DNA of 64,000 nt, from positions 1,674,001-1,738,000 of the forward strand of contig NZ_CP062804.1 of assembly GCF_008801925.2 (NCBI RefSeq). Direction: 5' to 3'. This document shows, in pieces, positions 1 through 64,000 of this stretch. The translations under genes and the position numbers were made by a program. Each line of letters begins with the position of its first letter. Position 1 is the first letter of the stretch. The notes beneath the pieces were generated by a model. That model had not been told where the DNA came from. It saw only the letters and a list, made by a program, of their open reading frames with translations, and searched no databases. The stretch is from Cupriavidus basilensis. GTDB taxonomy: Bacteria; Pseudomonadota; Gammaproteobacteria; Burkholderiales; Burkholderiaceae.

Positions 1-89
1 GCATGGCCAGCCCGCGCGCCGCCGGCGCGCCGCTGGCCGCCGCATTGCCGCCTGCCGGCATGCCCGCCGAAGCCTTAGCCCGCATCTAG
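1..89 (+). CDS. Possible 3' end of an upstream gene
   Basis: A forward frame is open from the window edge to a TAG at 87-89 and would end a protein with an Ala/Pro-rich tail finishing PAEALARI. It has no recognisable domain in the part visible. GC-rich sequence gives open frames by chance, so this is only a candidate C-terminus of a gene that starts left of the window. Confidence 0.25.
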   Translation, partial: MASPRAAGAPLAAALPPAGMPAEALARI

Positions 90-259
90 GCGTGGCGTCG
101 CCGCGCCATTTGTCTGCTACGGAACAAGGCGAATTCCCGTACACGCGTCAGAATAGCTTGTCGGCGCAACATCAGACATGCAGCAGGCTGCATTCCGCCC
201 CGGAACCTATATTGCAAACAAAGGACGCGGGATGCACCTGTGTTGCCTCGACCTTTATC

Positions 260-281
260 GGCCGTTTCGGCCATTTTCTTT
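260..281 (+). terminator. GC hairpin plus T-rich tract just before lqsA
   Basis: GGCCG (260-264), loop TTT and CGGCC (268-272) form a short GC-only stem followed by ATTTTCTTT. This is the layout of a weak intrinsic terminator. It ends only 5 bases before the GGAG of the following gene, so it could stop read-through from the left or act as a leader attenuator. The five-pair stem is short, so the call is tentative. Confidence 0.35.
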
Positions 282-295
282 AGTCGGAGTACTTC

Positions 296-1633
296 ATGGG
301 GGTTGTAATGAGCAATATGGATTCGGGTTGCCTGCAAGCTAGCCGTACGTCGCACCAGGCCGCCGCAGTGGCTGCCTGGCCGGATTTTGTCACTACGCGG
401 GTGGCGGGCCACGAGGTGGAACGCGTACAGAAGCGCTGGGGCGGCAGCCACCTGCTGCATGGCCGCCAACCCGGGCCCGACGCCGTGCATTTTTCCAGCA
501 ACGACTATCTTTGCCTGCTCGGCGAAGACAAGCTGGTGCGCGCGCAGACGGCCGCCATGCGCGGGCCGGAGAGCGAGCTGCTGATGTCGGCGGTGTTCCA
601 GTACGGCGACAACCCCACCAGCCGGCTGGAGCGCAAGCTGGCGCAGTTCAGCGGCGCCGAGGACAGCATCCTCTGCCAGTCGGGCTGGGTGGCCAATGTG
701 GGCCTGCTGCAGAGCATCGCCAACGAGCGCACGCCGGTCTACCTGGACATGCTGGCGCATATGTCGCTGTGGGAAGGCGCCCACGCGGCGCGCGCCCGTG
801 CCGTGCCCTTCATGCACAACGATGCGGAGCACGCCGAGCGCCAGATCCGCAAGGAGGGCCCCGGCATCATCGTGGTGGATTCCGTCTACAGCACCAACGG
901 CAGCCTGTGCCCGCTGACCGATTTCGTGGAGGTGGCGGAGCGTACCGGTAGTGTGATCGTGGTGGACGAGTCACATTCGCTCGGCACGCATGGCCCCGGC
1001 GGCGCGGGCCTGGTGGCGCAGCTCGGACTGTCGAAGCGGGTCCACTTCCAGACCGCCAGCCTGGCCAAGGCGTTTGGCGGCCGCGCGGGGCTGGTGACGT
1101 GTCCGTCGTCGTTCAAGGGGTATTTCGCCGCGGAATCGCGCCCGGCTATTTTCAGTTCAGGGCTGCTCAGCCATGAACTGGCCTGGTTCGACGCCGCGGC
1201 GGATTTCATCGTCGGGGCGAACGATCGCCGCAGGCAGCTGCATGCGGTATCGGCTCAGGTGCGCGAAGCGCTGTCCGGGCTGGGCTACAACGTCTCGGCA
1301 GGATCCGAGCAGATCATCGCGCTGGAGTCTGGCACCGAGGAGCAGACGCTGGTGCTGCGCAATGCCTTGCAGTCACGCGGGATCTTTGGCGCCGTGTTCT
1401 GCGCGCCGGCCACCGCGCGGGACCGCGCGCTGATGCGGCTGACCATGCATGCCCACCTCACCGCCGTGGAAATCGAGCGCCTGATCCAGGTCTGCGCGGA
1501 AATCCGCGATGAGGTGAACCTGGCCGGCTGGCGTTCCACGCAGCGCAAGCCGCGCGCGCCGGCGGCGCGCCCACCGGTGGCCATGCAGAGCACGCTGCAA
1601 GCCAGCCTCGAAGCGTTGCACGGCACGGCCTGA
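296..1633 (+). CDS. lqsA: Alpha-hydroxyketone autoinducer synthase (CqsA/LqsA family)
   Basis: PLP-dependent acyl-CoA transferase of the alpha-oxoamine synthase superfamily. Family members join an acyl-CoA to an amino-acid-derived substrate to make CAI-1/LAI-1-type alpha-hydroxyketone signals. Visible marks are FSSNDYLCL near residues 66-74, the PLP-ring motif VVDESHSLG near 222-230 and the Schiff-base lysine in TASLAKAFGG near residue 258. The length (445 aa) is slightly over the family's usual 390-410 because of an N-terminal extension. GGAG at 286-289 supports the ATG at 296; an in-frame ATG at 308 is also possible. It is convergent with a CqsS/LqsS-like kinase, with only 7 bases between the stops, which supports the quorum-sensing role over 8-amino-7-oxononanoate synthase (BioF), the nearest alternative. 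Confidence 0.85.
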   Translation: MGVVMSNMDSGCLQASRTSHQAAAVAAWPDFVTTRVAGHEVERVQKRWGGSHLLHGRQPGPDAVHFSSNDYLCLLGEDKLVRAQTAAMRGPESELLMSAVFQYGDNPTSRLERKLAQFSGAEDSILCQSGWVANVGLLQSIANERTPVYLDMLAHMSLWEGAHAARARAVPFMHNDAEHAERQIRKEGPGIIVVDSVYSTNGSLCPLTDFVEVAERTGSVIVVDESHSLGTHGPGGAGLVAQLGLSKRVHFQTASLAKAFGGRAGLVTCPSSFKGYFAAESRPAIFSSGLLSHELAWFDAAADFIVGANDRRRQLHAVSAQVREALSGLGYNVSAGSEQIIALESGTEEQTLVLRNALQSRGIFGAVFCAPATARDRALMRLTMHAHLTAVEIERLIQVCAEIRDEVNLAGWRSTQRKPRAPAARPPVAMQSTLQASLEALHGTA

Positions 1634-1640
1634 CGCCGGC

Positions 1641-2993
1641 TCAGCTTCTTGCCGCGCCGTCGCCCTCCGGCCGCGGCTTGGCAAGCGGGAACTCGAGGAC
1701 GAACTCCGTGTACTCATGTTCGACCGAGCTGCAATGGATGCGCCCGTCCCAGGCCTCGAGCGTCTCGCGGCAAAAGGCCAGGCCGATGCCGGTGCCCTCG
1801 TTGCGCGGGTAGGTGTGGAAACGCTTGAAGATGGACGGCAGCTCGCGCTCCGGCACGCCGGTGCCGGTGTCGCGGAAGATCAGCCGGTTGCGCCGGGTGC
1901 CGCGCTCCAGCCGCAGCCGGATATCGCCGTGCCCTGCCCGCGCCAGCGCGTGCAGCGCGTTCTTGATCAGGTTGAACAGCACCATGACCATCAGCTTCTG
2001 GTCCGCGTGGATCAGGAAATCCTCTTCCAGATCCACGCGCACCAGCTCCCGCTGGCTGGCTTCGAAGGGGTAGCGGGAGATCGCTTCCTCCACGGCCTGG
2101 CCGAGCAGGAAAACCTCGCTGGGCCCGTGCAGGGCCTTGACGCGCGCATTGACCAGCAGCACGTCGATGCCGTGGTTCATGCGGTCAACCTCCAGCTGGA
2201 TCCGCGGCAGCGCATCCTTGAGCAGGCCAAAATGGGCTCGCGGCAGGTGCAGCGAGTTCTCCGGCGTCTCGTTTTCCTCATAGAAACGGATCAGCCCCGG
2301 CAGGTACCGGCCCATGCCGAGCGCCGTGGAGCCGATGCTGCGGATCGGCGTGCGCAACTCATGGGCCACCGTGCCCAGTGCAATCGCCATGCCGTCCAGC
2401 TTTTCCTGGATCAGGATGCGCTGGTCGATCTTCAGCACAGCAATGGTACAGATGGTGAAACCGATGATCGGCAGCTCCATCGGCCAGTTCACCTCCAGCA
2501 TCGCGGCGGGCGGTGGCGTCACGTAGTTGTAGACGAGCCACGCCAGGGCGGTGCCCACCAGCAGGGAGGTGGCGCCACCCAGCCAGCCGCTGAAGTTGAA
2601 GAGGATGATGACGGCGATCACGAGCGACTGGGACCACACCAGGTTGCCGTGATTCATCAAATACATGTAGACGAAAAAAAACGACAGGCTGTACGTCAGG
2701 GTCGCCAAAAAATGCGCAGGAAGCCATTTTTTGTCACGCAGATCGCGCGAGACGATCAGCGGCAGGCACATGACCATGGCCACCAGCCGCAGGACCAGGC
2801 TCTCGTAAGGCTGGGGAAACCAGAATTTCCAGATCAGGTAGAACGCCGGGTAGCCCGTAAAGGCGAGCCACCCCAGCAGGCGGATGCGCTTGACCTGGGC
2901 CGGCTGGCGGATATCGAGATGGACTTCCCTGGCAAGCACCCGGCGCAGGCGCATCGCGCTTTCACCGCAACTGCGTTGAATCTGGGCAAGCAT
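1641..2993 (-). CDS. lqsS: Membrane sensor histidine kinase, LqsS/CqsS type
   Basis: Likely receptor kinase for the alpha-hydroxyketone made by the neighbouring synthase. The N-terminal part carries about six hydrophobic helices (roughly residues 39-58, 67-81, 95-113, 120-135, 140-158, 172-188) with almost no periplasmic domain, as in CqsS and LqsS. The kinase core follows: phospho-acceptor His211 in AHELRTP, N box NLIKNALHAL, G1 box DTGTGVP, F box FKRF and G2 box GTGIGLAF. It ends after the ATPase domain at 450 aa, so unlike Vibrio CqsS it has no fused receiver and resembles Legionella LqsS. No LqsR-like regulator is adjacent, so the phosphate acceptor must be elsewhere. Confidence 0.82.
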   Translation of the reverse strand: MLAQIQRSCGESAMRLRRVLAREVHLDIRQPAQVKRIRLLGWLAFTGYPAFYLIWKFWFPQPYESLVLRLVAMVMCLPLIVSRDLRDKKWLPAHFLATLTYSLSFFFVYMYLMNHGNLVWSQSLVIAVIILFNFSGWLGGATSLLVGTALAWLVYNYVTPPPAAMLEVNWPMELPIIGFTICTIAVLKIDQRILIQEKLDGMAIALGTVAHELRTPIRSIGSTALGMGRYLPGLIRFYEENETPENSLHLPRAHFGLLKDALPRIQLEVDRMNHGIDVLLVNARVKALHGPSEVFLLGQAVEEAISRYPFEASQRELVRVDLEEDFLIHADQKLMVMVLFNLIKNALHALARAGHGDIRLRLERGTRRNRLIFRDTGTGVPERELPSIFKRFHTYPRNEGTGIGLAFCRETLEAWDGRIHCSSVEHEYTEFVLEFPLAKPRPEGDGAARS

Positions 2994-3122
2994 GTTGAGA
3001 ACCGGCTTAGGGCTGATGGTGGCAACGATGCGAAAGTGTAGCCGGATAGCCCGGTTCTTTTCTCGATTTTGTGCGCTTTTCGCGGCTTAGACCGGAATCC
3101 GCTGCTGGCTTGCCCCGCAGCG

Positions 3123-3719
3123 TCAATCCAGCAGGTGGCCCATGCGCTCGCGCTTGGTCTCCAGGTATTTTTCGTTCTCGGCGTTGGACGGCACGATATG
3201 GCGCATTTGCTCGACCACCTTGATGCCCGCGGCTTCCAGCGCCTGCTTCTTCTTGGGATTGTTGCTCATCAGCCGGATCGACTTGACGCCCCACTGATGC
3301 AGCAGGTCGGCGGCAAAGGCGTAGTTGCGGCTATCGATTTCCTGGCCCAGCGCCAGGTTGGCGTCGACGGTGTCGAGCCCGCCGTCCTGCAGCGCGTAGG
3401 CGCGGATCTTGTGGCCCAGGCCAATCCCGCGCCCTTCCTGGCCGCGCAGGTACAACAGGATGCCGCGGCCTTCCTCGGCGATCTTCTTCATGGCCAGGTC
3501 GAGCTGCTCGCCGCAGTCGCAACGGCACGAGCCGAACACGTCGCCGGTGAGGCATTCGGAGTGCAGGCGGGTCAGCACAGCCTCGCCGGCGATGTCGCCA
3601 ACGCTTAACGCAAGGTGTTCGATGCCCGAAACGGCACCCTTGAAGGCGTGGGCGGTAAATTCGCCAAAACGGGTCGGCAAGCGGGCCGAGCCGATCAGCT
3701 GGATCTCTGTGTCGTTCAT
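3123..3719 (-). CDS. ribA: GTP cyclohydrolase II
   Basis: First committed step of riboflavin synthesis: opens GTP to 2,5-diamino-6-ribosylamino-4(3H)-pyrimidinone phosphate, formate and pyrophosphate in the cytosol. Zinc ligands are Cys56, Cys67 and Cys69 within [18 protein letters not shown], followed by [15 protein letters not shown], which carries conserved GTP-binding and catalytic residues. The 198-aa length matches stand-alone RibA. I use the ATG at 3719 (MNDTEIQL) because it aligns with the family N-terminus; an upstream in-frame ATG at 3758 would add a 13-residue arginine-rich extension. Neither start has a clear Shine-Dalgarno. No FMN-type leader is evident. Confidence 0.95.
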
Positions 3720-3891
3720 GTCAGTCGGAGTGTTGCGCCGGCCTTGGCGGCGCGGCATCGGGGCGCTTGATAGCGTCTAGTCCGCTACGGTAGCACGAGC
3801 GGGGCCGGATCGCTGGCGGGCAAGTGGCCGGGCGCGCTCCGGCGGCATGTCTTTGGCCTGAACGTTGCGTTGAAACCTGCCCCCTGGCGCC

Positions 3892-4278
3892 TTAGCCAAG
3901 CTCGATGGGCTGGCCGTGGGGCGTGCGCCGGGCCGCCGCGTCCCACGCGTCGCGCCGCTTCAGCAGCGCGCTGGCGTCGACCAGGCCTTTGGCCGCCGCG
4001 AGCCGCTCCAGCGCGGTCAGCCAGAAGCGGTAGTAATGCTCGCCGTTGTCGGGATCCCCGCCTGCCTGGGCTTCGCGGATGACCTGGGACAGGGTGGCCG
4101 CCCATTCCGTCCAGGTAAAGGCGCCGCGCGCATGCAGGGCGAGCGCCAGCGCAAAGGCCTGTGCTTCCCACGGCTCACGGAACACCGGTCCGGTGCTGTC
4201 GCAAGGCAGTGCCGGCAGTGCTGCCCGCATGGCCAGCAGGCTTGCGGGCGAGGGCAAAGTTGACGCCGGATCAGCCAT
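3892..4278 (-). CDS. Nitrile hydratase accessory protein
   Basis: A 128-aa protein resembling the N-terminal helical half of nitrile hydratase beta subunits (PVFREPWEAQAFALALAL, then FTWTEWAATLSQ and HYYRFWLTALERL). That is the hallmark of the small activator/metallochaperone family that helps load cobalt into the alpha subunit. Its ATG overlaps the end of the beta gene by 8 bases and is preceded by GGAGG, so it is the third gene of the operon. Known relatives bind apo-alpha and exchange it into the alpha/beta tetramer; the metallochaperone role here is inferred from family and position. Confidence 0.82.
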   Translation of the reverse strand: MADPASTLPSPASLLAMRAALPALPCDSTGPVFREPWEAQAFALALALHARGAFTWTEWAATLSQVIREAQAGGDPDNGEHYYRFWLTALERLAAAKGLVDASALLKRRDAWDAAARRTPHGQPIELG

Positions 4279-4942
4279 GGGCCACCTCCGCCGGGTCAAG
4301 GTAGGACTCCCAGCAATCCACACAGACCGAGGCCGCGGTGGTGTCGGGGCCCCACAACTCGGTGGCGGCAAAGCGCACCGTGTAGAGCCACTGTGGCTGG
4401 TCGCCCGCCCCGGCGGCGCTGGCGTCCGGGAACACATGGGCGCCGTGCAAAGCCGCGATCTCGCCCTGCCGTCCACGGCAATAGCGTGGCAGCCGGGTGT
4501 GGCCGGCGGGATGCATCTGGCGGGTGCGTACCCGGTCGCCCACCTGGAAGCGGGCTGCGCCCGGCGCGGGCCGGGCGCTGGGCGTGCCGCGCGCCAGGGC
4601 CGGGGCGACCTGATCCGCGCTCAGGATGCGCGCGAGGGGCAGCGGCGGCGCGGTGGATACGCCGCTGGCGATTTCTTCCGCGCTGGCCATGCCGGTCCTG
4701 AGCAGCATGGCTCTAAGGCCTTCGAACCAGATCTGGTAGTAGCTGCTGCCAAGGTACTGCCCCGGCGGCAGGCTTTCGCGGGCCGCGCGCATGGTGTCGA
4801 TATTCCATTTGCCGAGCGCACCCATGGCGAGCGTCAGTGCGAGCATGCGGCGCTCCCAGCCAGCGTGGAATATCGGCTCACCGGGTTCCGGGCGAACCGG
4901 GCCGAAGCCCTGCATGCCGCCGAGGTCCTGGCCACCGTTCAT
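4271..4942 (-). CDS. nthB: Nitrile hydratase beta subunit
   Basis: Beta subunit of the alpha/beta enzyme that hydrates nitriles to amides. It starts [16 protein letters not shown], the very conserved beta N-terminus, continues with the helical [14 protein letters not shown] and YYQIWFEGL segments, and ends with the SH3-like beta-barrel ([10 protein letters not shown], then [12 protein letters not shown]). At 223 aa it is full length. Its start overlaps the alpha stop in ATGA (4939-4942), so the two are translationally coupled and expected in equal amounts. No amidase or nitrile-metabolism gene lies beside the operon. Confidence 0.93.
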
Positions 4943-5619
4943 TGCGGCTCCCCTGCTGTTGCCGGCGTGGTCACATCCGGCAGCAGGCCCGTGCCGATCA
5001 TCGCGTCACGGGTCACCAGTTCCGCCAGCGCTTGCTCGCTCCAGCCCTCGGTGCCGGCCGGGCGCATGGGCAGTACCAGGTAGCGCAGCTCGGCGGTGGA
5101 GTCCCACACCTGGATCTGCACCGCCTGCGGCAGCGAAAAGCCAAAATCGCGCAGCACGCCGCGCGGGTCGATTACCGCCCGCGCGCGGTATGGCGCGGAC
5201 TTGTACCAGACCGGTGGCAGCCCCAGCACCGGCCAGGGATAGCAGGAGCACAGGGTGCAGACCACCATGTTGTGGGTGGCGGGCGTGTTCTCCAGCACAA
5301 TCATGTGCTCGCCCTGGCGCCCGGTAAAACCGAGCGAGGCGATGGCCGCGGTGGCGTCCGCCAGCAGCCACGCCTTGTAGGCCGGATCGGACCAGGCCTT
5401 GGCGACCACGCGCGCCCCGTTGCGTGGGCCGATGTGTTGCTCGTAGGTCTCGATCAGGACATCCAGCGCGGCCGGGTCGACATAGCCCTTCTCCACCAGC
5501 AGGGATTCCAGCGCGCGCACGCGCAGGTCCATCTCGGAGAGCGTGCTGCCGCCGTGCTCATGTTCATGGTCATGGTCATGCGGGGGACTGGCTGGCGAGC
5601 CGGGGGAATCTTGGCGCAT
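4939..5619 (-). CDS. nthA: Nitrile hydratase alpha subunit, cobalt type
   Basis: Catalytic subunit holding the non-corrin metal. The claw motif [14 protein letters not shown] sits at Cys121, Cys124 and Cys126; Thr after the first Cys marks the Co(III) class, whereas Fe enzymes have CSLCSC. Cys124 and Cys126 are the ones oxidised to sulfinic and sulfenic acid in the family. The N-terminus (residues 14-22) is a run of alternating His and Asp/Glu (HDHDHEHEH), a likely metal-binding tail also seen in some proteobacterial relatives. First gene of the alpha-beta-accessory operon. No good Shine-Dalgarno precedes the ATG at 5619. Confidence 0.93.
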
Positions 5620-6010
5620 CGATGTCTGGGGAGAGCGTTCCGGGATCGTTCTGGCATGGACACTGCTGACCGCTCAGTATGGCCGCGCGTGCGGCGCCTG
5701 GCAATCCGGGCCGCCCGGCACCCTCCTCATGCCGGGTCCTGCACGTGGGCACGGCTTTTGCGCCATTTCCTCCATCCGGGCCTCCAGGTGCCCCGAGCCA
5801 GGCCTGCCGGCTCCGGGGCCGCGCCCGCAAACCGTGGCCGGCCAAGGGGAAACGCAGCCTTCGGCATATCAGGGGGGAATCGTGGCGCAAACGCTACATG
5901 CAGAAAATACCGATCGGGGACTTGACGTCCTTGAAGTTCTTACAAGCTCCGCCCCGCGCTAGCCCCACGCAACGCACGAGCGGATATGGAGCCACTTCGC
6001 TGAGTTCACC
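5620..6010. other. Intergenic region between divergent nthA and hybrid kinase
   Basis: About 390 bases without a convincing gene; short open frames here have no recognisable features. It must contain the leftward nthA promoter and the rightward kinase promoter. The only motif I can point to is the sigma54-like element at 5652-5667 on the plus strand. No clear inverted repeat or terminator was seen. Confidence 0.5.
5652..5667 (+). promoter_or_regulatory. Sigma54-like -24/-12 element
   Basis: TGGCATGGACACTGCT fits the -24/-12 pattern TGGCAYG-N4-YTGCW with the obligatory GG-N10-GC spacing. It points toward the hybrid kinase but lies about 340 bases upstream of its start. Two sigma54 activators are encoded within 6 kb, which makes it worth testing, but a single match in 64 kb may be chance. 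Confidence 0.3.
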
Positions 6011-7969
6011 ATGAACATCCTGCCCTCTCCCATCAACGCCAGGCGCCCGCTGATCCTCAACGTGGACGATAGCGACGGGGCTCGCTACGTCAAGGGCCGC
6101 ATCCTGCAGCGCGCGGGCTTCTCCGTGCTGGAGGCAGCGAGCGGACAGGCTGCGCTGTCGCTGGTGCGCCAGCATGCCCCGGACCTGGTGCTGCTGGACG
6201 TGAAGCTGCCCGACATCAGTGGGCTGGAGGTGTGCCGGCTGATCAAGAGCGATCCCGAGACCGCCAGCACGCTGGTGCTGCAGACTTCATCTGCGCTAAC
6301 CGAATCGCGCCACCGGGTTCAGGCCCTGGATGGCGGCGCCGACAGCTACCTGATCGAGCCCGTGGATGCGGAAGAACTGGTGTCGAGCATCAATGCCCTG
6401 CTGCGCATGCGCAAGGCCGAGGAGGCCTCCCGCCAGTCGTCGCAAGCGCTGCGCGAGAACGAGGAACTGTTCCGCCAGCTGGCCGAGAATCTCTCCGATG
6501 CGCTGTGGATCCTGGACCCCGCCGAGAGCCAGTTCCTGTTCATGAGCCCGTCGTTTGCCAAGCTCTGGGGGCGCCCGGTGGAAGACCTCAAGCACAACCC
6601 GCGCAACTGGCTCGCCAGCGTGCACGCCGAGGACCGCGAGCGCATGGAGGCTGCATTCGATGCCATGCTGCGCGACGGCCATATGGATGCGCAATTCCGG
6701 CTCGAGCGCGGCGATGGCGAAGTCAGCGAGGTCCGCGCGCGCGCATTCCCGGTCTCCAACACGGCCGGCGTGTTCTATCGCGTGGCTGGCATCTGCCAGG
6801 ACATCACTCCGCAAAAGCGCGCCGAGCGCATGCTGCTGGACGAGGACCGCCGCAAGGACGATTTCCTCGCCATGCTGGCCCACGAACTGCGCAACCCGCT
6901 CGCACCGATGCGCAGCGCCGCCGACTTGCTGATGCGCTGCGCGCCGAGCCGAGAGGACACCTTCAAGGCGCGCGACATCATCGCCCGCCAACTGCATCAC
7001 CTGACCCGCCTAGTGGATGACCTGCTCGATATTTCACGCTTCACCCAGGGCCGGATCGTGCTGCGCGACGACCTGGTCGAGCTGCGCACCGCGCTGAGCA
7101 CCGCCGTGGAAGCCGTGCGCCCGTTGATCGATTCGCGCGGCCACTCGCTGCGGCTGAGCGTGCCCGAGGGGCCAATGCCCGTACGCGGCGACCTGGTGCG
7201 GCTGACGCAGATCTTCAGCAACCTGCTGCACAACGCGGCGCGCTACACCCAGCCGGACGGCCAGCTCTCGCTGGAAGTCACCAGCGATGGCACGCTGCTC
7301 ACGGTCCGGGTGCGGGACAACGGCCCCGGCTTGTCGCTACAGGCGCTGCAAGCCATCTTCGACCCAACCACCGCGCATCACGGCGACAAGCCCCGCGGCA
7401 CCACCGGGCAGGAAGGCATGGGCATCGGGCTGTCGCTGGTGCAAAAGCTGGTCAGGCTGCATGGCGGCGCTGTATACGCGCAGAGCGCGGGCGCGGGCCT
7501 GGGCTGCACCTTTGTGGTGGAGTTGCCCGCGCAGCCGTGGCAGAGCTGGCAGCCCGAAGTGGGCAAGCTACGCTCCCCGCTGGGCACGCCGCGCACGGTG
7601 ATGGTGGTGGACGACAACATCGATGCGCTGGAGGCCATGGCGCTCACGCTGGAGGCGATGGGACACACGGTAGTGACCGCCATCGACGGGCCGGCCGCCA
7701 TCGTGCGCGCGGTCAAGGCGCAGCCCGACGTGATCTTGCTGGATATCGGGATGCCGGCCATGGATGGCTTCGAGATTGCGCAACGGCTACGTGCCATACC
7801 GGAGTTGCAGCATGTGCGGCTGGTAGCGTTGACGGGTTATAGCCAGCCAGCTGACCGGCAGCGGACCGCCGAAGCCGGTTTTGACCAGCATCTGGTGAAG
7901 CCGGTGGACCTGGAGGCGTTGTCGCGGATGCTGGATGAACTTGGGGAGCCGGTTGCCCCCCGACCTTGA
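6011..7969 (+). CDS. Hybrid sensor histidine kinase (REC-PAS-HisKA-HATPase-REC)
   Basis: Soluble 652-aa hybrid kinase; no membrane helices, so it senses a cytoplasmic signal or binds a partner. Order: N-terminal receiver (Asp63 in LLDVKLPD), PAS/PAC (about 145-270), HisKA with His291 in LAHELRNPL, ATPase domain (N box FSNLLHNAARYT, G1 DNGPGL, G2 GMGIGLSLV) and a C-terminal receiver with LLDIGMPAMDG and an intact HLVKPVD lysine. The first receiver has Glu in place of the invariant Lys (YLIEPVD), so it may not switch normally. The C-terminal receiver implies a further His-phosphotransfer step. It heads a same-region signalling set with the pseudo-kinase and sigma54 regulator downstream. Confidence 0.88.
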   Translation: MNILPSPINARRPLILNVDDSDGARYVKGRILQRAGFSVLEAASGQAALSLVRQHAPDLVLLDVKLPDISGLEVCRLIKSDPETASTLVLQTSSALTESRHRVQALDGGADSYLIEPVDAEELVSSINALLRMRKAEEASRQSSQALRENEELFRQLAENLSDALWILDPAESQFLFMSPSFAKLWGRPVEDLKHNPRNWLASVHAEDRERMEAAFDAMLRDGHMDAQFRLERGDGEVSEVRARAFPVSNTAGVFYRVAGICQDITPQKRAERMLLDEDRRKDDFLAMLAHELRNPLAPMRSAADLLMRCAPSREDTFKARDIIARQLHHLTRLVDDLLDISRFTQGRIVLRDDLVELRTALSTAVEAVRPLIDSRGHSLRLSVPEGPMPVRGDLVRLTQIFSNLLHNAARYTQPDGQLSLEVTSDGTLLTVRVRDNGPGLSLQALQAIFDPTTAHHGDKPRGTTGQEGMGIGLSLVQKLVRLHGGAVYAQSAGAGLGCTFVVELPAQPWQSWQPEVGKLRSPLGTPRTVMVVDDNIDALEAMALTLEAMGHTVVTAIDGPAAIVRAVKAQPDVILLDIGMPAMDGFEIAQRLRAIPELQHVRLVALTGYSQPADRQRTAEAGFDQHLVKPVDLEALSRMLDELGEPVAPRP

Positions 7970-7986
7970 TTCTTCGGAGACGGAGC

Positions 7987-8136
7987 ATGCAGATGCACTT
8001 TCATATCACGCCCGAGCCTGATCAAAACCCGCCACCGCCGGAGGTGCCGCCGCCGGAGGTGCCTGATCCCGATCCGCCCATGCCCGTGAGCGATCCGCCG
8101 CCAGGCGACAGGCCCCCGCCGCCGCAGCGGGCCTGA
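7987..8136 (+). CDS. Proline-rich microprotein
   Basis: A 49-codon open frame 17 bases after the hybrid kinase. It encodes MQMHFHITPEPD followed by a Pro/Glu/Asp/Val stretch containing the tandem PPPPEV-PPPEV-PDPDPP and a tail GDRPPPPQRA. Acidic and presumably disordered or polyproline-II. GGAGA (7976-7980) fits the ATG at 7987, and GGAG (7982-7985) fits the in-frame ATG at 7993, so it is well placed for translation with the kinase. I do not recognise the family and propose no function; similar short Pro-rich proteins are often conserved but uncharacterised. Confidence 0.55.
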   Translation: MQMHFHITPEPDQNPPPPEVPPPEVPDPDPPMPVSDPPPGDRPPPPQRA

Positions 8137-8212
8137 GGCTTCGAAGCCAAACTGAAAACGGCGTTTCGCAGGCGCCATGCACTTTATGCCGCAACCGGTA
8201 AAAAATACGGGC

Positions 8213-9043
8213 TCAAGGGGTTCCGGGCGGCGTGGCATGCAGCGGAAAACTCACTGCAATGCACACCGATCCGCTATCGGTCGAACAGCCCTGCCCTTCG
8301 GCCTCGATGTGCGCCCCATGCATTTCCACCAGCCGCCTGGCGAGCAGCAGCGCAGTGCCTTGGCGTGGCGCATATACGCCACCCTGGGCCTTGCGCCGGC
8401 GGAAGAAATCGGAGAGCACGGCTATGCGCTCTTCCTTGCGTGCGCCGGTGGGCGCCCGGCTCTCGGTAATGCGCAGCCGGATCCGCCCGGGCTCGGGCTT
8501 GAGGTGCGCCTCCACGGTATCGGCGCTGCGCGCATGGCGGATGCAATGCACCAGCAGGTGACGCAGCAGCGGATCCAGGCGGCGCGGGTCGGCGTCGATC
8601 AGCAGGGCAGCGGCAGGCTGCCCCTCAAGGCCATCCACACACCCCGCGGCCAGGGTGACGCCGCGCGCCTCGGCCAGCGGGCGTACCTCGTCCGTCGCCT
8701 TCTGCAATGCGGCCAGCAGGTCTACGCGCTCCCACTGCGGCGCGCTGTCGTCGGCCAGCAGCGCCACCGCCTCCTCCATGTGTTCGATCAGTTCCAGTTG
8801 CTGCAGCATGCCGGTGCGGATGCCGCTGAGCGCCCGCTGCGTGGAGGCGGGAGGCGTGTCGAGCGAGTGGTCCAGCACGTAGGCCCAGCTCTGCACCCCG
8901 TTAAGCGCGGAGCGCAGGTCATGCGCCACCTGGCTGATCAACGTGGCGACCTCCGCGGCACTCTGGATCGGCTCGCTGGGTTCAACCGTCGCGGGATGAT
9001 CCGATGCTTCGGGGCCCTCTGAAGGATGATGTTGCTGCGACAT
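8213..9043 (-). CDS. Histidine kinase-like protein with degenerate ATPase domain
   Basis: A 276-aa cytoplasmic protein. The dimerisation/phospho-acceptor helix is well kept: His41 in QVAHDLRSALNGV. The catalytic domain is not: the N box lacks its Asn (LLRHLLVHCIRHARS), the G1 box reads ITESRAPTG instead of DxGxG, and the G2 box is GTALLLARR instead of GxGxGL. It probably cannot bind ATP. Such a fold with an intact His is how Spo0B- and ChpT-type phosphotransferases look. It lies between a hybrid kinase and a sigma54 response regulator, so a relay role is plausible (inference). A decaying kinase is the alternative. Confidence 0.75.
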   Translation of the reverse strand: MSQQHHPSEGPEASDHPATVEPSEPIQSAAEVATLISQVAHDLRSALNGVQSWAYVLDHSLDTPPASTQRALSGIRTGMLQQLELIEHMEEAVALLADDSAPQWERVDLLAALQKATDEVRPLAEARGVTLAAGCVDGLEGQPAAALLIDADPRRLDPLLRHLLVHCIRHARSADTVEAHLKPEPGRIRLRITESRAPTGARKEERIAVLSDFFRRRKAQGGVYAPRQGTALLLARRLVEMHGAHIEAEGQGCSTDSGSVCIAVSFPLHATPPGTP

Positions 9044-9230
9044 GGATACCTTTTTGGGGATTCCTTTTGGGGCTGCATGCTCGCCCGGTTGTCATGCAAT
9101 AACCATTCCGCTCGCGCTAATGGAAGGCATCCGTGTAGCGCGAAACCGTAATCCCGGGTCGCACCCTACCAATTTTGGGTATCCGATCCAGCGGCGGCGG
9201 GCCAGCAGTGCTGGCGGCGCGCCGCACATG

Positions 9231-10640
9231 CTAGTTCGGCGCCGTAGTGCTTCCCGGCGGCGTCCTCGTGCCGTTGGCGCGCAGCGATTCCGGCAACTCC
9301 CCCCTTGAGGCATATTCTTCCAGCCGGTTATACAAGGTCTTGAGGCTGATGCCGAGTATCTCGGCGGCGTGTTTCTTCACACCGGAGCACTGCTCCAGCG
9401 TGGCGAAGATCAACTGGCGGTCGGCCTCGGCCAGCGACATTCCCACTGGCACCGAGACCATGGCGGTGGCGGCCGAATTGGCCGCTGCCACCTGCAGCGG
9501 CACGTGCGCATCGGCAATGAGATCCTGGTCGGCCATGATGTAGGCGCGCTGCACAAAGTTGCGCAGCTCGCGCACATTGCCGGGCCATGCATGCAGCAGC
9601 AGGCTATCGAGCAGCGCCGGGGCAAAGCGGCGTTGCGTGCCGTGCTCGCCGTTCATCTGCGCCAGCAGCGTGTTAGCGATCTGCACCACGTCGTTGGCGC
9701 GCGCGCGCAGCGGCGGCAGCTCGATCGGGAACACGTTGAGCCGGTGATAGAGGTCGGCACGCAGCTTGCCCTCGGCTACCGCGTCTTCCGGGTTGCGGTT
9801 GGTGGCGGCCACCACACGCACGTCGGCATGCAGCTCACGGTTGGTGCCAACGCGCATGAAGGCGCCGGACTCCAGCACGCGCAGCAGCTTGACCTGCAGC
9901 TCGACCGGCATCTCGGTGATTTCGTCGAGAAAAAGCGTACCGCCGTCGGCCCGCTCGAAGTAGCCTTTGTGCTGGCGCTCCGCGCCCGTAAAGCTGCCGC
10001 GCTCGTGGCCGAACATCTCGGACTCGATCAGCGTGGCGGAAATCGCGCCGCAGTTCACGGCCAGGAAGGGCTGGCGCCGGCGCGCGGAGAGTTCGTGCAA
10101 GGTCTGCGCGGCCAGCTCCTTGCCGGTGCCGCTCTCGCCCACCAGCAGCACCGTGGCCTCGGTGGGCGCGACCTTGCCGAGCTGGTCGTAGACCACCTGC
10201 ATCGCTTCGGAGCTGCCAAGCAGCCGGCCAAAGCGGCCGTAGCGGCGCAGTTCGTCGCGCAGGGAATGGATTTCCGCCTTGAGGTCGCCGGTGGTGGCAA
10301 TGCGCTTCAGGACGGTGCGCAGGCGTGTCACGTTGATCGGCTTGACCAGGTAATCGGTGGCGCCCCGGCGCAGCGCATCCACGGCGGATTCCACGCTGGC
10401 GTATCCGGTCATCAGGATCACCTCGACACCAGCGGTGCCGACCTCGTTGAACAGGTCCATGCCGCTGCCGTCAGGCAGCTTCAGGTCGGCCAGCACGACG
10501 TCCGGCACCTGCCAGCCAATCTGCAGGCAGGCTTCACGCAGGTCGCCTGCGGTGGCGGACGTGAAGCCCTCGGCCGTCACGATCTCGGACAGTGCGGCGC
10601 AAGTATTTTCATCGTCGTCGACGATCAGGATGTGGGGCAT
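9231..10640 (-). CDS. Sigma54-dependent response regulator (NtrC family)
   Basis: 469-aa activator: receiver (Asp52 in [11 protein letters not shown], Lys100 in DYLVKP), AAA+ domain with Walker A GESGTGKE (168-175), sigma54 contact loop GSFTGA (215-220) and Walker [10 protein letters not shown], then a Fis-type HTH ending [19 protein letters not shown]. The usual GAFTGA loop carries Ser at position 2. I start at 10640 because [10 protein letters not shown] begins the receiver and GGAG lies just upstream; the longer open frame to 10868 adds an implausible Cys/Arg-rich leader. It activates sigma54 promoters when phosphorylated; targets are unknown. It is divergent from a second sigma54 activator. 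Confidence 0.92.
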
Positions 10641-10694
10641 CGTTCTCCGTATCGGCACCGCATCACCCGGCTGCCACGGCAAGCACGGTCCTGG

Positions 10695-10714
10695 CCCTAT
10701 GTCAGCACATAGGG
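10695..10714. promoter_or_regulatory. 8-bp inverted repeat CCCTATGT-N4-ACATAGGG
   Basis: Perfect 8+8 inverted repeat with a CAGC centre, 55-75 bases upstream of the start of the sigma54 response regulator. Its length and position fit a binding site for a dimeric regulator, perhaps the Fis-type HTH of either neighbour acting as autoregulator. A hairpin in the leader RNA is the other reading. Confidence 0.45.
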
Positions 10715-10835
10715 AGGCAGTGCGTCCTGGCGCCAAGGTGAATCCGGGGATACAACCAAGTTTATGCGGGCGCCAGCCGCAGCGGTACCAGTGTCTGTCT
10801 GACAACGCCACACGCCGGCACGCGTTGGCGCAGGA

Positions 10836-10850
10836 ACCGTTCAAAACGGT
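10836..10850. promoter_or_regulatory. 6-bp inverted repeat ACCGTT-CAA-AACGGT
   Basis: Perfect 6+6 inverted repeat in the same divergent region, about 104 bases upstream of the second activator's ATG. Candidate operator; short enough that chance cannot be excluded. Confidence 0.3.
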
Positions 10851-10953
10851 GGCCTCAAGCCAAAGCACGCGCTAGGATTAGCTCAACCGCCGCCAGATTG
10901 CCCCACCGCCGACGCACTTCCCGCCGACCCGGCCATAGGCGATCACGCCCCCC

Positions 10954-11982
10954 ATGCCGCTCTCGATGCCAAGCCTCAACCCGCCTGCCGCTCCCCTTCC
11001 CGCCACGCCGGCAAGCGGCGCGCCGCGGCACGCCGTTCAGGGTCCCTCGGCCTTGCTATGGCAAAGCGCTTCGCCCGTCATGCGGCAGTTGCTCGCGCAG
11101 ATCGAGCGGGTGGCCGCCACGGAAGTCACGATGCTGGCGGTGGGCGAAAGCGGCACTGGCAAGGAACTGGTAGCCCGCGCCGTGCACGACCGCGGCGCAC
11201 GCCGGGCCGGGCCGTTCGTCGCGGTCAATTGCGGGGCGATATCCCCCACGCTGATCGAGTCGGAGTTGTTCGGCCACGAGAAAGGCGGCTTCACGGGTGC
11301 CGTGCAGCAGAAGGCCGGGTACTTCGAGCAAGCCCGCGGCGGCACGCTGTTTCTGGATGAAATCACGGAAATGGCGCCCGACATGCAGATCAAGCTGCTG
11401 CGGGTGCTGGAGACGCGCACCTTCCACCGCGTAGGCGGCGACACGCAGATCGTATGCGACGTGCGCATCCTCGCGGCGACCAACCGCGACCCTGTCGAAG
11501 CGGTGCGCACTGGCCAATTGCGCGAGGACCTGCTTTACCGCCTTGCGGTCTTCCCGTTGCACATTCCACCGCTGCGCGAGCGTGGCGAGGATATCGCGCA
11601 GCTGGCCAGGCATTTCCTGGCGGAGTTCAACGCCATGGAAGGCGCCGACAAGGTGTTCTCCGGCACGGCGCTGGAACGGCTGCGGCACTATGGCTGGCCC
11701 GGCAATGTGCGCGAACTGAAGAACACCATCTATCGCGCCTTTATCCTGGCCGACCGCGTCATCGACATCGCCAACCCCAATATCGCCACCCAACCGCCAC
11801 GGCCGGCCACGCTGGACGGCTTCGTCAATGTGCGCATCGGCACTTCGCTGGCCGACGCGCAGCGCGAAATCATCCTGGCCACGCTGGCGCGCTTTGACGG
11901 CGACAAGCGGCAGGCTGCGCACTCGCTAGGCATCAGCCTGAAGACGCTCTACAACCGGCTGGATGCCTATCGCGCGAGCTGA
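10954..11982 (+). CDS. Sigma54-interacting activator without receiver domain
   Basis: 342-aa enhancer-binding protein made of a short Pro/Ala-rich N-terminal stretch (about 35 residues), the AAA+ domain (Walker A GESGTGKE at 64-71, Walker [10 protein letters not shown]) and a Fis HTH ([19 protein letters not shown]). It lacks any receiver, PAS or GAF input, so like PspF or HrpS-type proteins it should be controlled by a partner or by its level. The sigma54 contact loop reads GGFTGA (111-116), with Gly where most have Ala. The HTH end is nearly the same as in the divergent response regulator, so the two may share DNA sites and could form mixed oligomers (inference). Confidence 0.88.
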
Positions 11983-12046
11983 GCTGCCCAATTCGCCCGC
12001 TGCCGGCGCGCCGAGCGCGTCCCGGTGGCTCCTTCGGCCAATCGAT

Positions 12047-12062
12047 CCCCTCTAAAGAGGGG
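12047..12062. promoter_or_regulatory. 16-bp palindrome CCCCTCTAAAGAGGGG
   Basis: Perfect 7+7 palindrome with a two-base centre, 65 bases after the activator gene and 180 before the zinc-ribbon gene. The centre is too tight for a good RNA hairpin loop, so a protein-binding site is the more natural reading. Confidence 0.4.
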
Positions 12063-12085
12063 CAGCACCACGACCGCGAACTGCG

Positions 12086-12106
12086 CAGACTTGTATGCAA
12101 AGTCTG
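12086..12106. promoter_or_regulatory. Inverted repeat CAGACTT-N7-AAGTCTG
   Basis: Perfect 7+7 inverted repeat with a 7-base centre, just downstream of the previous palindrome. It could be a stem-loop ending the activator transcript, though no T tract follows, or an operator for the zinc-ribbon gene. Confidence 0.4.
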
Positions 12107-12239
12107 TCTGGACATTGACCGCCTGGCTGCGTGGCTGGCCACGTTTCCATTTGACTTTGCCTGACTGCCAGCGAGGCAGCATGGCGCCAGGACCGATTTC
12201 CCAGCCCCTGCCCCCTCCCCTTTACGACCATTGACGGCG

Positions 12240-12509
12240 ATGAAGGAAAAACAAGAATACTGCCCGCTTTGCGGCACCCAGGCCGCAGCCCGCGCCCGTC
12301 GCGGCAGCTATGGGCAATGGGTGCGATACGACTGCGACAACCCGCAGTGCGGCCCGGTCGAGATCAGTACCAAGGCGCGCCGCAGCCTGCGCGAGCCCGC
12401 CCGGCAGGCCGAGCTCCGCGCCCTGGCCCGCTCCAGCCGCGAGCACGGCAAGGTGCCACGCGTCGGCTTTGACGGGCCGCGCGGCGAATTCTACGTCGAG
12501 TTCGACTAA
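12240..12509 (+). CDS. Small zinc-ribbon protein of unknown function
   Basis: 89-aa basic protein beginning MKEKQEYCPLCGTQ. Cys8/Cys11 (CPLC) and Cys32/Cys37 (CDNPQC) are spaced like a treble-clef or zinc-ribbon site, and the middle is Arg-rich (KARRSLREPARQ). The tail is FDGPRGEFYVEFD. The ATG at 12240 is preferred over an upstream in-frame TTG at 12231; the Shine-Dalgarno is weak. Possibly a nucleic-acid-binding or chaperone-like protein, but I do not recognise a named family. It stands alone, facing the TetR gene. Confidence 0.6.
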   Translation: MKEKQEYCPLCGTQAAARARRGSYGQWVRYDCDNPQCGPVEISTKARRSLREPARQAELRALARSSREHGKVPRVGFDGPRGEFYVEFD

Positions 12510-12614
12510 GCCCCGCCTCCCCGGCGCCGGGCGCTGCCGGCGCGCATCCAATCCCCGCTGCGCACCGTACATGTAGGCATCAGGACCACCAGCGCGCGGC
12601 ATGCCCGCGCCCGC

Positions 12615-13229
12615 CTACAAGTGACTACGCATTCCTTCAAAGCTGACCTTGAGCATGTGCTCGACGATCGCGTCGGTGCCCAGCTTGCTGTACAGCTGCA
12701 GGTAATCCACGGCCGGATCGCAAGTGCGCGCGTAATAGCTGAACAGAATCACATCGTCGGGGAGCGACGGATCGAGCTCGCCCGCCGCCTTGGCCTCGGC
12801 CACGAGCTTTTCCAGTTGCCGGTTGAGCTTGAGCACGCGCGTGACGTAGCGCAGGTTGCGCGTGAGCATCTCGCGCACATGCGGGCTGGTGGATGGCAGG
12901 AACGGCAGCCCGCCGGTCAGGCGTACGCGCAGCGCCCACTCGAGCAAGGCGCGCAAGCGCGCCAGCCCCGTCAGATCGCCCGGGAGCTGCTCCAGGTACT
13001 CGAGCGCGCCGTCGATCAGCCGGATCAATGCTTCGCCGACCAGATCTTCCTTGGATTTGAAGTGCTTGTAGAGGCTGGGCTTGGAGATGCCAACCTCCAG
13101 CGCCACGTCGTCCATGGTCATCAGGTCGAAGCCCTTGCCAGCCAGGATGCGGGTCGCCGCATCGAGGATCGCGTCCTCACGCAGCTTGAAAGCCTGGTCC
13201 TTGAAACTCAGCCTGCCGAAAATACTCAT
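12615..13229 (-). CDS. TetR-family transcriptional regulator
   Basis: 204-aa repressor-type protein. The N-terminal HTH is typical: ILDAATRILAGKGFDLMTMDDVALEVGISKPSLYKHFKSKEDLV (about residues 20-63). The C-terminal ligand-binding domain is all-helical. It is transcribed divergently from the eight-gene lipid/redox operon, with 188 bases between the starts, so it most likely represses that operon and itself. A perfect palindrome at 13243-13254 lies 14 bases upstream of its ATG. The inducing ligand is unknown; a fatty-acid derivative or an oxidised lipid would fit the operon (inference). Confidence 0.88.
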   Translation of the reverse strand: MSIFGRLSFKDQAFKLREDAILDAATRILAGKGFDLMTMDDVALEVGISKPSLYKHFKSKEDLVGEALIRLIDGALEYLEQLPGDLTGLARLRALLEWALRVRLTGGLPFLPSTSPHVREMLTRNLRYVTRVLKLNRQLEKLVAEAKAAGELDPSLPDDVILFSYYARTCDPAVDYLQLYSKLGTDAIVEHMLKVSFEGMRSHL

Positions 13230-13242
13230 TAGTAAATCTCGC

Positions 13243-13254
13243 TACTATGTAGTA
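13243..13254. promoter_or_regulatory. Probable TetR operator TACTATGTAGTA
   Basis: Perfect 12-bp palindrome (TACTA-TG-TAGTA) in the divergent region, 14 bases from the tetR start. A further TTAGTAA copy overlaps the tetR ATG (13229-13235), so TAGTAA occurs twice in the same orientation and pairs with TACTA in between. Such overlapping half-sites close to the regulator's start are typical of TetR autoregulation. Confidence 0.6.
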
Positions 13255-13417
13255 ATCTTTTTTCCAACTCGGTACGAAACCATCTTAGCACCCATCCAGG
13301 CAAAGCGATGTCGAATTCAGGAAATCCCCAGCACTGCCGCCCTGCAACCGCCGCCAGCCAAGCTGCCACAAGGGCTGGCGCCATTGGCGAGCGCGCGCTC
13401 GCCAGCAAGGAGCCGGC

Positions 13418-14761
13418 ATGAGCGGCGCGCCCGGAACCTATCCGCGCGGCCAGCGCGTCGCCGTCGTCGGCGCAGGCATCTCTGGCCTGGCAAGCGCCTA
13501 TCTGCTGTCGCGTCGGCACAACATCACACTGTTTGAAGCCGGTAACTACCTGGGCGGGCATACCAACACGGTCGAGGTCGAGCTGGAGGGGGTACGCCAT
13601 CCCGTGGACACCGGCTTCCTGGTGTTCAACGACCGCACCTATCCCAACCTGATCGCGCTGTTCGCCGAGCTTGGCGTCACGGCCTATCCCACCGATATGT
13701 CGTTCTCCGTATCGCTGGACCAGGGACGGCTGGAATGGGCCGGCAGCAACCTCAACACCGTGTTCGCGCAGCGCCGCAACCTCTTCTCGCCCAGCTTCCT
13801 GTCGATGCTGCGCGATATCGTGCGCTTCAACGGTGCCGCCGAGCGCAACCTTGCGCTGGCCACCCAGAGCGGCTGCTCGGTGGACCAATTGCTGCTCGAC
13901 GGCGGCTATGGCCAGCCGTTTCGCCACAACTACCTGCTGCCGATGGCGGCGGCGATCTGGTCCAGCGCGACCGCCGATATCCTGCGTTTCCCTGCCGCCA
14001 CCTTCCTGCGCTTTTGCCTGAACCACGCCTTGCTGCAGGTCAACAACCGGCCGCAGTGGAAAACGGTGCAGGGCGGCGGGCGCGACTATGTACGGCGGAT
14101 CGCCGCACAACTGGCGCAGCGCGATGCCGCCATCCGGATATCGACGCCCGTGCGCAGCATCCGCAGGCATGACCACGGCGTTGACCTGCTGACCGACGAT
14201 GGCCCCGAGCACTTCGACGCGGTGGTGCTGGCCACCCACGCGCCCACCACGCTGCGCATGCTGGCCGACGCGGATCCCGGCGAGCGCCGTACGCTTGGCG
14301 CGGTCCAGTACCAGCCTAACCTGGCGATCCTGCATACCGATCCGGCCCTGCTGCCGCGCCGGCGCAAGGTGTGGTCAGCCTGGAACTACCTGGGCGGAGC
14401 CGCTGGCACCCACGATGCGGGCGCGGGCACGCACGATCATGCCGGCCACACCCGCCCGGTCTGCGTGAGCTACCTGTGCAACCAGCTCCAGCCATTGCCC
14501 TTCAAGACCCCGGTGGTGGTAACGCTCAACCCCATCTCCGCGCCAGCGCCCGGCACGGAACTGGGCCGCTACCACTACCAGCACCCGGTCTTCGACCTGG
14601 CCGCCGTGGCAGCGCAGTCCGCGCTGCCCGCGCTGCAGGGTCGGCGCCGCACCTGGTTTGCCGGGGCCTGGACGGGCTACGGCTTCCACGAGGACGGACT
14701 CAAGTCCGCGCTGCGCGTGGCCGCCGATTTCGATGCGCTGCCGGACTGGGCCAGGCTATGA
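13418..14761 (+). CDS. FAD-dependent oxidoreductase of the fatty-acid modification operon
   Basis: 447-aa flavoprotein of the amine-oxidase/phytoene-desaturase superfamily (COG2907-like). The dinucleotide motif VAVVGAGISGLASAYLL starts near residue 13 and is followed by TLFEAGNYLGGHTNT; the C-terminal FAD motif is WFAGAWTGYGFHEDGLKSA. Relatives are encoded beside cyclopropane-synthase-like methylases, and some act as acyl-chain desaturases in furan fatty acid synthesis. First gene of an eight-gene operon; its stop overlaps the next ATG (ATGA at 14758-14761). An acyl-lipid substrate is inferred from context. Confidence 0.82.
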   Translation: MSGAPGTYPRGQRVAVVGAGISGLASAYLLSRRHNITLFEAGNYLGGHTNTVEVELEGVRHPVDTGFLVFNDRTYPNLIALFAELGVTAYPTDMSFSVSLDQGRLEWAGSNLNTVFAQRRNLFSPSFLSMLRDIVRFNGAAERNLALATQSGCSVDQLLLDGGYGQPFRHNYLLPMAAAIWSSATADILRFPAATFLRFCLNHALLQVNNRPQWKTVQGGGRDYVRRIAAQLAQRDAAIRISTPVRSIRRHDHGVDLLTDDGPEHFDAVVLATHAPTTLRMLADADPGERRTLGAVQYQPNLAILHTDPALLPRRRKVWSAWNYLGGAAGTHDAGAGTHDHAGHTRPVCVSYLCNQLQPLPFKTPVVVTLNPISAPAPGTELGRYHYQHPVFDLAAVAAQSALPALQGRRRTWFAGAWTGYGFHEDGLKSALRVAADFDALPDWARL

Positions 14762-15615
14762 GCGGCATGGAAGACCACCTCGCCAGCAGCCCCGCCGGCG
14801 CGCCGCCCGCGTGGTTGCTACTTGGCCGCGTGATGCATGAACGCCTGCGTCCCGCACGGCACCGCTTTGTGTATCCAGTGTTCTACCTGCGCTGCAATCT
14901 CGACCGCCTGCCTGCCTTGCGCCACTGGTGGTTCGGCATCGACCGCTGGGCGCCGCTGTCACTTGCCACGCGCGACTACGGCCCGCGCGATGGCAGCGAC
15001 CTGGCCGCGTGGATGCGCAAGCTGCTGGCCGAAGCCGGCCTGCCGGCCGATGGCGAGATCTGGCTGCAGACGTTCCCGCGCGTGTTCGGCTATGCCTTCA
15101 ACCCGGTGAGCTTCTGGCATTGCCATGACCGCGCCGGCCAGTTGCGCGCGGTGCTGGCCGAGGTCAACAACACCTTCGGCGCCAGCCACCGTTACCTGCT
15201 GTGCGCGCCCGACCGTTGCGCAATCGGTCCCGACACCGTGCTGACCTGCCACAAGGCGCTGCATGTGTCGCCGTTCTGCGTGGTCGAGGGCAGCTATGCG
15301 TTCCGCCTGCGCGAAACCGGCGGCACCAGCTTTGCCGGCGTCGACTACTACGACGCCACGGGCCTCCTGATCCGTACCGCGATCGGCGGGCGCCGCCTGC
15401 CGTTCTCGCGCGCCAATGTGCTGGGTGCGCTGGCGCGCCAGCCCTGGCTCACGGTGTCGGTGATGGCGCGCATCCACTGGCAGGCTCTGCGGCTGTGGCT
15501 GAAGAACGTGCCGTTCCGCGGCAAAGATCCGGGCCCCGGTGCCGATCCGCCCGGCCCGACCAGTTTCCCCAACCCCTCCGCCAACCTGTCGCAGTTCGAG
15601 GAAAACAAGCCATGA
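14758..15615 (+). CDS. DUF1365 family protein
   Basis: 285-aa protein with the DUF1365 signature: GRVMHERLRPARHRFVYPVF near the N-terminus, then PRVFGYAFNPVSFWHC, VLAEVNNTFGASHRYLL, and KALHVSPF. These conserved His/Asn/Tyr clusters suggest an enzyme, but no reaction is proven for the family. It is almost always found between the FAD oxidoreductase and the cyclopropane-synthase-like methylase, so a step in modifying membrane acyl chains is likely. Start by ATGA overlap with the previous gene; its own stop overlaps the next ATG in the same way. Confidence 0.88.
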   Translation: MSGMEDHLASSPAGAPPAWLLLGRVMHERLRPARHRFVYPVFYLRCNLDRLPALRHWWFGIDRWAPLSLATRDYGPRDGSDLAAWMRKLLAEAGLPADGEIWLQTFPRVFGYAFNPVSFWHCHDRAGQLRAVLAEVNNTFGASHRYLLCAPDRCAIGPDTVLTCHKALHVSPFCVVEGSYAFRLRETGGTSFAGVDYYDATGLLIRTAIGGRRLPFSRANVLGALARQPWLTVSVMARIHWQALRLWLKNVPFRGKDPGPGADPPGPTSFPNPSANLSQFEENKP

Positions 15616-16826
15616 CGCCCTCTCGCGCGCTAACCCTGCCGCCCGACGGTGCCCCTGCGTCAGCCCGTCTTTTCTTAACCCTGCTCGAGCGCATCCGCGT
15701 TGGCCACCTGTTGCTGGTCGCGCCCTCGGGCGAGCAGCGCCTGTTTGGCGATCCGCATGCCGCACCGGGCGCGCGCCTGGAACTGCGTGACTGGCGTGCC
15801 AGTGCCGAGATCCTGCGCGCGGGGGACATTGGTTTTGCCGAGGCCTACCGCGCAGGCTGGCTCGATACGCCGGACCTCACCGCGCTGTTGCGCCTGGCCA
15901 TCCGCAATGAGTCCGCGCTGCCGCGGACCGTGGTCGGCAGCTGGCTGGCGCGGTGGTGGTACGGCCTGCGCCACCGGCTGCGCCCCAACAGCCGCACCGG
16001 CAGCCGCCGCAACATCCACGCGCACTATGACCTGGGCAACGCCTTCTACCAGCGCTGGCTGGACCCGACCTGGACTTACTCCGCCGCGCTGTTCCAGGGC
16101 GAGCGGGGCCGGCCGCTGGAAGCCGCGCAGGACGCCAAATACCAGCATATCGTCGACACGCTTGGCCTCAGGCCCGGCATGCGCGTGCTGGAAGTGGGCT
16201 GCGGCTGGGGCGGCTTTGCCATGCACGCGGCAAGGCAAGGGATCCAAGTGCACGGCATCACCATCTCCGCCGCACAGCTTGAGGTAGCGCAGCAGCGCGT
16301 GACCCAGGCCGGGCTGGAAGGGCTCGTCCGGCTGGAGCTGCGCGACTACCGGGATCTCGATGGCGAGTACGACGCCATTGTCTCCATCGAGATGTTCGAG
16401 GCCGTGGGCGAGCGCTATTGGCCCGGCTACTTCCAGATGCTGCGCCAGCGCTTGCGGCCCGGCGCGCGCGCGCTGGTGCAGTCGATCACCATCGAAGAGC
16501 AGCGCTTCAAGGCCTACCGCGCGAGCAGCGACTTTATCCGCGAGTACGTGTTCCCGGGCGGCATGCTGCCCAGCCCCGAGCGATTCCTGAAGGCTGGGTT
16601 GCGGGCCGGGCTGGAAAGCCGCGTCACGCTGGTGTTTGGCCCGGACTATGCCGAGACGCTGCGGCGCTGGCGCGCGGCCTTCGAGCAGGCGCTCGATGAT
16701 GTCACCGCACAAGGCTTCGATACGGTCTTCATCCGTACCTGGCGCCTGTACCTGTGCTACTGCGAAGCCGGGTTCGACGAAGGCCGCACCGACGTCATGC
16801 AGTTCGTGCTGCAGCGGCAGGCCTGA
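15612..16826 (+). CDS. Cyclopropane-fatty-acyl-phospholipid synthase-like methyltransferase
   Basis: 404-aa SAM-dependent enzyme acting on unsaturated phospholipid acyl chains. Motifs in order: IHAHYDLGNAFYQRWLD, SAM-binding VLEVGCGWGGFAMHAA, HGITISAAQLEVA, IEMFEAVGERYWPGYF, EYVFPGGMLPSPERF and C-terminal LYLCYCEAGFDEG. All belong to the Cfa family, including the bicarbonate/active-site segment. Homologues in this operon type either make cyclopropane rings or add a methyl branch on the way to furan fatty acids (UfaM-like); sequence alone does not separate them. ATGA overlap with the DUF1365 gene. Confidence 0.88.
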   Translation: MTPSRALTLPPDGAPASARLFLTLLERIRVGHLLLVAPSGEQRLFGDPHAAPGARLELRDWRASAEILRAGDIGFAEAYRAGWLDTPDLTALLRLAIRNESALPRTVVGSWLARWWYGLRHRLRPNSRTGSRRNIHAHYDLGNAFYQRWLDPTWTYSAALFQGERGRPLEAAQDAKYQHIVDTLGLRPGMRVLEVGCGWGGFAMHAARQGIQVHGITISAAQLEVAQQRVTQAGLEGLVRLELRDYRDLDGEYDAIVSIEMFEAVGERYWPGYFQMLRQRLRPGARALVQSITIEEQRFKAYRASSDFIREYVFPGGMLPSPERFLKAGLRAGLESRVTLVFGPDYAETLRRWRAAFEQALDDVTAQGFDTVFIRTWRLYLCYCEAGFDEGRTDVMQFVLQRQA

Positions 16827-16827
16827 C

Positions 16828-17358
16828 ATGCGCCGCGTTGCCGCCGCCCTCGCCATGGCCCTCCTCTGTGTCCCAGCGCTTGCCGCCGCGGGCTGGCGCG
16901 CAGACGTGCAAGCCGCCCGCTTGTCGGGCGAAGGCGAATTCCGCGTGTTTGGATTTCGCCTCTATACCGCCCAGCTATGGAGCGCACAGCTGCCGATCAC
17001 GCCGGACGCGCCCTTTGCGCTGCAACTCACCTACGACCGCAGCATCCAGCGTGAGCGCCTGGTAGAAACCAGCCTGGACGAGATGAAGCGCATCGGCAGC
17101 GCCGGCAACGCGCCGCCCAGCCCGCAGTTACTGGATAGCTGGCGCGCCAGCATGGCGCAGGCGTTTGTCGACGTGCGCCCGGGCGACACGCTCACCGGCG
17201 TGTTCATGCCCGGCAAGGGCGTGCGCTTCTACGCTGGCGATCGGCTGACCACCGAGATCGACGACCCCGCCTTCGCGCAGGCGTTTTTCTCGATCTGGCT
17301 CGACCCCGCCACGCGCGCGCCGGCGCTGCGCCGGCGCCTGCTCGGGCTCGCGCAATGA
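16828..17358 (+). CDS. Exported chalcone-isomerase-like protein
   Basis: 176-aa protein with a cleavable signal peptide (MRRVAAALAMALLCVPALAAAGW). The mature part carries the bacterial chalcone-isomerase-like fold: FRVFGFRLYTAQLW, then LQLTYDRSIQRERLVETSLDEMKR and YAGDRLTTEIDDPAFAQAFFSIWLD. Such proteins in this operon family are thought to bind fatty acids rather than flavonoids. It begins two bases after the methylase stop and overlaps the transporter start by four. It probably works in the periplasm on, or as a carrier for, acyl chains (inference). Confidence 0.78.
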   Translation: MRRVAAALAMALLCVPALAAAGWRADVQAARLSGEGEFRVFGFRLYTAQLWSAQLPITPDAPFALQLTYDRSIQRERLVETSLDEMKRIGSAGNAPPSPQLLDSWRASMAQAFVDVRPGDTLTGVFMPGKGVRFYAGDRLTTEIDDPAFAQAFFSIWLDPATRAPALRRRLLGLAQ

Positions 17359-18677
17359 CCGCACCGCACCTCGGCAGCGCGGCAGCCACGACGCCCGCCG
17401 CGCCCAATCCGGCCCTCCCCGCGCCCGCCCCGGCATCCGCCATGGCTGCCTATGGCCTGCTCGGCATGCCGCTGGCCATGGCGGCCTTGCCGGTCTACGT
17501 GCAGGTGCCAGCCTACTACGCGAGCGAGCTCGGGCTGGCCTTGTCCGCGACCGGCACGGTGTTGTTCGCCGCGCGTCTGCTCGATACCGTGCAGGACCCG
17601 TTCCTCGGCCGCTGGATCGACCACCTGGCGCAGCGCGGCAAGCTGGCGCCGGCGTTGTGGCTGGCGTGCCTGGTGCTCTCGGCCTCCTTTGCCATGCTCT
17701 GGCTGCCGCCCGTGCGCGGCGGGGCGCTGGCCGCCTGGCTGGCGCTCTCGCTGGTACTGGTCTATAGCGCGCACAGCGTGGTCAACATTGCTTACCTGGC
17801 CTGGGGCGCGCGCCTGTCTCGCGAGCCGGCCACGCTGACCCGCGCCGCGGCCTGGCGCGAGGCAGCGGGCCTGGCCGGGGTGATGCTGGCCAGCGTCCTG
17901 CCTGCCTGGCTTCTGGGCGCATCGGGCTGGCCCGCCGCGCCGGCCATGGCGGGCTATGCCTTGGTGTTCGCCGCCTTGCTGCTGGGGGCGCTGGCGTTGC
18001 TGCTGCGGCGCGCGCCGGCCTGGCGCCACCACAGCGCTGGCGTGCACGGCTGGCGCGCCACGCTCGCCAACCGCGCATTCCGGCGCCTGCTGCTGCCGTA
18101 TTTCCTCAACGCGGTGTCGGTCTCGATACCGGCCACGCTGGCTCTGTTCTTCATCCAGGATCGGCTGGGCGCGCCGCAATGGTCCGGCGCGTTCCTCGCC
18201 GCCTATTTCGCGGCGGGCGCTGCCGGCCTGCCGCTCTGGACCCGGCTTTGCGCGCGCATCGGCCCCACGCGGGCCTGGCGGCTTGGCATGGTGCTGGCGG
18301 TGGCCGCTTTTGTCTGGGCGGCCGGCCTGGACACAGGCGACACCGGGGCCTACCTGGCCGTGTGCGTGCTGGCGGGGCTTGCGCTTGGCGCCGACCTGGC
18401 GCTGCCGCCGGTGCTGCTGGCCTGCCTGATTCCCCCCGGCGAGCAACCCGGCGGCTACTACGGCATCTGGAGCCTGCTGGGCAAGCTGGCGCTCGCGCTG
18501 TCTGGCCTGGCGCTGCCATTGCTGGCCTGGTGCGGCTACCAGCCTGGCGCGGGCGGCACGGCGGCCGGCAGCCATGCCCTGGCGCTGGTCTACGGCGGCC
18601 TGCCCTGCCTGTTCAAGCTCGCCGCCATGCTGTGCCTGCGCACGGCCCCGGCACCACTGATGGAGGACCCGACATGA
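17355..18677 (+). CDS. GPH/MFS-type transporter
   Basis: 440-aa integral membrane protein with about twelve hydrophobic segments. The cytoplasmic loop after helix 2 reads RLLDTVQDPFLGRWIDH, the signature of the glycoside-pentoside-hexuronide:cation symporter branch of MFS. Members of this branch also occur in the photo-oxidative-stress operons that contain the same flavoprotein, DUF1365 and methylase genes, where the cargo is unknown; a lipid or lipid precursor is possible. Overlaps both neighbours by ATGA. Confidence 0.82.
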   Translation: MTAPHLGSAAATTPAAPNPALPAPAPASAMAAYGLLGMPLAMAALPVYVQVPAYYASELGLALSATGTVLFAARLLDTVQDPFLGRWIDHLAQRGKLAPALWLACLVLSASFAMLWLPPVRGGALAAWLALSLVLVYSAHSVVNIAYLAWGARLSREPATLTRAAAWREAAGLAGVMLASVLPAWLLGASGWPAAPAMAGYALVFAALLLGALALLLRRAPAWRHHSAGVHGWRATLANRAFRRLLLPYFLNAVSVSIPATLALFFIQDRLGAPQWSGAFLAAYFAAGAAGLPLWTRLCARIGPTRAWRLGMVLAVAAFVWAAGLDTGDTGAYLAVCVLAGLALGADLALPPVLLACLIPPGEQPGGYYGIWSLLGKLALALSGLALPLLAWCGYQPGAGGTAAGSHALALVYGGLPCLFKLAAMLCLRTAPAPLMEDPT

Positions 18678-19231
18678 TTCGCCTTGACCCTTCGCACTGC
18701 GGCAAACGCCTGCTGCTGTACGCCGCGCTATGGCTGGCTGGCTGCGCCGGCCCGGAAGTTTCCCAGTATGCGCAGCAGCAGCCCGTGCTCGATGTGCCGG
18801 CTTTCTTCGGCGGCAAGACCGAGGCCTGGGGCATGTTCCAGAAACGCAGCGGCGAGGTCGTCAAGCGCTTCACGGTAGCCATCGAGGGCCGCCGGCAAGG
18901 CAGCGATTTCGTACTGGACGAGCACTTCACCTACAGCGACGGCAGCACCGAGCAGCGCACCTGGACGCTGGCGCGCCAGCCCGATGGCACCTGGCGCGGC
19001 CGCGCCGGCGACGTGGTGGGCGAAGCGATCGGGCACAGCGCGGGCAACGCGCTGAACTGGCGCTACACGCTGCGGCTGCCAGTGGGAGACACCACGTATG
19101 ACGTGCAGTTCGACGACTGGATGTACCTGGTCGACGCGCGCACCATGATCAATCGCGCCAGCGTCTCGAAATTCGGTTTCGAGGTTGGCCAGGTCACGGT
19201 GTTCTTCCGGCGCCCGCAATCGCCGCAATAG
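18674..19231 (+). CDS. DUF3833 lipoprotein
   Basis: 185-aa protein with a lipobox at LWLAGC (about residues 19-24) after a short hydrophobic stretch, so it should be lipid-anchored. The body matches the DUF3833 pattern: FFGGKTEAWGMFQKRSGEVVKRF, DEHFTYSDGS, YTLRLPVGDTTYDVQFDDWMYL. Function is unknown, but the family travels with this operon in many Gram-negatives. Its beta-rich body suggests a lipid-binding barrel (inference). Start by ATGA overlap with the transporter. Confidence 0.83.
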   Translation: MIRLDPSHCGKRLLLYAALWLAGCAGPEVSQYAQQQPVLDVPAFFGGKTEAWGMFQKRSGEVVKRFTVAIEGRRQGSDFVLDEHFTYSDGSTEQRTWTLARQPDGTWRGRAGDVVGEAIGHSAGNALNWRYTLRLPVGDTTYDVQFDDWMYLVDARTMINRASVSKFGFEVGQVTVFFRRPQSPQ

Positions 19232-19286
19232 CCGCATCAGCCGCAATGAGCCAATCGCGGCTGCGGCGCAAATCAGAGAGGCAACC

Positions 19287-20072
19287 ATGGCCTGGACGGC
19301 ACTCAACCCCCGCTGGACGGATTGGCGCGAAAAGCGGGTCTGGCTGGTCGGCGCATCGAGCGGCATCGGCGCGGCGCTGGCGCGCGCCCTGCTTGCGCGC
19401 GGCGCCTGGGTAGCCCTGTCGGCGCGCCGGGCTGAAGCCCTCAAGGCGGTTGCCGGCGATCACGCCACGGCGCTGCTGCTGCCGATGGATGCCACCGATC
19501 CCGATGCCTGGCGCCAGGCGCATGACACACTGCGCGAGACCTGGGACGGCGTGGACCTGGTGGTGTTTTGCGCCGCCGACTATCGTGCGTTGCGCCCCTG
19601 GGAGCTGGAGGCCGCGAGCGTGCGCCACACCATCGAAACCAACCTGAACAGCGTCTACTACGGGCTGCAGGCCACGCTTGCCGACATGCTCGCGCGCGGC
19701 AGTGGCAGCTTGGTGCTGGTCGCCAGCGTGGCCGGCTACATGGGCTTGCCCAACGCCACCGTCTACGGGCCGACCAAGGCCGCGCTGATCAACCTGGCCG
19801 AACTGCTCTACGCCGAGCTGCATCCGCGCGGGCTGGGCGTCTATCTGGTCAACCCGGGATTCGTCAAGACACGCCTGACGGCCAACAACGCGTTCCCGAT
19901 GCCTGCCCTGCTCACCCCCGAGGCCGCCGCCGAGGCCATCCTGCACGGGCTGGCGCGCGGCCGCTTCGAGATCGATTTCCCGCGCCGCTTCACCCTCGTG
20001 CTCAAGTTCGCCAGCCTGTTACCCTACCGGCTGCGCCTTGCGGCCCTGCAAAAAGTGATGGACGCGCCGTGA
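19287..20072 (+). CDS. Short-chain dehydrogenase/reductase
   Basis: 261-aa SDR. The NAD(P) motif VWLVGASSGIGAALARALL lies near residue 18, then NLNSVYYG, the catalytic Ser in LVLVASVAGYMG and YGPTKAAL for Tyr/Lys. A C-terminal segment (RFTLVLKFASLLPYRLRLA) is amphipathic and may contact membrane. AGAGAGG gives a good Shine-Dalgarno for 19287 after a 55-base gap, the largest in the operon, so a secondary start of transcription is possible. Likely reduces or oxidises a lipid carbonyl or hydroxyl (inference). Its stop overlaps the next start as TGATG. Confidence 0.85.
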   Translation: MAWTALNPRWTDWREKRVWLVGASSGIGAALARALLARGAWVALSARRAEALKAVAGDHATALLLPMDATDPDAWRQAHDTLRETWDGVDLVVFCAADYRALRPWELEAASVRHTIETNLNSVYYGLQATLADMLARGSGSLVLVASVAGYMGLPNATVYGPTKAALINLAELLYAELHPRGLGVYLVNPGFVKTRLTANNAFPMPALLTPEAAAEAILHGLARGRFEIDFPRRFTLVLKFASLLPYRLRLAALQKVMDAP

Positions 20073-20545
20073 TGCCATTGACTGGCCCGAACGCACTGAC
20101 GGAGTTGACCAACTTGACCGAGCCGACCGGGCTGACAGCCCTGCTGCGATGGTACGAAACGCTCTCGCCCGCCTCGCTGGGCGACATCGCGCGCTTCTAT
20201 TCCGACGATGCCCGCTTCAAGGATCCCTTCAACGATGTGCGCGGACGCGAGGCGATCCGCCGGATCTTTGCGCATATGTTCGTCGCCACGGACAACCCGC
20301 GCTTTGTGATCGGTGAGCAATTCCGGAAACCGGGCCAGGCGTTTGTGCTGTGGGACTTCCACTTCACCCTGAAGGGCAAGCCTTACCACGTGCACGGTAG
20401 TTCGCATTTTTGCTTTGGCGACGATGGGCGCGTGACACTCCATCGCGACTACTGGGACGCCGCGCAGGAGCTTTGGCAGCAACTGCCCTGGCTAGGGCCG
20501 CTGGTAGGCTGGCTGCGCCGGCGCTTCGCCACGCCACTTTCCTAG
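20072..20545 (+). CDS. SnoaL/NTF2-like protein
   Basis: 157-aa protein of the nuclear transport factor 2 fold: WYETLSPASLGDIARFYSDDARFKDPFNDVRGREAI and later HGSSHFCFGDDGRVTLHRDYWDAAQEL. Pockets of this fold bind small hydrophobic ligands; some are isomerases or cyclases. It is the last gene of the operon and coupled to the SDR by TGATG. The pair SDR plus SnoaL is a constant part of related operons. Specific activity unknown. Confidence 0.8.
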   Translation: MPLTGPNALTELTNLTEPTGLTALLRWYETLSPASLGDIARFYSDDARFKDPFNDVRGREAIRRIFAHMFVATDNPRFVIGEQFRKPGQAFVLWDFHFTLKGKPYHVHGSSHFCFGDDGRVTLHRDYWDAAQELWQQLPWLGPLVGWLRRRFATPLS

Positions 20546-20712
20546 CCGCGCTAGTGCGCTTGCGGCTGGCATTGCGCGTGATCCCCGGTTACATTCCAAG
20601 CAGTTTGTGACGGTGTGCGGCCATATTCCTGGGAACATCCCGGCGGCAATGGCGGTCACTACCCGCGTGCCGCGCCCAACCGAGGCGATGCCGGCCCGAC
20701 AAGGAATGCCCA

Positions 20713-21183
20713 ATGAACCTCACCGTCCACGACCTCCTGGCCTTGGCCAGCGCCAGTATCCTGACCGTGACCGTGGTCGCCATCCACTACGAAGCCCTGC
20801 GACTGCTGTCCGGCATGAATCCGCGCCGCTGGACCGGCCGCGTCAACGTTGGCGTGCTGATTGTCTGCATCATCCTGGCCCATAGCCTTGAAGCCATGGT
20901 GTTCGCCGTCGGCTACTGGGTCGCGGGCAATGTGCTGGGCCTGGGCGGCCTTACCAGCGCCCATCCCATCACGCCCATCGTCTACCTCTACTTTTCACTT
21001 GAAACCTTCACCACGCAAAGCCTGGGCGACATCGCGCCGATCGGCGCCACGCGCCTGCTCGCCAGCATCGAGCCGCTGGTGGGCCTGATCCTGATCGGCT
21101 GGTCGACCTCCTTCACCTACATCATCATGCGCCGCGACTGGCCAACCGGCACCTCCAGGCAAGCGGCGCAAGCGGATCTGTAG
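20713..21183 (+). CDS. Small ion-channel-like membrane protein
   Basis: 156 aa with four hydrophobic segments (about 7-30, 45-72, 94-106 as pore helix, 116-134). The region YFSLETFTTQSLGDIAPIG aligns with the two-helix potassium-channel pore loop, where the filter is normally TVGYGD; here it reads TQSLGD, so K+ selectivity is doubtful. GAACATCCCG and AGGAATGCCC precede the ATG, the second providing the ribosome site. It stands alone between the lipid operon and cardiolipin synthase. Similar short proteins are annotated as ion channels without proof. Confidence 0.7.
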   Translation: MNLTVHDLLALASASILTVTVVAIHYEALRLLSGMNPRRWTGRVNVGVLIVCIILAHSLEAMVFAVGYWVAGNVLGLGGLTSAHPITPIVYLYFSLETFTTQSLGDIAPIGATRLLASIEPLVGLILIGWSTSFTYIIMRRDWPTGTSRQAAQADL

Positions 21184-21206
21184 GCACGGCGCACGGCACC
21201 TGCTGG

Positions 21207-22640
21207 TTACAGGATCGGCGCAAATAGCGTGGCCACGTGCATCGCCACGCGGCGCAGCGTCGGCGCAGCGGTGTATTCGCTGCGCTCGATCTGGCAGGCC
21301 TGCGCGAAGTCCGCCTCCAGCATGCGCGTCACGCTAGCGGTAAAATCGCGGTCCGCGGTCATCACCATCAGCTCGAAATTGAGCCGGAACGAGCGGTTGT
21401 CGAGGTTTGCGCTGCCGACCGCCGCGGCCTCATCGTCGATCAGGATAACCTTCTGGTGCAGGAAGCCCGGCTGGTAGCGATAGAGCTTCACGCCCGCGCA
21501 GACGGCCTGGTAGGCATACAGGGTGGAGGCGGCGAACACCACGAGATGGTCGGGGCGCGCCGGCAGCAGGATGCGTACGTCAACCCCGCGCAGCACCGCC
21601 AGCCGGAGCACGGCGAACACGGCCTCGTCCGGCACGAAGTACGGGCTGGTGATCCACACCCGCCAGCGCGCCGCCTGGATCGCCTCGACGAAGAACAGCG
21701 AGCAGGTCTCCTGCGCGTCGGCGGGGCCGGACGGCACCACCTGGCAGGTCATGCCCCCGGCAGGTGCTGCCGGCGGGGGCAGCAGCATCGGCACCTCCCG
21801 CGCGGCCCAGAACCAGTCTTCGGCAAACACCATCTGCAAGTCCAGCACCGCGCTGCCGCGGATCTCGATATGCGTGTCGCGCCAGGGCGCCAGCGGCGGC
21901 TTTAGCCCGACGTACTCGTTGCCGACGTTATGACCGCCCGTAAACGCGCACTCCCCGTCCACCACCACCAGCTTGCGGTGGTTGCGGAAATTGAGCTGGA
22001 AGCGGTTGACAAAGCCGCGCCGCGTGGCAAAGGCGCGCGCCTCCACCCCGGCGGCCAGCAGCACCTTGACGTACTGGCCCGGCAACGCATGCGAGCCGAT
22101 GCTGTCGTAGAGGAAATACACCTTCACGCCCGCGGCAGCGCGTTCACACAGCAGGCTCTGCAGGCGCCGTCCAAGCGCATCGTCGTGGACGATGAAGAAC
22201 TGCACGATCACCACCTGCCGCGCCGCGGCGATCGCGGCAAAGATGGCCTCGAACGTCGCCTCGCCGTTGACCAGCAGCCGCACCGCGTTGTTGGCCAGGC
22301 ACGGCATGCCGGTCAGCCGGGGCAAGGCGCGCAGGTAAGGCTGGGGGGGCGAGTGCACGACGCTGGCGTCGCGTGCCTCGCGCTCGTGCGGCTCCATCTC
22401 GTGCGTGACCTCGCGCAGCCGGTCGTTGTTGAAGCGCCGGGCGTTCACGTAGCCGGCAAAACTCCTGCTGCCGAGGATCAGGTAAGGGATCAGCGTGAAG
22501 TACGGCATCATCACCAGCGAGCCGGCCCACGCAATGGCGCCGGGCGCGGTGCGCACGGTCATGACCGCGTGCAAAGCCGCAACGACGCCAAGCAGATGGA
22601 ATACCAGCACGATCGCCGCGACGAGGGAGGGGCTGAGCAT
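21207..22640 (-). CDS. cls: Cardiolipin synthase (phospholipase D family)
   Basis: Condenses phosphatidylglycerol to cardiolipin at the inner membrane. Two N-terminal membrane helices (about 5-27 and 37-56) are followed by two HKD motifs: His221-Lys223-Asp228 in [11 protein letters not shown] and His395-Lys397-Asp402 in [11 protein letters not shown], each trailed by GGHNVG or [10 protein letters not shown]. The 477-aa length fits ClsA-type enzymes. It is convergent with the channel gene and divergent from the aldo/keto reductase. Confidence 0.92.
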
Positions 22641-22795
22641 GATTGTTAGATTTCGCCTTGGCGGAGCCGGACCACGATGGCTAGCATTCTGGCATAGGCG
22701 CGGCCCGGGGGCAGGCAGAAATTCCCCGCAGGCGTTAAGCTTTCACGCCCTAGCGCTTTACTACCTTAGCGCCAGCCACATCAAGGAGGACCGCA

Positions 22796-23821
22796 ATGTC
22801 AGAGTTCAAGATGGAATACCGGCGCCTGGGCGCCAGCAACCTCAAGGTATCGGCCCTGTGCCTCGGCACCATGATGTTCGCCGACCAGACCGACGAAGCC
22901 GAGGCCGGCCGCATCGTCGATAGCGCTCGCGCGCACGGCGTCAACTTAATCGACACTGCGGATGTGTATAGCAAGGGCGGCTCCGAGCGCATGGTGGGCA
23001 AGCTGCTCGCCGCCGACCGCCATGACTGGATCCTGGCCAGCAAGCTCGGCAACCCGATGCAGGCTGCGCCCAACCATGCGCACTACTCGCGCGTCTGGAT
23101 CCTGCGCGAAGTCGAGCAAAGCCTGGGCCGCCTTGGCACCGATTACCTCGACATCCTTTACCTGCACCGCGACTACCCCGGTGAAAACCTGGAAGAACCC
23201 GTGCGTGCCATGGGCGACCTGGTGCGTGCCGGCAAGATCCGCTACTGGGCCTTGTCCAATTTCCGCGGCTGGCGCATCGCCGAGGTCGCACGCTTGTGCG
23301 ACCAACTGGGTGTGCCGCGCCCGGTGGTTTGCCAGCCTTACTACAACCTGCTCAACCGCATGCCCGAGGTGGAAATCCTGCCGGCCTGCCAGCACTTCGG
23401 CCTTGGGGTGGTGCCCTATAGCCCGATCGCGCGCGGCGTGCTCACCGGCAAGTACCTGCCCGGCCAGCAGCCCCCGCAAGACTCGCGCGCGGGCCGCGCC
23501 GACCGCCGCATGATGGAAACGGAATTCCGTGAGGAATCGCTGGTGATTGCCCAGACGCTCAAGGCGCATGCCGATGCGCGCGGCCTCAAGCTGGGCCAGT
23601 TCGCTACCGCCTGGGTGCTGGCCAACCCGATCGTCAGTTCGGTGATTGCCGGGCCACGCACGCTGGCACAGTTCGAGGATTACTTCGGCGCCGTCGGCGT
23701 GCCCATCTCCGCCGAAGAAGAGGCCCTGGTCGACCAACTGGTGCGCCCCGGACATGCTTCCACGCATGGCTACAACGACCCGAACTATCCGCTGACCGGG
23801 CGTCCGGTTCCTGCAGCCTGA
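22796..23821 (+). CDS. Aldo/keto reductase
   Basis: 341-aa TIM-barrel NADPH oxidoreductase of the AKR superfamily. Catalytic residues are seen as Asp and Tyr in LIDTADVYSKGGSE, Lys in WILASKLGN and His in ILYLHRDYPG; the cofactor loop is SSVIAGPRTLAQFEDY. AAGGAGG is ideally placed for the ATG at 22796, although MEYRRLG five codons later is the more usual family N-terminus. Related to voltage-channel-beta-like and YajO/Tas-like reductases; the substrate cannot be told. Monocistronic, with a strong hairpin downstream. Confidence 0.9.
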   Translation: MSEFKMEYRRLGASNLKVSALCLGTMMFADQTDEAEAGRIVDSARAHGVNLIDTADVYSKGGSERMVGKLLAADRHDWILASKLGNPMQAAPNHAHYSRVWILREVEQSLGRLGTDYLDILYLHRDYPGENLEEPVRAMGDLVRAGKIRYWALSNFRGWRIAEVARLCDQLGVPRPVVCQPYYNLLNRMPEVEILPACQHFGLGVVPYSPIARGVLTGKYLPGQQPPQDSRAGRADRRMMETEFREESLVIAQTLKAHADARGLKLGQFATAWVLANPIVSSVIAGPRTLAQFEDYFGAVGVPISAEEEALVDQLVRPGHASTHGYNDPNYPLTGRPVPAA

Positions 23822-23877
23822 ACGCGTTGCCCGCCAGGGCGGCCCGCCCGCAGGCTACCCTGCGCACAACCGGTTCG

Positions 23878-23906
23878 CCCGGCAACCCGCACGCACGGTT
23901 GCCGGG
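23878..23906 (+). terminator. 10-bp GC hairpin after the aldo/keto reductase
   Basis: CCCGGCAACC and GGTTGCCGGG are perfectly complementary with a 9-base loop, 56 bases after the reductase stop. There is no T tract, so it may be a Rho-assisted terminator or a transcript-stabilising stem. Confidence 0.5.
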
Positions 23907-24073
23907 TTGCCGGGCCGCCGGCCCAGGCCAACGGCTCGCGCTCGGGCCGGCCCGCATTTCGCGGACAGATCGCGGGTTTTGCCTCGCGCTTATCATCATG
24001 TTGGCTTACAAGCCATGATCTGCATCCCGGGCTTCCCGGAATGTTCTTCAATGGGTTGCCTGGAGAAATAGTC

Positions 24074-25963
24074 ATGCCGCAAGCCCCTGCGCTGATCGAT
24101 ACGCCCGCCAAACCCCGGTCCGGCCTCGCCGTCATGGGGCTGTCCGCACTGGGCGTGGTATTTGGCGACATCGGCACCAGCCCGCTCTACACGTTGAAAA
24201 CCGTACTCGCGCTCTCGGGGGGCAAGCCGTCGGCGCCGGTTATCCTGGGCCTGCTGAGCCTGCTGATCTGGACATTGATTATCGTCACAACGGTGAAGTA
24301 CGTGTCCTTTGCCATGCGCATCGATAACAACGGCGAAGGCGGCATTCTTGCCTTGATGTCGCTGTTGGGGATCAAGCAGAAGAAACGCCCGCTGGTGGTG
24401 GCCGCCGGGCTGTTCGGGGCGGCATTGATCTATGGCGACGGCGCGATCACACCCGCCATCTCCGTGCTCTCCGCGCTGGAGGGGCTGGAGATTGTCGTTC
24501 CCGAGGCCAAATCCGTTATCCTGCCGGCCACGGTGGCCATACTGGTGGCGCTCTTTGCGATCCAGCCCATGGGAACATCCCGCATCGGCAGGGCCTTCGG
24601 GCCGGTGATGGCATTTTGGTTTCTTTGCATAGCCGTGCTCGGCATTCGCGGCATCCTGCTGCACCCGTCGATCCTGATTGCGCTCAATCCGATCTATGGC
24701 CTGGAATTCCTGTTTTCCAATGGCTATACCAGTTTCCTGGTGCTGGGCGGCATCTTCCTCTGCGTGACCGGCGCCGAGGCGCTGTATGCCGACATGGGCC
24801 ATTTTGGCCCGCGCCCGATCCGCCTGGCATGGTCCGCCATCGTGTTCCCCAGCCTGCTGCTCAACTATGCCGGACAAGCCGCGCTGGTATTGTCCGGGGC
24901 CGATTCAACGCACAACATCTTTTACCTGCTCTGCCCGCCGCCGCTGCTGGTGCCCTTGGTTATCCTGGCCGCCGTGGCGACGGTGATCGCCAGCCAGTCC
25001 ATAATTACCGGCGCCTTTTCCATGACGCGCCAGGCGATCCTGCTGGGATGGCTGCCGCACCTGCAGATCAGGCAGACCTCCGAGGAGGGCTACGGGCAGA
25101 TCTACGTTGGCACGGTCAACTGGCTGCTGATGGTGGTGACGGTCAGCCTGGCACTGTTCTTCAAGTCATCGGATCAACTGGCTTCCGCGTATGGCATCGC
25201 CGTTTCCCTCACCATGCTGATGACGTCCGTGCTGCTGTTTATCGCCATGCGCGATATCTGGGGCTGGAGCCTGTGGGCCAGCGCGGCCGTGTCGGGCGTC
25301 TTCCTGATCATTGACGGCGGGTTCTTCGTGGCCAATCTCGCCAAGGTACTGGATGGCGGGTATATCCCGTTGATGCTGGCGGCGGTTGTCTATGGCGTCA
25401 TGTTGATCTGGCACCGCGGCACGGCCGCGATTTCGGCGGCCATCAACGAAGACATCACGCCAATCGACGCGTTCCTGGGCGAGGTGCAGGCAAAGGGCAT
25501 CCCGCGCGTGCCCGGGACCGGGGTGTTCCTGACGCGAACGCTGGATGGCACGCCGCCGGTGATGCTGTGGCATGTCAAGCGCAACCACGCCTTGCAGCAG
25601 AAGATCCTTGCCGTGAGCATCGTGACGGAGACGGTGCCGTGGATCAAGGATGCCGAGCGCCTGACGCTAACGCAGCCGATGCCGGGTTTCTGGCGCGCCA
25701 ACGCCCGCTACGGCTTCATGGAGCGGCCAGATATTCCCAATCTGCTGCAACAGCCCCAGATGCTGCCCTGCGGGCTGGACCTGGGCACCATCACCTACTA
25801 CATGGGCCTGGAGACCATCGTGCTGCGCGAGGGCGACAGCCGGATGCCGCGCTGGCAAGGCAAGCTGTTCGCCTTGATGGTCAGGAACGGCATGCACGTT
25901 ACCGATCTTTTCCGGCTGCCCAGCGATCAGGTGGTGGAGATCGGCCGGCGCGTCTCGATCTGA
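24074..25963 (+). CDS. kup: Potassium uptake protein Kup
   Basis: 629-aa low-affinity K+/H+ symporter of the KUP/HAK/KT family in the inner membrane. The signature GVVFGDIGTSPLYTLK opens the transport domain, then DNNGEGGILALMSL and GAALIYGDGAITPAISVLSALEG; about twelve helices are followed by a soluble C-terminal domain (from about residue 440). I choose the ATG at 24074 because GGAG lies 8 bases before it; an in-frame ATG at 24041 would add 11 residues. Lone gene, no K+-responsive leader recognised. Confidence 0.94.
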   Translation: MPQAPALIDTPAKPRSGLAVMGLSALGVVFGDIGTSPLYTLKTVLALSGGKPSAPVILGLLSLLIWTLIIVTTVKYVSFAMRIDNNGEGGILALMSLLGIKQKKRPLVVAAGLFGAALIYGDGAITPAISVLSALEGLEIVVPEAKSVILPATVAILVALFAIQPMGTSRIGRAFGPVMAFWFLCIAVLGIRGILLHPSILIALNPIYGLEFLFSNGYTSFLVLGGIFLCVTGAEALYADMGHFGPRPIRLAWSAIVFPSLLLNYAGQAALVLSGADSTHNIFYLLCPPPLLVPLVILAAVATVIASQSIITGAFSMTRQAILLGWLPHLQIRQTSEEGYGQIYVGTVNWLLMVVTVSLALFFKSSDQLASAYGIAVSLTMLMTSVLLFIAMRDIWGWSLWASAAVSGVFLIIDGGFFVANLAKVLDGGYIPLMLAAVVYGVMLIWHRGTAAISAAINEDITPIDAFLGEVQAKGIPRVPGTGVFLTRTLDGTPPVMLWHVKRNHALQQKILAVSIVTETVPWIKDAERLTLTQPMPGFWRANARYGFMERPDIPNLLQQPQMLPCGLDLGTITYYMGLETIVLREGDSRMPRWQGKLFALMVRNGMHVTDLFRLPSDQVVEIGRRVSI

Positions 25964-26120
25964 CGATCGGGCGACCTGACGATCACGCGCCCCCTGCCGG
26001 CCAGCTCATTGCAATACGCACTGTCATACGCACTGTCTCTCGTGACCTATCTCTCGGCCACTCAAGGATCGATTCGCGCCTGCCGCTCAGTGCACGCCGG
26101 CGGGAGACCCAACCAACGAC

Positions 26121-26369
26121 ATGTTGCCATCAAGAATCCTGGCCACAGGCAAAGCACGCCCTGCCCGGCAGGTCACCTCCTCCGAGCTTGACAAGGTGCT
26201 CGGCAAAGGCACCGGCTACGTCAGGAAAGCCTCCGGCATCGACCACCGCTAGCACGCTGGCCCTGGCGAGACGCAATCCGCGTTTGCTGCCTCGCACGCT
26301 ATCGTGCTGAATTTGTCCGCGTCCTCCGCCGCTGGCGAGGCGTCACCCGCCTTCCTGTTCAAAATTTAG
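26121..26369 (+). pseudogene. Decayed 3-oxoacyl-ACP synthase III N-terminal fragment
   Basis: From the ATG at 26121 the translation runs LPSRILATGKARPARQVTSS, then a GKGTGYVRKASGIDHR block, then hits TAG at 26250-26252. This matches the start of KAS III/FabH-like enzymes (RILxTGxxxPxxxVT...SGIxxR). In the same frame beyond the stop HAGPGETQSAFAAS continues the family pattern (ETQSALAA) before similarity fades; the frame ends at 26367-26369. The catalytic Cys-His-Asn part is absent. It looks like a truncated and stopped copy, not a live gene. Confidence 0.6.
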
Positions 26370-26422
26370 GCAGCCCGATACATAACCGCCACCATTGGCC
26401 AAGCGCGGCACGTCAAGCGCGG

Positions 26423-26445
26423 TTATCCACACAATCTGTGGATAA
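26423..26445. promoter_or_regulatory. Inverted pair of perfect DnaA boxes
   Basis: TTATCCACA (26423-26431), spacer CAATC, TGTGGATAA (26437-26445): two consensus 9-mer DnaA boxes facing each other. Looser boxes at 26460-26468 (CGTGGACAA) and 26524-26532 (TGTGGATTG) follow. No dnaA, repA, parAB or AT-rich unwinding element is near, so this is more likely a DnaA titration or regulatory site than an origin. Confidence 0.65.
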
Positions 26446-26573
26446 CACGATCCGGCAATCGTGGACAAAATGTGTACGTGCGCCGCAACAATCGACTTTG
26501 GCCCGGTGCGATGCCGGTCGCCTTGTGGATTGGCTCCCCGCCTGCTTTGGGAATCTTCTTCCCCCTCTTGCAG

Positions 26574-26588
26574 ATTGTTCCGAACAAT
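26574..26588. promoter_or_regulatory. 15-bp palindrome ATTGTTC-C-GAACAAT
   Basis: Perfect 7+7 palindrome, about 150 bases upstream of the OmpR-type regulator. Candidate operator for a dimeric regulator of that gene; I cannot match it to a named consensus. Confidence 0.45.
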
Positions 26589-26736
26589 ATCCCTGACGTC
26601 GCGGACTATCCTGCCTGGATCGCCTCGCGGGCAGGCCGGTGGCCGCCCGGCCCAGGCACATTGACAGCCTGACCGGCCTGGCAGCCGATGCGCGCGCCGG
26701 CCCGCGAACCGCACTAATGCCAGTAGGACAATGCCT

Positions 26737-27462
26737 ATGAAGATCGCACTGCTAGCGGATCTGTCGCTAGAGGCCAAGGCCATTGCAGACGCCCTTGCTC
26801 GCGCCGGCGTGCCTTGCCATACCTACCCCGCAAGCGCGGAGCTTTTCCGTGGCATCGACCAAGCCGGCTATGACGTCCTGCTGATCGACCACGACCTTGC
26901 CGACATGCCTGCCGTGGAAGCCGTGCGCGCGGTGCGCGGCGCCTGGCGCAGCAAAGTGCCGGTGATGGTGGTTTCCCAGCGGCGCGACGAAGACTCGGTC
27001 GTCAATACCCTCCAGGCGGGCGCCGACGACTACATGATCCGCCCGCTGCGCGCGCGCGAGCTGGTGGCCCGGCTGCACGCGTTGCAGCGCCGCGCCGCCG
27101 CGCACCGGCAAACACCCAGCCCGGACCTGGCGGTGGGGATCTATACACTGGACTGCCTGGCGCACGAGGTCGTTTTCCAGGGACGCCGGCTCACGCTGCC
27201 CCCCAAGGAGTTCGAGCTGGCAGCGTTGTTGTTTGGCAGCGTCGGCCGGGTCTTGTCCCATTCCCATATCGAACGCGCAATCTGGGGCTATTCACTGCCA
27301 CCGTTCTCCCGCGCCCTGGCGAGCCTGGTATCGCGCCTGCGCAGGGCGCTGGAGCTCCACCCCCGCAATGGTCTGGTCATCACGATGGTGTATGGCAAGG
27401 GATATCGCCTGGATGAGACCGGCGCGCGGCTGCCTCGGCCCGGCCCGCTCAGTACTGGCTGA
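26737..27462 (+). CDS. OmpR-family regulator with degenerate receiver
   Basis: 241 aa: receiver plus winged-helix DNA-binding domain (LTLPPKEFELAALLFGSVGRVLS, then VYGKGYRLD). The receiver keeps a possible phospho-acceptor Asp51 (VLLIDHDLADM) and Ser80, but the acidic pair at the N-terminus is reduced (ALLADLSLE) and the invariant Lys is Arg102 (YMIRPL). It may therefore act without phosphorylation. AGGA lies 8 bases before the ATG at 26737; the ATG at 26731 is too close. No cognate kinase adjoins it. Its 3' end overlaps the convergent EAL gene by 14 bases. Confidence 0.85.
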   Translation: MKIALLADLSLEAKAIADALARAGVPCHTYPASAELFRGIDQAGYDVLLIDHDLADMPAVEAVRAVRGAWRSKVPVMVVSQRRDEDSVVNTLQAGADDYMIRPLRARELVARLHALQRRAAAHRQTPSPDLAVGIYTLDCLAHEVVFQGRRLTLPPKEFELAALLFGSVGRVLSHSHIERAIWGYSLPPFSRALASLVSRLRRALELHPRNGLVITMVYGKGYRLDETGARLPRPGPLSTG

Positions 27463-28258
27463 GCACTGGGTGCGGCGCCGGCCTGCCGAGGTAGTAGCCC
27501 TGCCCGAAGGGCACGCCGAGATCGCGCAGCACCGCCAGCTCATCGGCATCCTCGATGCCTTCGGCGATCACCTCGCCGCCCAGCGCCTTGACCAGAGCCA
27601 GCACCGTGCGCACGACTTCAAGCCGGCGCGAGCAGTTACCGATGCCACGCACCAGCGACTTGTCCAGCTTGGTGTAGTGCGGCGCGAGGTGGACCAGCCG
27701 GTCGAGATTGGCGTGGCCGGTGCCGAAGTCGTCCAGCGCATATTGCATGCCCAGTTCGCGGAGCACGGCCATGGCCTGCCCGAAGCGCTCCGCGTCCTCG
27801 ATGGGGGTCTGCTCGGTCACCTCGATCACGATGCGATCTGGCGCGATGCTGTTCGCCACCAGCGCCCGCATGGCGCTCCCGCCGTCGGCCAGCAGGTAGC
27901 GCAGTGCCATCGCGCTGAAGTTGAGGAACAGCTTGCCGCGCAAGCCATTCGCCAGGCAGGTGGACAGACCAGTGCGCGCCGCCCGCAGCTCCAGCTCGAT
28001 GGTCTCGGCCTCGTCACGCGCCAGGCGGAACAAGGCCTCCGGCATGGCCAGCGGTGACTTGGCAGGTCCCCGGACCAGCGCCTCGTAGCCCAGCACCTGG
28101 CCGGTCCCGAACACCACAATGGGCTGGAAGACGGCGTGCAGCGGCGGCAAGCGTAGCCGCGGCACGGGCACGCCGGCCAGGGGGGAGGCAATCTGCATGG
28201 GCGGAGTGAACGTGACGTGGGGAGGCGCGGCGCCAGGCGCAAGAAGCTGGTGAGCCAA
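27449..28258 (-). CDS. EAL-domain c-di-GMP phosphodiesterase
   Basis: 269-aa protein that is essentially one EAL domain, expected to hydrolyse cyclic di-GMP to pGpG. The signature and metal/catalytic residues all appear: YEALVRG (Glu59), FLNFSAM, VIEVTEQT, ALDDFGTGHANLD, TKLDKSLV, VIAEGIED and GQGYYLGRP. It should thus be active. There is no sensor domain, only about 35 Pro-rich residues before EAL, so control is probably by expression or partner binding. Convergent with the atypical OmpR regulator and divergent from the chemoreceptor: a motility/biofilm setting. Confidence 0.9.
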   Translation of the reverse strand: MAHQLLAPGAAPPHVTFTPPMQIASPLAGVPVPRLRLPPLHAVFQPIVVFGTGQVLGYEALVRGPAKSPLAMPEALFRLARDEAETIELELRAARTGLSTCLANGLRGKLFLNFSAMALRYLLADGGSAMRALVANSIAPDRIVIEVTEQTPIEDAERFGQAMAVLRELGMQYALDDFGTGHANLDRLVHLAPHYTKLDKSLVRGIGNCSRRLEVVRTVLALVKALGGEVIAEGIEDADELAVLRDLGVPFGQGYYLGRPAPHPVLSQY

Positions 28259-28487
28259 TGTGACTCGCCCTCTATTTCATGTCAGTCATGTGTCACCCGG
28301 ATGACAAAGCCGATTACCCCTGCGCAATGGCGGGATGTCATTGATGCGTCACAGGTTGCGGCGAGCATGCAAGCCATAACTAAGTCATGCCGTCACCCGC
28401 GGTAAGCCGGTGCTGCAAGCCGGCGCGCGAGATGGCGGCCCCCCCTGGGTCAGCATATGGGCCGCGTGGCCCATCGGAGTCTCAACC

Positions 28488-30092
28488 GTGTTGCAAGCCA
28501 TCAACCTTCGCCTTCCACGCCGCACCGGCCGGCGCATGCCCGCCTGGCTGGGCCGGCTTCCCCTCAGCGCGCGCATGTGCATGGCATTTGCGCTGGTCTA
28601 TGTGTTCGGCGCCGTGGTGGGGCTGACGGGCATTTTCAGCCTCGTCTCGGTCAAGCAGATGACAGATACGCTCTATCAACGCGATATGCAGGGTGCCATC
28701 GCTGCGGAGCGCGCGCAATCGGCGCTGGCCCGGCTAGGCCGCGCCCAGCTTGCCCTGACCATGGCGACCAGCAGCACCGAGCGCGACGGCGCAACCGCCG
28801 ACATCGACAGCGCACTCGCCCGCCTCGACCAGGCCCTTGGCACCGTGCGCACGGCCGCACCCGCCCAGGCCACCGCGCTGCAAGCGGAACGCGACAGCGC
28901 CGCGGCGATGCTGCGTGACTATGTCACGTTGCTGCGCAAGCAGCCGCTCGATACCCTGCAGTTCGACAGCGCCGTTTCGGTCGACGGCCATTTTCTTGGC
29001 GAGCAATTACAGAAGCTGGCCGACCTGGTCGAGGTCACGCGCAAGCAGCAGGAGCGGCAGGCCGCCGATACGGTAGCTACCGTGACGGCCAGCCAGTTGC
29101 GCGCCCAGGCCGTGATGGTCGGCATGCTGGTGGCGAGCCTTGCAGCGGCGGCCGCGCTGGCCTGGTTTGCCTCGCGCCTGCTGCATTCGGAACTGGGCGG
29201 CGAGCCCGCGGACGCGGCCAAGGTGGCCAGCCGCATCGCCTCGGGCGACCTGCAGCAAGCCGTGCGCGTGCGCCCCGGAGATGACCACAGCCTGATGAGC
29301 CTGCTGGCGCGCATGCGCGACCAGCTCGCCGGCGTGCTCGAAGGGATCCAGCTCTCCGCCGCCGAGATCGCCGCGGCCAGCGAAGGCATCGCCAGCGGCA
29401 ACCACGATCTGTCGCGCCGCACCGCGCTGCAGGCGGCCGCGCTGACCGCCGCCGCCGACAGCGTCGCCCGCCTCACCGCGCTGGTCGGCCAGGCCCACGC
29501 CCAGGCCACCGAATCCAGCGCCATGGCGCGCCAGGCACGCGAGGCCACCGACGCCGGCATGGCGGTGGTGAACGAGATGAGCGGCGCCATGGACACGGTG
29601 AACCAGCACTCGCGCAATATCGCGGAAATGGTCGAGGTGATCGAGAGCATCGCCTTCCAGACCAATATCCTTGCGCTCAACGCCGCCGTGGAAGCGGCCC
29701 GCGCGGGTGAGGCCGGGCGTGGCTTTGCCGTGGTGGCGCAGGAGGTACGCGGGCTGGCGCAGCGCAGCGCCAACTCCGCGCGCGAGATTCGCACCACCAT
29801 TGGCCAGGCCAGCTCGGAGATCGCTCGTGGGGCACGGCTTAGCGGGCAAGTGGTCAGCGCGATGAGCGGCATCGAGCAGGCGGTAGGCCAGAGCTACCAG
29901 TTGGCCGAGCGGCTGTGCGGGGTGGCCGACGAACAGGCGCGCGGCATCCGCTCGGTGGGCGAGGCGGTGGCCCAGCTCGACCAGACCAGCCGGCAGAACG
30001 CCGAGCTGGTCGAAGCCGTTACGGCGCAGGCGGCCAGCCTGGATGAGCAAGCGGCAGGCCTGTCGGCTGGAGTCGCGCGCTTCCGGTTCTGA
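28488..30092 (+). CDS. Methyl-accepting chemotaxis protein
   Basis: 534-aa transmembrane chemoreceptor. TM1 (about 28-50), a periplasmic four-helix-type domain (about 55-195), TM2 (about 197-217), HAMP-like linker ([17 protein letters not shown]) and the signalling hairpin whose tip reads [20 protein letters not shown], followed by [23 protein letters not shown] start at the GTG at 28488, 8 bases after GGAG; the longer frame from 28410 lacks a ribosome site. The C-terminus ends soon after the coiled coil with no NWETF-type CheR tether. Ligand unknown. Confidence 0.88.
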
Positions 30093-30100
30093 GGCTGGAT

Positions 30101-30131
30101 AATCCATGTTCTGCAATGCAGAACGTGGATT
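30101..30131. repeat. 31-bp near-perfect palindrome after the chemoreceptor
   Basis: The 15-base arms at 30101-30115 and 30117-30131 (AATCCATGTTCTGCA and its partner) differ at one position and surround a single A. In RNA the mismatch is a U-G pair, so the stem would be continuous. It starts 9 bases after the stop and has no T tract. It may be a terminator, an mRNA-stabilising stem or a large operator for the downstream ligase gene. Confidence 0.6.
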
Positions 30132-30225
30132 CCACAGTGCAGTTGACGCGTAAGGCGATCGGTGGGAGTATTCCGCCATCGAAAAATCCGGCGGCCCACG
30201 CCGGACGCCTTATCTGGAGACTGTG

Positions 30226-31770
30226 ATGAGTAGCACCCCCACGCCCGCCGCGCACGCACCGGCTGCCACTTCATTTTCCCGCCTGCACCAGACCATTGGC
30301 CCCTGGGTCCGGAGCCACCCCGAACGCGTGGCCCTGATGGACGCCGAGCGGTCCTTGCGCTACGGCGAGCTGGACGGCGCCATAGCCGAAACCGCCCGCG
30401 CACTGGCTGGCGCCGGCGTGCGGGGCGGCGATCGCGTGGTGCTGGTGACCGAGAACAGCGTGGGCTGTGCGGTACTGATCCTGGCGCTCAGCGCGCTGGA
30501 CGCATGGGCGGTGCCGGTCAATGCCCGCCTGTCCGCCCGCGAGATCGACAACATCATCGAACACTCGGGTGCGCGCATCGCGCTCTACCTCGACAACGCC
30601 TATCCCGAAGCACGCGAGCATGGCCTGGCGCGCGGCGCGCAACCGGCCGAATGGCCGCATGCGGGCAAGCTGCTGCTGGGCACGCTCAATGCAGCCGCCG
30701 TGGCTGAGCCGGTGGACGCAGCGGCGCGCGACCAGGTAGCCGCGCTGATCTACACCACTGGCACCACCGGCGCGGCCAAGGCCGTGATGCTGACGCACGC
30801 TAACCTGATGTTCATCGGCCGCTCCAATCGCATGCAGGCGCGCGTGCAGCCGGGCGACCGGGTCTACGGCGTGCTGCCGATCTCGCATGTCTACGGCCTG
30901 TCCGTGCTGCTGGTGGGCCCGCTCGCCAACGGCGCCACCGTGTTCTACGAACCGCGATTCCGCCCCGAGAAGCTGGCGCACGCGCTGGTCGCGGAGCAGC
31001 TCACCGTGCTGCATGGCGTGCCTGCCATGTATGCCAAGCTGATCGAATGGAGCCGCGCCCAGGCAACGCCGCTGCAAGCGCCCGCGCTGCGCATGGCGCA
31101 ATCGGGCGGCGCGCCGCTCACCGCCACGCTCAAGGCGGCGTTTGAGGCGAGCTTCGGCATCATCCTGCACAACGGCTATGGCATGACCGAGACCTCGCCC
31201 ACGGTCTGCCAGACCCGGGTGGAATCGCCGCGCACGGATTGCTCGGTGGGCCCGGTGGTGCCTGACGTGGAGATCCGCCTGGGCGAGCCCCTGCCCGACG
31301 GCAGCGGCGAACTGCTGGTGCGCGGCCCCAATGTGATGAAGGGCTATTACCGCAGAGCCGACCTGACCGCGCAGGTGATCGACGCCGACGGCTGGCTGCA
31401 CACCGGCGACCTGGCGCGCATCGATGCCGACGGCGCGGTCTCCATCGTGGGGCGCTCCAAGGAAATCATCATCCACTCCGGCTTCAACGTGTACCCGGAG
31501 GAAGTCGAGCAATCGATCAACGCCTACCCGGCCGTGCTGCAATCCGCGGTGGTGGGTCGCGCGGTGGAAGGCAACGAGGAAGTGATCGCCTTTGTGGAAG
31601 TGCGCGAGGGCATGACGCTGGACCAGGCCGCGCTGCGCGCCTTCCTGCGTGAGCAGCTGTCGCCCTACAAGATGCCGGCCGAGGTCAGGATTGTGGCCCA
31701 CTTGCCGGCTGCACCGTCCGGCAAGATACTCAAGGCCAAGCTGCGCGAGCTGCTGGCCAGCGCAGGCTGA
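30226..31770 (+). CDS. Acyl-CoA ligase (AMP-binding family)
   Basis: 514-aa adenylate-forming enzyme that activates a carboxylic acid to its CoA thioester. P-loop LIYTTGTTGAAKAVMLTH, GYGMTETSPT, TGDLARIDADG, the hinge GRSKEIIIHSGFNVYPEEVEQ and the catalytic Lys in APSGKILKAKL are all present. Length fits medium-chain or aromatic acid ligases; the substrate is not evident. GGAGA sits 5 bases before the ATG at 30226. It is followed after 36 bases by an IclR regulator on the same strand, which likely controls it. Confidence 0.88.
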   Translation: MSSTPTPAAHAPAATSFSRLHQTIGPWVRSHPERVALMDAERSLRYGELDGAIAETARALAGAGVRGGDRVVLVTENSVGCAVLILALSALDAWAVPVNARLSAREIDNIIEHSGARIALYLDNAYPEAREHGLARGAQPAEWPHAGKLLLGTLNAAAVAEPVDAAARDQVAALIYTTGTTGAAKAVMLTHANLMFIGRSNRMQARVQPGDRVYGVLPISHVYGLSVLLVGPLANGATVFYEPRFRPEKLAHALVAEQLTVLHGVPAMYAKLIEWSRAQATPLQAPALRMAQSGGAPLTATLKAAFEASFGIILHNGYGMTETSPTVCQTRVESPRTDCSVGPVVPDVEIRLGEPLPDGSGELLVRGPNVMKGYYRRADLTAQVIDADGWLHTGDLARIDADGAVSIVGRSKEIIIHSGFNVYPEEVEQSINAYPAVLQSAVVGRAVEGNEEVIAFVEVREGMTLDQAALRAFLREQLSPYKMPAEVRIVAHLPAAPSGKILKAKLRELLASAG

Positions 31771-31806
31771 GACGCAAGCGCAGCCCCAAGCCAGCCGAGG
31801 CCACCC

Positions 31807-32655
31807 ATGTCAGAACCGCAGACCGAAGATTCGCCGCACGAAACGCAAGCGCAGCAGCACATGCCGCAGCACATGCCGCAGCACAAGGAAGACCGGCATT
31901 TCGTGACCGCGCTGGCGCGGGGTCTCGATGTGCTGGCGAGCTTCCGCAGCTTTGAGACGCGGCTGGGCAATGCCGAGCTGGCGCAGCGCTGCGGCCTGCC
32001 CAAATCCACGGTGTCGCGCCTCACGCATACGCTGACGGAGCTGGGCTACCTGCGGCTGGACCCGGAGCAGGCCAAGTACCAGCTCGGCAGCTCGGCGCTG
32101 GTCCTTGCACCCGCGGCGCAGCATGGCGTGGATGTGCTGGCGGTGGTGCGGCCGTTCATGCAGGAGCTGGCCGACCTGTCCCAGGGCGTGACGTCGCTGA
32201 TCGTGCGCGATCGGGCGCAGATGCTGATCTTTGAAAACTGCCAGTCGGAGTCATACCTGACGTTGCGGGTGGCGGTCGGCACGCGCATTTCCGGGCTGAC
32301 CTCGGCCGCGGGGCGTGCCTACCTGCAAGCGTTGCCCGCCGTGGAACAGCGGCAAGCACTGGCCGCCTTCCGGCAACAGGAAGGGACGGACGCCGCCACT
32401 GCGCAGGCCATTGTGGAGCGCAGCCGCGCGGAGGTGGAGCGCCAGGGCTGCACCACGTCGTTTGGCGAATGGCTGCCGGACATCAACTCGATCGCCGCCG
32501 CGTTCCGGCCCGGCCCGGCGCTGCCGCCGATGACATTGTCGTGCAGCGGGCCCACCGCCATCGTGCCGGCCGCGCTACTGCTGGAGACGGTGCGCCCGCG
32601 CTTGCTCGAGAGCATTCGCGGCATTGAAGCGGCGCTGCGCGCGCAGGATCGCTAG
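31807..32655 (+). CDS. IclR-family transcriptional regulator
   Basis: 282 aa: winged HTH (LDVLASFRSFETRLGNAELAQ, GLPKSTVSRLTHTLTELGYL; about 38-85) and a GAF-like effector domain (from about 110). The N-terminal tail is unusual: a Gln/His/Met/Pro run from a 12-base tandem repeat (residues about 15-27), possibly metal-binding or just slippage. In the same direction as the acyl-CoA ligase and a deaminase, so it probably responds to the ligase substrate or its CoA ester. Confidence 0.88.
   Translation: MSEPQTEDSPHETQAQQHMPQHMPQHKEDRHFVTALARGLDVLASFRSFETRLGNAELAQRCGLPKSTVSRLTHTLTELGYLRLDPEQAKYQLGSSALVLAPAAQHGVDVLAVVRPFMQELADLSQGVTSLIVRDRAQMLIFENCQSESYLTLRVAVGTRISGLTSAAGRAYLQALPAVEQRQALAAFRQQEGTDAATAQAIVERSRAEVERQGCTTSFGEWLPDINSIAAAFRPGPALPPMTLSCSGPTAIVPAALLLETVRPRLLESIRGIEAALRAQDR
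31855..31884 (+). repeat. 12-bp tandem repeat inside the IclR gene
   Basis: CAGCACATGCCG occurs twice and then CAGCAC, encoding QHMPQHMPQH. The unit is a multiple of three, so copy changes would alter length without frameshift. Confidence 0.75.
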
Positions 32656-32665
32656 GCACCTTCTT

Positions 32666-32689
32666 GCCACTACGCCACTACGCCACTAC
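32666..32689 (+). repeat. Three tandem copies of GCCACTAC
   Basis: An exact 8-bp unit repeated three times in the 64-base gap between the IclR and deaminase genes, ending about 30 bases before the deaminase ATG. Such a tract can change copy number by slippage and so alter promoter or leader spacing. Confidence 0.8.
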
Positions 32690-32719
32690 GCGCTTCACGA
32701 AACCCACCGGGACCAGACC

Positions 32720-33244
32720 ATGACCACATTGATTGCCGCCGACGCCAGCGCTGCTGCCACGGGGCTGAGCCAGCAGGACCTGCGCCTGCTGCGCGAGGCC
32801 ATCCGCCAGTCGGAGGCGTCCCGCGCCCGCGGGCGCCATCCTTTTGCTGCGCTGGTGGCGGACGCCGACGGCAATATCATCGCCAGCGCCGGCAACAACT
32901 CGATGCCGCCCGAGGGCGACCCCACCCAGCATGCCGAACTGGCCGCCGCGGCCGAAGCCGCCCGCAAGCTGTCGCCGCAGGCACTCGCCAGCGCTACGCT
33001 CTACACCAGCGCGGAGCCCTGCTGCATGTGTGCCGGCGCCATCTACTGGTGCAACATCGGGCGGGTAGTGTACGCGCTGTCCGAGCACCGGCTGCTCACG
33101 CTGACCGGCGCGCACCCCGAGAACCCCACCTTCTCTCTGCCCTGCCGGGAGGTGTTCGCGCGCGGGCAGCACCGCGTCGCCGTGCTGGGCCCCGCGCTGG
33201 AGGACGAGGCGGCGCAGGCGCACGCGGGCTTCTGGCAGGACTGA
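32720..33244 (+). CDS. Nucleoside/purine deaminase (cytidine deaminase superfamily)
   Basis: 174-aa zinc hydrolase. Zinc and catalytic motifs are THAE-type (TQHAELAAAAEA) and PCCMCAGAIYWCNIGRVVYALS. Length and the second motif resemble bacterial guanine deaminases and tRNA-deaminase relatives; the exact base is uncertain. The ATG at 32720 (MTTLIAAD) is chosen over an Arg/His-rich upstream extension from 32624. Third gene of the ligase-IclR-deaminase run. Confidence 0.82.
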   Translation: MTTLIAADASAAATGLSQQDLRLLREAIRQSEASRARGRHPFAALVADADGNIIASAGNNSMPPEGDPTQHAELAAAAEAARKLSPQALASATLYTSAEPCCMCAGAIYWCNIGRVVYALSEHRLLTLTGAHPENPTFSLPCREVFARGQHRVAVLGPALEDEAAQAHAGFWQD

Positions 33245-33269
33245 GCGCGCCGCGGCGCCGGGCTGCGCC

Positions 33270-34343
33270 TCAGGCCAGCGGCGCCGGCGCCGTCATGCCG
33301 AACTTGTCCAGCCAGGGCTGGATCTGCGGCAGGATGGCGGGGTTCAGCGCCACGCCGTCGCGCAACTGGCGCGCCTTGCGTTCCAGCGCGCCCTGCCCCG
33401 GCAGGCGCACGCGATCCACGCCCGGGCGCGGCGGATTGTCCGTGCAGGCCCGCGCGATCCAGCCCATTTGCCCGGCAAAGGCTTCTTCGCCGGCAAAGGC
33501 AGACGGGTCCAGTATCTGCAGGAACACGGTATTGCCCCAGCGCTTGCCCGGATCGTCGCGGCCATGGCCGGACAGGCCGGCGGTCAGCGCTTCCACCATC
33601 AGCGATAGCGCGTAGCCCTTATGGCCGGCATCGAGCCCGCCCAGCGGCAGGATCGAGCCCGCGTGCGGCGCAAACATGACGGCGGGGTCGTCGCTGGCGT
33701 TGCCGTTCTCATCGATCAGCCACTGGTGCGGCAGGCGCTTGCCTTCCTTGTACAGCCGCGTGGTCAGGCCGACCGTGGTGACCGAGGTGGAGACATCGAT
33801 CAGCACCGGGCCATCGGGCGTGGGAAAACCTGCCGCCACGGGGCTGGGCGAGAACACGGGGCGAGTGCCGCCGAACGGCGCCACGGTCATGGCGGCCGGC
33901 GCCGAGGAGTACAGCAGCATGACGAAGCCTTCCCGCGTGGCGCGCTCCAGGTAGGCGGCCAGGCACGCAATATGATGCGCGCGGCGGATGGTCACCGTGC
34001 CGGTGCCGTAGTCGCGCGCCCGCGCCATCGCGCTTTGCATGGCGCGCAGCGTCAGCCACGGCCCCGGCAGGCGCTTGCCGTCCCAGGTGGCCACGGCGGC
34101 GCGGTTGGCCAGCACCTCGTAGTCCTCCTTGACCGCCATGCTGCCGCTTTCGATCTCGGCCAGGTAGGTGGGCAGTAATTGCAGGCCGTGTGTATCGTGG
34201 CCCATCAGGTCGCCTTCGACCAGGATGTCCGCCACGTCGGCGGCCCGGTCGGCGGGCATGCCCGCGCGCTCGAACATGGCCCGCGCCATGCTGCGCAGGG
34301 CGGCGGCGTCGTGGCGCACGGTGGCTGGGGGGTGGCTTTGCAT
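33270..34343 (-). CDS. Ldh-family (malate/L-lactate/YiaK-type) dehydrogenase
   Basis: 357-aa NAD(P)-dependent 2-hydroxyacid dehydrogenase of the LDH2/MDH2 fold, distinct from classic malate dehydrogenase. Signature parts: GHDTHGLQLLPTYL near residue 54, RRAHHIACLAAYLERA, VTTVGLTTRLYKEGKRLPHQWLIDENG, and LGGLDAGHKGYALSLMVEALTAGL. Substrates in the family include malate, sulfolactate and diketogulonate. GGAGCC precedes the ATG at 34343. Last gene of a leftward organic-acid operon behind a Bug protein, a GlcD-like flavoprotein and a TPP enzyme. Confidence 0.87.
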   Translation of the reverse strand: MQSHPPATVRHDAAALRSMARAMFERAGMPADRAADVADILVEGDLMGHDTHGLQLLPTYLAEIESGSMAVKEDYEVLANRAAVATWDGKRLPGPWLTLRAMQSAMARARDYGTGTVTIRRAHHIACLAAYLERATREGFVMLLYSSAPAAMTVAPFGGTRPVFSPSPVAAGFPTPDGPVLIDVSTSVTTVGLTTRLYKEGKRLPHQWLIDENGNASDDPAVMFAPHAGSILPLGGLDAGHKGYALSLMVEALTAGLSGHGRDDPGKRWGNTVFLQILDPSAFAGEEAFAGQMGWIARACTDNPPRPGVDRVRLPGQGALERKARQLRDGVALNPAILPQIQPWLDKFGMTAPAPLA

Positions 34344-34385
34344 AGGGGCTCCGTCAGATAGGGCGCGTCCGGCGCGCCCAGGGTT

Positions 34386-35378
34386 TCACTCGTTGACCGA
34401 TACGCCGGCCGCCTTGACCACCTTTTCCCAGCGTGCCTTCTCGGCCAGCGCGAAGACCTGGAATTCCGCAGCGGGCTTGGGGTCCGGCTCGGCGCCGGCA
34501 TGGACCAGCTGCTCGCGGAACTCGGGCCTGCGCATGGCCGCCATCACCGCATCGCTCACCTTCGATACGATCTCGCGCGGCGTGCCAGCCGGGGCAAACA
34601 GGCCGAACCAAGAGCCGGTCACAAAGCCTGGCAGGCCGGCTTCTTCCATCGTCGGCACATCAGGCAGTGCGCTCATGCGCTGGGTGCCGGTCACGGCAAG
34701 CGCCTTGAGCTTGCCGGACTTGACGAAGGGCAGCGAAGTCGGCGCGTTGTCGAACATGATCTGCACCTGCCCGCCCATCAGGTCGGTCACCGCCAGCGCG
34801 CTGCCCTTGTACGGCACATGCACCATCTGGGTTCCGGTCATGACCTTGTACAGCTCGCCCGACAGGTGGATCGAGCTGCCCGCGCCCGACGAGGCAAAGG
34901 TGGCCTTGCCGTTTTCGCTCTTCACGAACTGCGTGAGTTCCTTGACGTTCTTTGCCGGCACGGCGGGATTGACCACCAGGATATTCGGCACCGAAGCGAC
35001 CATGGCCACGGCCGTGAAATCCTTGGCAGTATCGTAGGGCATCTTGCGATAGAAGCTGGCATTGATCGCATTGGTGCCAACCGTGCCCATCAGGAAGGTG
35101 TAGCCGTCCGGCGCCGACTTGGCAACGATGTCGGCGCCGATATTGCCCGAGGCGCCGGGGCGGTTTTCCACCACCACCGGCTGGCCCAGCGCCTTTTGCA
35201 GGTCGCGCCCGATCAGCCGGGCCACGATATCCGTATTGCCGCCGGCGGCGAACGGCACCACCATGCGGATCGGCCTGGACGGATAGGTATCCGCCCGCAC
35301 GGGCAACGCCACGCACGCGGCGGTGGCAGCCAGGATGGCCAGCAGCGTGCGGCGTGACGGCTTGTAGCTTTGATGCAT
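34386..35378 (-). CDS. Bug-family (TctC) periplasmic binding protein
   Basis: 330-aa solute receptor for tripartite tricarboxylate transporters. Signal peptide (RRTLLAILAATAACVALPVRA) then the conserved PSRPIRMVVPFAAGGNTD, VVENRPGASGNIG, and HVPYKGSALAVTDLMGGQV. Bug proteins bind di- and tricarboxylates or aromatic acids; no TctA/TctB membrane genes are here, as is common for orphan Bug genes. The leader AGGAGACACCC-ATG is almost the same as that of the upstream flavoprotein, suggesting coordinated translation. Confidence 0.92.
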   Translation of the reverse strand: MHQSYKPSRRTLLAILAATAACVALPVRADTYPSRPIRMVVPFAAGGNTDIVARLIGRDLQKALGQPVVVENRPGASGNIGADIVAKSAPDGYTFLMGTVGTNAINASFYRKMPYDTAKDFTAVAMVASVPNILVVNPAVPAKNVKELTQFVKSENGKATFASSGAGSSIHLSGELYKVMTGTQMVHVPYKGSALAVTDLMGGQVQIMFDNAPTSLPFVKSGKLKALAVTGTQRMSALPDVPTMEEAGLPGFVTGSWFGLFAPAGTPREIVSKVSDAVMAAMRRPEFREQLVHAGAEPDPKPAAEFQVFALAEKARWEKVVKAAGVSVNE

Positions 35379-35426
35379 GGGTGTCTCCTCTGTGGTTCTT
35401 CTTGTCGCGCACGGTGCACGGTGCGC

Positions 35427-36851
35427 TCAGTGCGATGCGCCCGGCAGCAGCCGGCCCGGATTCATCAGCCCGTGCGGATCCAGCGCGTGCTTGAGCTTTT
35501 GCATCAGCGCCATTTCCACGGGGGATTTGTAATGCGCGTTCTTGTCGACCTTGAGCTGGCCGATGCCATGTTCGGCCGAGATCGAGCCACGCACACGGTG
35601 CACGGCCTCGTACACCAGCGCGCTGATGGCCGCGCCGTTGGCCCGCACAAAGTCCGCTTGCTGCACGCCGTACGGCGCGCTGACGTTGTAATGCAGGTTG
35701 CCGTCGCCCAGATGGCCAAAGGCCAGTACGCGCGCGCCGGGATTGGCGGCGACGATGGCGGCGTTGGTGTGCGCAATGAACTCGCCAATCGCAGAGATCG
35801 GCACCGAGATGTCGTGCTTGAGGTTGTCGCCCTCCAGCGACTGGGCCTCCGGCAGGTGATGGCGGATCCGCCACAGCCCATCGGACTGCGCCAGCGAGGC
35901 CGCGATGGCCGCGTCCGCCACGATGCCAGCCTCGAAGGCCTCTTCCATCAGTTCCCCGAAGGCCTGGGTGGCGTGCGCCTCGCTATGCGGGTCGCTGCTC
36001 TCCAGCAGCACATACCAGGGATGCGCCTGTCCGAAGGGCGCGCGGCAGTCCGGGAAATGCCGCGCCACCAGTGCCACGCACACGCCGCTCATCAACTCGA
36101 ACGCCGTCAGCGTGGCGGCTAGCCGGCGCTGAGCCAGTTCCAGCAGGCGCAGTGCCGCATGCGGATCGCTCACCGCGGCCAGTGCTGTCATGCGCGCCGC
36201 CGGACGCGGGAACAACTTGAGGGTGGCGGCGGTGATCACACCCAACGTGCCCTCCGCGCCGATAAAGAGCTGCTTGAGGTCGTAGCCGGTGTTGTCCTTG
36301 CGCAGGCCGCGCAGGCCGTCCCAGATCTCGCCATCGGGCGTCACCACTTCCAGCCCCAGGCACAGCTCGCGCGTATTGCCGTAGCGCAGCACCTGCACCC
36401 CGCCCGCGTTGCTGGCGAGATTGCCGCCGATGGTGCAACTGCCCTCCGCGCCGAGCGACAGCGGGTACAAGCGCCCCGCTTCCTGCGCCGCTTGCTGCAC
36501 GGCAGCCAGGATGCAGCCCGCCTCCGCGGTGAGCGTGTTGTTGATGGGATCGATCTCGCGGATGCGGTTCAGCCGCGCTGTGGACAGCACCAGCGCGCGG
36601 CCGCCGTCGTCCGGGATGGCGCCACCCACCATGCCCGTATTGCCGCCTTGCGGCACCAGCGGCACCTGGCGCGCCGCGCACCAGCGCACGATGGCCGCCA
36701 CGTCGGCCGTGCTATCGGGCTGCGCCACCGCCAGGGCGCGGCCAGTCCAGTTGCGGCGCCAGTCGGTGAGAAACGGCGCCGTGTCATCGGCGGTGCTCAG
36801 CAAGCGGCCGGCAAACTGGTTGCGCAAGTCGGCCAGCGTGGCATCGGTCAT
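35427..36851 (-). CDS. FAD-binding 2-hydroxyacid dehydrogenase (GlcD/DLD-like)
   Basis: 474-aa flavoprotein of the VAO family. The PP-loop region VPLVPQGGNTGMVGG and GTLGVITAATLKLFP belong to the FAD-binding domain; the C-terminal half has AFGHLGDGNLHYNVS (metal/substrate) and EHGIGQLK, typical of D-lactate, glycolate and D-2-hydroxyglutarate dehydrogenases. It oxidises a 2-hydroxyacid to the 2-oxoacid, passing electrons on to quinone or ETF. GGAG supports the ATG at 36851 rather than the longer Arg-rich frame. Second gene of the leftward operon. Confidence 0.9.
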   Translation of the reverse strand: MTDATLADLRNQFAGRLLSTADDTAPFLTDWRRNWTGRALAVAQPDSTADVAAIVRWCAARQVPLVPQGGNTGMVGGAIPDDGGRALVLSTARLNRIREIDPINNTLTAEAGCILAAVQQAAQEAGRLYPLSLGAEGSCTIGGNLASNAGGVQVLRYGNTRELCLGLEVVTPDGEIWDGLRGLRKDNTGYDLKQLFIGAEGTLGVITAATLKLFPRPAARMTALAAVSDPHAALRLLELAQRRLAATLTAFELMSGVCVALVARHFPDCRAPFGQAHPWYVLLESSDPHSEAHATQAFGELMEEAFEAGIVADAAIAASLAQSDGLWRIRHHLPEAQSLEGDNLKHDISVPISAIGEFIAHTNAAIVAANPGARVLAFGHLGDGNLHYNVSAPYGVQQADFVRANGAAISALVYEAVHRVRGSISAEHGIGQLKVDKNAHYKSPVEMALMQKLKHALDPHGLMNPGRLLPGASH

Positions 36852-36883
36852 GGGTGTCTCCTGCCTTGTATTTTGTTTTTTGC

Positions 36884-36906
36884 CTTCTGTCTTCTTCTGT
36901 CTTCTT
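36884..36906. repeat. 10-bp tandem repeat CTTCTGTCTT x2.3
   Basis: Two full copies and three bases of a third lie in the 58-base gap between the TPP enzyme stop and the flavoprotein start. On the transcribed strand it is a purine-rich AAGACAGAAG run upstream of the ribosome site. Confidence 0.7.
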
Positions 36907-36909
36907 AGG

Positions 36910-38613
36910 TCAGTCTGCGATCCGCATCGCCGGGGTGATCTGGCGCGGGTCCGTGACCAGTTCCAGCACGGCGGGCTTGCCCGCGGCCTGCGCACGCGCA
37001 AAGGCCGCGGCGAAATCTTCCGTCTGCGTCACGCGCTCCGCCCAGGCCCCGCACGATTGCGCCATCGCCACAAAATCCGGGCTCGGGATGTCGGTGCCGC
37101 TGACGCGCCCGGGATAGCGCTTTTCCTGATGCATGCGGATGGTGCCGTACATGCCGTTGTTGACCACCACCACGATCAGGTTGGCGCCGTACTGCGCGGC
37201 CGTGGCCACTTCCTGCGGGTACATCAGGAAGCAGCCGTCGCCGGCAAAGCACACCACGGTGCGCTGCGGGTCGCGCAGCTTGGCGGCAACCGCCGCGGGC
37301 AGGCCGTAGCCCATGGCGCCGCAGGTGGGGGCAAGCTCGGTGCGCGGCTGGCGATAGGCGTAGTAGCGATGCAGCCAGACCGTGTAGTTGCCGGCGCCGT
37401 TGGTCAGCACGGCGTCGTCGGGCAAGACCCGGTCCAGGTGCGCGATCACCGCGCCCATGTCCACGCCGGTGAGCTGCGGGTGCGGCTTGGCCGGGGCCAC
37501 GAAAGCGGTATGCGCGGCGCGTGCGGCGCTGGTCCAGTCGCCCCAGCGCACCGCCGCCGGCGGCGTGAGCGCGGCCAGCATGGCGGAGCCTGGCTCGATG
37601 CCCGCATGGATGGCCAGCTCGGGCTGGTAGACGCGGCCCAGCTCGGCGCTGTCGGCATGCAAGTGAAACAGGCGCTGGCGCGGCTGCGGGGCCTCCAGCA
37701 AGGTGTAGCCGTCGGTCGCGATATCGCCCAGCCGCGTGCCGAAGGCCAGGATCACGTCGGCCGTGCGCACGCGCTCGGCCAACGCCGGGTTGACGCCCAG
37801 GCTGAGGTGCCCGACGTAGTGCGGATCGCGGTTGTCGAATACATCCTGGCGGCGAAAGGCACAGGCCACCGGCAGGTTCCAGCGCTGCACGAAGGCCGCA
37901 AAATCGGCCGCCGCCTGCGCGCTCCAGTTGGCGCCGCCGGCAATCACCAGCGGGCGCTCGGCCCCGGCCAGCGCGGCAGCGAGCGCATCGGCATCGGCCG
38001 CGCGCGGTGCCGCCGCCACCGGGCGATAGCGGCCGGTATCAGCCACCTCGCACAGGCCGTCCAGCACGTCTTCCGGCAGGGAAATCACCACCGGGCCGGG
38101 CCGGCCCGAAGTGGCGCACTGGAACGCGCGCGCCACCAGCTCAGGGATGCGAGCCGGATCCTCGATCTCCACCACCCACTTGGCGATGGAGCCGAACATG
38201 GCGCCGTAGTCGACCTCCTGGAAGGCCTCCCGGCCCTTGTGGCCGCGAGCGATCTGCCCAACGAAGAGCAGCATCGGCGTGGAATCCTGCGCTGCAATAT
38301 GCACGCCGATGCTGGCGTGCGTGGCGCCCGGGCCGCGTGTGACAAAGCAGATGCCGGGGCGGCCAGTGAGCTTGCCGTCGGCCTCGGCCATGTTGGCCGC
38401 GGCGCCTTCGTGCTTGCAGACGATCAGGTCAATGGCGGGCTGGTCGTGCAGCGCGTCGAGGACATCCAGGAAGCTCTCACCCGGCACGCAGAAGATACGC
38501 TCCGCGCCGTGGATGCGCAGCGCGTCCACCAGGACCCGGCCGCCGGAGCGCGCCGCCGGCTTGGCGGAGGAGGAAGTGGAAGGCACGGTAGCTGCAACGG
38601 ATTGGCTGGTCAT
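36910..38613 (-). CDS. Thiamine-diphosphate-dependent enzyme (acetolactate synthase-like)
   Basis: 567-aa three-domain ThDP enzyme. The cofactor-activating Glu lies in CKHEGAAANMAEADGKL, the ThDP/Mg motif is AGDGCFLMYPQEVATAAQYG to VVNNGMYG. Overall pattern resembles AHAS large subunits, but no small subunit is here and the setting is catabolic, so it may decarboxylate or carboligate a 2-oxoacid made by the neighbouring flavoprotein and Ldh enzyme (inference). The ATG at 38613 (MTSQSVAAT) is favoured over 38733; the ribosome site is weak. First gene of the leftward operon; 279 bases separate it from the divergent Bug gene. Confidence 0.85.
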   Translation of the reverse strand: MTSQSVAATVPSTSSSAKPAARSGGRVLVDALRIHGAERIFCVPGESFLDVLDALHDQPAIDLIVCKHEGAAANMAEADGKLTGRPGICFVTRGPGATHASIGVHIAAQDSTPMLLFVGQIARGHKGREAFQEVDYGAMFGSIAKWVVEIEDPARIPELVARAFQCATSGRPGPVVISLPEDVLDGLCEVADTGRYRPVAAAPRAADADALAAALAGAERPLVIAGGANWSAQAAADFAAFVQRWNLPVACAFRRQDVFDNRDPHYVGHLSLGVNPALAERVRTADVILAFGTRLGDIATDGYTLLEAPQPRQRLFHLHADSAELGRVYQPELAIHAGIEPGSAMLAALTPPAAVRWGDWTSAARAAHTAFVAPAKPHPQLTGVDMGAVIAHLDRVLPDDAVLTNGAGNYTVWLHRYYAYRQPRTELAPTCGAMGYGLPAAVAAKLRDPQRTVVCFAGDGCFLMYPQEVATAAQYGANLIVVVVNNGMYGTIRMHQEKRYPGRVSGTDIPSPDFVAMAQSCGAWAERVTQTEDFAAAFARAQAAGKPAVLELVTDPRQITPAMRIAD

Positions 38614-38892
38614 GGCAGAAAGAAAATGGTGCGGTGCAATCAGGCCGGAGCCGGAACGGGAGCGATCCGGAACCTCCAGGAATGGAGCGATTGTTACGTC
38701 GCGAATGCTTTGGGCACCTGGCTTCAGGCGCATTTCTGTTATGCGTAAAACGCAAGGCTACTACCACGGCACGCGTGTAGCCTGTTGCCAGGCGATCCCA
38801 CCCTGCCACATGCGCCGCTTGCCAGAGCATAGCGGCCGCGTCACGCAGCGCAAAGGCGATGGCCCGGACAAAAATACAATGGAGACCAAGAC

Positions 38893-39975
38893 ATGCTTTT
38901 GCACCTGCGGCCCTTGCGGGCCGGCCAGCCAGCCCATCAGTCCCGTTCTGCTTTGCGCGCTGCTTTGCGCTCCGCTTCCCAAGCTGTTTCCCCATCTCGC
39001 CTCGCCTTTGGCCTGCTCGCCTGCGCGCTGGCCGCCGTTGGCGCTCGGCCGGCGCATGCGCAGGACGTCTGGCCGACCAAGCCGGTCAGCTACGTGGTGC
39101 CCTTTGCCGCGGGCGGCACCACGGACGTGCTCGGCCGCCTGATCGGCCAGCGCCTGTCGCAGATGATCGGCCAGCCGGTGGTGGTGGAGAACCGCGCCGG
39201 CGCGGGTGGCAATATCGGCTCCGACTATGTGGCCAAGGCCGCGCCGGACGGTTACACCCTGGTCGGCGGCACCATCAGCTCGCACTCGATCAATGTGAGC
39301 CTGTATCCGAAGATGCCTTACGACCCGATCAAGAACTTCCAGCCCGTGGCCCTGATCGGCACCCTGCCCAACCTGCTGGTGGTCAACGCCAACAGCCCGT
39401 GGAAGTCCGTGCAGGACGTGATCGCCGCCGCCAGGGCCAAGCCCGGCGCGGTCTCCTTCGGCTCGGCCGGCAACGGCACCTCGCAGCACCTGGCCGGCGA
39501 GTTGTTCTCCAGCATGGCGGGTGTCAAGCTGCTCCACGTGCCGTTCAAGGGCAGCAACCCGGCCGTGCAAGCCTTGCTAGGCAACCAGGTCGATGTCTTG
39601 TTCGAGAACAGCGTGGCCGCCATGCCGATGATCCAGTCCGGCAAGTTCCGCGCGCTGGCCACCACGGCTGCCAAGCGCGCCCGCGAACTGCCCGATGTGC
39701 CGACCGTGGCCGAGGCCGGCGGCCCGAAGCTGCAAGGCTACGAGATCGTTTCCTGGCAAGCCGTGTTTGCCCCTGCCGGCACGCCTGCACCCATCGTCAA
39801 CCGCCTTGCCGCGGACATCGGCAAGATCATCCAGGAGCCGGACATGCGCGCCCGGCTGGCCTCGCTCGGGATCGAGCCGTCCGGCGCCGGCCCGGCCGAA
39901 CTGGGCGCGTTCCAGAAGAGCGAAGTGGCCAAGTGGGCGCAACTGATCAAGAGCGCCAACATCCGCCCGGAATGA
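38893..39975 (+). CDS. Bug-family (TctC) periplasmic binding protein
   Basis: 360-aa solute receptor with an unusually long N-terminal region (about 56 residues: MLLHLRPLRAGQPAHQ... then LAFGLLACALAAVGARPAHA); a start farther in is possible. Mature motifs: WPTKPVSYVVPFAAGGTTDV, VVENRAGAGGNIGSDYVA, and HVPFKGSNPAVQALLGNQV. First gene of the rightward module (Bug, Ldh-type dehydrogenase, isomerase, aldolase, LysR), so it likely captures the acid these enzymes degrade. Confidence 0.9.
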   Translation: MLLHLRPLRAGQPAHQSRSALRAALRSASQAVSPSRLAFGLLACALAAVGARPAHAQDVWPTKPVSYVVPFAAGGTTDVLGRLIGQRLSQMIGQPVVVENRAGAGGNIGSDYVAKAAPDGYTLVGGTISSHSINVSLYPKMPYDPIKNFQPVALIGTLPNLLVVNANSPWKSVQDVIAAARAKPGAVSFGSAGNGTSQHLAGELFSSMAGVKLLHVPFKGSNPAVQALLGNQVDVLFENSVAAMPMIQSGKFRALATTAAKRARELPDVPTVAEAGGPKLQGYEIVSWQAVFAPAGTPAPIVNRLAADIGKIIQEPDMRARLASLGIEPSGAGPAELGAFQKSEVAKWAQLIKSANIRPE

Positions 39976-40098
39976 CGCCGGTGCATGGCTCGCATGGTTC
40001 GCCGGGTACCCAAGCCGGGCCCGGCGGCTTATCATGGGGGCCGCCATGTTCGACCGATTTCCCCACCGATCTCCCCTCCTCTTTCGAACCCCAAGCTC

Positions 40099-41193
40099 AT
40101 GAGTGAACACCGCATCCCCACTCCCGCCCTCCATCAATGGGTGGTCGATCTCTGGCGCGCCGCCGGCTCCGATGCCCGCGAGGCCCGCCTGACCGCCGAC
40201 CACCTCGTCGGCGCCAACCTGTCAGGCCACGACTCGCACGGGGTCGGCATGATCCCGAAGTACGTGATGTCCTGGCAAGGCGAGCAGCTTCAACTGAACC
40301 AGCGCGTGAGCGTGGTGCACGAGGCTGGCGGCATCCTCAGCCTGGATGGCAATCGCGGCATGGGCCAGGCGGTGACCGAGGAAGCCATGGGCCTGGCCAT
40401 CGAGCGCGCGCGCGAGCACGGCGTATGCGTGCTGGGGCTGCGCGCCTCGCACCACCTGGGCCGGGTTGGGCACTGGGCCGAGCAGGCTACCGCTGCCGGC
40501 ATGATCTCCATCCACTTCGTCAATGTGCTATCCAAGCCGATCGTGGCCCCGCATGGCGGCTATGAGGCGCGCTATGGCACCAACCCGTTCACCATCGGCG
40601 TGCCGGTGGCCGGTGGAGAGCCGCTGGTGATGGATTTCGCCACCAGCGCGATCGCGCTGGGCAAGGTGCGCGTGGCCAACAACAAGGGCGTGACGGTGCC
40701 CCCGGGCTGCCTGCTCGACACCGAAGGACATCCCACCGACGACCCGGCCGTGATGTTCCCGCCCGCTGGCGACGCGCAGGGCGCGCTGCGCCCGTTCGGC
40801 GAGCACAAGGGCTACGTGCTGGCGGTGATGTGCGAACTGCTGGGCGCGGCGGTCACCGGCGGCCACACCATTCGCCCGGAGACCCTGACCCACGAGCACG
40901 CGGTCTGGAACAATATGCTGGCCATCGTGTTCGACCCCGAGCGCCTGGGCAGCAGCACCACCTTTGGCCATGAAGTGCAGGCCTTCGTCGACTGGCTGCG
41001 CTCATCGCACCTGCAGCCCGGCACCGATGCCATCCTGCTGCCCGGCGAGCCGGAACGCGCCTGGCGCCGCGCCCGCGCCGAATTCATGCCGGTGGACAGC
41101 GGCACGCTGGCCCAGCTTGACGACGCGGCGGCGCGCGTGCAGGCCGCGCGCGGCAAGTCGCCCGGCCCGCTGTCGCGGCTGGCGGTGGACTGA
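40099..41193 (+). CDS. Ldh-family (malate/L-lactate/YiaK-type) dehydrogenase
   Basis: 364-aa member of the same LDH2/MDH2 fold as the gene at 33270-34343 but clearly a different subgroup. Motifs: SGHDSHGVGMIPKYV, LRASHHLGRVGHWAEQA, MDFATSAIALGKVRVANNKG and FGEHKGYVLAVMCELLGAAV. Probable NAD(P)-linked oxidation of a 2-hydroxyacid or reduction of a 2-oxoacid feeding the aldolase downstream. I use the ATG at 40099 (MSEHRIPTP), the family N-terminus. Confidence 0.88.
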   Translation: MSEHRIPTPALHQWVVDLWRAAGSDAREARLTADHLVGANLSGHDSHGVGMIPKYVMSWQGEQLQLNQRVSVVHEAGGILSLDGNRGMGQAVTEEAMGLAIERAREHGVCVLGLRASHHLGRVGHWAEQATAAGMISIHFVNVLSKPIVAPHGGYEARYGTNPFTIGVPVAGGEPLVMDFATSAIALGKVRVANNKGVTVPPGCLLDTEGHPTDDPAVMFPPAGDAQGALRPFGEHKGYVLAVMCELLGAAVTGGHTIRPETLTHEHAVWNNMLAIVFDPERLGSSTTFGHEVQAFVDWLRSSHLQPGTDAILLPGEPERAWRRARAEFMPVDSGTLAQLDDAAARVQAARGKSPGPLSRLAVD

Positions 41194-41238
41194 TCCCCCC
41201 GCCCCGGCGACTCACCGAAACCTTCAGGCCTAGCCACC

Positions 41239-41613
41239 ATGCCCCACCTCATCATTGAAATTACCGAAAACACCCGCCTCACCTGCTCGCAGGAAGAGCT
41301 GCTGGACGAGGCCAATGCCGCGCTGCTGGCTTCCGGCCAGTTCGGCGAGCCGGACATCAAGTCGCGCTGCATCACGCTGACCTCCTACCGCCAGGGCACC
41401 GAAGCGCGCGAACGCGCGTTCGTCCATGCGCGCCTGCACATCCTGGACGGCCGCGACCTGGCCGTGCGCCAGGCACTGAGTCAAGCGATCTGCGAGGTCA
41501 TTGCCGACGCGGTGCGCCCGGCCAACGCGGAAGACAGCGTACAGGTCAGCGTGGAGGTGGTGGAGATGGAACGCGCCAGCTTCACCAAGCAGATCGTCAG
41601 CGGTTCGCACTGA
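41239..41613 (+). CDS. 5-carboxymethyl-2-hydroxymuconate isomerase-like protein
   Basis: 124-aa tautomerase-superfamily protein of the CHMI/HpaF type. After Met removal Pro2 becomes the catalytic N-terminal proline (MPHLIIEITEN). Length and the tail QVSVEVVEMERASFTKQIV match trimeric CHMI. In homoprotocatechuate degradation it isomerises CHM; no other hpa ring-cleavage genes are here, so the real substrate may be another enol or dienol acid. 45 bases after the dehydrogenase. Confidence 0.82.
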   Translation: MPHLIIEITENTRLTCSQEELLDEANAALLASGQFGEPDIKSRCITLTSYRQGTEARERAFVHARLHILDGRDLAVRQALSQAICEVIADAVRPANAEDSVQVSVEVVEMERASFTKQIVSGSH

Positions 41614-41650
41614 CCCGCCAGACCAGCAAGCCATCTGGCATCAGCGCTGG

Positions 41651-41677
41651 CCCCGCAGCCGGTCAAAGGCTGCGGGG
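41651..41677 (+). terminator. Strong 10-bp hairpin between isomerase and aldolase
   Basis: CCCCGCAGCC and GGCTGCGGGG form a perfect stem with a 7-base loop (GGTCAAA), 37 bases after the isomerase stop and 77 before the aldolase. No T tract follows. It may attenuate the transcript or protect its 3' end, giving the aldolase a different level from the first three genes. Confidence 0.5.
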
Positions 41678-41754
41678 ACACACCGCCCTGGCAGACCGGG
41701 GTCGCCGGCTGACCCATTCGCCTTCCAGACTTAAAAGACAGGAACACCATCGTC

Positions 41755-42546
41755 ATGTCCTCCCTCCCGAATTCAACCTTGCCCTCGCCCCTGCCCAACC
41801 GCTTTCGCGCCGACGTGCTGGCGCACAAGCGCTTGATCGGGTGCTGGTGCTCGCTGGGCAACGCCACCACTACCGAGATCCTCGGCCTGGCGGGCTTCGA
41901 CTGGCTGTTGCTTGACGGCGAACATTCGCCCAACGACGTGCTGACCTTCATCCCGCAACTGATGGCGCTGCAAGGCAGCGTGAGCGCGCCGGTTGTGCGC
42001 CCGCCCGCCAACGATCCGGTGCTGCTCAAGCGGCTGCTGGACATCGGCTTCTACAATTTCCTGATTCCCTTTGTGGAAAGCGCTGAGCAGGCCGGGCGCG
42101 CGGTGAGCGCCACGCGCTACCCGCCAGCAGGCGTGCGTGGCGTGTCGTCGGTCCAGCGCAGCAACCGCTATGGCACGGTGCCGGAGTACTTCAGCCAGAT
42201 CAATGACAACATCTGCGTGCTGGTGCAGATCGAAAGCCGCAAAGGCGTGGACGCGGCCGACGAGATCTGCGCGGTCGATGGGGTCGACGGCATCTTTATC
42301 GGCCCGAACGATCTCGCGGCCGCCTACGGCCACCTCGGCAACCCCAACCACCCCGAAGTGCAGGCGCAGGTGGCGCGCATCTTCGAGGCCGCCAGGCGCG
42401 CCGGCAAGGCCGTGGGCACGCTGACACCGGTAGAAGCCGACGCGCGCCGCTACCTGGACATGGGCGCGAGCTTCGTGGCGGTGGGCGTGGACCAGGGTCT
42501 CTTCCGTACCGCTACGCAGGCGCTGCGCGATCGTTTCGTCAGCTAA
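41755..42546 (+). CDS. garL: 2-dehydro-3-deoxyglucarate aldolase-like (HpcH/HpaI family)
   Basis: 263-aa class II pyruvate aldolase. It follows the GarL pattern closely: [39 protein letters not shown] (catalytic His), [36 protein letters not shown] and [14 protein letters not shown], ending [20 protein letters not shown]. GarL splits 2-keto-3-deoxy-glucarate into pyruvate and tartronate semialdehyde. The glucarate genes 4 kb away make that plausible, but the CHMI neighbour raises the alternative HpaI-type substrate. Confidence 0.8.
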
Positions 42547-42554
42547 GCGTTGCG

Positions 42555-43481
42555 ATGAACTCCGAGGATCTGGCCTGCTTCGTCTGCGTCGCCAACACGC
42601 AGAGCATCTCGCGCGCCGCGCTCGAAATGGGCGCGGACCAGTCCACCGTAAGCCGGCAGATCGCCCGGCTGGAAGCCGCGCTGGACACCCGCCTGTTCCA
42701 CCGCAGCGGGCGCGGCGTGGTGCTGACCGAAGCCGGCCAGACGTTGATCGTCTATGCACGCCAAGTGGCGGCCACGCTGGCCGAAGCCCGCGAAGCCATC
42801 CGCGCTTCGTCGGCGCAAGGCCCGGCGCAACTGGTGATCGCGGCGCAGCCCACCATCGCCAACACCGCGTTTGCCAGCATCGGCACCGCGCTCAAGCAAC
42901 GCTTCCCGGCGACCAAGGTGCGCTTTGTCGAAGGACTAGCCAGCCCCGTGCTCGCCTGGCTGGCGGCCGGCGAGATCGACGTGGCCCTGCTCTACCTGCC
43001 CGAACAGCAAGGGGCGCTGAAGGTCGACATCCTGCTGGAAGAAGACCTGACGCTGGTCACGCCGGCATCCTGGAGCCACCTCGGCCCGACCTTTCCCGTG
43101 CGCCGCCTTGGCGAAGTGCCGCTGATCCTGCCCAGCACGGGACACGGCCTGCGCGTGCTTGCCGAATCGCTCGCTGCCCGCGCGGGCGCCAGCCTGCAAC
43201 TGGCCCTGGAATGCGACGCGTCCAATACCGTGTCGATGCGCCTGGTGGAAGACGGCTGCGGCGCCACCCTGCTGCCGTTTGCCGCGGTGGCGGATCGCGT
43301 AGCGCAAGGCCGGCTGCATTCAGCCCGGCTGGTGGATCCGGTAGTGACGCGGCAGGTGGCGCTTGCCACCGCGCGTAACCGCACACCGGTGCCGGAATTG
43401 TGGGACATCATGCAAACGGTGCGGCAGTCCGTGCGCAATATCGTGATGTCGGGGGCCTGGCCGGGGGCGCGGTTGATTTGA
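42555..43481 (+). CDS. LysR-family transcriptional regulator
   Basis: 308 aa with the N-terminal winged HTH (FVCVANTQSISRAALEMGADQSTVSRQIARLE) and a periplasmic-binding-type effector domain from about residue 90. Eight bases after the aldolase stop and in the same direction, so it is probably the last gene of the Bug-Ldh-isomerase-aldolase module and regulates it by feedback. Unusual for LysR, which is more often divergent. Confidence 0.88.
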   Translation: MNSEDLACFVCVANTQSISRAALEMGADQSTVSRQIARLEAALDTRLFHRSGRGVVLTEAGQTLIVYARQVAATLAEAREAIRASSAQGPAQLVIAAQPTIANTAFASIGTALKQRFPATKVRFVEGLASPVLAWLAAGEIDVALLYLPEQQGALKVDILLEEDLTLVTPASWSHLGPTFPVRRLGEVPLILPSTGHGLRVLAESLAARAGASLQLALECDASNTVSMRLVEDGCGATLLPFAAVADRVAQGRLHSARLVDPVVTRQVALATARNRTPVPELWDIMQTVRQSVRNIVMSGAWPGARLI

Positions 43482-43582
43482 CATCTCAGATCCGTCAGAT
43501 TCCGGCTTCCCGTTACCGCCTTGAAGGTTTTGCAACCGCCGCCTAGGCTCGATGCCTGAAGCCAACGCTTGGGAGAACGCCG

Positions 43583-44104
43583 ATGCACGCCGACCAGCTC
43601 CGCACCCTCCAGGCCCCGCTCAGGGAAAAGTACCGGGAACACCCCGAAGCTGCCTTGGTCACCTTGCGCGCGTCGAGCCGCCTGGGCGAGGGGGTGACCT
43701 GCCGCGTCGAAACCGGCAAGGCACTGGTCGAAGCCGGCCTGCATCCTGCCACCGGCGGCACCGGCCTGAGTGCCTGCTCCGGCGACATGCTGCTGGAGGC
43801 CCTGGCCGCCTGCGCTGGCGTCACGCTGAATGCGGTGGCCACGGCGCTGGGCATCGTGCTGCGCGACGCGCGCGTGCTGGTGGAAGGCGACCTCGATGTT
43901 CGCGGCACGCTTGGCGTGAGCAAGGACGCCGCCGTGGGCTTGCGCGCGATCCGGATGCGCTTTGAACTGGATACCGACGCGCAGGCCGACCAGATCGAAT
44001 CGCTGCTGCGGCTGACCGAGCGCTATTGCGTGGTGTACCAGACGCTCCGCTGCGGTACGAAGATCGACGTGACCCATGCCGCCGGCACGGAGCCGGCGGC
44101 ATAG
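43583..44104 (+). CDS. OsmC-family protein
   Basis: 173-aa OsmC/Ohr fold protein, a thiol peroxidase family against organic hydroperoxides. Candidate reactive cysteines are in LEALAACAGVTLNAVA and the C-terminal RYCVVYQTLRCGT. GGGAGA precedes the ATG at 43583. Related OsmC-like proteins often have no proven peroxidase activity; this one belongs to the YhfA-like branch rather than Ohr. Lone gene, convergent with the flavoprotein oxidase. Confidence 0.83.
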   Translation: MHADQLRTLQAPLREKYREHPEAALVTLRASSRLGEGVTCRVETGKALVEAGLHPATGGTGLSACSGDMLLEALAACAGVTLNAVATALGIVLRDARVLVEGDLDVRGTLGVSKDAAVGLRAIRMRFELDTDAQADQIESLLRLTERYCVVYQTLRCGTKIDVTHAAGTEPAA

Positions 44105-44118
44105 CCTGCGGGAAGCGC

Positions 44119-45501
44119 TCAGGGCTTGATGTTCTGGTTGTGGCGGAACAGGTTGTTGGGGTCGTACCGCCGCTTGACCTCGACCAGCCGGGCATGGTTC
44201 GGCCCGTACGCGGCGCCGACGCGATCGCCCTCTTCCTGTGTCAGGAAATTCACGTATACCGAGCCAAGCGCGTACGGTGCCGCGGCCTGGAACACCTCGC
44301 GCGACCAGGCGATGCAGGCGGCGTCGTCAGCCGGCTCGGTCCAGCGTCCGTGCACGTTCATGACGTAGTTGGCATCGCGATTGGGGTAAGCCATGGCGTC
44401 TGCCGCGACCCGGTTGGTCTGGCCGCCCATGGCACCGATGAAGATCTCGGTGTGCGGCGAGGGCAGCTTGTTGACGTAATCCACCAGCAACGTGAGCAGG
44501 CCATCATCCAGCCCGGCGAAGTTGTGCGATTTCCAGTAGTTGCGCGCCCCCGGCGTGAGCAGAGGATCGAACGCCTGCTGCCAGGCAGCAAACGGCATGG
44601 GCCCGACATGCTCGCCGTAGGGCGTGCCGAGATGGCGCAATGGCTCGACCAGTTGCGGCCCGTTGGCTGGCGGCCCGATATAGCAGATGGCCAGGGCCAC
44701 GATGGGCTTGCCATGGGTCTGCGGCGGCAGGAACGGCAGTGGCGGCGCGAGCCGCAGCACCGCCCACACGGTCAGCTCATCCGGCATGCCGTCGAAGCGG
44801 TCGCGCAAGGCTTGCAACACCGCCACGCCCTGCTCCAGCGGATAGACGATCAGGCCACCATAGATTTCCGGGCCGACTGGCCGCAGGGCGAACTCGAACA
44901 TGGTGACCACGCCGAAGTTGCCGCCGCCGCCGCGAATGGCCCAGAACAGGTCGGGATGCTCGGTGGCGCTGGCATGCACCAGCTTGCCATCGGCTGTCAC
45001 CACCTGGGCGCTGACCAGGTTGTCCACGGTGGTGCCGTACTTGCGGCTGATCCAGCCAAAGCCGCCGCCCAGGGTGAGTCCGGCCACACCGGTGGTGGAG
45101 TTGATGCCAAGCGGCGTGGCAAGCCCGAAGGCCTGCGCCTCGTGGTCGAAATCACCCAGCGTGGCACCGGGCTCCACATAGGCACGCAGCGTGGTGGGAT
45201 CGATCCGCACCGATTTCATGCCCGACAGGTCCAGCGTGACGCCGCCATCGCAAAGAGCCAGGCCGCCGATATTGTGGCCGCCGGCGCGTACCGACAGCGG
45301 CACGCCATTGTCCCGCGCGAACGCGACCGTATCGATGACATCGGCCGCGCCGGCGCTTTTGACGATCAGCGCGGGACGGCGGTCGATCATGGCATTCCAG
45401 ACTTGCCGCGCCTGCTCATAGCCCGGCTCGCCAGGTTGCAGCACCTGGCCTCTCAGTTTCGACTTCAACCCATTGACCAGCTCACTCGATAGATCGGCCA
45501 T
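44119..45501 (-). CDS. FAD-linked oxidase with berberine-bridge-like C-terminus
   Basis: 460-aa VAO-family oxidase. The FAD-binding domain has PLSVRAGGHNIGG, where His is the usual covalent flavin link, then GVAGLTLGGGFGWISRKYG and HPDLFWAIRGGGGNFGVVT; the BBE tail is RRYDPNNLFRHNQNI. The second covalent Cys of bicovalent BBE enzymes is missing, so a single flavin bond is expected. Substrates in the family are sugars and alkaloids; a carbohydrate-type substrate fits the next genes. GAGGTG supports the ATG at 45501. Confidence 0.87.
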   Translation of the reverse strand: MADLSSELVNGLKSKLRGQVLQPGEPGYEQARQVWNAMIDRRPALIVKSAGAADVIDTVAFARDNGVPLSVRAGGHNIGGLALCDGGVTLDLSGMKSVRIDPTTLRAYVEPGATLGDFDHEAQAFGLATPLGINSTTGVAGLTLGGGFGWISRKYGTTVDNLVSAQVVTADGKLVHASATEHPDLFWAIRGGGGNFGVVTMFEFALRPVGPEIYGGLIVYPLEQGVAVLQALRDRFDGMPDELTVWAVLRLAPPLPFLPPQTHGKPIVALAICYIGPPANGPQLVEPLRHLGTPYGEHVGPMPFAAWQQAFDPLLTPGARNYWKSHNFAGLDDGLLTLLVDYVNKLPSPHTEIFIGAMGGQTNRVAADAMAYPNRDANYVMNVHGRWTEPADDAACIAWSREVFQAAAPYALGSVYVNFLTQEEGDRVGAAYGPNHARLVEVKRRYDPNNLFRHNQNIKP

Positions 45502-45700
45502 GATGCACCTCGTGACGGAATCCCGGATAGGGGTTCGGCCGCGGCACCGGCCGCGCGCCACCAAGCAAGGCTTGATCCGTCCCCGGCGTCATGTCGGGCA
45601 GAGGATGGCATGGCGAGCTGAAGGGGGAAGGCAGCAGGCGTTGTAGCCAGGAGAAGGGCCGAATCCTTCCTCATTTAAGGTTGGCCCCCGACGAATGTAA

Positions 45701-45728
45701 AGCGGCCGGGACACTGGTCCCGGCCGCT
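45701..45728 (-). terminator. 12-bp perfect hairpin ending the glucarate operon
   Basis: AGCGGCCGGGAC and GTCCCGGCCGCT pair perfectly around ACTG, 45 bases after the garD stop. On the minus strand the stem runs into TTTACATT, a reasonable intrinsic terminator. It also insulates the flavoprotein oxidase downstream. Confidence 0.75.
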
Positions 45729-45773
45729 TATCGCCGTATCGATTTTCTTGGCCGCGCTGGCCGGGCTATCCGG

Positions 45774-47369
45774 TCAGGTCACCGGCGCCGGGTTGAACAG
45801 CACCAGCGAATTGTGCAGCTTATGGTGCTCGGCCCAGGTCTTCTTGCGCCCGCTCGCCACATCCAGCATCAAGCGGAACAACTCCCAGCCCACATCCTCG
45901 ATGGTGGCCTCACCGGTGGCAATGCGCCCGGCATTCACGTCCATCAGGTCGTGCCAGCGGCGTGCCAGATCGCTACGCGTCGCCACCTTGATCACCGGCA
46001 CTTCGGCCAGGCCATACGGCGTGCCGCGGCCGGTGGTGAACACGTGCAGGTTCATGCCGGCGGCCAGTTGCAGGGTGCCGCAGATAAAGTCGCTGGCGGG
46101 CGTGGCCGCGTAGATCAGGCCCTTTTGCTTGAGCTTTTCGCCGGGGGAGAGCACGCCGGTGATGGCCGTGCTGCCCGACTTGACGATCGAGCCCATGGCC
46201 TTTTCGACGATATTGGACAGGCCGCCCTTCTTGTTGCCGGGCGTGGTGTTCGCGCTGCGGTCGACCCGGCCCTTTTCCAGGTAGCGGTCGTACCAGTCCA
46301 TCTCGCGGATCATGGCCTGCGCCACTTCGGGCGTGGCGGCGCGCGCGGTGAGCTGGTCGATGCCATCGCGCACTTCCGTGACTTCCGAGAACATCACGGT
46401 GGCGCCGGCGCGCACCAGCAGGTCGGTGGCAAACCCCACGGCGGGATTGGCGGTCACACCCGAAAAAGCATCGCTGCCGCCGCACTGCACGCCCACCACC
46501 AGCTCCGAGGCCGGGCAGGTTTCGCGGCGGCGCTGGTCCAGCTTGGCCAGGTGAGTACGCGCCATTGCCATGATGGAATCGATCATGCTCTCGAAGCCGA
46601 CGTGCTCGTCGTCCTGCAGGCACACCACGCCAACATCCAGGCCACCGGGCAAGCTGCCGGCCGGCAGCAGGCGCTCCGGCTGCAGCTTTTCGCAACCCAG
46701 GCTCACCATCATGGCGGTGCCGCCGAAATTCGGGTTCAGCGCGATATTGCGCAGCGTGCGGATCGGCACGATCGCGTCCGGCGCGTCGATGGCCACGCCA
46801 CAGCCGTAGGTGTGCTCCAGCCCCACCACATCGTCCACATTGGGATACTGCGGCAGCAGCTCGGCCTTGATGCGCCGCACCGCGTGCTCCACCACGCCCG
46901 ACACACACTGCACGGTGGTGGTGATGGCAAGGATGTTGCGGGTGCCGACCGAGCCGTCCGGGTTGCGAAAGCCCTCGAAGCTATAGCCTTCCAGCGGTGG
47001 CAGCGGTTCCGCCACGCGCGTGCCGACAGGCAGGTTGTCCAGCCCGGGCGCCACCGGCATCTCGATCACGCGCTCGTTGACCCAGCTGCCCTTGGGCAGG
47101 TCGCGCAGCGCGTAGCCGATCACCACGTTGTAGCGCACCACGGCATCGCCAGCCGCCAGGTCCACCAGCGCCACCTTGTGGCCCTGCGGCACCCGCTCGC
47201 GCAGCGTCAGCCCGCAGGGAAACACCGTGCCCTCGGGCAGGCCGCCATCGTTGGCGACGATCGCCACGTTATCCAGCGCGTGGATGCGGATGTACAGCGC
47301 AGTGCCCTGCACCGGCGCAGCCGGCTGTGAACCGCCTGGCTGTTCTACTTTGATATCGATCACCGTCAT
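45774..47369 (-). CDS. garD: Galactarate dehydratase
   Basis: 531-aa enzyme of the UxaA/GarD family that dehydrates galactarate to 5-keto-4-deoxy-glucarate. The N-terminal SAF-like domain ([20 protein letters not shown]) precedes the catalytic part with [41 protein letters not shown] and [21 protein letters not shown]. The length fits GarD rather than altronate dehydratase. AGGAAA supports the ATG at 47369. Second gene after the transporter, 77 bases apart, so uptake and the first step are co-transcribed. Confidence 0.9.
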
Positions 47370-47446
47370 GTATTTTTCCTTGCGAAACACCTGGCCGCTG
47401 CGCCGGGGCGGCACCTGCCCAGCTGGCGCCAATCAATTCATGGATT

Positions 47447-48802
47447 TCAGGGATGCTTGAGCTCGACGCGCTTGATTTCCTTGACGATCACGAGGTAGCT
47501 GATCACCGTCACCAGCGCGTTGGCGCCGACAAAGACCAGCGCGCCATTGAAAGAACCGGTGGTGCCAAGGATATATCCGATCACGATAGGCGTGACGATG
47601 CCCGCGATATTTCCGAACATGTTAAAGATGCTGCCGGCCAGGCCAATCACTTCCTTCGGTGCCGTATCCGCCACCACGGCCCAGCCCAGCGCGCCGATGC
47701 CCTTGCCGAAAAAGGCCAGTGCCATGAAGCCCACCACCAGCCATTCGCTATCCACGTAGTTGCAGGCAATCATGCTGACCGACAGCAGCATGCCGGCGAC
47801 GATCGGCACCTTGCGGGCCACCGTCAGCGAATAGCCGCGGCGCAGGAACCCGTCGGAAATCAGGCCGCCCAGCACGCCGCCCAGGAACCCGCAGATCGCC
47901 GGCAGCGATGCGACAAACCCCGCCTTCAGGATCGACATGCCACGAGCCTGCACCAGGTACACGGGAAACCACGTCAGGAAGAAGTACGTCAGCACGTTGA
48001 TGCAGTACTGGCCCAGGTACACGCCCAGCAGCATCCGGTTGGAGAGCAGCTGGCGCACGTAGAACCAGCGCGTGCCTGAGGCTTCCTTGTCCTTCTTGCC
48101 AGCGTCGCCGCTCATCTCGATCAGGCCGCCGCCCTGCTTGATGTAGTCAAGCTCGGCGCGATTCACGCCCGGATGGCTCGCCGGGCTACGCACCACCTTG
48201 AGCCAGAGGCCGGCCAGCACCATGCCCAGCGCGCCCATCCACAGATAGACGTGGTGCCAGCCCAGCGCGTGGGTCAGCCAGGCCATCAGCGGCGTAAACA
48301 GCACCGCGGCAAAATACTGCGCGGAATTGAAGATGGCCGAGGCCGTGCCGCGCTCGGCCGTGGGAAACCAGCTGGCCACGACCTTGGCATTGGCCGGGAA
48401 CGCCGGCGACTCGGCCAGGCCCACGGCAAAACGCAGCACGAACAGCGTGGTCACGGCCGCGCCGACGGTGGCGAATCCGCCGATAAAGCCCTGCAGCAGG
48501 GTAAAGAGCGACCACAGGAAAATGCTGCAGGCATAGATGCGGCGCGCGCCAAAGCGGTCCAGCAGCCAGCCACCCGGGATCTGCGCCATCACATAGGCCC
48601 AGCTGAACGCCGAGAAGATAAACCCCATCTGCACGGCATCGAAGCCGAACTCGGAGCGCATCGCCGGGCCGGTGATGGAAAGCGTGGCGCGGTCGGCATA
48701 GTTCACCGTCGTCACCACGAAGATCATCAGCAGGATCCAGTAACGGACATGGCTGCGACGGGTGGCCTCGCCGGCCACGCTGATGGTATTGCTGAGATTC
48801 AT
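47447..48802 (-). CDS. gudP: MFS transporter, glucarate/galactarate (GudP-like, ACS family)
   Basis: 451-aa twelve-helix anion:cation symporter. Motifs: TVNYADRATLSITGP, the ACS signature FSAFSWAYVMAQIPGGWLLDRFGARRIYA, and SWFPTAERGTASAIFNSAQYF, as in GudP/GarP. Paired with garD downstream and divergent from kdgD, so hexarate uptake is the best guess. Leader GGAGACACC-ATG. Its promoter has a perfect -10 (TATAAT) next to an operator-like site. Confidence 0.88.
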   Translation of the reverse strand: MNLSNTISVAGEATRRSHVRYWILLMIFVVTTVNYADRATLSITGPAMRSEFGFDAVQMGFIFSAFSWAYVMAQIPGGWLLDRFGARRIYACSIFLWSLFTLLQGFIGGFATVGAAVTTLFVLRFAVGLAESPAFPANAKVVASWFPTAERGTASAIFNSAQYFAAVLFTPLMAWLTHALGWHHVYLWMGALGMVLAGLWLKVVRSPASHPGVNRAELDYIKQGGGLIEMSGDAGKKDKEASGTRWFYVRQLLSNRMLLGVYLGQYCINVLTYFFLTWFPVYLVQARGMSILKAGFVASLPAICGFLGGVLGGLISDGFLRRGYSLTVARKVPIVAGMLLSVSMIACNYVDSEWLVVGFMALAFFGKGIGALGWAVVADTAPKEVIGLAGSIFNMFGNIAGIVTPIVIGYILGTTGSFNGALVFVGANALVTVISYLVIVKEIKRVELKHP

Positions 48803-48894
48803 GGTGTCTCCTGCACGAGCCGGATTGGAGATGGGGGCCGCCTTACGGGGTACGGCACGCGGCCATCTCGCCTGTTTGTCCGCTTACGTGATAT

Positions 48895-48908
48895 GTCATC
48901 GTATAACT
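48895..48908 (+). promoter_or_regulatory. Operator-like site GTCATCGTATAACT (copy 1)
   Basis: Thirteen of fourteen bases match the reverse complement of the site at 49140-49153 (consensus GTCATCGTAYAACT). It lies about 87-93 bases before the carrier start and directly downstream of that promoter's -10, so a bound protein should block transcription. Confidence 0.65.
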
Positions 48909-48911
48909 GGA

Positions 48912-48917
48912 ATTATA
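48912..48917 (-). promoter_or_regulatory. -10 element TATAAT of the gudP-garD promoter
   Basis: ATTATA on the plus strand reads TATAAT leftward, a perfect sigma70 -10. The -35 is poor (TGTTGC at 17-base spacing), which suggests help from an activator. Transcription would start within the operator-like site. Confidence 0.5.
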
Positions 48918-49139
48918 GGCATCCGATTTCATCGGCAACATTGAGTGTTTACCCTAGCGCCAAGACAACTGCGTTGGCGAGGGTGCATTAGCCGTTGCAG
49001 GGGCGCTGTCGGTCTGGGTGCGCCGACTGGAAGATGCCACGGCCCAAGCTTTCAGGCAGCTTTCATATTGAGTGACGCCAGCAAAGCCGGAGGACGATGC
49101 CTGTTCCCAAAACAAAAGTACTTGCGCATCCAAATATCT

Positions 49140-49153
49140 AGTTGTACGATGAC
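49140..49153 (-). promoter_or_regulatory. Operator-like site (copy 2), overlapping the kdgD promoter
   Basis: AGTTGTACGATGAC is the inverted partner of copy 1. It sits 84-97 bases before kdgD and covers a possible -10 (TACGAT, 49145-49150) spaced 17 from TTGCGC (49122-49127). The match between the two divergent promoters points to one shared regulator, perhaps of the GntR/FadR type. Confidence 0.65.
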
Positions 49154-49164
49154 GTATCTCGAAA

Positions 49165-49189
49165 TTGTGCAGGCGAAAGTCATGCACAA
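49165..49189. promoter_or_regulatory. Inverted repeat TTGTGCA-N11-TGCACAA
   Basis: Perfect 7+7 inverted repeat with an 11-base centre, 48-72 bases upstream of kdgD. The spacing suits a LysR-type site; alternatively it folds into a stem in the kdgD leader RNA. Confidence 0.55.
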
Positions 49190-49236
49190 GAACCACTGAA
49201 CCAACACCGCCCTTGCGGGTATCAGGACCAGCCATC

Positions 49237-50151
49237 ATGACCACACCACAAGAACTCAAGCAGATTGTCTCGGAAGGCCTGCTTTCCTTCCCCGTGACCG
49301 ACTTCGACGCGCAAGGCAACTTCCGGCCCGAGACCTATGTAGAGCGCCTGGAATGGCTGGCCCCCTACGGCGCCACCGCCCTGTTCGCCGCCGGCGGCAC
49401 CGGTGAGTTCTTCTCGCTGACGCCGGACGACTACGCCAATGTCATCCGCACCGCGGTGGAAACCTGCGCCGGCAAGGTGCCCATCCTGGCCGGCGCCGGC
49501 GGCCCGACCCGCATGGCCATTGCCTACGCCAAGGAAGCCCAGCGCCTGGGCGCCAAGGGCATCCTGCTGCTGCCGCACTACCTGACCGAAGCCTGCCAGG
49601 ACGGCATTGCCAACCATATCGAAGAAGTCTGCAAGTCGGTCCACATCGGCGTGATCGTGTACAACCGCGGCAATTCCCGCATCAACGCGGACATGCTCGA
49701 ACGCCTGGCCGACCGCTGCCCCAACCTGATCGGCTTCAAGGACGGCGTGGGCGAGATCGAAGGCATGGTCCGCATCCGCCGCAAGCTGGGCGACCGCCTG
49801 TCCTACCTGGGCGGCCTGCCCACCGCCGAAGTCTACGCCGCCGCCTACAAGGCGCTGGGCGTGCCCGTGTACTCGTCAGCCGTGTTCAACTTCATCCCCA
49901 AGACGGCGATGGACTTCTACCGCGCGATTGCCGCCGACGACCACGCCACCACCAACCGCCTGATCGACGAGTTCTTCCTGCCGTACCTGGACATCCGCAA
50001 CCGCCGCGCAGGCTACGCGGTGAGCATCGTCAAGGCCGGCGCCAAGCTGGTCGGGCATGACGCCGGCCCGGTCCGCGCGCCGCTGACGGACCTGGACGAG
50101 CAGGAACTGGCGATGCTGGATGCGCTGATCAAGAAGCTGGGGCCGCAGTAA
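49237..50151 (+). CDS. kdgD: 5-dehydro-4-deoxyglucarate dehydratase
   Basis: 304-aa DapA/NAL-family barrel enzyme that converts 5-keto-4-deoxy-glucarate to 2,5-dioxopentanoate (alpha-ketoglutarate semialdehyde) with loss of CO2 and water. It matches Kdg[49 protein letters not shown] (catalytic Tyr) and [14 protein letters not shown] (Schiff-base Lys). The product feeds alpha-ketoglutarate via a semialdehyde dehydrogenase not found here. The ATG at 49237 (MTTPQEL) is used. Divergent from the carrier/garD operon. Confidence 0.93.
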
Positions 50152-50242
50152 ACCAGACGGGCTTGCCCAGCCAACCGCTGCAGGCGCGGCTGGCGCAGGC
50201 CTGCGCTGCTCGCGCCAATGACGCCACTCCAACGCCGCCAAA

Positions 50243-51205
50243 CTATCGCGCGGCGTCAACTTCCTCGCCAGCCGCACGCCCGCCCCAGTTCCCCGCCTGG
50301 CTCTCCAGCCGCGCGCGGATGAAGTCCATCAGCGTACGGGTGGCCAGCGTGGGAAACCGGTTTGGCGCGGTCAGCATGTAAATGCTGTCGCCCACGCCTT
50401 CGGGCTCGTACTCGGGCAGCACCTCCACCACTTCGCCACGCCCGATCTGCTGCCACACGGCATAGCGCGGCAGCAAGGCAACGCCGAGTCCTGTCATCAT
50501 CGACTCGAACAGGAAGGGATAGTCGCCGGACTGGATGCGCGGGGCGACCCGCAGCATCAGCGGCGTGCCGGCCAGCTTCAGCTTGAGATCGAAGCGACGC
50601 CCTAGTGACGCCGGCGCGATCAGGTCGCAGTGGGCAAGATCCTCCGCGCGGCTGACCGGCCCGTGCTCCGCCAGGAACGCGGGCGATGCGCACAGGCACC
50701 AGCCTACCGCGCAAATCTTGCGCGCCACATGATCCTCCGGCGGCAGGGAGGTGATCTTCAACGCCACATCCACCTCGGCGGAGATCAGGTCACCGATATA
50801 GTCATTGATCAGCACGCGCAGGGAGATGGCCGGGTATTGCCGGGCGAACTCCAGCAACACCTGCGCCAGGTACAGGTGCCCGAGCCCAGTGGGCAGGCGG
50901 ATCCGCACATCGCCGCGCACGGTCTGGCCGAGACTGTCGATGGAAGTGCCCGCCGCTTGCAGCTCATCCAGCATGCGCACGCCGTGCGCATACAGCAGCC
51001 GCCCGGCCTCGGTCAGCTCCACATGGCGGGTGGTGCGCCGCATCAGTTGCGCGCCCATATGCTGCTCCAGCGCCTTGAGCCGGCGCGAGACATTGGAACG
51101 GGTCATGCCGCCGCGCGCGGCGGCGGCCGTGAGCGTTCTGGATTCCACCAGCGTGACGAACAGCCGGATCAGGTTCAGGTCAAAGCTGGGATTATTGTCA
51201 ATCAT
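50243..51205 (-). CDS. LysR-family transcriptional regulator
   Basis: 320 aa: N-terminal HTH (LIRLFVTLVESRTLTAAAARGGMTRSNVSRRLKALE) and a substrate-binding domain typical of the CrgA/PA2220-like branch (RIRLPTGLGHLYLAQVLLEFARQYP, LCASPAFLAEHGP). Its start is 77 bases from that of the CoA-transferase gene on the other strand, the classic LysR layout, so that operon is the likely target. Its 3' end faces kdgD. Confidence 0.9.
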   Translation of the reverse strand: MIDNNPSFDLNLIRLFVTLVESRTLTAAAARGGMTRSNVSRRLKALEQHMGAQLMRRTTRHVELTEAGRLLYAHGVRMLDELQAAGTSIDSLGQTVRGDVRIRLPTGLGHLYLAQVLLEFARQYPAISLRVLINDYIGDLISAEVDVALKITSLPPEDHVARKICAVGWCLCASPAFLAEHGPVSRAEDLAHCDLIAPASLGRRFDLKLKLAGTPLMLRVAPRIQSGDYPFLFESMMTGLGVALLPRYAVWQQIGRGEVVEVLPEYEPEGVGDSIYMLTAPNRFPTLATRTLMDFIRARLESQAGNWGGRAAGEEVDAAR

Positions 51206-51254
51206 GAGTCAACACGGGTGGCACAGGCCGGCGGATTGTCACGGCCAGGAGTAC

Positions 51255-51269
51255 GCCCTAGCATAGGGC
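51255..51269. promoter_or_regulatory. Inverted repeat GCCCTA-GCA-TAGGGC
   Basis: Perfect 6+6 repeat in the 76-base gap between the LysR gene and the CoA-transferase, 13 bases before the latter's ATG. Candidate LysR site or leader stem covering the start region; no clear ribosome site is visible there, so it could affect translation. Confidence 0.45.
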
Positions 51270-51281
51270 ATCCGACACGAT

Positions 51282-52574
51282 ATGACGACTACCAGATCCC
51301 TGCCGATGGCCCAGACCGACCTGCAATCCGCCCTACCTTCGCGTACCCCGCCTTCATCCGAAGCTGTCGACGACCTGCCCTTCTCCGGCCTGCGCATCCT
51401 GGATATCAGCCAGGGCATCGCAGGCCCCTACTGCGCGCATATCCTCTGGCAGCAAGGTGCCGACGTCATCAAGGTCGATCCGCCTGCAGGCGATTGGGGC
51501 CGACATGTTGGCGTGGTGCGTGGCGAGCACAGTGCCCTGTCGATCGCGTACAACGCCGGCAAGCGCGGCGTCTGCATCGATGCGGCCACCGACGCCGGCA
51601 AGGCGTTGTTGTTCGACCTCGCGCTGCGGGCGGATATCGTGGTGCAGAACTTCCGGCCGCAGGTTGCCGAGCGCCTTGGCGTTGGCTACGCGGCGCTGTG
51701 TGCGCGCAATCCGGCGCTGGTCTATGTGTCCATCAGCGGCTATGGCGCGGACGGCCCTTATGCCGACTACCCGGCCTCGGACTCCGTGATGCAGGCCGAC
51801 AGCGGCCTCATGCACACCAACCGCATGGCCGACGGCTCGCCGCGGCGCATCGGCATGCTGTTGGCGGACGCGGCCACCGGCCTGTACGCGGCGCAGGCCG
51901 CCGCCGCCGCCTTGTGCAGGCGCTTTCGCAGCGGTGCCGGCGCGCATGTCGCGCTGAGCCTGTTCGACGCCTGCGTGGCGCTGCAGGCCAACAATATCCT
52001 CGAGTACGCCATCCAGGGCGCTGTGACCGCCGGGCCGGTGAGCGCGCCAAATGGCGTCTTTGCCACCAGCGATGGCAGCCTCACCTTGCTGGCGCTCAAC
52101 AACGCGCAATTCGGCAGGCTCTGCCGCGCGCTGGATCGCCCTGGCTGGGCGCAAGATGCGCGCTTTGCGGACAACGCCAGCCGCATGGCGCACGCGGCCT
52201 GGCTGCAGGACGCCGTGGCGGCGGTACTTGCCGGCAAAAGCACGGCGCACTGGCTCGGCGTCCTGCAGGCGCACGACATCCTTCATGCGCCGGTGCGCCA
52301 CTACCAGCAAGTGCTCGACCACCCGCTGGCGGCGCTGCAGGGGACCTTCCAGACGGTCGAGCAGGCGGGGCTGGGTGCCTTGCCGTTTGCCGGCATCCCC
52401 GCCAAGGGCATGCGGCGGGCGGCCACCGCCGCGCCGCGTGTCGGTGAACACACCGAAGCCGTGCTGCGTGAGTACGGTGTCCCCTCGAACAAGCTCGCGC
52501 AATGGCTGGAGATGGGCGTGGTCAGGCAGGCCAGCCCTCTGGCGGGTAACGCCGCCGCGGGAGCCAGCGCATGA
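51282..52574 (+). CDS. CaiB/BaiF-family CoA-transferase
   Basis: 430-aa class III CoA-transferase, moving CoA between carboxylic acids by an aspartyl-CoA intermediate. FSGLRILDISQGIAGPYCAHIL, DVIKVDPPAGDW and RADIVVQNFRPQVAERLGVGY are typical; the active Asp is in SVMQADSGLM. The substrate acid is unknown; with a Bug receptor and a quinone reductase in the operon, an imported organic acid is likely. An in-frame ATG at 51306 (MAQTDLQ) is an alternative start. Its stop overlaps the next ATG (52571-52574). Confidence 0.88.
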   Translation: MTTTRSLPMAQTDLQSALPSRTPPSSEAVDDLPFSGLRILDISQGIAGPYCAHILWQQGADVIKVDPPAGDWGRHVGVVRGEHSALSIAYNAGKRGVCIDAATDAGKALLFDLALRADIVVQNFRPQVAERLGVGYAALCARNPALVYVSISGYGADGPYADYPASDSVMQADSGLMHTNRMADGSPRRIGMLLADAATGLYAAQAAAAALCRRFRSGAGAHVALSLFDACVALQANNILEYAIQGAVTAGPVSAPNGVFATSDGSLTLLALNNAQFGRLCRALDRPGWAQDARFADNASRMAHAAWLQDAVAAVLAGKSTAHWLGVLQAHDILHAPVRHYQQVLDHPLAALQGTFQTVEQAGLGALPFAGIPAKGMRRAATAAPRVGEHTEAVLREYGVPSNKLAQWLEMGVVRQASPLAGNAAAGASA

Positions 52575-53605
52575 TGCGGGCCCTGCTCTGCGAACATTTC
52601 GGCAAAGCGCAAGACGTCCGCCTTGCCAGCATCCCGTGCCCGGCGTTGGCGGATCCGCACGCTGTCACGCTGGCCGTGGAGTACGCAAGCGTCAGCCACG
52701 CCACGGGCCTGATGGTGGAAGGCCGCTACCAGACCAAGCCGCCGCTGCCGTTCGTGCCCGGCACCGAGGCGGTCGGCCGCGTAGTGGCTTGCGGCGCAGC
52801 GGTAACCCGCCTGCGCCCTGGCGACCGCGTGGCGGCCATTGCCGACTGGGGCTGCTTTGCCGAAGAAGTCACGCTGCCCGAATACACGGTCTACCCCATT
52901 CCCGATACGCTTGACGCGCTGCAAGCCCTGCCGATCCCGCTCTCCTACGGCACCGCTTACTGCGGCCTGGTGTGGCGCTGCGCCGTGCAGCCCGGTGACA
53001 CGGTGCTGGTGCTTGGCGCCGGCGCCGGCGTGGGCCTGGCCGCCGTGGAAATCGCCCACCAGTTGGGCGCTTCGGTGATTGCTTGCGCCAGCACCGAAGC
53101 GAAACGCGCACAGGCCCTGCGGCGCGGCGCCCAACATGCGCTCGCCCCGGAAGACCTGGCCGCCGCCGTCAAGCGCGTGAGCGGTGGACGCGGTGCCGAC
53201 GTGGTGGTGGACCCGGTAGGCGGCGACCTGTTCGACCAGGCGCTGCGCGCTGCGGCCGCCAACGCGCGAATCCTCAGCATCGGCTTTGCCAGCGGCCGCA
53301 TCCCGCAAGCGCCGCTGAACCTGCTGCTGGTAAAGAACCTGACGCTGCATGGATTTTTCGTCGGCCGCTACATCGGCTGGACGCCCGCCAACGAGCGCGC
53401 ACAGCATGCCCACGCATTGCAGGCCGTCATGAAGACACTGTGCGGCTGGGCCAGCGAAGGAAAGATCCGACCGACCGTGTCGAAGGTGTACCCGATGAGC
53501 GGGCTGGCCGAGGCGCTGGACGCGCTGGAAGCCAGGCAGGTCATCGGCAAAGTCGCAATAAAAATCAAGGAGACTAACGCATGGCAAATCGATTCAGGGT
53601 CCTGA
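52571..53605 (+). CDS. Zinc-free MDR oxidoreductase (NADPH:quinone reductase-like)
   Basis: 344-aa medium-chain dehydrogenase/reductase. PFVPGTEAVGRVVACGAAV and the Rossmann motif VLVLGAGAGVGLAAVEIAHQLGA are clear, and the zinc cysteines are absent, as in quinone reductases and enoyl reductases. GRGADVVVDPVGGDLFDQAL is the usual downstream motif. Coupled to the CoA-transferase by ATGA; it may reduce an enoyl-CoA made after CoA transfer (inference). Its 3' end overlaps the Bug gene by 25 bases. Confidence 0.87.
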   Translation: MMRALLCEHFGKAQDVRLASIPCPALADPHAVTLAVEYASVSHATGLMVEGRYQTKPPLPFVPGTEAVGRVVACGAAVTRLRPGDRVAAIADWGCFAEEVTLPEYTVYPIPDTLDALQALPIPLSYGTAYCGLVWRCAVQPGDTVLVLGAGAGVGLAAVEIAHQLGASVIACASTEAKRAQALRRGAQHALAPEDLAAAVKRVSGGRGADVVVDPVGGDLFDQALRAAAANARILSIGFASGRIPQAPLNLLLVKNLTLHGFFVGRYIGWTPANERAQHAHALQAVMKTLCGWASEGKIRPTVSKVYPMSGLAEALDALEARQVIGKVAIKIKETNAWQIDSGS

Positions 53606-54627
53606 ACACGCAGCACAGTACACAGCACACCAAGCATCGCCGGTCCGCGTTGCGCCTTGCCCTGCTGGCAACGATTTCAACCACCGCTCTTGCTGCCCTG
53701 GGCACGTCGCCGGCCCGTGCCGCCGACGATTTCCCGCAGCGCCCGATCCGCATGGTGCTGCCTTACCCGCCGGGCGGCCCCACCGACCTGCTGGCGCGTG
53801 TGGTCGCCGTCAAGATGGGCGACACGCTTGGCCAGACCGTGGTGATCGACAACAAGCCAGGCGCCAGCGGCATGATCGGCGCGGAAATGGTCGCCAAGGC
53901 TGCGCCCGATGGCTACACCATCCTGGCCAATGCCTCGCTGCATGTGATCAACCCGAGCATCTATCCCAAGATGCGCTACGATGCCTTCCGCGACTTTGTG
54001 CCCGTGACGCAACTGGCCGATGTGCCGCTGGTGCTGGTGGTCAACAACGATTCGCCGGTCAAGACCGTGCAGGACCTGATCGCCTATGCCAAGGCCAAGG
54101 GCGGCAGCATCAACTTCGGCTCGGCCGGCAATGCGTCGGCCCAGCAACTGGCGGGCGAATCGTTCAAGTTCGCCGCCAATGTCTCGATGCAGCACGTGCC
54201 GTACAAGGGCAGCTCGCCCGCGCTGACCGACCTGATGGGCGGCCAGATCCAGCTGATGTTCGATTCCATGCCATCGGCGATGCCGTTCATCAAGGCTGGC
54301 AAGCTGCGCGCCGTGGCCGTCACTACGCTCAAGCGGGCGCGTGCCCTGCCGGACGTGCCCACGGTGGCGGAGTCTGGCTTGCCCGGCTTCAATATCAGCA
54401 CCTGGTACGGCTTGTGGGCGCCGCGCGGCACGCCAGCGCCGATCGTGGAGAAACTCGCGGCCCACGCCGCGCAAGCCCTGCGCCAGCCCGACGTGCAACG
54501 CCAGTACGCGGACATGGGCGCCGAACCGGTGGGTTCCTCCCCCGCGGAGTTCGCGCGCTACACCGCGGCAGAGGGCAAGAAGTGGGCTGAGATCGTGCGC
54601 AAGTCGGGCGCCAAGGCGGATCAATAG
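53581..54627 (+). CDS. Bug-family (TctC) periplasmic binding protein
   Basis: 348-aa solute receptor, third of its family in the window. Long signal region (SALRLALLATISTTALAALGTSPARA) then FPQRPIRMVLPYPPGGPTDL, VIDNKPGASGMIGAEMVA and HVPYKGSSPALTDLMGGQI. It overlaps the quinone reductase by 25 bases, with GGAG upstream, so the three genes form one operon for taking up and CoA-activating an acid. Confidence 0.92.
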   Translation: MANRFRVLNTQHSTQHTKHRRSALRLALLATISTTALAALGTSPARAADDFPQRPIRMVLPYPPGGPTDLLARVVAVKMGDTLGQTVVIDNKPGASGMIGAEMVAKAAPDGYTILANASLHVINPSIYPKMRYDAFRDFVPVTQLADVPLVLVVNNDSPVKTVQDLIAYAKAKGGSINFGSAGNASAQQLAGESFKFAANVSMQHVPYKGSSPALTDLMGGQIQLMFDSMPSAMPFIKAGKLRAVAVTTLKRARALPDVPTVAESGLPGFNISTWYGLWAPRGTPAPIVEKLAAHAAQALRQPDVQRQYADMGAEPVGSSPAEFARYTAAEGKKWAEIVRKSGAKADQ

Positions 54628-54730
54628 CCATCGGCGGCCATCGGTGCGCTGCCGTGGCGAGTGGCGGCACCGATGGACAGATCCGCCCCACCGGCGGGAC
54701 AATGGCCACCCCGGTGCCCGCCCCCGCCCC

Positions 54731-55645
54731 ATGAAAACCGTCCCGACCTACTCTCTCTATGGGGTCAACTCCAACGAGCCCCTGCTGGAACAGCTGCATT
54801 TCGAGTCGATCCCGGAGCGCAGCGGCGTCAACGACTGGGAAATCAAGCCACACCGCCACGAACGCTTCTTCCAGGTGCTCTACGTGCACCAGGGCGGCGG
54901 CCGCGCGCTGCTCGACGACCGCGAGTACCCCTTGGGCGCGCGCACCGTGGTAACGGTGCCGCCGCGTTGCGTGCATGGTTTTCGGTTTACGCCGGACGTG
55001 GATGGCATCGTCATTACCATGACCGACCACTACCTGCACACGCTGCTGGCTGGCGTACCGGATGCGCTACCGTTGTTCGAGCGGCCCTACCATGACCCGT
55101 TCGGTGACCCGGCCGGCGGCGAGCGCGATGACGCCACCGTGCTTGCCGGGGCGCTGGAACTGTTCCGTGCGGAGATGAACGCAGTCTCGCTGTGGCGCGG
55201 TGCTGCCTTGTCGGCGCTGCTGTCCTTGTTGCTGGTGGGCATTGCCCGGCGCGCTTGCGGCGCGGGTGCAACCGGGGCGCAGCCGGCGGGCAGGACCGCA
55301 CGCCATTTTCAGCAGTTCCAGCAACTGGTAGAGGCGCGTTTTCGGAACCACCAGGATCTGGCGGACTATGCCAGCACGCTCGGCATCTCGCCCACCCAGC
55401 TCAACCGGATCTGCCAGCAGCTTGCCGGCAGGAGCGCGCTGCAGCTGATCCATTCGCGCCTGATCGTGGAGGCGCAGCGCGACCTGCTCTATAGCGATCT
55501 CGACATCAAGCAGATCGCCTCGACGCTGGGCTTTGCGGACGCCGCGTATTTCGCGCGCTTCTTTGCGAAGCATGTTGGGCAGGCGCCCAGTGCATTCCGA
55601 CAGCACGGGCGCGCCCGCCTGCCGGCGCCGCAAGCCGCGCGCTAG
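54731..55645 (+). CDS. AraC-family transcriptional regulator (PobR-like)
   Basis: 304 aa: N-terminal cupin-type sensor (PERSGVNDWEIKPHRHERFFQVLYV, near residues 28-52) and a C-terminal AraC HTH pair (DLADYASTLGISPTQLNRICQ, IKQIASTLGFADAAYFARFF). The sensor resembles regulators of 4-hydroxybenzoate hydroxylase (PobR), but no pobA is in the window. It follows the Bug gene on the same strand and may control that operon or a distant aromatic gene. The ATG at 54731 lacks a strong ribosome site. Confidence 0.82.
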   Translation: MKTVPTYSLYGVNSNEPLLEQLHFESIPERSGVNDWEIKPHRHERFFQVLYVHQGGGRALLDDREYPLGARTVVTVPPRCVHGFRFTPDVDGIVITMTDHYLHTLLAGVPDALPLFERPYHDPFGDPAGGERDDATVLAGALELFRAEMNAVSLWRGAALSALLSLLLVGIARRACGAGATGAQPAGRTARHFQQFQQLVEARFRNHQDLADYASTLGISPTQLNRICQQLAGRSALQLIHSRLIVEAQRDLLYSDLDIKQIASTLGFADAAYFARFFAKHVGQAPSAFRQHGRARLPAPQAAR

Positions 55646-55654
55646 CGCCTGGCT

Positions 55655-57244
55655 TTACAACGAGAAACTGTCGGAACGCGCCAGCGGCCAGTACTTCTCG
55701 TACAGCTGGTAGCGGAAATTCCCGTTGATCAGGTCCCCCGGCGTGAGGAACTTGAGCAGCTCGGACATCAACCGCACTTCATTGGGCGAGATGCGCCGCA
55801 CGATATGGTGCGGCTTGAGATCGCCCGGATGATTCAGGCCAGCTGCCTGCAGGATTTCCAGCAGTGCATGCAACGTCTGGCGGTGGAAGCTGGCTACGCG
55901 ATCGGCTTTGTCAGGTACCACGATGGCGCGCTGGCGCACCGGATCCTGCGTGGCCACGCCCACGGGGCAGCGGTCGGTATGGCACTTCTGCGCCTGCACG
56001 CACCCGAGCGCAAACATGAAGCCGCGCGCCGAGTTGCACCAGTCGGCGCCGGTGGCCAGCGTGCGCGCCACGTCAAAGGCCGTGATGATCTTGCCACTCG
56101 CGCCAACGCGGATCTTGTCGCGCAGGTTCACGCCCACCAGCGTGTTGTGCACCAGCAGCAGGCCTTCCTGCAGCGGTACGCCGATATGGTCGACGAACTC
56201 CAGCGGCGCCGCGCCGGTGCCGCCTTCGGCGCCATCCACCACGATGAAGTCCGGCAGGATGCCGGATTCCAGCATGGCCTTGACGATGCCGAAGAATTCC
56301 CACGGGTGCCCGATGCAAAGCTTGAAGCCGGTGGGCTTGCCACCGGACAGCGTGCGCAGCCGGTCGACGAACTGCAGCAAGCCCAGCGGCGTGGAGAATT
56401 CGCTGTGCGTGGCGGGCGAGATGCAATCCTCGCCCATGGCGATGCCGCGCGTGGCGGCAATCTCCGGCGTCACCTTGGCCGCCGGCAGCACGCCGCCGTG
56501 GCCCGGCTTGGCGCCTTGCGAGAGCTTGACCTCGATCATCTTGACCTGCGGCGAGCGCGCTTGCTCGGCGAACTTGTCGGGATCGAAGCCACCGTCCGGG
56601 CGGCGGCAGCCGAAGTAGCCGGAGGCCACCTCCCAGATCAGGTCGCCGCCTTCGGCACGGTGATACGGCGAGATGGAGCCTTCGCCGGTATCGTGGATAA
56701 AGCCGCCAAGCTTGGCGCCGCGATTGAGCGAGCGGATCGCATTGCCGGACAACGCGCCAAAGCTCATGGCCGAGACGTTGAAGATCGACAGCGAGTAAGG
56801 CTGCGCACGGCCCTCGCCCACGGTAATGCGAAAGTCGGCGGAAGGGATGCGGGTCGGCGCCAGCGAGTGGCTGATCCACTCGTGGCCAGACAGGCGCACA
56901 TCGATCTCGGTGCCGAAGGGCCGGCTGTCGACCTCGTTCTTGGCACGCTGGTAGACCAGGCTGCGCTGCTGGCGCGAGAACGGCATCTCGTTGGTGTCGT
57001 CCTCGATGAAATACTGGCGGATCTCCGGGCGGATGAACTCGAAGAAGAAGCGCAGGTGGCCCCAGATCGGATAGTTGCGCAGGATGGAATGGCGCGACTG
57101 GCCGATGTCATGCAGGCCAACCAGCAGCAGCACAACGGGCACAGCCAGCCATGCGGGGGAAAGCCGGTGCCCGGCGGCAAGCGCCGCAAGAACCAGCAAA
57201 GCGAGCGCGGTCAGCCAGACCGCGCCGTAACGACGAGAAAGCAT
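55655..57244 (-). CDS. Membrane-anchored FMN glutamate-synthase-like protein
   Basis: 529 aa. Two N-terminal hydrophobic helices (about 8-24, 31-45) precede the FMN/Fe-S synthase domain of the GltB type: NVSAMSFGALSGNAIRSLN, HDTGEGSISPYH, GAKPGHGGVLPAAKV, VVDGAEGGTGAAPLEFVDHIG and the [3Fe-4S] cysteines in CVQAQKCHTDRCPVG. The amidotransferase and FAD subunits are missing, so it is not a normal glutamate synthase. Such stand-alone proteins are widespread and uncharacterised. GGAG supports the start at 57244. Confidence 0.88.
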   Translation of the reverse strand: MLSRRYGAVWLTALALLVLAALAAGHRLSPAWLAVPVVLLLVGLHDIGQSRHSILRNYPIWGHLRFFFEFIRPEIRQYFIEDDTNEMPFSRQQRSLVYQRAKNEVDSRPFGTEIDVRLSGHEWISHSLAPTRIPSADFRITVGEGRAQPYSLSIFNVSAMSFGALSGNAIRSLNRGAKLGGFIHDTGEGSISPYHRAEGGDLIWEVASGYFGCRRPDGGFDPDKFAEQARSPQVKMIEVKLSQGAKPGHGGVLPAAKVTPEIAATRGIAMGEDCISPATHSEFSTPLGLLQFVDRLRTLSGGKPTGFKLCIGHPWEFFGIVKAMLESGILPDFIVVDGAEGGTGAAPLEFVDHIGVPLQEGLLLVHNTLVGVNLRDKIRVGASGKIITAFDVARTLATGADWCNSARGFMFALGCVQAQKCHTDRCPVGVATQDPVRQRAIVVPDKADRVASFHRQTLHALLEILQAAGLNHPGDLKPHHIVRRISPNEVRLMSELLKFLTPGDLINGNFRYQLYEKYWPLARSDSFSL

Positions 57245-57308
57245 GGGGACTCCTGACTACTTTGGGCCGGCACCTGGCCGGCAACCCCGCGATTATCGCC
57301 GTTCCTTG

Positions 57309-58271
57309 TTACATCGGCTGATACCCGGTTGCAGCGCCCTGCCCGGCGCGCACCTCCGGCTGCTGCTGCGGGGCTTCATCGGCCTGCACCGCGGCGACGA
57401 TCTGCGCGAAGGCGGCATTGGATTCCGGCATCGGCAACAGCATCCACACGTGGAACATGCCCTCGTATTCGTAGTAGCGCAGCGGCAGGCCCTGTTCCTG
57501 CGCAAGCGCGCGATAAGCGCGGCAGTCCGGCAGCAGGACGTCGTGGGTGCCGATGAAAAGCGTGACCGGAGGCAAGCCGCGCAGGCTACCGTAGATGGGG
57601 CTGACCTGTGCAAGCGTGACGGGATCGCCGCCGGCATAGACGCGCCCGCACTCGATGCCGCCGAGCTTCGACAACATCGGGTCAAGCGGTTCGAGCGCAT
57701 CAATGTCCGGGTTGCTGCCGGTGGCATCCAGGAACGGCGACAGCAAGACCAGGCCGCCAGGCAGCGCGCGCCCGGTATCCCTGGCCACCTGGGCCAGCGC
57801 GAGTGCCATGCCGCCGCCGGCGGAGTCGCCCATGACGGTCAGGCTGGCGGGCGGATTGGCGCGGACCAACTGGTCGTAGAGCGGCAGCAGTCCGGCAAAG
57901 ACTTCACGATGGGTATGCTCGGGCGCCAGCGGATAGATCGGCACGGTCACCGTCGCGCCGAGCGCGTCCACCAGCTTGCCGATGAAGTCCCAGTGCTGGC
58001 TGACGATATCGAAGACGTAGCCGCCGCCATGGAGATAGAGGATTTGCCTGCCGCTGTCGTTGCCCCGCGGGCGCACGGTGTAGACCTCGACGCCGGCCAC
58101 AGGTTCCATGCTCACCGCATGGCGCGCCAGCAAGCGCGCCGTGGGATTCGCGCGGCCGATCTTGCGGCGGCGGCGAATCTCCTCGTGCAGCGCCTGCGCG
58201 CTGGAAAAACGCTGTTTGCGCCGGACCAGGCGCAAGGCAAGCCGCCACAGGCGGCACTGGATGCTAGGCAT
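57309..58271 (-). CDS. Alpha/beta hydrolase (hormone-sensitive-lipase family)
   Basis: 320-aa esterase. Oxyanion motif LYLHGGGYVF, nucleophile Ser in VMGDSAGGGMALALA, Asp in LFIGTHDVLLPD and His in YEGMFHVWMLLP complete the catalytic triad. Short-chain acyl esters are the usual substrates. GGGAGA precedes the ATG at 58271; the longer frame from 58376 is unlikely. Lone gene next to the synthase-like protein, 64 bases apart. Confidence 0.9.
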   Translation of the reverse strand: MPSIQCRLWRLALRLVRRKQRFSSAQALHEEIRRRRKIGRANPTARLLARHAVSMEPVAGVEVYTVRPRGNDSGRQILYLHGGGYVFDIVSQHWDFIGKLVDALGATVTVPIYPLAPEHTHREVFAGLLPLYDQLVRANPPASLTVMGDSAGGGMALALAQVARDTGRALPGGLVLLSPFLDATGSNPDIDALEPLDPMLSKLGGIECGRVYAGGDPVTLAQVSPIYGSLRGLPPVTLFIGTHDVLLPDCRAYRALAQEQGLPLRYYEYEGMFHVWMLLPMPESNAAFAQIVAAVQADEAPQQQPEVRAGQGAATGYQPM

Positions 58272-58397
58272 GACGATCTCCCGGAACGATGCACCGGCTT
58301 CATTGGCGGCCGGCTGAGGAACTACGGAAACGACCAAAACAGCGGGGAAAGCAGGAAAAGCTGGGGCTACGGGCACGGCTGAACATTCGCCGGATAC

Positions 58398-58426
58398 AAA
58401 AAAGGAGCCGGCTAGCGGCTCCTTTT
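58398..58426 (-). terminator. Intrinsic terminator of the HU-like gene
   Basis: AAAAGGAGCCG-GCTAG-CGGCTCCTTTT (58400-58426) gives an 11-bp stem flanked by A and T runs. Leftward it ends in a run of seven T, so it terminates the HU-like gene 23 bases after its stop, and it could act in both directions. Confidence 0.88.
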
Positions 58427-58448
58427 CAAGCTGGAAACAGGGCCCCTA

Positions 58449-58913
58449 TCAGGCGGCAGCTGCGTCCTTCAGCTTCTTCAGCGGGCGTACCTTGACCTTG
58501 ACGCTAGCGGGCTTGGCCGGGAACCAACGCTCTTCACCGGAGAACGGGTCCTTGCCGAAGCGCTTCTTCTTGGCCGGTACTTGCTGAGCCGTGACCTTCA
58601 TCAGGCCGGGCAGCGTGAATTCGCCGGCGCCCTTCTTGTGCAGCGCGCTGACGATGGTGTTTTCCAGATGGGCCAGCACCGTCTTCACGGCCTTGGCGTC
58701 CAGCTGGGTCTGTGCTACCAGGTGAGCGACCAGGCTCGACTTGTTGAAGGTGTCCTTCAGCGGGCGCGGGGTCACCGCGGCAGCCGGAGCAGCCTTCTTG
58801 GCCGGCGCGGCCTTCTTGGCAGCAGCCTTTACGGGAGCGGCTTTGGTTGCCGGTGCCTTCTTGGCAGCGGTCTTGGTTGCAGTCTTCGCGGTCGGATTCG
58901 CTTTGGTCGCCAT
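58449..58913 (-). CDS. HU-family DNA-binding protein with Lys/Ala-rich tail
   Basis: 154-aa nucleoid protein. The first 50 residues are a histone-H1/AlgP-like run of KAAPAKKAA-type repeats; the rest is an HU/IHF fold (FNKSSLVAHLVAQTQLDAKAV, GEFTLPGLMKVTAQQVPAKKKRFGK, FPAKPASVKVKVRPLKKLKDA). The combination is common in Burkholderiales. The ATG at 58913 (MATKANPTAKT) is chosen over 59033. Expected to bind DNA non-specifically and compact it. It has its own terminator and a structured upstream region. Confidence 0.92.
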   Translation of the reverse strand: MATKANPTAKTATKTAAKKAPATKAAPVKAAAKKAAPAKKAAPAAAVTPRPLKDTFNKSSLVAHLVAQTQLDAKAVKTVLAHLENTIVSALHKKGAGEFTLPGLMKVTAQQVPAKKKRFGKDPFSGEERWFPAKPASVKVKVRPLKKLKDAAAA

Positions 58914-58966
58914 ATCGATAAATATGAGTTGAACAGAATGATGTCGCACGGGATGTGGCATCCGAT

Positions 58967-58991
58967 GTCGCTCGACGCTTCGTCGAGCGAC
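58967..58991. promoter_or_regulatory. 11-bp perfect inverted repeat before the HU-like gene
   Basis: GTCGCTCGACG-CTT-CGTCGAGCGAC, 54-78 bases upstream of the HU-like start. The three-base loop allows a very stable RNA stem in the leader, or a dimeric protein site at the promoter. Its right arm runs into the tandem repeat next to it. Confidence 0.6.
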
Positions 58992-59014
58992 TATCGGCGT
59001 TCGACTATCGGCGT
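58988..59014. repeat. Two copies of CGACTATCGGCGT
   Basis: Identical 13-bp units at 58988-59000 and 59002-59014, one base apart. The first overlaps the inverted repeat by four bases. Spacing of 14 bases between copies puts them on roughly the opposite helix faces. Confidence 0.75.
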
Positions 59015-59083
59015 GCGGCATCGACTGAATCATAGCGGAAACAACGCAACGTCAAGGGGTTTTCGCGTGTGCGAGGGTAAAAA

Positions 59084-59105
59084 CCGGGGTTTTCCCCGGG
59101 GTTTT
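59084..59105 (-). terminator. Bidirectional hairpin CCGGGG-TTTT-CCCCGG with A/T runs
   Basis: A six-pair GC stem flanked by AAAAA on the left and TTTTT on the right. Leftward, the stem is followed by five T, so it can terminate the acyl-CoA synthetase gene, which stops 168 bases upstream of it. Confidence 0.6.
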
Positions 59106-59273
59106 TCGAGGTTTTGCCTCGCGCGGCCTGCCGTTGTGTCGCGCGGACGCACCAGTGGATGCGTCCGCGGACTCTATATACAAGGGGTAAACGCGCGATT
59201 TCGTCTTCTTTGCCACGCCGGATGGCGTGCGCGCGCCGAGGATTTCAGCTGCCTTCTTGCGCGCGCGGCCCCC

Positions 59274-60956
59274 TCAGCCGCGCAGCTCTCGCCGCAGGAT
59301 CTTGCCCGTGACCGTCTTCGGCAATTCGTCGATGATCTCCACCACGCGCGGGTATTTATAGGCTGCCATGCGCTCCTTGCACCAGGCCAGCAGCGCTTCC
59401 GGCGTGACGCTGGCCTGCGGTTTCAGGCTGACCACGGCCTTCACCGTCTCGCCGCGATACGCGTCGGGGATGCCCACCACGGCCGCCTCGCGCACCGCGG
59501 GATGCGTATACAAGACGTCTTCCACCTCGCGCGGCCAGACTTTGTAGCCGGCGGCGACGATCATGTCCTTCTTGCGGTCGACGAGGTAGAACCAGCCTTG
59601 CGCGTCCATGAAACCAACATCGCCGGTGTGGAAATAGCCGCCCGCCATGGCCTTTGCCGTCTCTTCCGGCTTGTTCCAGTAGCCCGGCACGATCATCGGC
59701 CCGCGCGAAATGATCTCGCCGACCTCGCCCACCGGCACCGGCGCGCCCGCATCGTCGCCGATGAAAGAGTCGACGTTGAAGGCGGGAACGCCGATCGCCA
59801 GCGTGCCGGAGGCCGGGTCCACCGGCGCCTCCCGGCCCAGCGGCACCACGTGGGTGGGCGAGTTGGTCTCGGTCAGGCCGTAGCCGTTGTGGATATAGTG
59901 CCCAAACTTGGCGCGGAACTGCTCCACCACGCTCGGCGGGATCGGTGCGCCGCCCGAGTAGATCTTGCCCAGCGTGGCGAAATGCGCGCGGGTCGCCTCG
60001 GGATGGTTCATCAGCGCGATGAAGACCGTGATCGAGCCGATGGTGAACTCGACCCGACGGTCGCGGATGGCCTCCAGAATCACGCCCGGCTCGAAGCGGC
60101 AAGCCAGCACCAGCGGCGCGGCGCAGATGAACGCGGCAGCCACGTGGCCCACCAGTCCGGTGATATGGAACAGCGGCGCCACGCCCAGGATCGGGCCGCC
60201 CTCCGCCAAGCCGATCCAGTCGCGGTACACCTGCGCATTGAAAGCAACATTGCCGTGGGTGTTCATCGCGCCCTTGGGCACGCCGGTGGTGCCAGAGGTG
60301 TACACCAGCATCGCGATATCGTCTGCCGCGAGCTTGACCGGCGCTGGCCTCTGGCCCAGGTACTCTCGCACCAGCGCCAGCAGATCGGGCACGCCCTCGG
60401 CGGGCTGGCGCCGGGTCGCGGCAAACAGGCGCGGATCGGCACGCGTCTGGAAATCTAGCTCGGACGTGGTGATCACCGCCGGCAGCGCAAGGGGCGCGGC
60501 AGCGTCGCCCTGGCCGCGCCGCTCGGCGTCGAACAGCCCGCTCACCACATCGGCGTAGAGCGATTCGTGGCAGATCAGTACTTTCGCGCCGGAGTCGGCC
60601 AGCACCAGGCGCAATTCGCGTGCGCGGTTCATCGGGTTGACCGGCACCGCGATGGCGCTGAGCTTCCACGCGGCAACCAGCCCGATGACAAACTGCGGCA
60701 CGTTCTGCAGGTACAGCGCAACCCGCTCGCCGCGCGTGCAGCCGCGCGATGATAGCGCTACCGCCAGCGCATCGGAGAGCGCATCGACCTCGGCATAGCT
60801 GAGCGTGGCGTCGAAGTAGTGGATTGCCGCACTGGCCGGCGCGCGGTCCGCTGCGGCCCGGAAAATGGACAATGCGTCGGTAAATTGCGGGGTGATGGTG
60901 TGCGGCTGGCCGGCGTTGTAGCTGGAGAGCCAGGGCTTCTCTTCATAGGGCGTCAT
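59274..60956 (-). CDS. Long-chain fatty-acid-CoA ligase (AMP-binding)
   Basis: 560-aa adenylate-forming ligase. P-loop MLVYTSGTTGVPKGAMNTHG, GYGLTETNSPTH, TGDVGFMDAQGWFYLVDRKKDMI, the hinge AAGYKVWPREVEDVLY and catalytic Lys in TVTGKILRRELR. Length fits long-chain or aryl acyl-CoA synthetases. Different subgroup from the ligase at 30226. Lone gene with its own terminator; the upstream cyclase-family gene is separated by a hairpin. Confidence 0.9.
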   Translation of the reverse strand: MTPYEEKPWLSSYNAGQPHTITPQFTDALSIFRAAADRAPASAAIHYFDATLSYAEVDALSDALAVALSSRGCTRGERVALYLQNVPQFVIGLVAAWKLSAIAVPVNPMNRARELRLVLADSGAKVLICHESLYADVVSGLFDAERRGQGDAAAPLALPAVITTSELDFQTRADPRLFAATRRQPAEGVPDLLALVREYLGQRPAPVKLAADDIAMLVYTSGTTGVPKGAMNTHGNVAFNAQVYRDWIGLAEGGPILGVAPLFHITGLVGHVAAAFICAAPLVLACRFEPGVILEAIRDRRVEFTIGSITVFIALMNHPEATRAHFATLGKIYSGGAPIPPSVVEQFRAKFGHYIHNGYGLTETNSPTHVVPLGREAPVDPASGTLAIGVPAFNVDSFIGDDAGAPVPVGEVGEIISRGPMIVPGYWNKPEETAKAMAGGYFHTGDVGFMDAQGWFYLVDRKKDMIVAAGYKVWPREVEDVLYTHPAVREAAVVGIPDAYRGETVKAVVSLKPQASVTPEALLAWCKERMAAYKYPRVVEIIDELPKTVTGKILRRELRG

Positions 60957-61027
60957 GAGGCACCTCGATAGGCACGGCGGGTAGTGTCAAGCATAGCGCT
61001 TGGTCGAAACGAAGCTGGCGCCGCCCA

Positions 61028-61056
61028 GTGCAATAGGCCATTGAGGCCTCTTGCAC
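61028..61056 (-). terminator. Hairpin between cyclase and acyl-CoA synthetase
   Basis: GTGCAA-T-AGGCC / GGCCT-C-TTGCAC: 6+5 pairs with one internal mismatch and a five-base loop, about 34 bases downstream of the cyclase stop. No T tract, so termination strength is uncertain. Confidence 0.45.
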
Positions 61057-61089
61057 CGGACGGCGCCGAGGGCGAACTTTTTGCCTGGC

Positions 61090-62052
61090 TTACTTGATGA
61101 CCACCGGGTTGACCGGTGCGCCGCTGCCGTTCACTACCTTGAGCGGTGCTGCCGTATACAGGAAGGTCCACTGCTGATCGTCCGCGCAGTCCGCGGCGAG
61201 CGGGTCCAGCTGGGCGATCTCGGTCAGGGTGACGCCCAGGTTGCGCATCAGCGCATTGTGCAGCGGCAAGGCAACGCCCGAGACCGGGTCCACGGTCACC
61301 TCGTTGGCAATCGTGTCGGTGACGAGGTTGGGGATCTCCATGCGATGGAACCACTCGACCAGTTCCGGGCTGTAGGTCAGGCCCGGCTCGACGAACTCAC
61401 GATAGAACTCAGCCTGGTCGCGCTTGTAGAAGGAGCCGATCCAGCCGGTGCGGATCACCAGGATGTCGCGTTTCTCGATGCGCACGCCCTGCATCTCGGC
61501 GGCGGCGAGCAAGTCGAGGTGGGTGAAGGTCTCGCCCGGGGCGAGCACGTCCTTGCCGCGGTGGCGCGCCATGTCGATCAGCACGCCGCGGCCGACCACG
61601 CCGCGCTCCGCGATCGGCAGGATGCTGGCTTTTTCCAGGCCGCCGATGGTCGATTTGGCGTCGTAGCCGTTCCACAGCTGATCACCGTACCAGACATGGC
61701 CCAGGGCGTCGTACTGGGTCGAGCCCTGCAGGTACATGATCATCATGTCGTCGGCGTACTCGGCCTCGCCGGGGAACTTCGGGCCCTTGCCGCAAAGATA
61801 GTGGCCCTTGTCCATCACGTTGAGGCGGCGCGCCTGCGAACGCCCGGGCCAGACCGGGTCGCCGGCGGGGTTTCCCATCTGGATCTGCAGGGTGAAGGTC
61901 TTGCCGGAGCGCACGGAGGCCACGCCGCGCAGCACCTCGGCCGGGGTGAGATAGTTCAGCGACCCGACCTCGTCATCCGGCCCCCATTTGCCCCAGTTCT
62001 TCGGCGCATCGCGCAACAACTCGGCTACCAGCGGGACGTTCTTCGATTCCAT
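61090..62052 (-). CDS. Cyclase-family metal-dependent hydrolase
   Basis: 320 aa of the cyclase/kynurenine-formamidase-like family. The metal motif appears as STQYDALGHVWYGDQLWNGY (a HxGTHxDxPxH variant), followed by ERGVVGRGVLIDMARHRGKDVLAPGETFTHLDL and DILVIRTGW. Substrates range from formylkynurenine to polyketides; here it is unknown. AGGAGA precedes the ATG at 62052; a 92-residue upstream frame is ignored. Probably monocistronic. Confidence 0.83.
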   Translation of the reverse strand: MESKNVPLVAELLRDAPKNWGKWGPDDEVGSLNYLTPAEVLRGVASVRSGKTFTLQIQMGNPAGDPVWPGRSQARRLNVMDKGHYLCGKGPKFPGEAEYADDMMIMYLQGSTQYDALGHVWYGDQLWNGYDAKSTIGGLEKASILPIAERGVVGRGVLIDMARHRGKDVLAPGETFTHLDLLAAAEMQGVRIEKRDILVIRTGWIGSFYKRDQAEFYREFVEPGLTYSPELVEWFHRMEIPNLVTDTIANEVTVDPVSGVALPLHNALMRNLGVTLTEIAQLDPLAADCADDQQWTFLYTAAPLKVVNGSGAPVNPVVIK

Positions 62053-62240
62053 GCCATGTCTCCTTTTTGGATTGACCCTGAGGGATCGCACTGTGCCGGT
62101 CATGTCCGTGGCGCATGGTCGACCATGCGTGGAGAACATAAATAAGAACGGTCGTGCGTTTTGTTGTGGATCGAGTGTAGGACCTTGCGCAGGAGCATGT
62201 CCAGGCATGGAAAACCCGCCGGGGGTTTCAGGGGCCCGCT

Positions 62241-62483
62241 TCAATCGTCCAGCCCGAAGGCCAGCAGTGGCCCGAACACCAGTGCCCCGAGCACGATCAT
62301 GGACAGGCCGCTGTCCATGTGCTTCCATTCATGCAGCACAGCACGCGCGTCGACCTGCGCCCAGAACAGGGACACAACGCCCAGCAGGACGACGATCACC
62401 GCCGCGGCCAGCGCGAACCCGTCGCGCGTGGCGCGGCGGTGGGTTTCGGAAGGGCTATCATTCGAGATGCGCACGCCTTGCAT
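62241..62483 (-). CDS. Small two-helix membrane protein
   Basis: 80 aa with helices at about 23-41 and 59-76 and a polar N-terminus (SNDSPSETHRRATRD). No domain recognised. The ATG at 62483 has AGGAGT-like sequence (CCAGGAGTC) upstream, which supports translation. It is divergent from the PepSY gene. Function unknown. Confidence 0.6.
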   Translation of the reverse strand: MQGVRISNDSPSETHRRATRDGFALAAAVIVVLLGVVSLFWAQVDARAVLHEWKHMDSGLSMIVLGALVFGPLLAFGLDD

Positions 62484-62558
62484 GGCCAGACTCCTGGAAA
62501 ACTGTGACGATGACGATCAATGCAATGGCGCCCATTGTGGTGATCCCTGCCTGAACCC

Positions 62559-63017
62559 ATGCTGAGCGCGCCATTCAGCTTGCGTTCAGGCAAGGCACGG
62601 CAGACTGCTTCGCGCCTTCAAGGCTTGTTCACAACCGTATTGCCCCGCTCGTTCACGCCATTGCCTTCGTTGCGCACCTTATCCCTGCCTCGCGCCCTGT
62701 TGCCGCTGCTAGCCGCCTTGCCGCTGCTGCTGGCGGCGCCGGCGCCCGCCCATGCCGACAAGGACGCCGACCGCGCCCGCGCCGCCGTCCAGTCGGGCGA
62801 GATCCTGCCGCTCACGCGCATCCTGGAGGCGGTGTCGGCGCAATACACGGGCGATGTGATCGGCGTCAAGCTCGACCGCGACGATGGCGTCTGGCAGTAC
62901 GAAGTCAAGCTGCTGCTGGCAAGCGGCTCGGTGGCCAAGCTCGAGTACGACGCCAGGACCGCCACGCTGCTCAAAGCCAAGGGGCGCGATCTTGAGCAGG
63001 CCCGCAAGAAACCCTGA
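62559..63017 (+). CDS. Exported PepSY-domain protein
   Basis: 152 aa: a signal sequence (LLPLLAALPLLLAAPAPAHA, ending near residue 65) and a single PepSY domain (SGEILPLTRILEAVSAQYTGDVIGVKLDRDDGVWQYEVKLLL). The 40 residues before the signal core are odd, so the true start may be an internal TTG or GTG; ATG at 62559 is the first in frame. Six bases before a response regulator and followed by its kinase: PepSY-RR-HK trios usually sense envelope or metal stress. Confidence 0.83.
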   Translation: MLSAPFSLRSGKARQTASRLQGLFTTVLPRSFTPLPSLRTLSLPRALLPLLAALPLLLAAPAPAHADKDADRARAAVQSGEILPLTRILEAVSAQYTGDVIGVKLDRDDGVWQYEVKLLLASGSVAKLEYDARTATLLKAKGRDLEQARKKP

Positions 63018-63023
63018 TCCCCC

Positions 63024-63725
63024 ATGCGCATCCTCCTGGTAGAAGACGAGGCCATGCTGGCCGCCCAGATCCACGCCAGCCTTGTGGGCGCGGGGTACGC
63101 CGTCGATACGGCAGCGGACGGCATCGATGCCTGGCACCTGGGCGCCGAAGAGCCGTACGATGCCGTGGTGCTCGACCTTGGCCTGCCCGGGCTCGACGGC
63201 CTGTCCGTGCTGCGCCGCTGGCGCGCGGCACAGGTGAACCTGCCGGTGCTGATCCTGACCGCGCGCGACAGCTGGACCGACAAGGTGGAAGGCATCGATG
63301 CCGGGGCCGACGACTATCTCGCCAAGCCCTTTCGCATGGAAGAGTTGCTGGCCCGCATCCGCGCGCTGATCCGCCGCGCCCATGGCATGTCCACGCCCGA
63401 GCTGGCCTGCGGCCCGGTGCGCCTGAACGCGCGCACGGGCGTGGCAACCGTCGACGGCGCCGCGGTGGTGCTGACCGCCCATGAGTTCAAGGTGCTGGAT
63501 TACCTGATGCACCACCCGGGCGCGATCATCAGCAAGGCCGTGCTGACCGAGCACATCTATGCGCAGGATTTCGACCGCGACAGCAACACCATCGAAGTCT
63601 TTATCGGACGGCTGCGGCGCAAACTCGGCGTGGACGTCATCGAGACCGTGCGCGGACAAGGCTACCGCCTGCGCCCGCCGACGTCTCCCGATGCCCCCGC
63701 AACCGCCACAAACGCCGCCAACTGA
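63024..63725 (+). CDS. OmpR-family response regulator (QseB/PmrA-like)
   Basis: 233 aa, canonical: acidic pair MRILLVEDEAML, phospho-acceptor Asp51 in VVLDLGLPGLDG, Thr in LILTARD, Lys in DYLAKPFRMEEL and a winged-helix domain (VLTAHEFKVLDYLMHHPGAIISK, VRGQGYRLR). Unlike the regulator at 26737 all receiver residues are kept. Between the PepSY gene and the sensor kinase in one operon; likely responds to envelope stress. Confidence 0.93.
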   Translation: MRILLVEDEAMLAAQIHASLVGAGYAVDTAADGIDAWHLGAEEPYDAVVLDLGLPGLDGLSVLRRWRAAQVNLPVLILTARDSWTDKVEGIDAGADDYLAKPFRMEELLARIRALIRRAHGMSTPELACGPVRLNARTGVATVDGAAVVLTAHEFKVLDYLMHHPGAIISKAVLTEHIYAQDFDRDSNTIEVFIGRLRRKLGVDVIETVRGQGYRLRPPTSPDAPATATNAAN

Positions 63726-63728
63726 CCC

Positions 63729-64000
63729 ATGCGCCAGTCATTAGCCATCCGCCTGCTAGCGGTCGCGGCCGTCTGGCTGGCCGCCGCGCTCGGCGGCACC
63801 GGCTGGCTGCTCTCCACCCTGTTCGCGCGCCACGTCAACGATACCTATGTGCGCCAGCTCGACAATCAGCTCACCAGCCTCGCCGCCGCCTTGGACTGGA
63901 GCGCTGACGGCAAGCTCGCCCTGACCCGCGCCCCGGCCGACCCGCGCTTTGAGCTACCCTACTCGGGCGCCTACTGGCAGGCGCAGGCGCCGGGCGCCAC
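63729..64000 (+). CDS. Sensor histidine kinase, N-terminal part (cut by window end)
   Basis: Starts 3 bases after the response regulator: MRQSLAIRLLAVAAVW, a TM helix to about residue 30, then a periplasmic region (ARHVNDTYVRQLDNQLTSLAAALDWSADGKL). The open frame runs to the end of the window (90 codons). The kinase core lies outside. The start of a QseC/PmrB/TctE-like sensor, partner of the regulator just upstream. Confidence 0.85.
   Translation, partial: MRQSLAIRLLAVAAVWLAAALGGTGWLLSTLFARHVNDTYVRQLDNQLTSLAAALDWSADGKLALTRAPADPRFELPYSGAYWQAQAPGA

Follow-up and report, generated by a model that had tools for sequence, protein, structure and literature searches.

Which product does a compact set of eight genes in Cupriavidus basilensis make, and which regulator governs it? 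The genes lie in a 64-kb window (the whole stretch of DNA analyzed here, 64,000 nucleotides, to which all coordinates refer). The reading we favor, with a probability of roughly three in four, is that they constitute a furan fatty acid (FuFA) operon, whose probable products are protective lipids of the cell membrane, and that the divergently transcribed TetR gene encodes its own regulator, most likely a repressor, acting on tandem predicted operators.

The eight tightly packed genes, all on the forward strand, occupy positions 13418-20545, divergent from the reverse-strand gene for a TetR-family regulator of 204 aa (12615..13229; PF00440, TetR_N), as seen in the sequence and checked against protein families. 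The first three encode a UfaD-like FAD-dependent oxidoreductase (13418..14761; PF01593, Amino_oxidase, and PF13450, NAD_binding_8), a UfaO-like DUF1365 protein (14758..15615; PF07103, 249 bits against a cut-off of 25) and a UfaM-like, CMAS-family SAM methylase (15612..16826; PF02353). The predicted accessory genes encode a chalcone-isomerase-like protein (16828..17358; PF16036, Chalcone_3), an MFS_2/GPH-type carrier (17355..18677; PF13347), a DUF3833 protein (18674..19231; PF12915), a short-chain dehydrogenase (SDR; 19287..20072; PF00106, adh_short) and, at the end of the operon, a SnoaL-like protein (20072..20545; PF12680, SnoaL_2). The gene set with its divergent TetR, as described in the earlier note, was borne out by the sequence and by Pfam matches, and so were the junctions: ATGA overlaps at 14758, 15612, 17355 and 18674, a one-base overlap at 20072, a one-base gap at 16827 and a 55-base gap before the SDR gene. 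Terminator-like sites numbered 6 against 4.2 expected, and none was used in the interpretation.

By family and by gene neighborhood, the operon core is probably ufaD-ufaO-ufaM, the known FuFA pathway set, in which UfaO contains DUF1365 and the function of UfaD is taken from the same report (PMC7380195). All three components are represented: DUF1365 (UfaO), an FAD oxidoreductase (UfaD) and a CMAS-type methylase unlike CFA synthase (UfaM). Pfam supports the assignment of the oxidoreductase as a phytoene-desaturase-like FAD/NAD-binding protein, with the NCBIfam phytoene desaturase models matching below cut-off. Judged by family and neighboring genes, the product of 13418..14761 would be a fatty-acyl desaturase; that of 14758..15615, by family, would be a furan-forming oxygenase. 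In the predicted pathway, UfaM would methylate phospholipid cis-vaccenate, UfaD would desaturate the methylated chain, and UfaO would insert oxygen derived from O2, leading to closure of the furan ring; the remaining five genes would be accessory.

Two described systems resemble this locus. In Rhodobacter sphaeroides, RSP1087-1091 and ufaM likewise provide UfaD, UfaO (DUF1365) and a SAM-dependent fatty acyl methylase, and the extra operon genes are reported to be dispensable for the product (PMC7380195). There, however, ufaM is described as lying far from ufaD and ufaO (PMC12089945), whereas the three genes are adjacent here, and control involves ChrR, the loss of which raises the FuFA system (PMC7380195), in contrast to the TetR gene found here. 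The ufaM cluster of Pseudomonas, probably polycistronic, likewise contains an SDR and an FAD oxidoreductase besides ufaM, together with uncharacterized proteins, but differs in its LitR regulator (PmlR1) and in a photolyase gene in its region; ufaM is induced 25-33-fold by light (PMC9758184). Control of FuFA genes is known in these accounts through ChrR or the light-linked LitR (PMC7380195, PMC9758184), and none of the matches listed in the open-licence literature describes ufa genes governed by a TetR.

A survey of operon neighbors (TetR versus ECF versus LitR), proposed in the earlier note, was run on 80 hand-picked Burkholderiales loci, 40 from 94 DUF1365-positive genomes (one genome twice) and 40 from 197 DUF1365-positive genomes of the order, and found all three regulator types. 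LitR was nearby in 30 loci, ECF/anti-sigma in 22 and this TetR family in 13, with none detected in 15, where a label denotes proximity, not control (L153 and L161 have LitR more than 5 kb downstream), and the last class includes loci with weaker MerR-like matches (L124-L126). For a label, an HMM derived from the surveyed loci themselves had to give a hit at 1e-40 whose start was no farther from ufaO than 9 kb on the upstream side or 7 kb on the downstream side. This distribution indicates that regulators are exchanged between lineages on one constant operon; the quick UfaD tree has 22 of 88 inner branches open. The proposal that TetR stands in the place of the sigma/anti-sigma pair holds: counterpart loci of related bacteria have LitR or ECF/anti-sigma, and the window has neither. 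The naming of ECF/ChrR as the counterpart needs correction, as the anti-sigma representative scanned in these Burkholderiales is of the RskA type, not ChrR. The HMMs built here for LitR, ECF and RskA gave no match in the 64-kb window at E 1e-4, and LitR gave none in the entire genome at E 1e-12, in a search that was positive in both of two LitR-type control genomes; hidden ECF or LitR control of the locus was rejected on these grounds. No ChrR (Cupin_7) gene is found near the locus; the two Cupin_7 matches of the genome are on C3 and C1, the window being on C2, and distant control of the locus by these proteins may occur.

The intergenic region contains two putative operators, both 12-bp dyads with centers 20 bp apart: O1 (TACT-CATT-AGTA; 13223..13234), which overlaps the first three codons of tetR, the start codon included, and O2 (TACT-ATGT-AGTA; 13243..13254). 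A third half-site, RGTA (here GGTA; 13271..13274, forward strand), follows 20 bp past the right half of O2. The operator that had been placed at 13229-13254 is real and conserved, but its description was incomplete, as it belongs to a tandem array of O1, O2 and the half-site that extends into tetR codons 2-3. The 8.94-Mb genome has 8 exact matches to TACTN4AGTA (and 22 to the reversed pattern); because O1 and O2 are two of just these eight sites and the array recurs upstream of orthologues, it is beyond chance. Among 94 distinct upstream regions (identical ones removed, the disrupted L089 copy included), both halves of O1 are present in 91, and two of the three exceptions also fit if a GTG start is allowed. 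O2 is present in all 94, with the TAC and GTA columns at 1.00, a perfection that is partly by construction, as the columns were anchored on the best motif match within 60 bases. Conservation independent of this anchoring comes from the third half-site, with RGT at the exact spacing in 93 of the 94 regions, and from the distance to the start codon, 12 or 13 bases in 92; the array spacing mostly follows 20-bp steps. The overlap with O1 fixes tetR codon 2 as AGT, which encodes 84/84 serines at this position versus 146/1190 elsewhere.

The predicted array is not only conserved but also associated with the presence of TetR. Among survey loci with a close TetR, 8 of 9 have the exact dyad in the 420 bases preceding ufaD, versus 1 of 67 loci without an adjoining TetR of this family; the exception, L159, is from a genome that holds a TetR homologue elsewhere, next to a Chalcone_3 gene and with a dyad of its own. 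More distant TetRs adjoining ufaD have their own ACT-N4-AGT dyads in 4/4 cases. A stricter test with five-base arms scored just 4/10 close-TetR loci because the outer base of the arms varies. In the model we favor, TetR dimers would bind two or three dyads with the core ACT-N4-AGT, from the tetR start codon to the region upstream of ufaD, on the same helix face given the 20-bp spacing, and would control both tetR itself and the operon. Repression is the most likely mode; TetR would then leave the DNA in response to a signal inside the cell, either lipid-derived or oxidative. The sign could differ, given that ligand improves the DNA binding of PvrA, a TetR of P. aeruginosa, which acts as an activator at some genes; its DNA binding is promoted by palmitoyl-CoA (PMC12323585).

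Downstream of the array, a moderately conserved ATCTTAGCAC block (13282..13291, forward strand; alignment columns 37-45, shifted by about 3 bases in the window) may represent the -10/start region from which ufaD is transcribed. No match to a sigma-70 consensus promoter was found at the locus, which we count against the model. A wider regulon was rejected: across 11 TetR genomes, exact CTACTN4AGTAG occurs 0-3 times per genome and never exceeds the reversed control (2-6). The ufa site itself is exact in five of these genomes (G035, G104, G127, G241, G290); the whole-genome pattern count found no exact site in G015, G411 and G526, and the sole exact site of G006, G469 and G250 is away from ufa. 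Exact sites elsewhere may mark further TetR targets beyond ufa.

What might the regulator sense? It has the TetR_N HTH domain and the TetR fold, and 19 NCBIfam models for named TetR equivalogs (FadR, BetI, AcrR, KstR, RutR and others) matched it, all below cut-off. The nearest fold by Z is PvrA (PDB 7w2q, 8hjb), which differs in having 20% identity and fatty-acid use genes as targets, and the close folds include acyl-CoA-linked TetRs along with many others; Bacillus subtilis FadR (PDB 3whb, 3whc), a fatty-acid degradation regulator according to the PDB titles, is 15% identical. TetR could reversibly bind an acyl-CoA, a fatty acid or a modified acyl chain and report the state of membrane lipids rather than oxidation, a reading to which we give somewhat less than even odds. 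The fold is no guide to the ligand, because identity to acyl-CoA-linked TetRs is 15-22% and unlike TetRs score similarly (Z of 16.3 for DarR, 15.7 for the gamma-butyrolactone receptor and 14.9 for RutR), and the substrates of UfaM and UfaO are chains within phospholipids, from which no soluble ligand is obvious. More doubtfully, TetR would sense oxidants or lipid-derived electrophiles via C170, as a redox sensor in place of LitR (light) and ECF/ChrR (singlet oxygen). C170, within the signature R168-x-C170-D171-P172, is the sole invariant cysteine column in an alignment of 75 sequences that reaches down to 35% identity; the R.CDP motif is present at 35/35 loci in one set and in 108/109 rows of another, overlapping set (the single miss is the disrupted L089 copy), versus 0/13 other Cupriavidus TetRs; and counterpart operons respond to light (PMC9758184) or to ChrR loss (PMC7380195). 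Nevertheless, an invariant cysteine may be a structural or pocket residue, and some homologues could use other cysteines (the 108 of normal length comprise 46 with a single cysteine, 58 with two and 4 with three). Where the earlier note suggested an oxidized or unusual fatty acid as the inducer, a sensor of oxidants or electrophiles would suit the invariant cysteine just as well.

It is improbable that the operon is a non-FuFA system whose products are cyclopropane chains or chains with simple methyl branches. The methylase does belong to the CMAS family, but at the equivalents of Cys139, His240 and His266, residues that we take to have a role in E. coli CFA synthase, the window protein has A158, A264 and Q290, and it scores 236.9 with the NCBIfam CFA-synthase model PRK11705, under the cut-off of 400. 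Operon methylases carry H240A and H266Q in 64/64 copies and C139S/A in 62/64 (E. coli numbering), whereas both histidine positions are kept in 29 of 41 other aligned CMAS copies from the same loci, 12 of these other copies carrying A/Q and probably being UfaMs beyond the distance cut used. Position 139 discriminates less well, as cysteine is retained in just 25/42 other copies. We infer that the altered residues mark UfaM; with ufaD and ufaO adjoining the methylase gene, the FuFA half of the furan/cyclopropane proposal is supported and the cyclopropane half disfavored.

The link between TetR and the operon extends across genomes. A scan with TetR only gave 172 relatives, and all of the best 80, which were kept, adjoin ufaD divergently. 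In the genus survey, TetR and DUF1365 co-occur in the same 17/60 genomes; among 399 genomes of the order, the TetR family is present in 68, and DUF1365 in 66 of those versus 197/399 overall (hypergeometric 7e-21, uncorrected for kinship, the counts being taken over related sequences). TetRs of at least 300 bits (23 genomes) are adjacent to DUF1365 in 20, with three lacking a listed DUF1365 place; those below 300 bits (45 genomes, hand count) are adjacent in 7, elsewhere in 33, without DUF1365 in 2 and unplaceable in 3. In G469 (L172), TetR is 1.5 kb away from ufaD. This linkage identifies the divergent TetR as the predicted partner regulator of the operon. That it is a chance neighbor controlling itself only or another gene is very unlikely: distant homologues in three genomes of family f30 adjoin a small gene, without ufa beside them, and 33 of the 68 order genomes have TetR and DUF1365 apart, but all 33 are the distant members, and the scan, the genus co-occurrence and the location of the third half-site toward ufaD all speak for the partnership. 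The small gene in f30 is of the fasciclin type in the one genome scanned.

The TetR arrangement is not peculiar to this Cupriavidus basilensis strain but is common to many genera, including Cupriavidus, Pandoraea, Herbaspirillum, Duganella, Undibacterium, Deefgea and Chitinibacter. Speculatively, and with perhaps the least confidence among our readings of the signal, the R-x-C-D-P subfamily, with its 20-bp-period operator reaching into its own first codons, would be an old FuFA-linked stress switch in which the invariant cysteine reads oxidized or electrophilic lipid, a third independent solution beside LitR (light) and ECF/ChrR (singlet oxygen), repeatedly exchanged on one operon. The locus family provides a natural example in which the regulator is replaced while the operon stays constant. 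That an operator fixes synonymous codon choice in the gene of its own regulator is easily tested. If TetR is in control, it would provide a simple genetic handle, one gene and one operator array, for turning on the FuFA pathway in non-phototrophs, and such a switch would make the signal that demands FuFA in the dark testable.

The eight-gene operon proposed in the earlier note (13418-20545) is present in the sequence with every junction claimed for it, and its first three genes follow the order ufaD-ufaO-ufaM. The genome is 8.94 Mb. The regulator gene tetR (12615-13229, minus strand; 204 aa) is divergent, and 188 bases lie between its start at 13229 and ufaD (13418); the nearest named relatives of its product are from Cupriavidus basilensis (95% identity). 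The operon is followed in the window by a gene for a protein with an ion-channel domain (20713-21183) and by a large convergent ORF (21207-22640) that by eye resembles phospholipase D/cardiolipin synthase. In one surveyed genome (L078, G015), the operon is rearranged downstream of ufaO, with the chi and CMAS copies on the opposite strand.

As shown in PMC7380195, UfaM methylates vaccenate chains, UfaD desaturates the methylated chains, and UfaO, the DUF1365 protein, forms the furan with O2; RSP1087, 1088 and 1089 are dispensable for the furan product. The other five genes of the operon are probably accessory, in keeping with the result for these three. At the positions that correspond to the catalytic residues Cys139, His240 and His266 of E. 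coli CFA synthase (alignment to 6bqc), the methylase in the window carries Ala, Ala and Gln, respectively. Across the survey loci, H240A and H266Q occur together in all 64 operon methylase copies and C139S/A in 62 of the 64; among the other CMAS copies at these loci, both histidines are retained in 29 of 41 aligned cases, and 25 of 42 have the cysteine. In these alignments, UfaM and CFA synthase are told apart more reliably by the two histidine positions than by the cysteine position.

What the earlier note describes is real and meaningful, but the operator is a putative array, O1 (13223..13234), O2 (13243..13254) and a third half-site (13271..13274), and the arrangement is wider than claimed. 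When 94 distinct upstream sequences are each anchored at their best match to the O2 motif, the O2 columns TAC and GTA never vary, and in 92 sequences the distance from the tetR start codon to the beginning of the dyad is 12 or 13 bases. O1, which lies over that codon, has both halves in 91 of the 94; of the other three, L139 and L203 depart only by a GTG start. The distance from O1 to O2 is 20 bp (68 sequences), 21 bp (24), 32 bp (1) or 39 bp (1), and a third RGT stands exactly 20 bp past the right half of O2 in 93. At the sequence level, the coding DNA of tetR is constrained by O1: where codon 2 is serine, it is AGT in 84 of 84 genes (in the rest of the coding sequence, AGT accounts for 146 of 1190 serine codons), and the other 10 genes have glycine, encoded by GGT in nine. 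Nominal p-values for all these counts are too strong, the sequences being related. With a 20-bp step, dimers would sit on the same side of the helix, which makes cooperative binding by TetR likely. Two dyads at L306 (1446 and 1466, the latter imperfect at one base), located upstream of a distant TetR, show this period as well.

Autoregulated repression is the likeliest mechanism. Bound at O1, TetR would block tetR; bound at O2 and the third half-site, it would block the ufaD promoter, which perhaps lies near the conserved ATCTTAGCAC block; this placement is inferred because the promoter search found no sigma-70 match. By Z, the closest structure to the AF2 model of TetR (pLDDT 91.9) is PvrA (17.3), followed by the bacterial-hormone receptor 7ky1 (16.9), with DarR, FadR and KstR2 at about 16. 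According to PMC12323585, some genes are activated by PvrA, whose DNA binding improves in the presence of palmitoyl-CoA; by analogy, TetR might act as an activator here too.

An exact dyad at most 420 bases upstream of ufaD occurs in 8 of 9 close-TetR loci, 0 of 4 distant-TetR loci and 1 of 67 other survey loci. At the remaining close-TetR locus (L172, G469), TetR and its site are 1.5 kb away, with about 1.5 kb of extra sequence between tetR/operator and ufaD. Distant TetRs adjoining ufaD (33-47% identity) have their own dyads with the ACT-N4-AGT core: GAACT-N4-AGTTC in L152, L160 and L154, and TGACT-GATG-AGTCA in L169. When exact five-base arms around this core were required, dyads were found in 4/4 distant-TetR, 4/10 close-TetR, 0/30 LitR, 0/22 ECF and 1/15 unlabelled loci, and in 23 of 8100 base-shuffled regions; the window, one of the 10 close-TetR loci, does not match because its outer bases differ. 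The unlabelled locus (L159) suggested a TetR elsewhere in its genome, G348; a homologue (45%) is encoded there, with a one-mismatch dyad and a Chalcone_3 gene next to it. No TetR homologue was found at 1e-15 in G386, whose ufa locus (L163) lacks a dyad. Allowing one mismatch, an ACT-N4-RGT dyad stands just upstream in seven of eight examined TetR homologue loci, with none at L308. Homologues of about 50% identity at L304, L305 and L307 have a GAACT-N4-AGTTC dyad and adjoin a divergent gene for a small protein, fasciclin-domain by Pfam in L304 and by eye in the other two; these genes are possibly a second branch of targets.

Within the genus, 17 of 60 genomes have a TetR orthologue, and the identical set has DUF1365 (hypergeometric 3e-15, uncorrected for kinship). 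Identity is 75-100% in 16; in G046 the orthologue is in two pieces (78% and 62%), and at this Cupriavidus locus (L089) tetR and ufaO both appear frame-disrupted, giving split matches. A contig search with TetR alone as query yielded 172 relatives, and all of the best 80 of 172 are divergent from and adjoin ufaD, under titles that include Cupriavidus, Pandoraea, Herbaspirillum, Janthinobacterium, Duganella, Undibacterium, Iodobacter, Deefgea and Chitinibacter. A TetR family profile (E up to 1e-25) matched 68 of 399 genomes of the order, 66 of which encode DUF1365 (all except G353 and G584) versus 197 of 399 overall. Counted by hand from listed places, TetR lies within 4 kb of DUF1365 in 27 of the 68 and farther away in 33; six have no listed DUF1365 place and two no DUF1365. 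The 23 genomes with TetR of at least 300 bits comprise 20 adjacent cases and three without a judgeable listing, in one of which (G274) ufaD adjoins TetR; the 45 with weaker matches comprise seven adjacent, 33 not adjacent, three unjudgeable from the listing and two without DUF1365. Adjacency tracks the closeness of TetR, and tight pairing with ufa genes therefore characterizes the close subfamily; more remote relatives mostly lie elsewhere.

Many fold matches lie within 1-2 Z of one another, which leaves the fold uninformative about the ligand. The motif R-x-C-D-P is present in 35 of 35 loci of one homologue set and 108 of 109 rows of an earlier, overlapping set, but the 13 other Cupriavidus TetRs compared all lack it; the translated window protein has a single cysteine, C170. 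Hence two readings of the signal are live, a reversible acyl ligand and oxidant or electrophile sensing at C170.

Near ufaO in 80 hand-picked Burkholderiales loci, we found LitR in 30, ECF/RskA in 22, close TetR in 9, distant TetR in 4 and no regulator in 15. In Pseudomonas, PMC9758184 reports a ufaM polycistron with LitR under light control. Of 12 TetR-type genomes tested for LitR, 11 gave no match and the twelfth (G411) a weak one that spans 79 residues; both LitR-type controls were positive. Regulator labels are clustered on a quick UfaD tree of 91 rows, with 15 changes against a shuffled mean of 51.4. Changes per label number 8 for LitR, 5 for ECF, 4 for TetR, 3 for distant TetR and 8 for none; the numbers required by well-supported branches are 6, 3, 1, 3 and 7, respectively. 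The close TetR state may have a single origin. For ufa loci as a whole, the label changes on this tree argue that regulators were exchanged several times.
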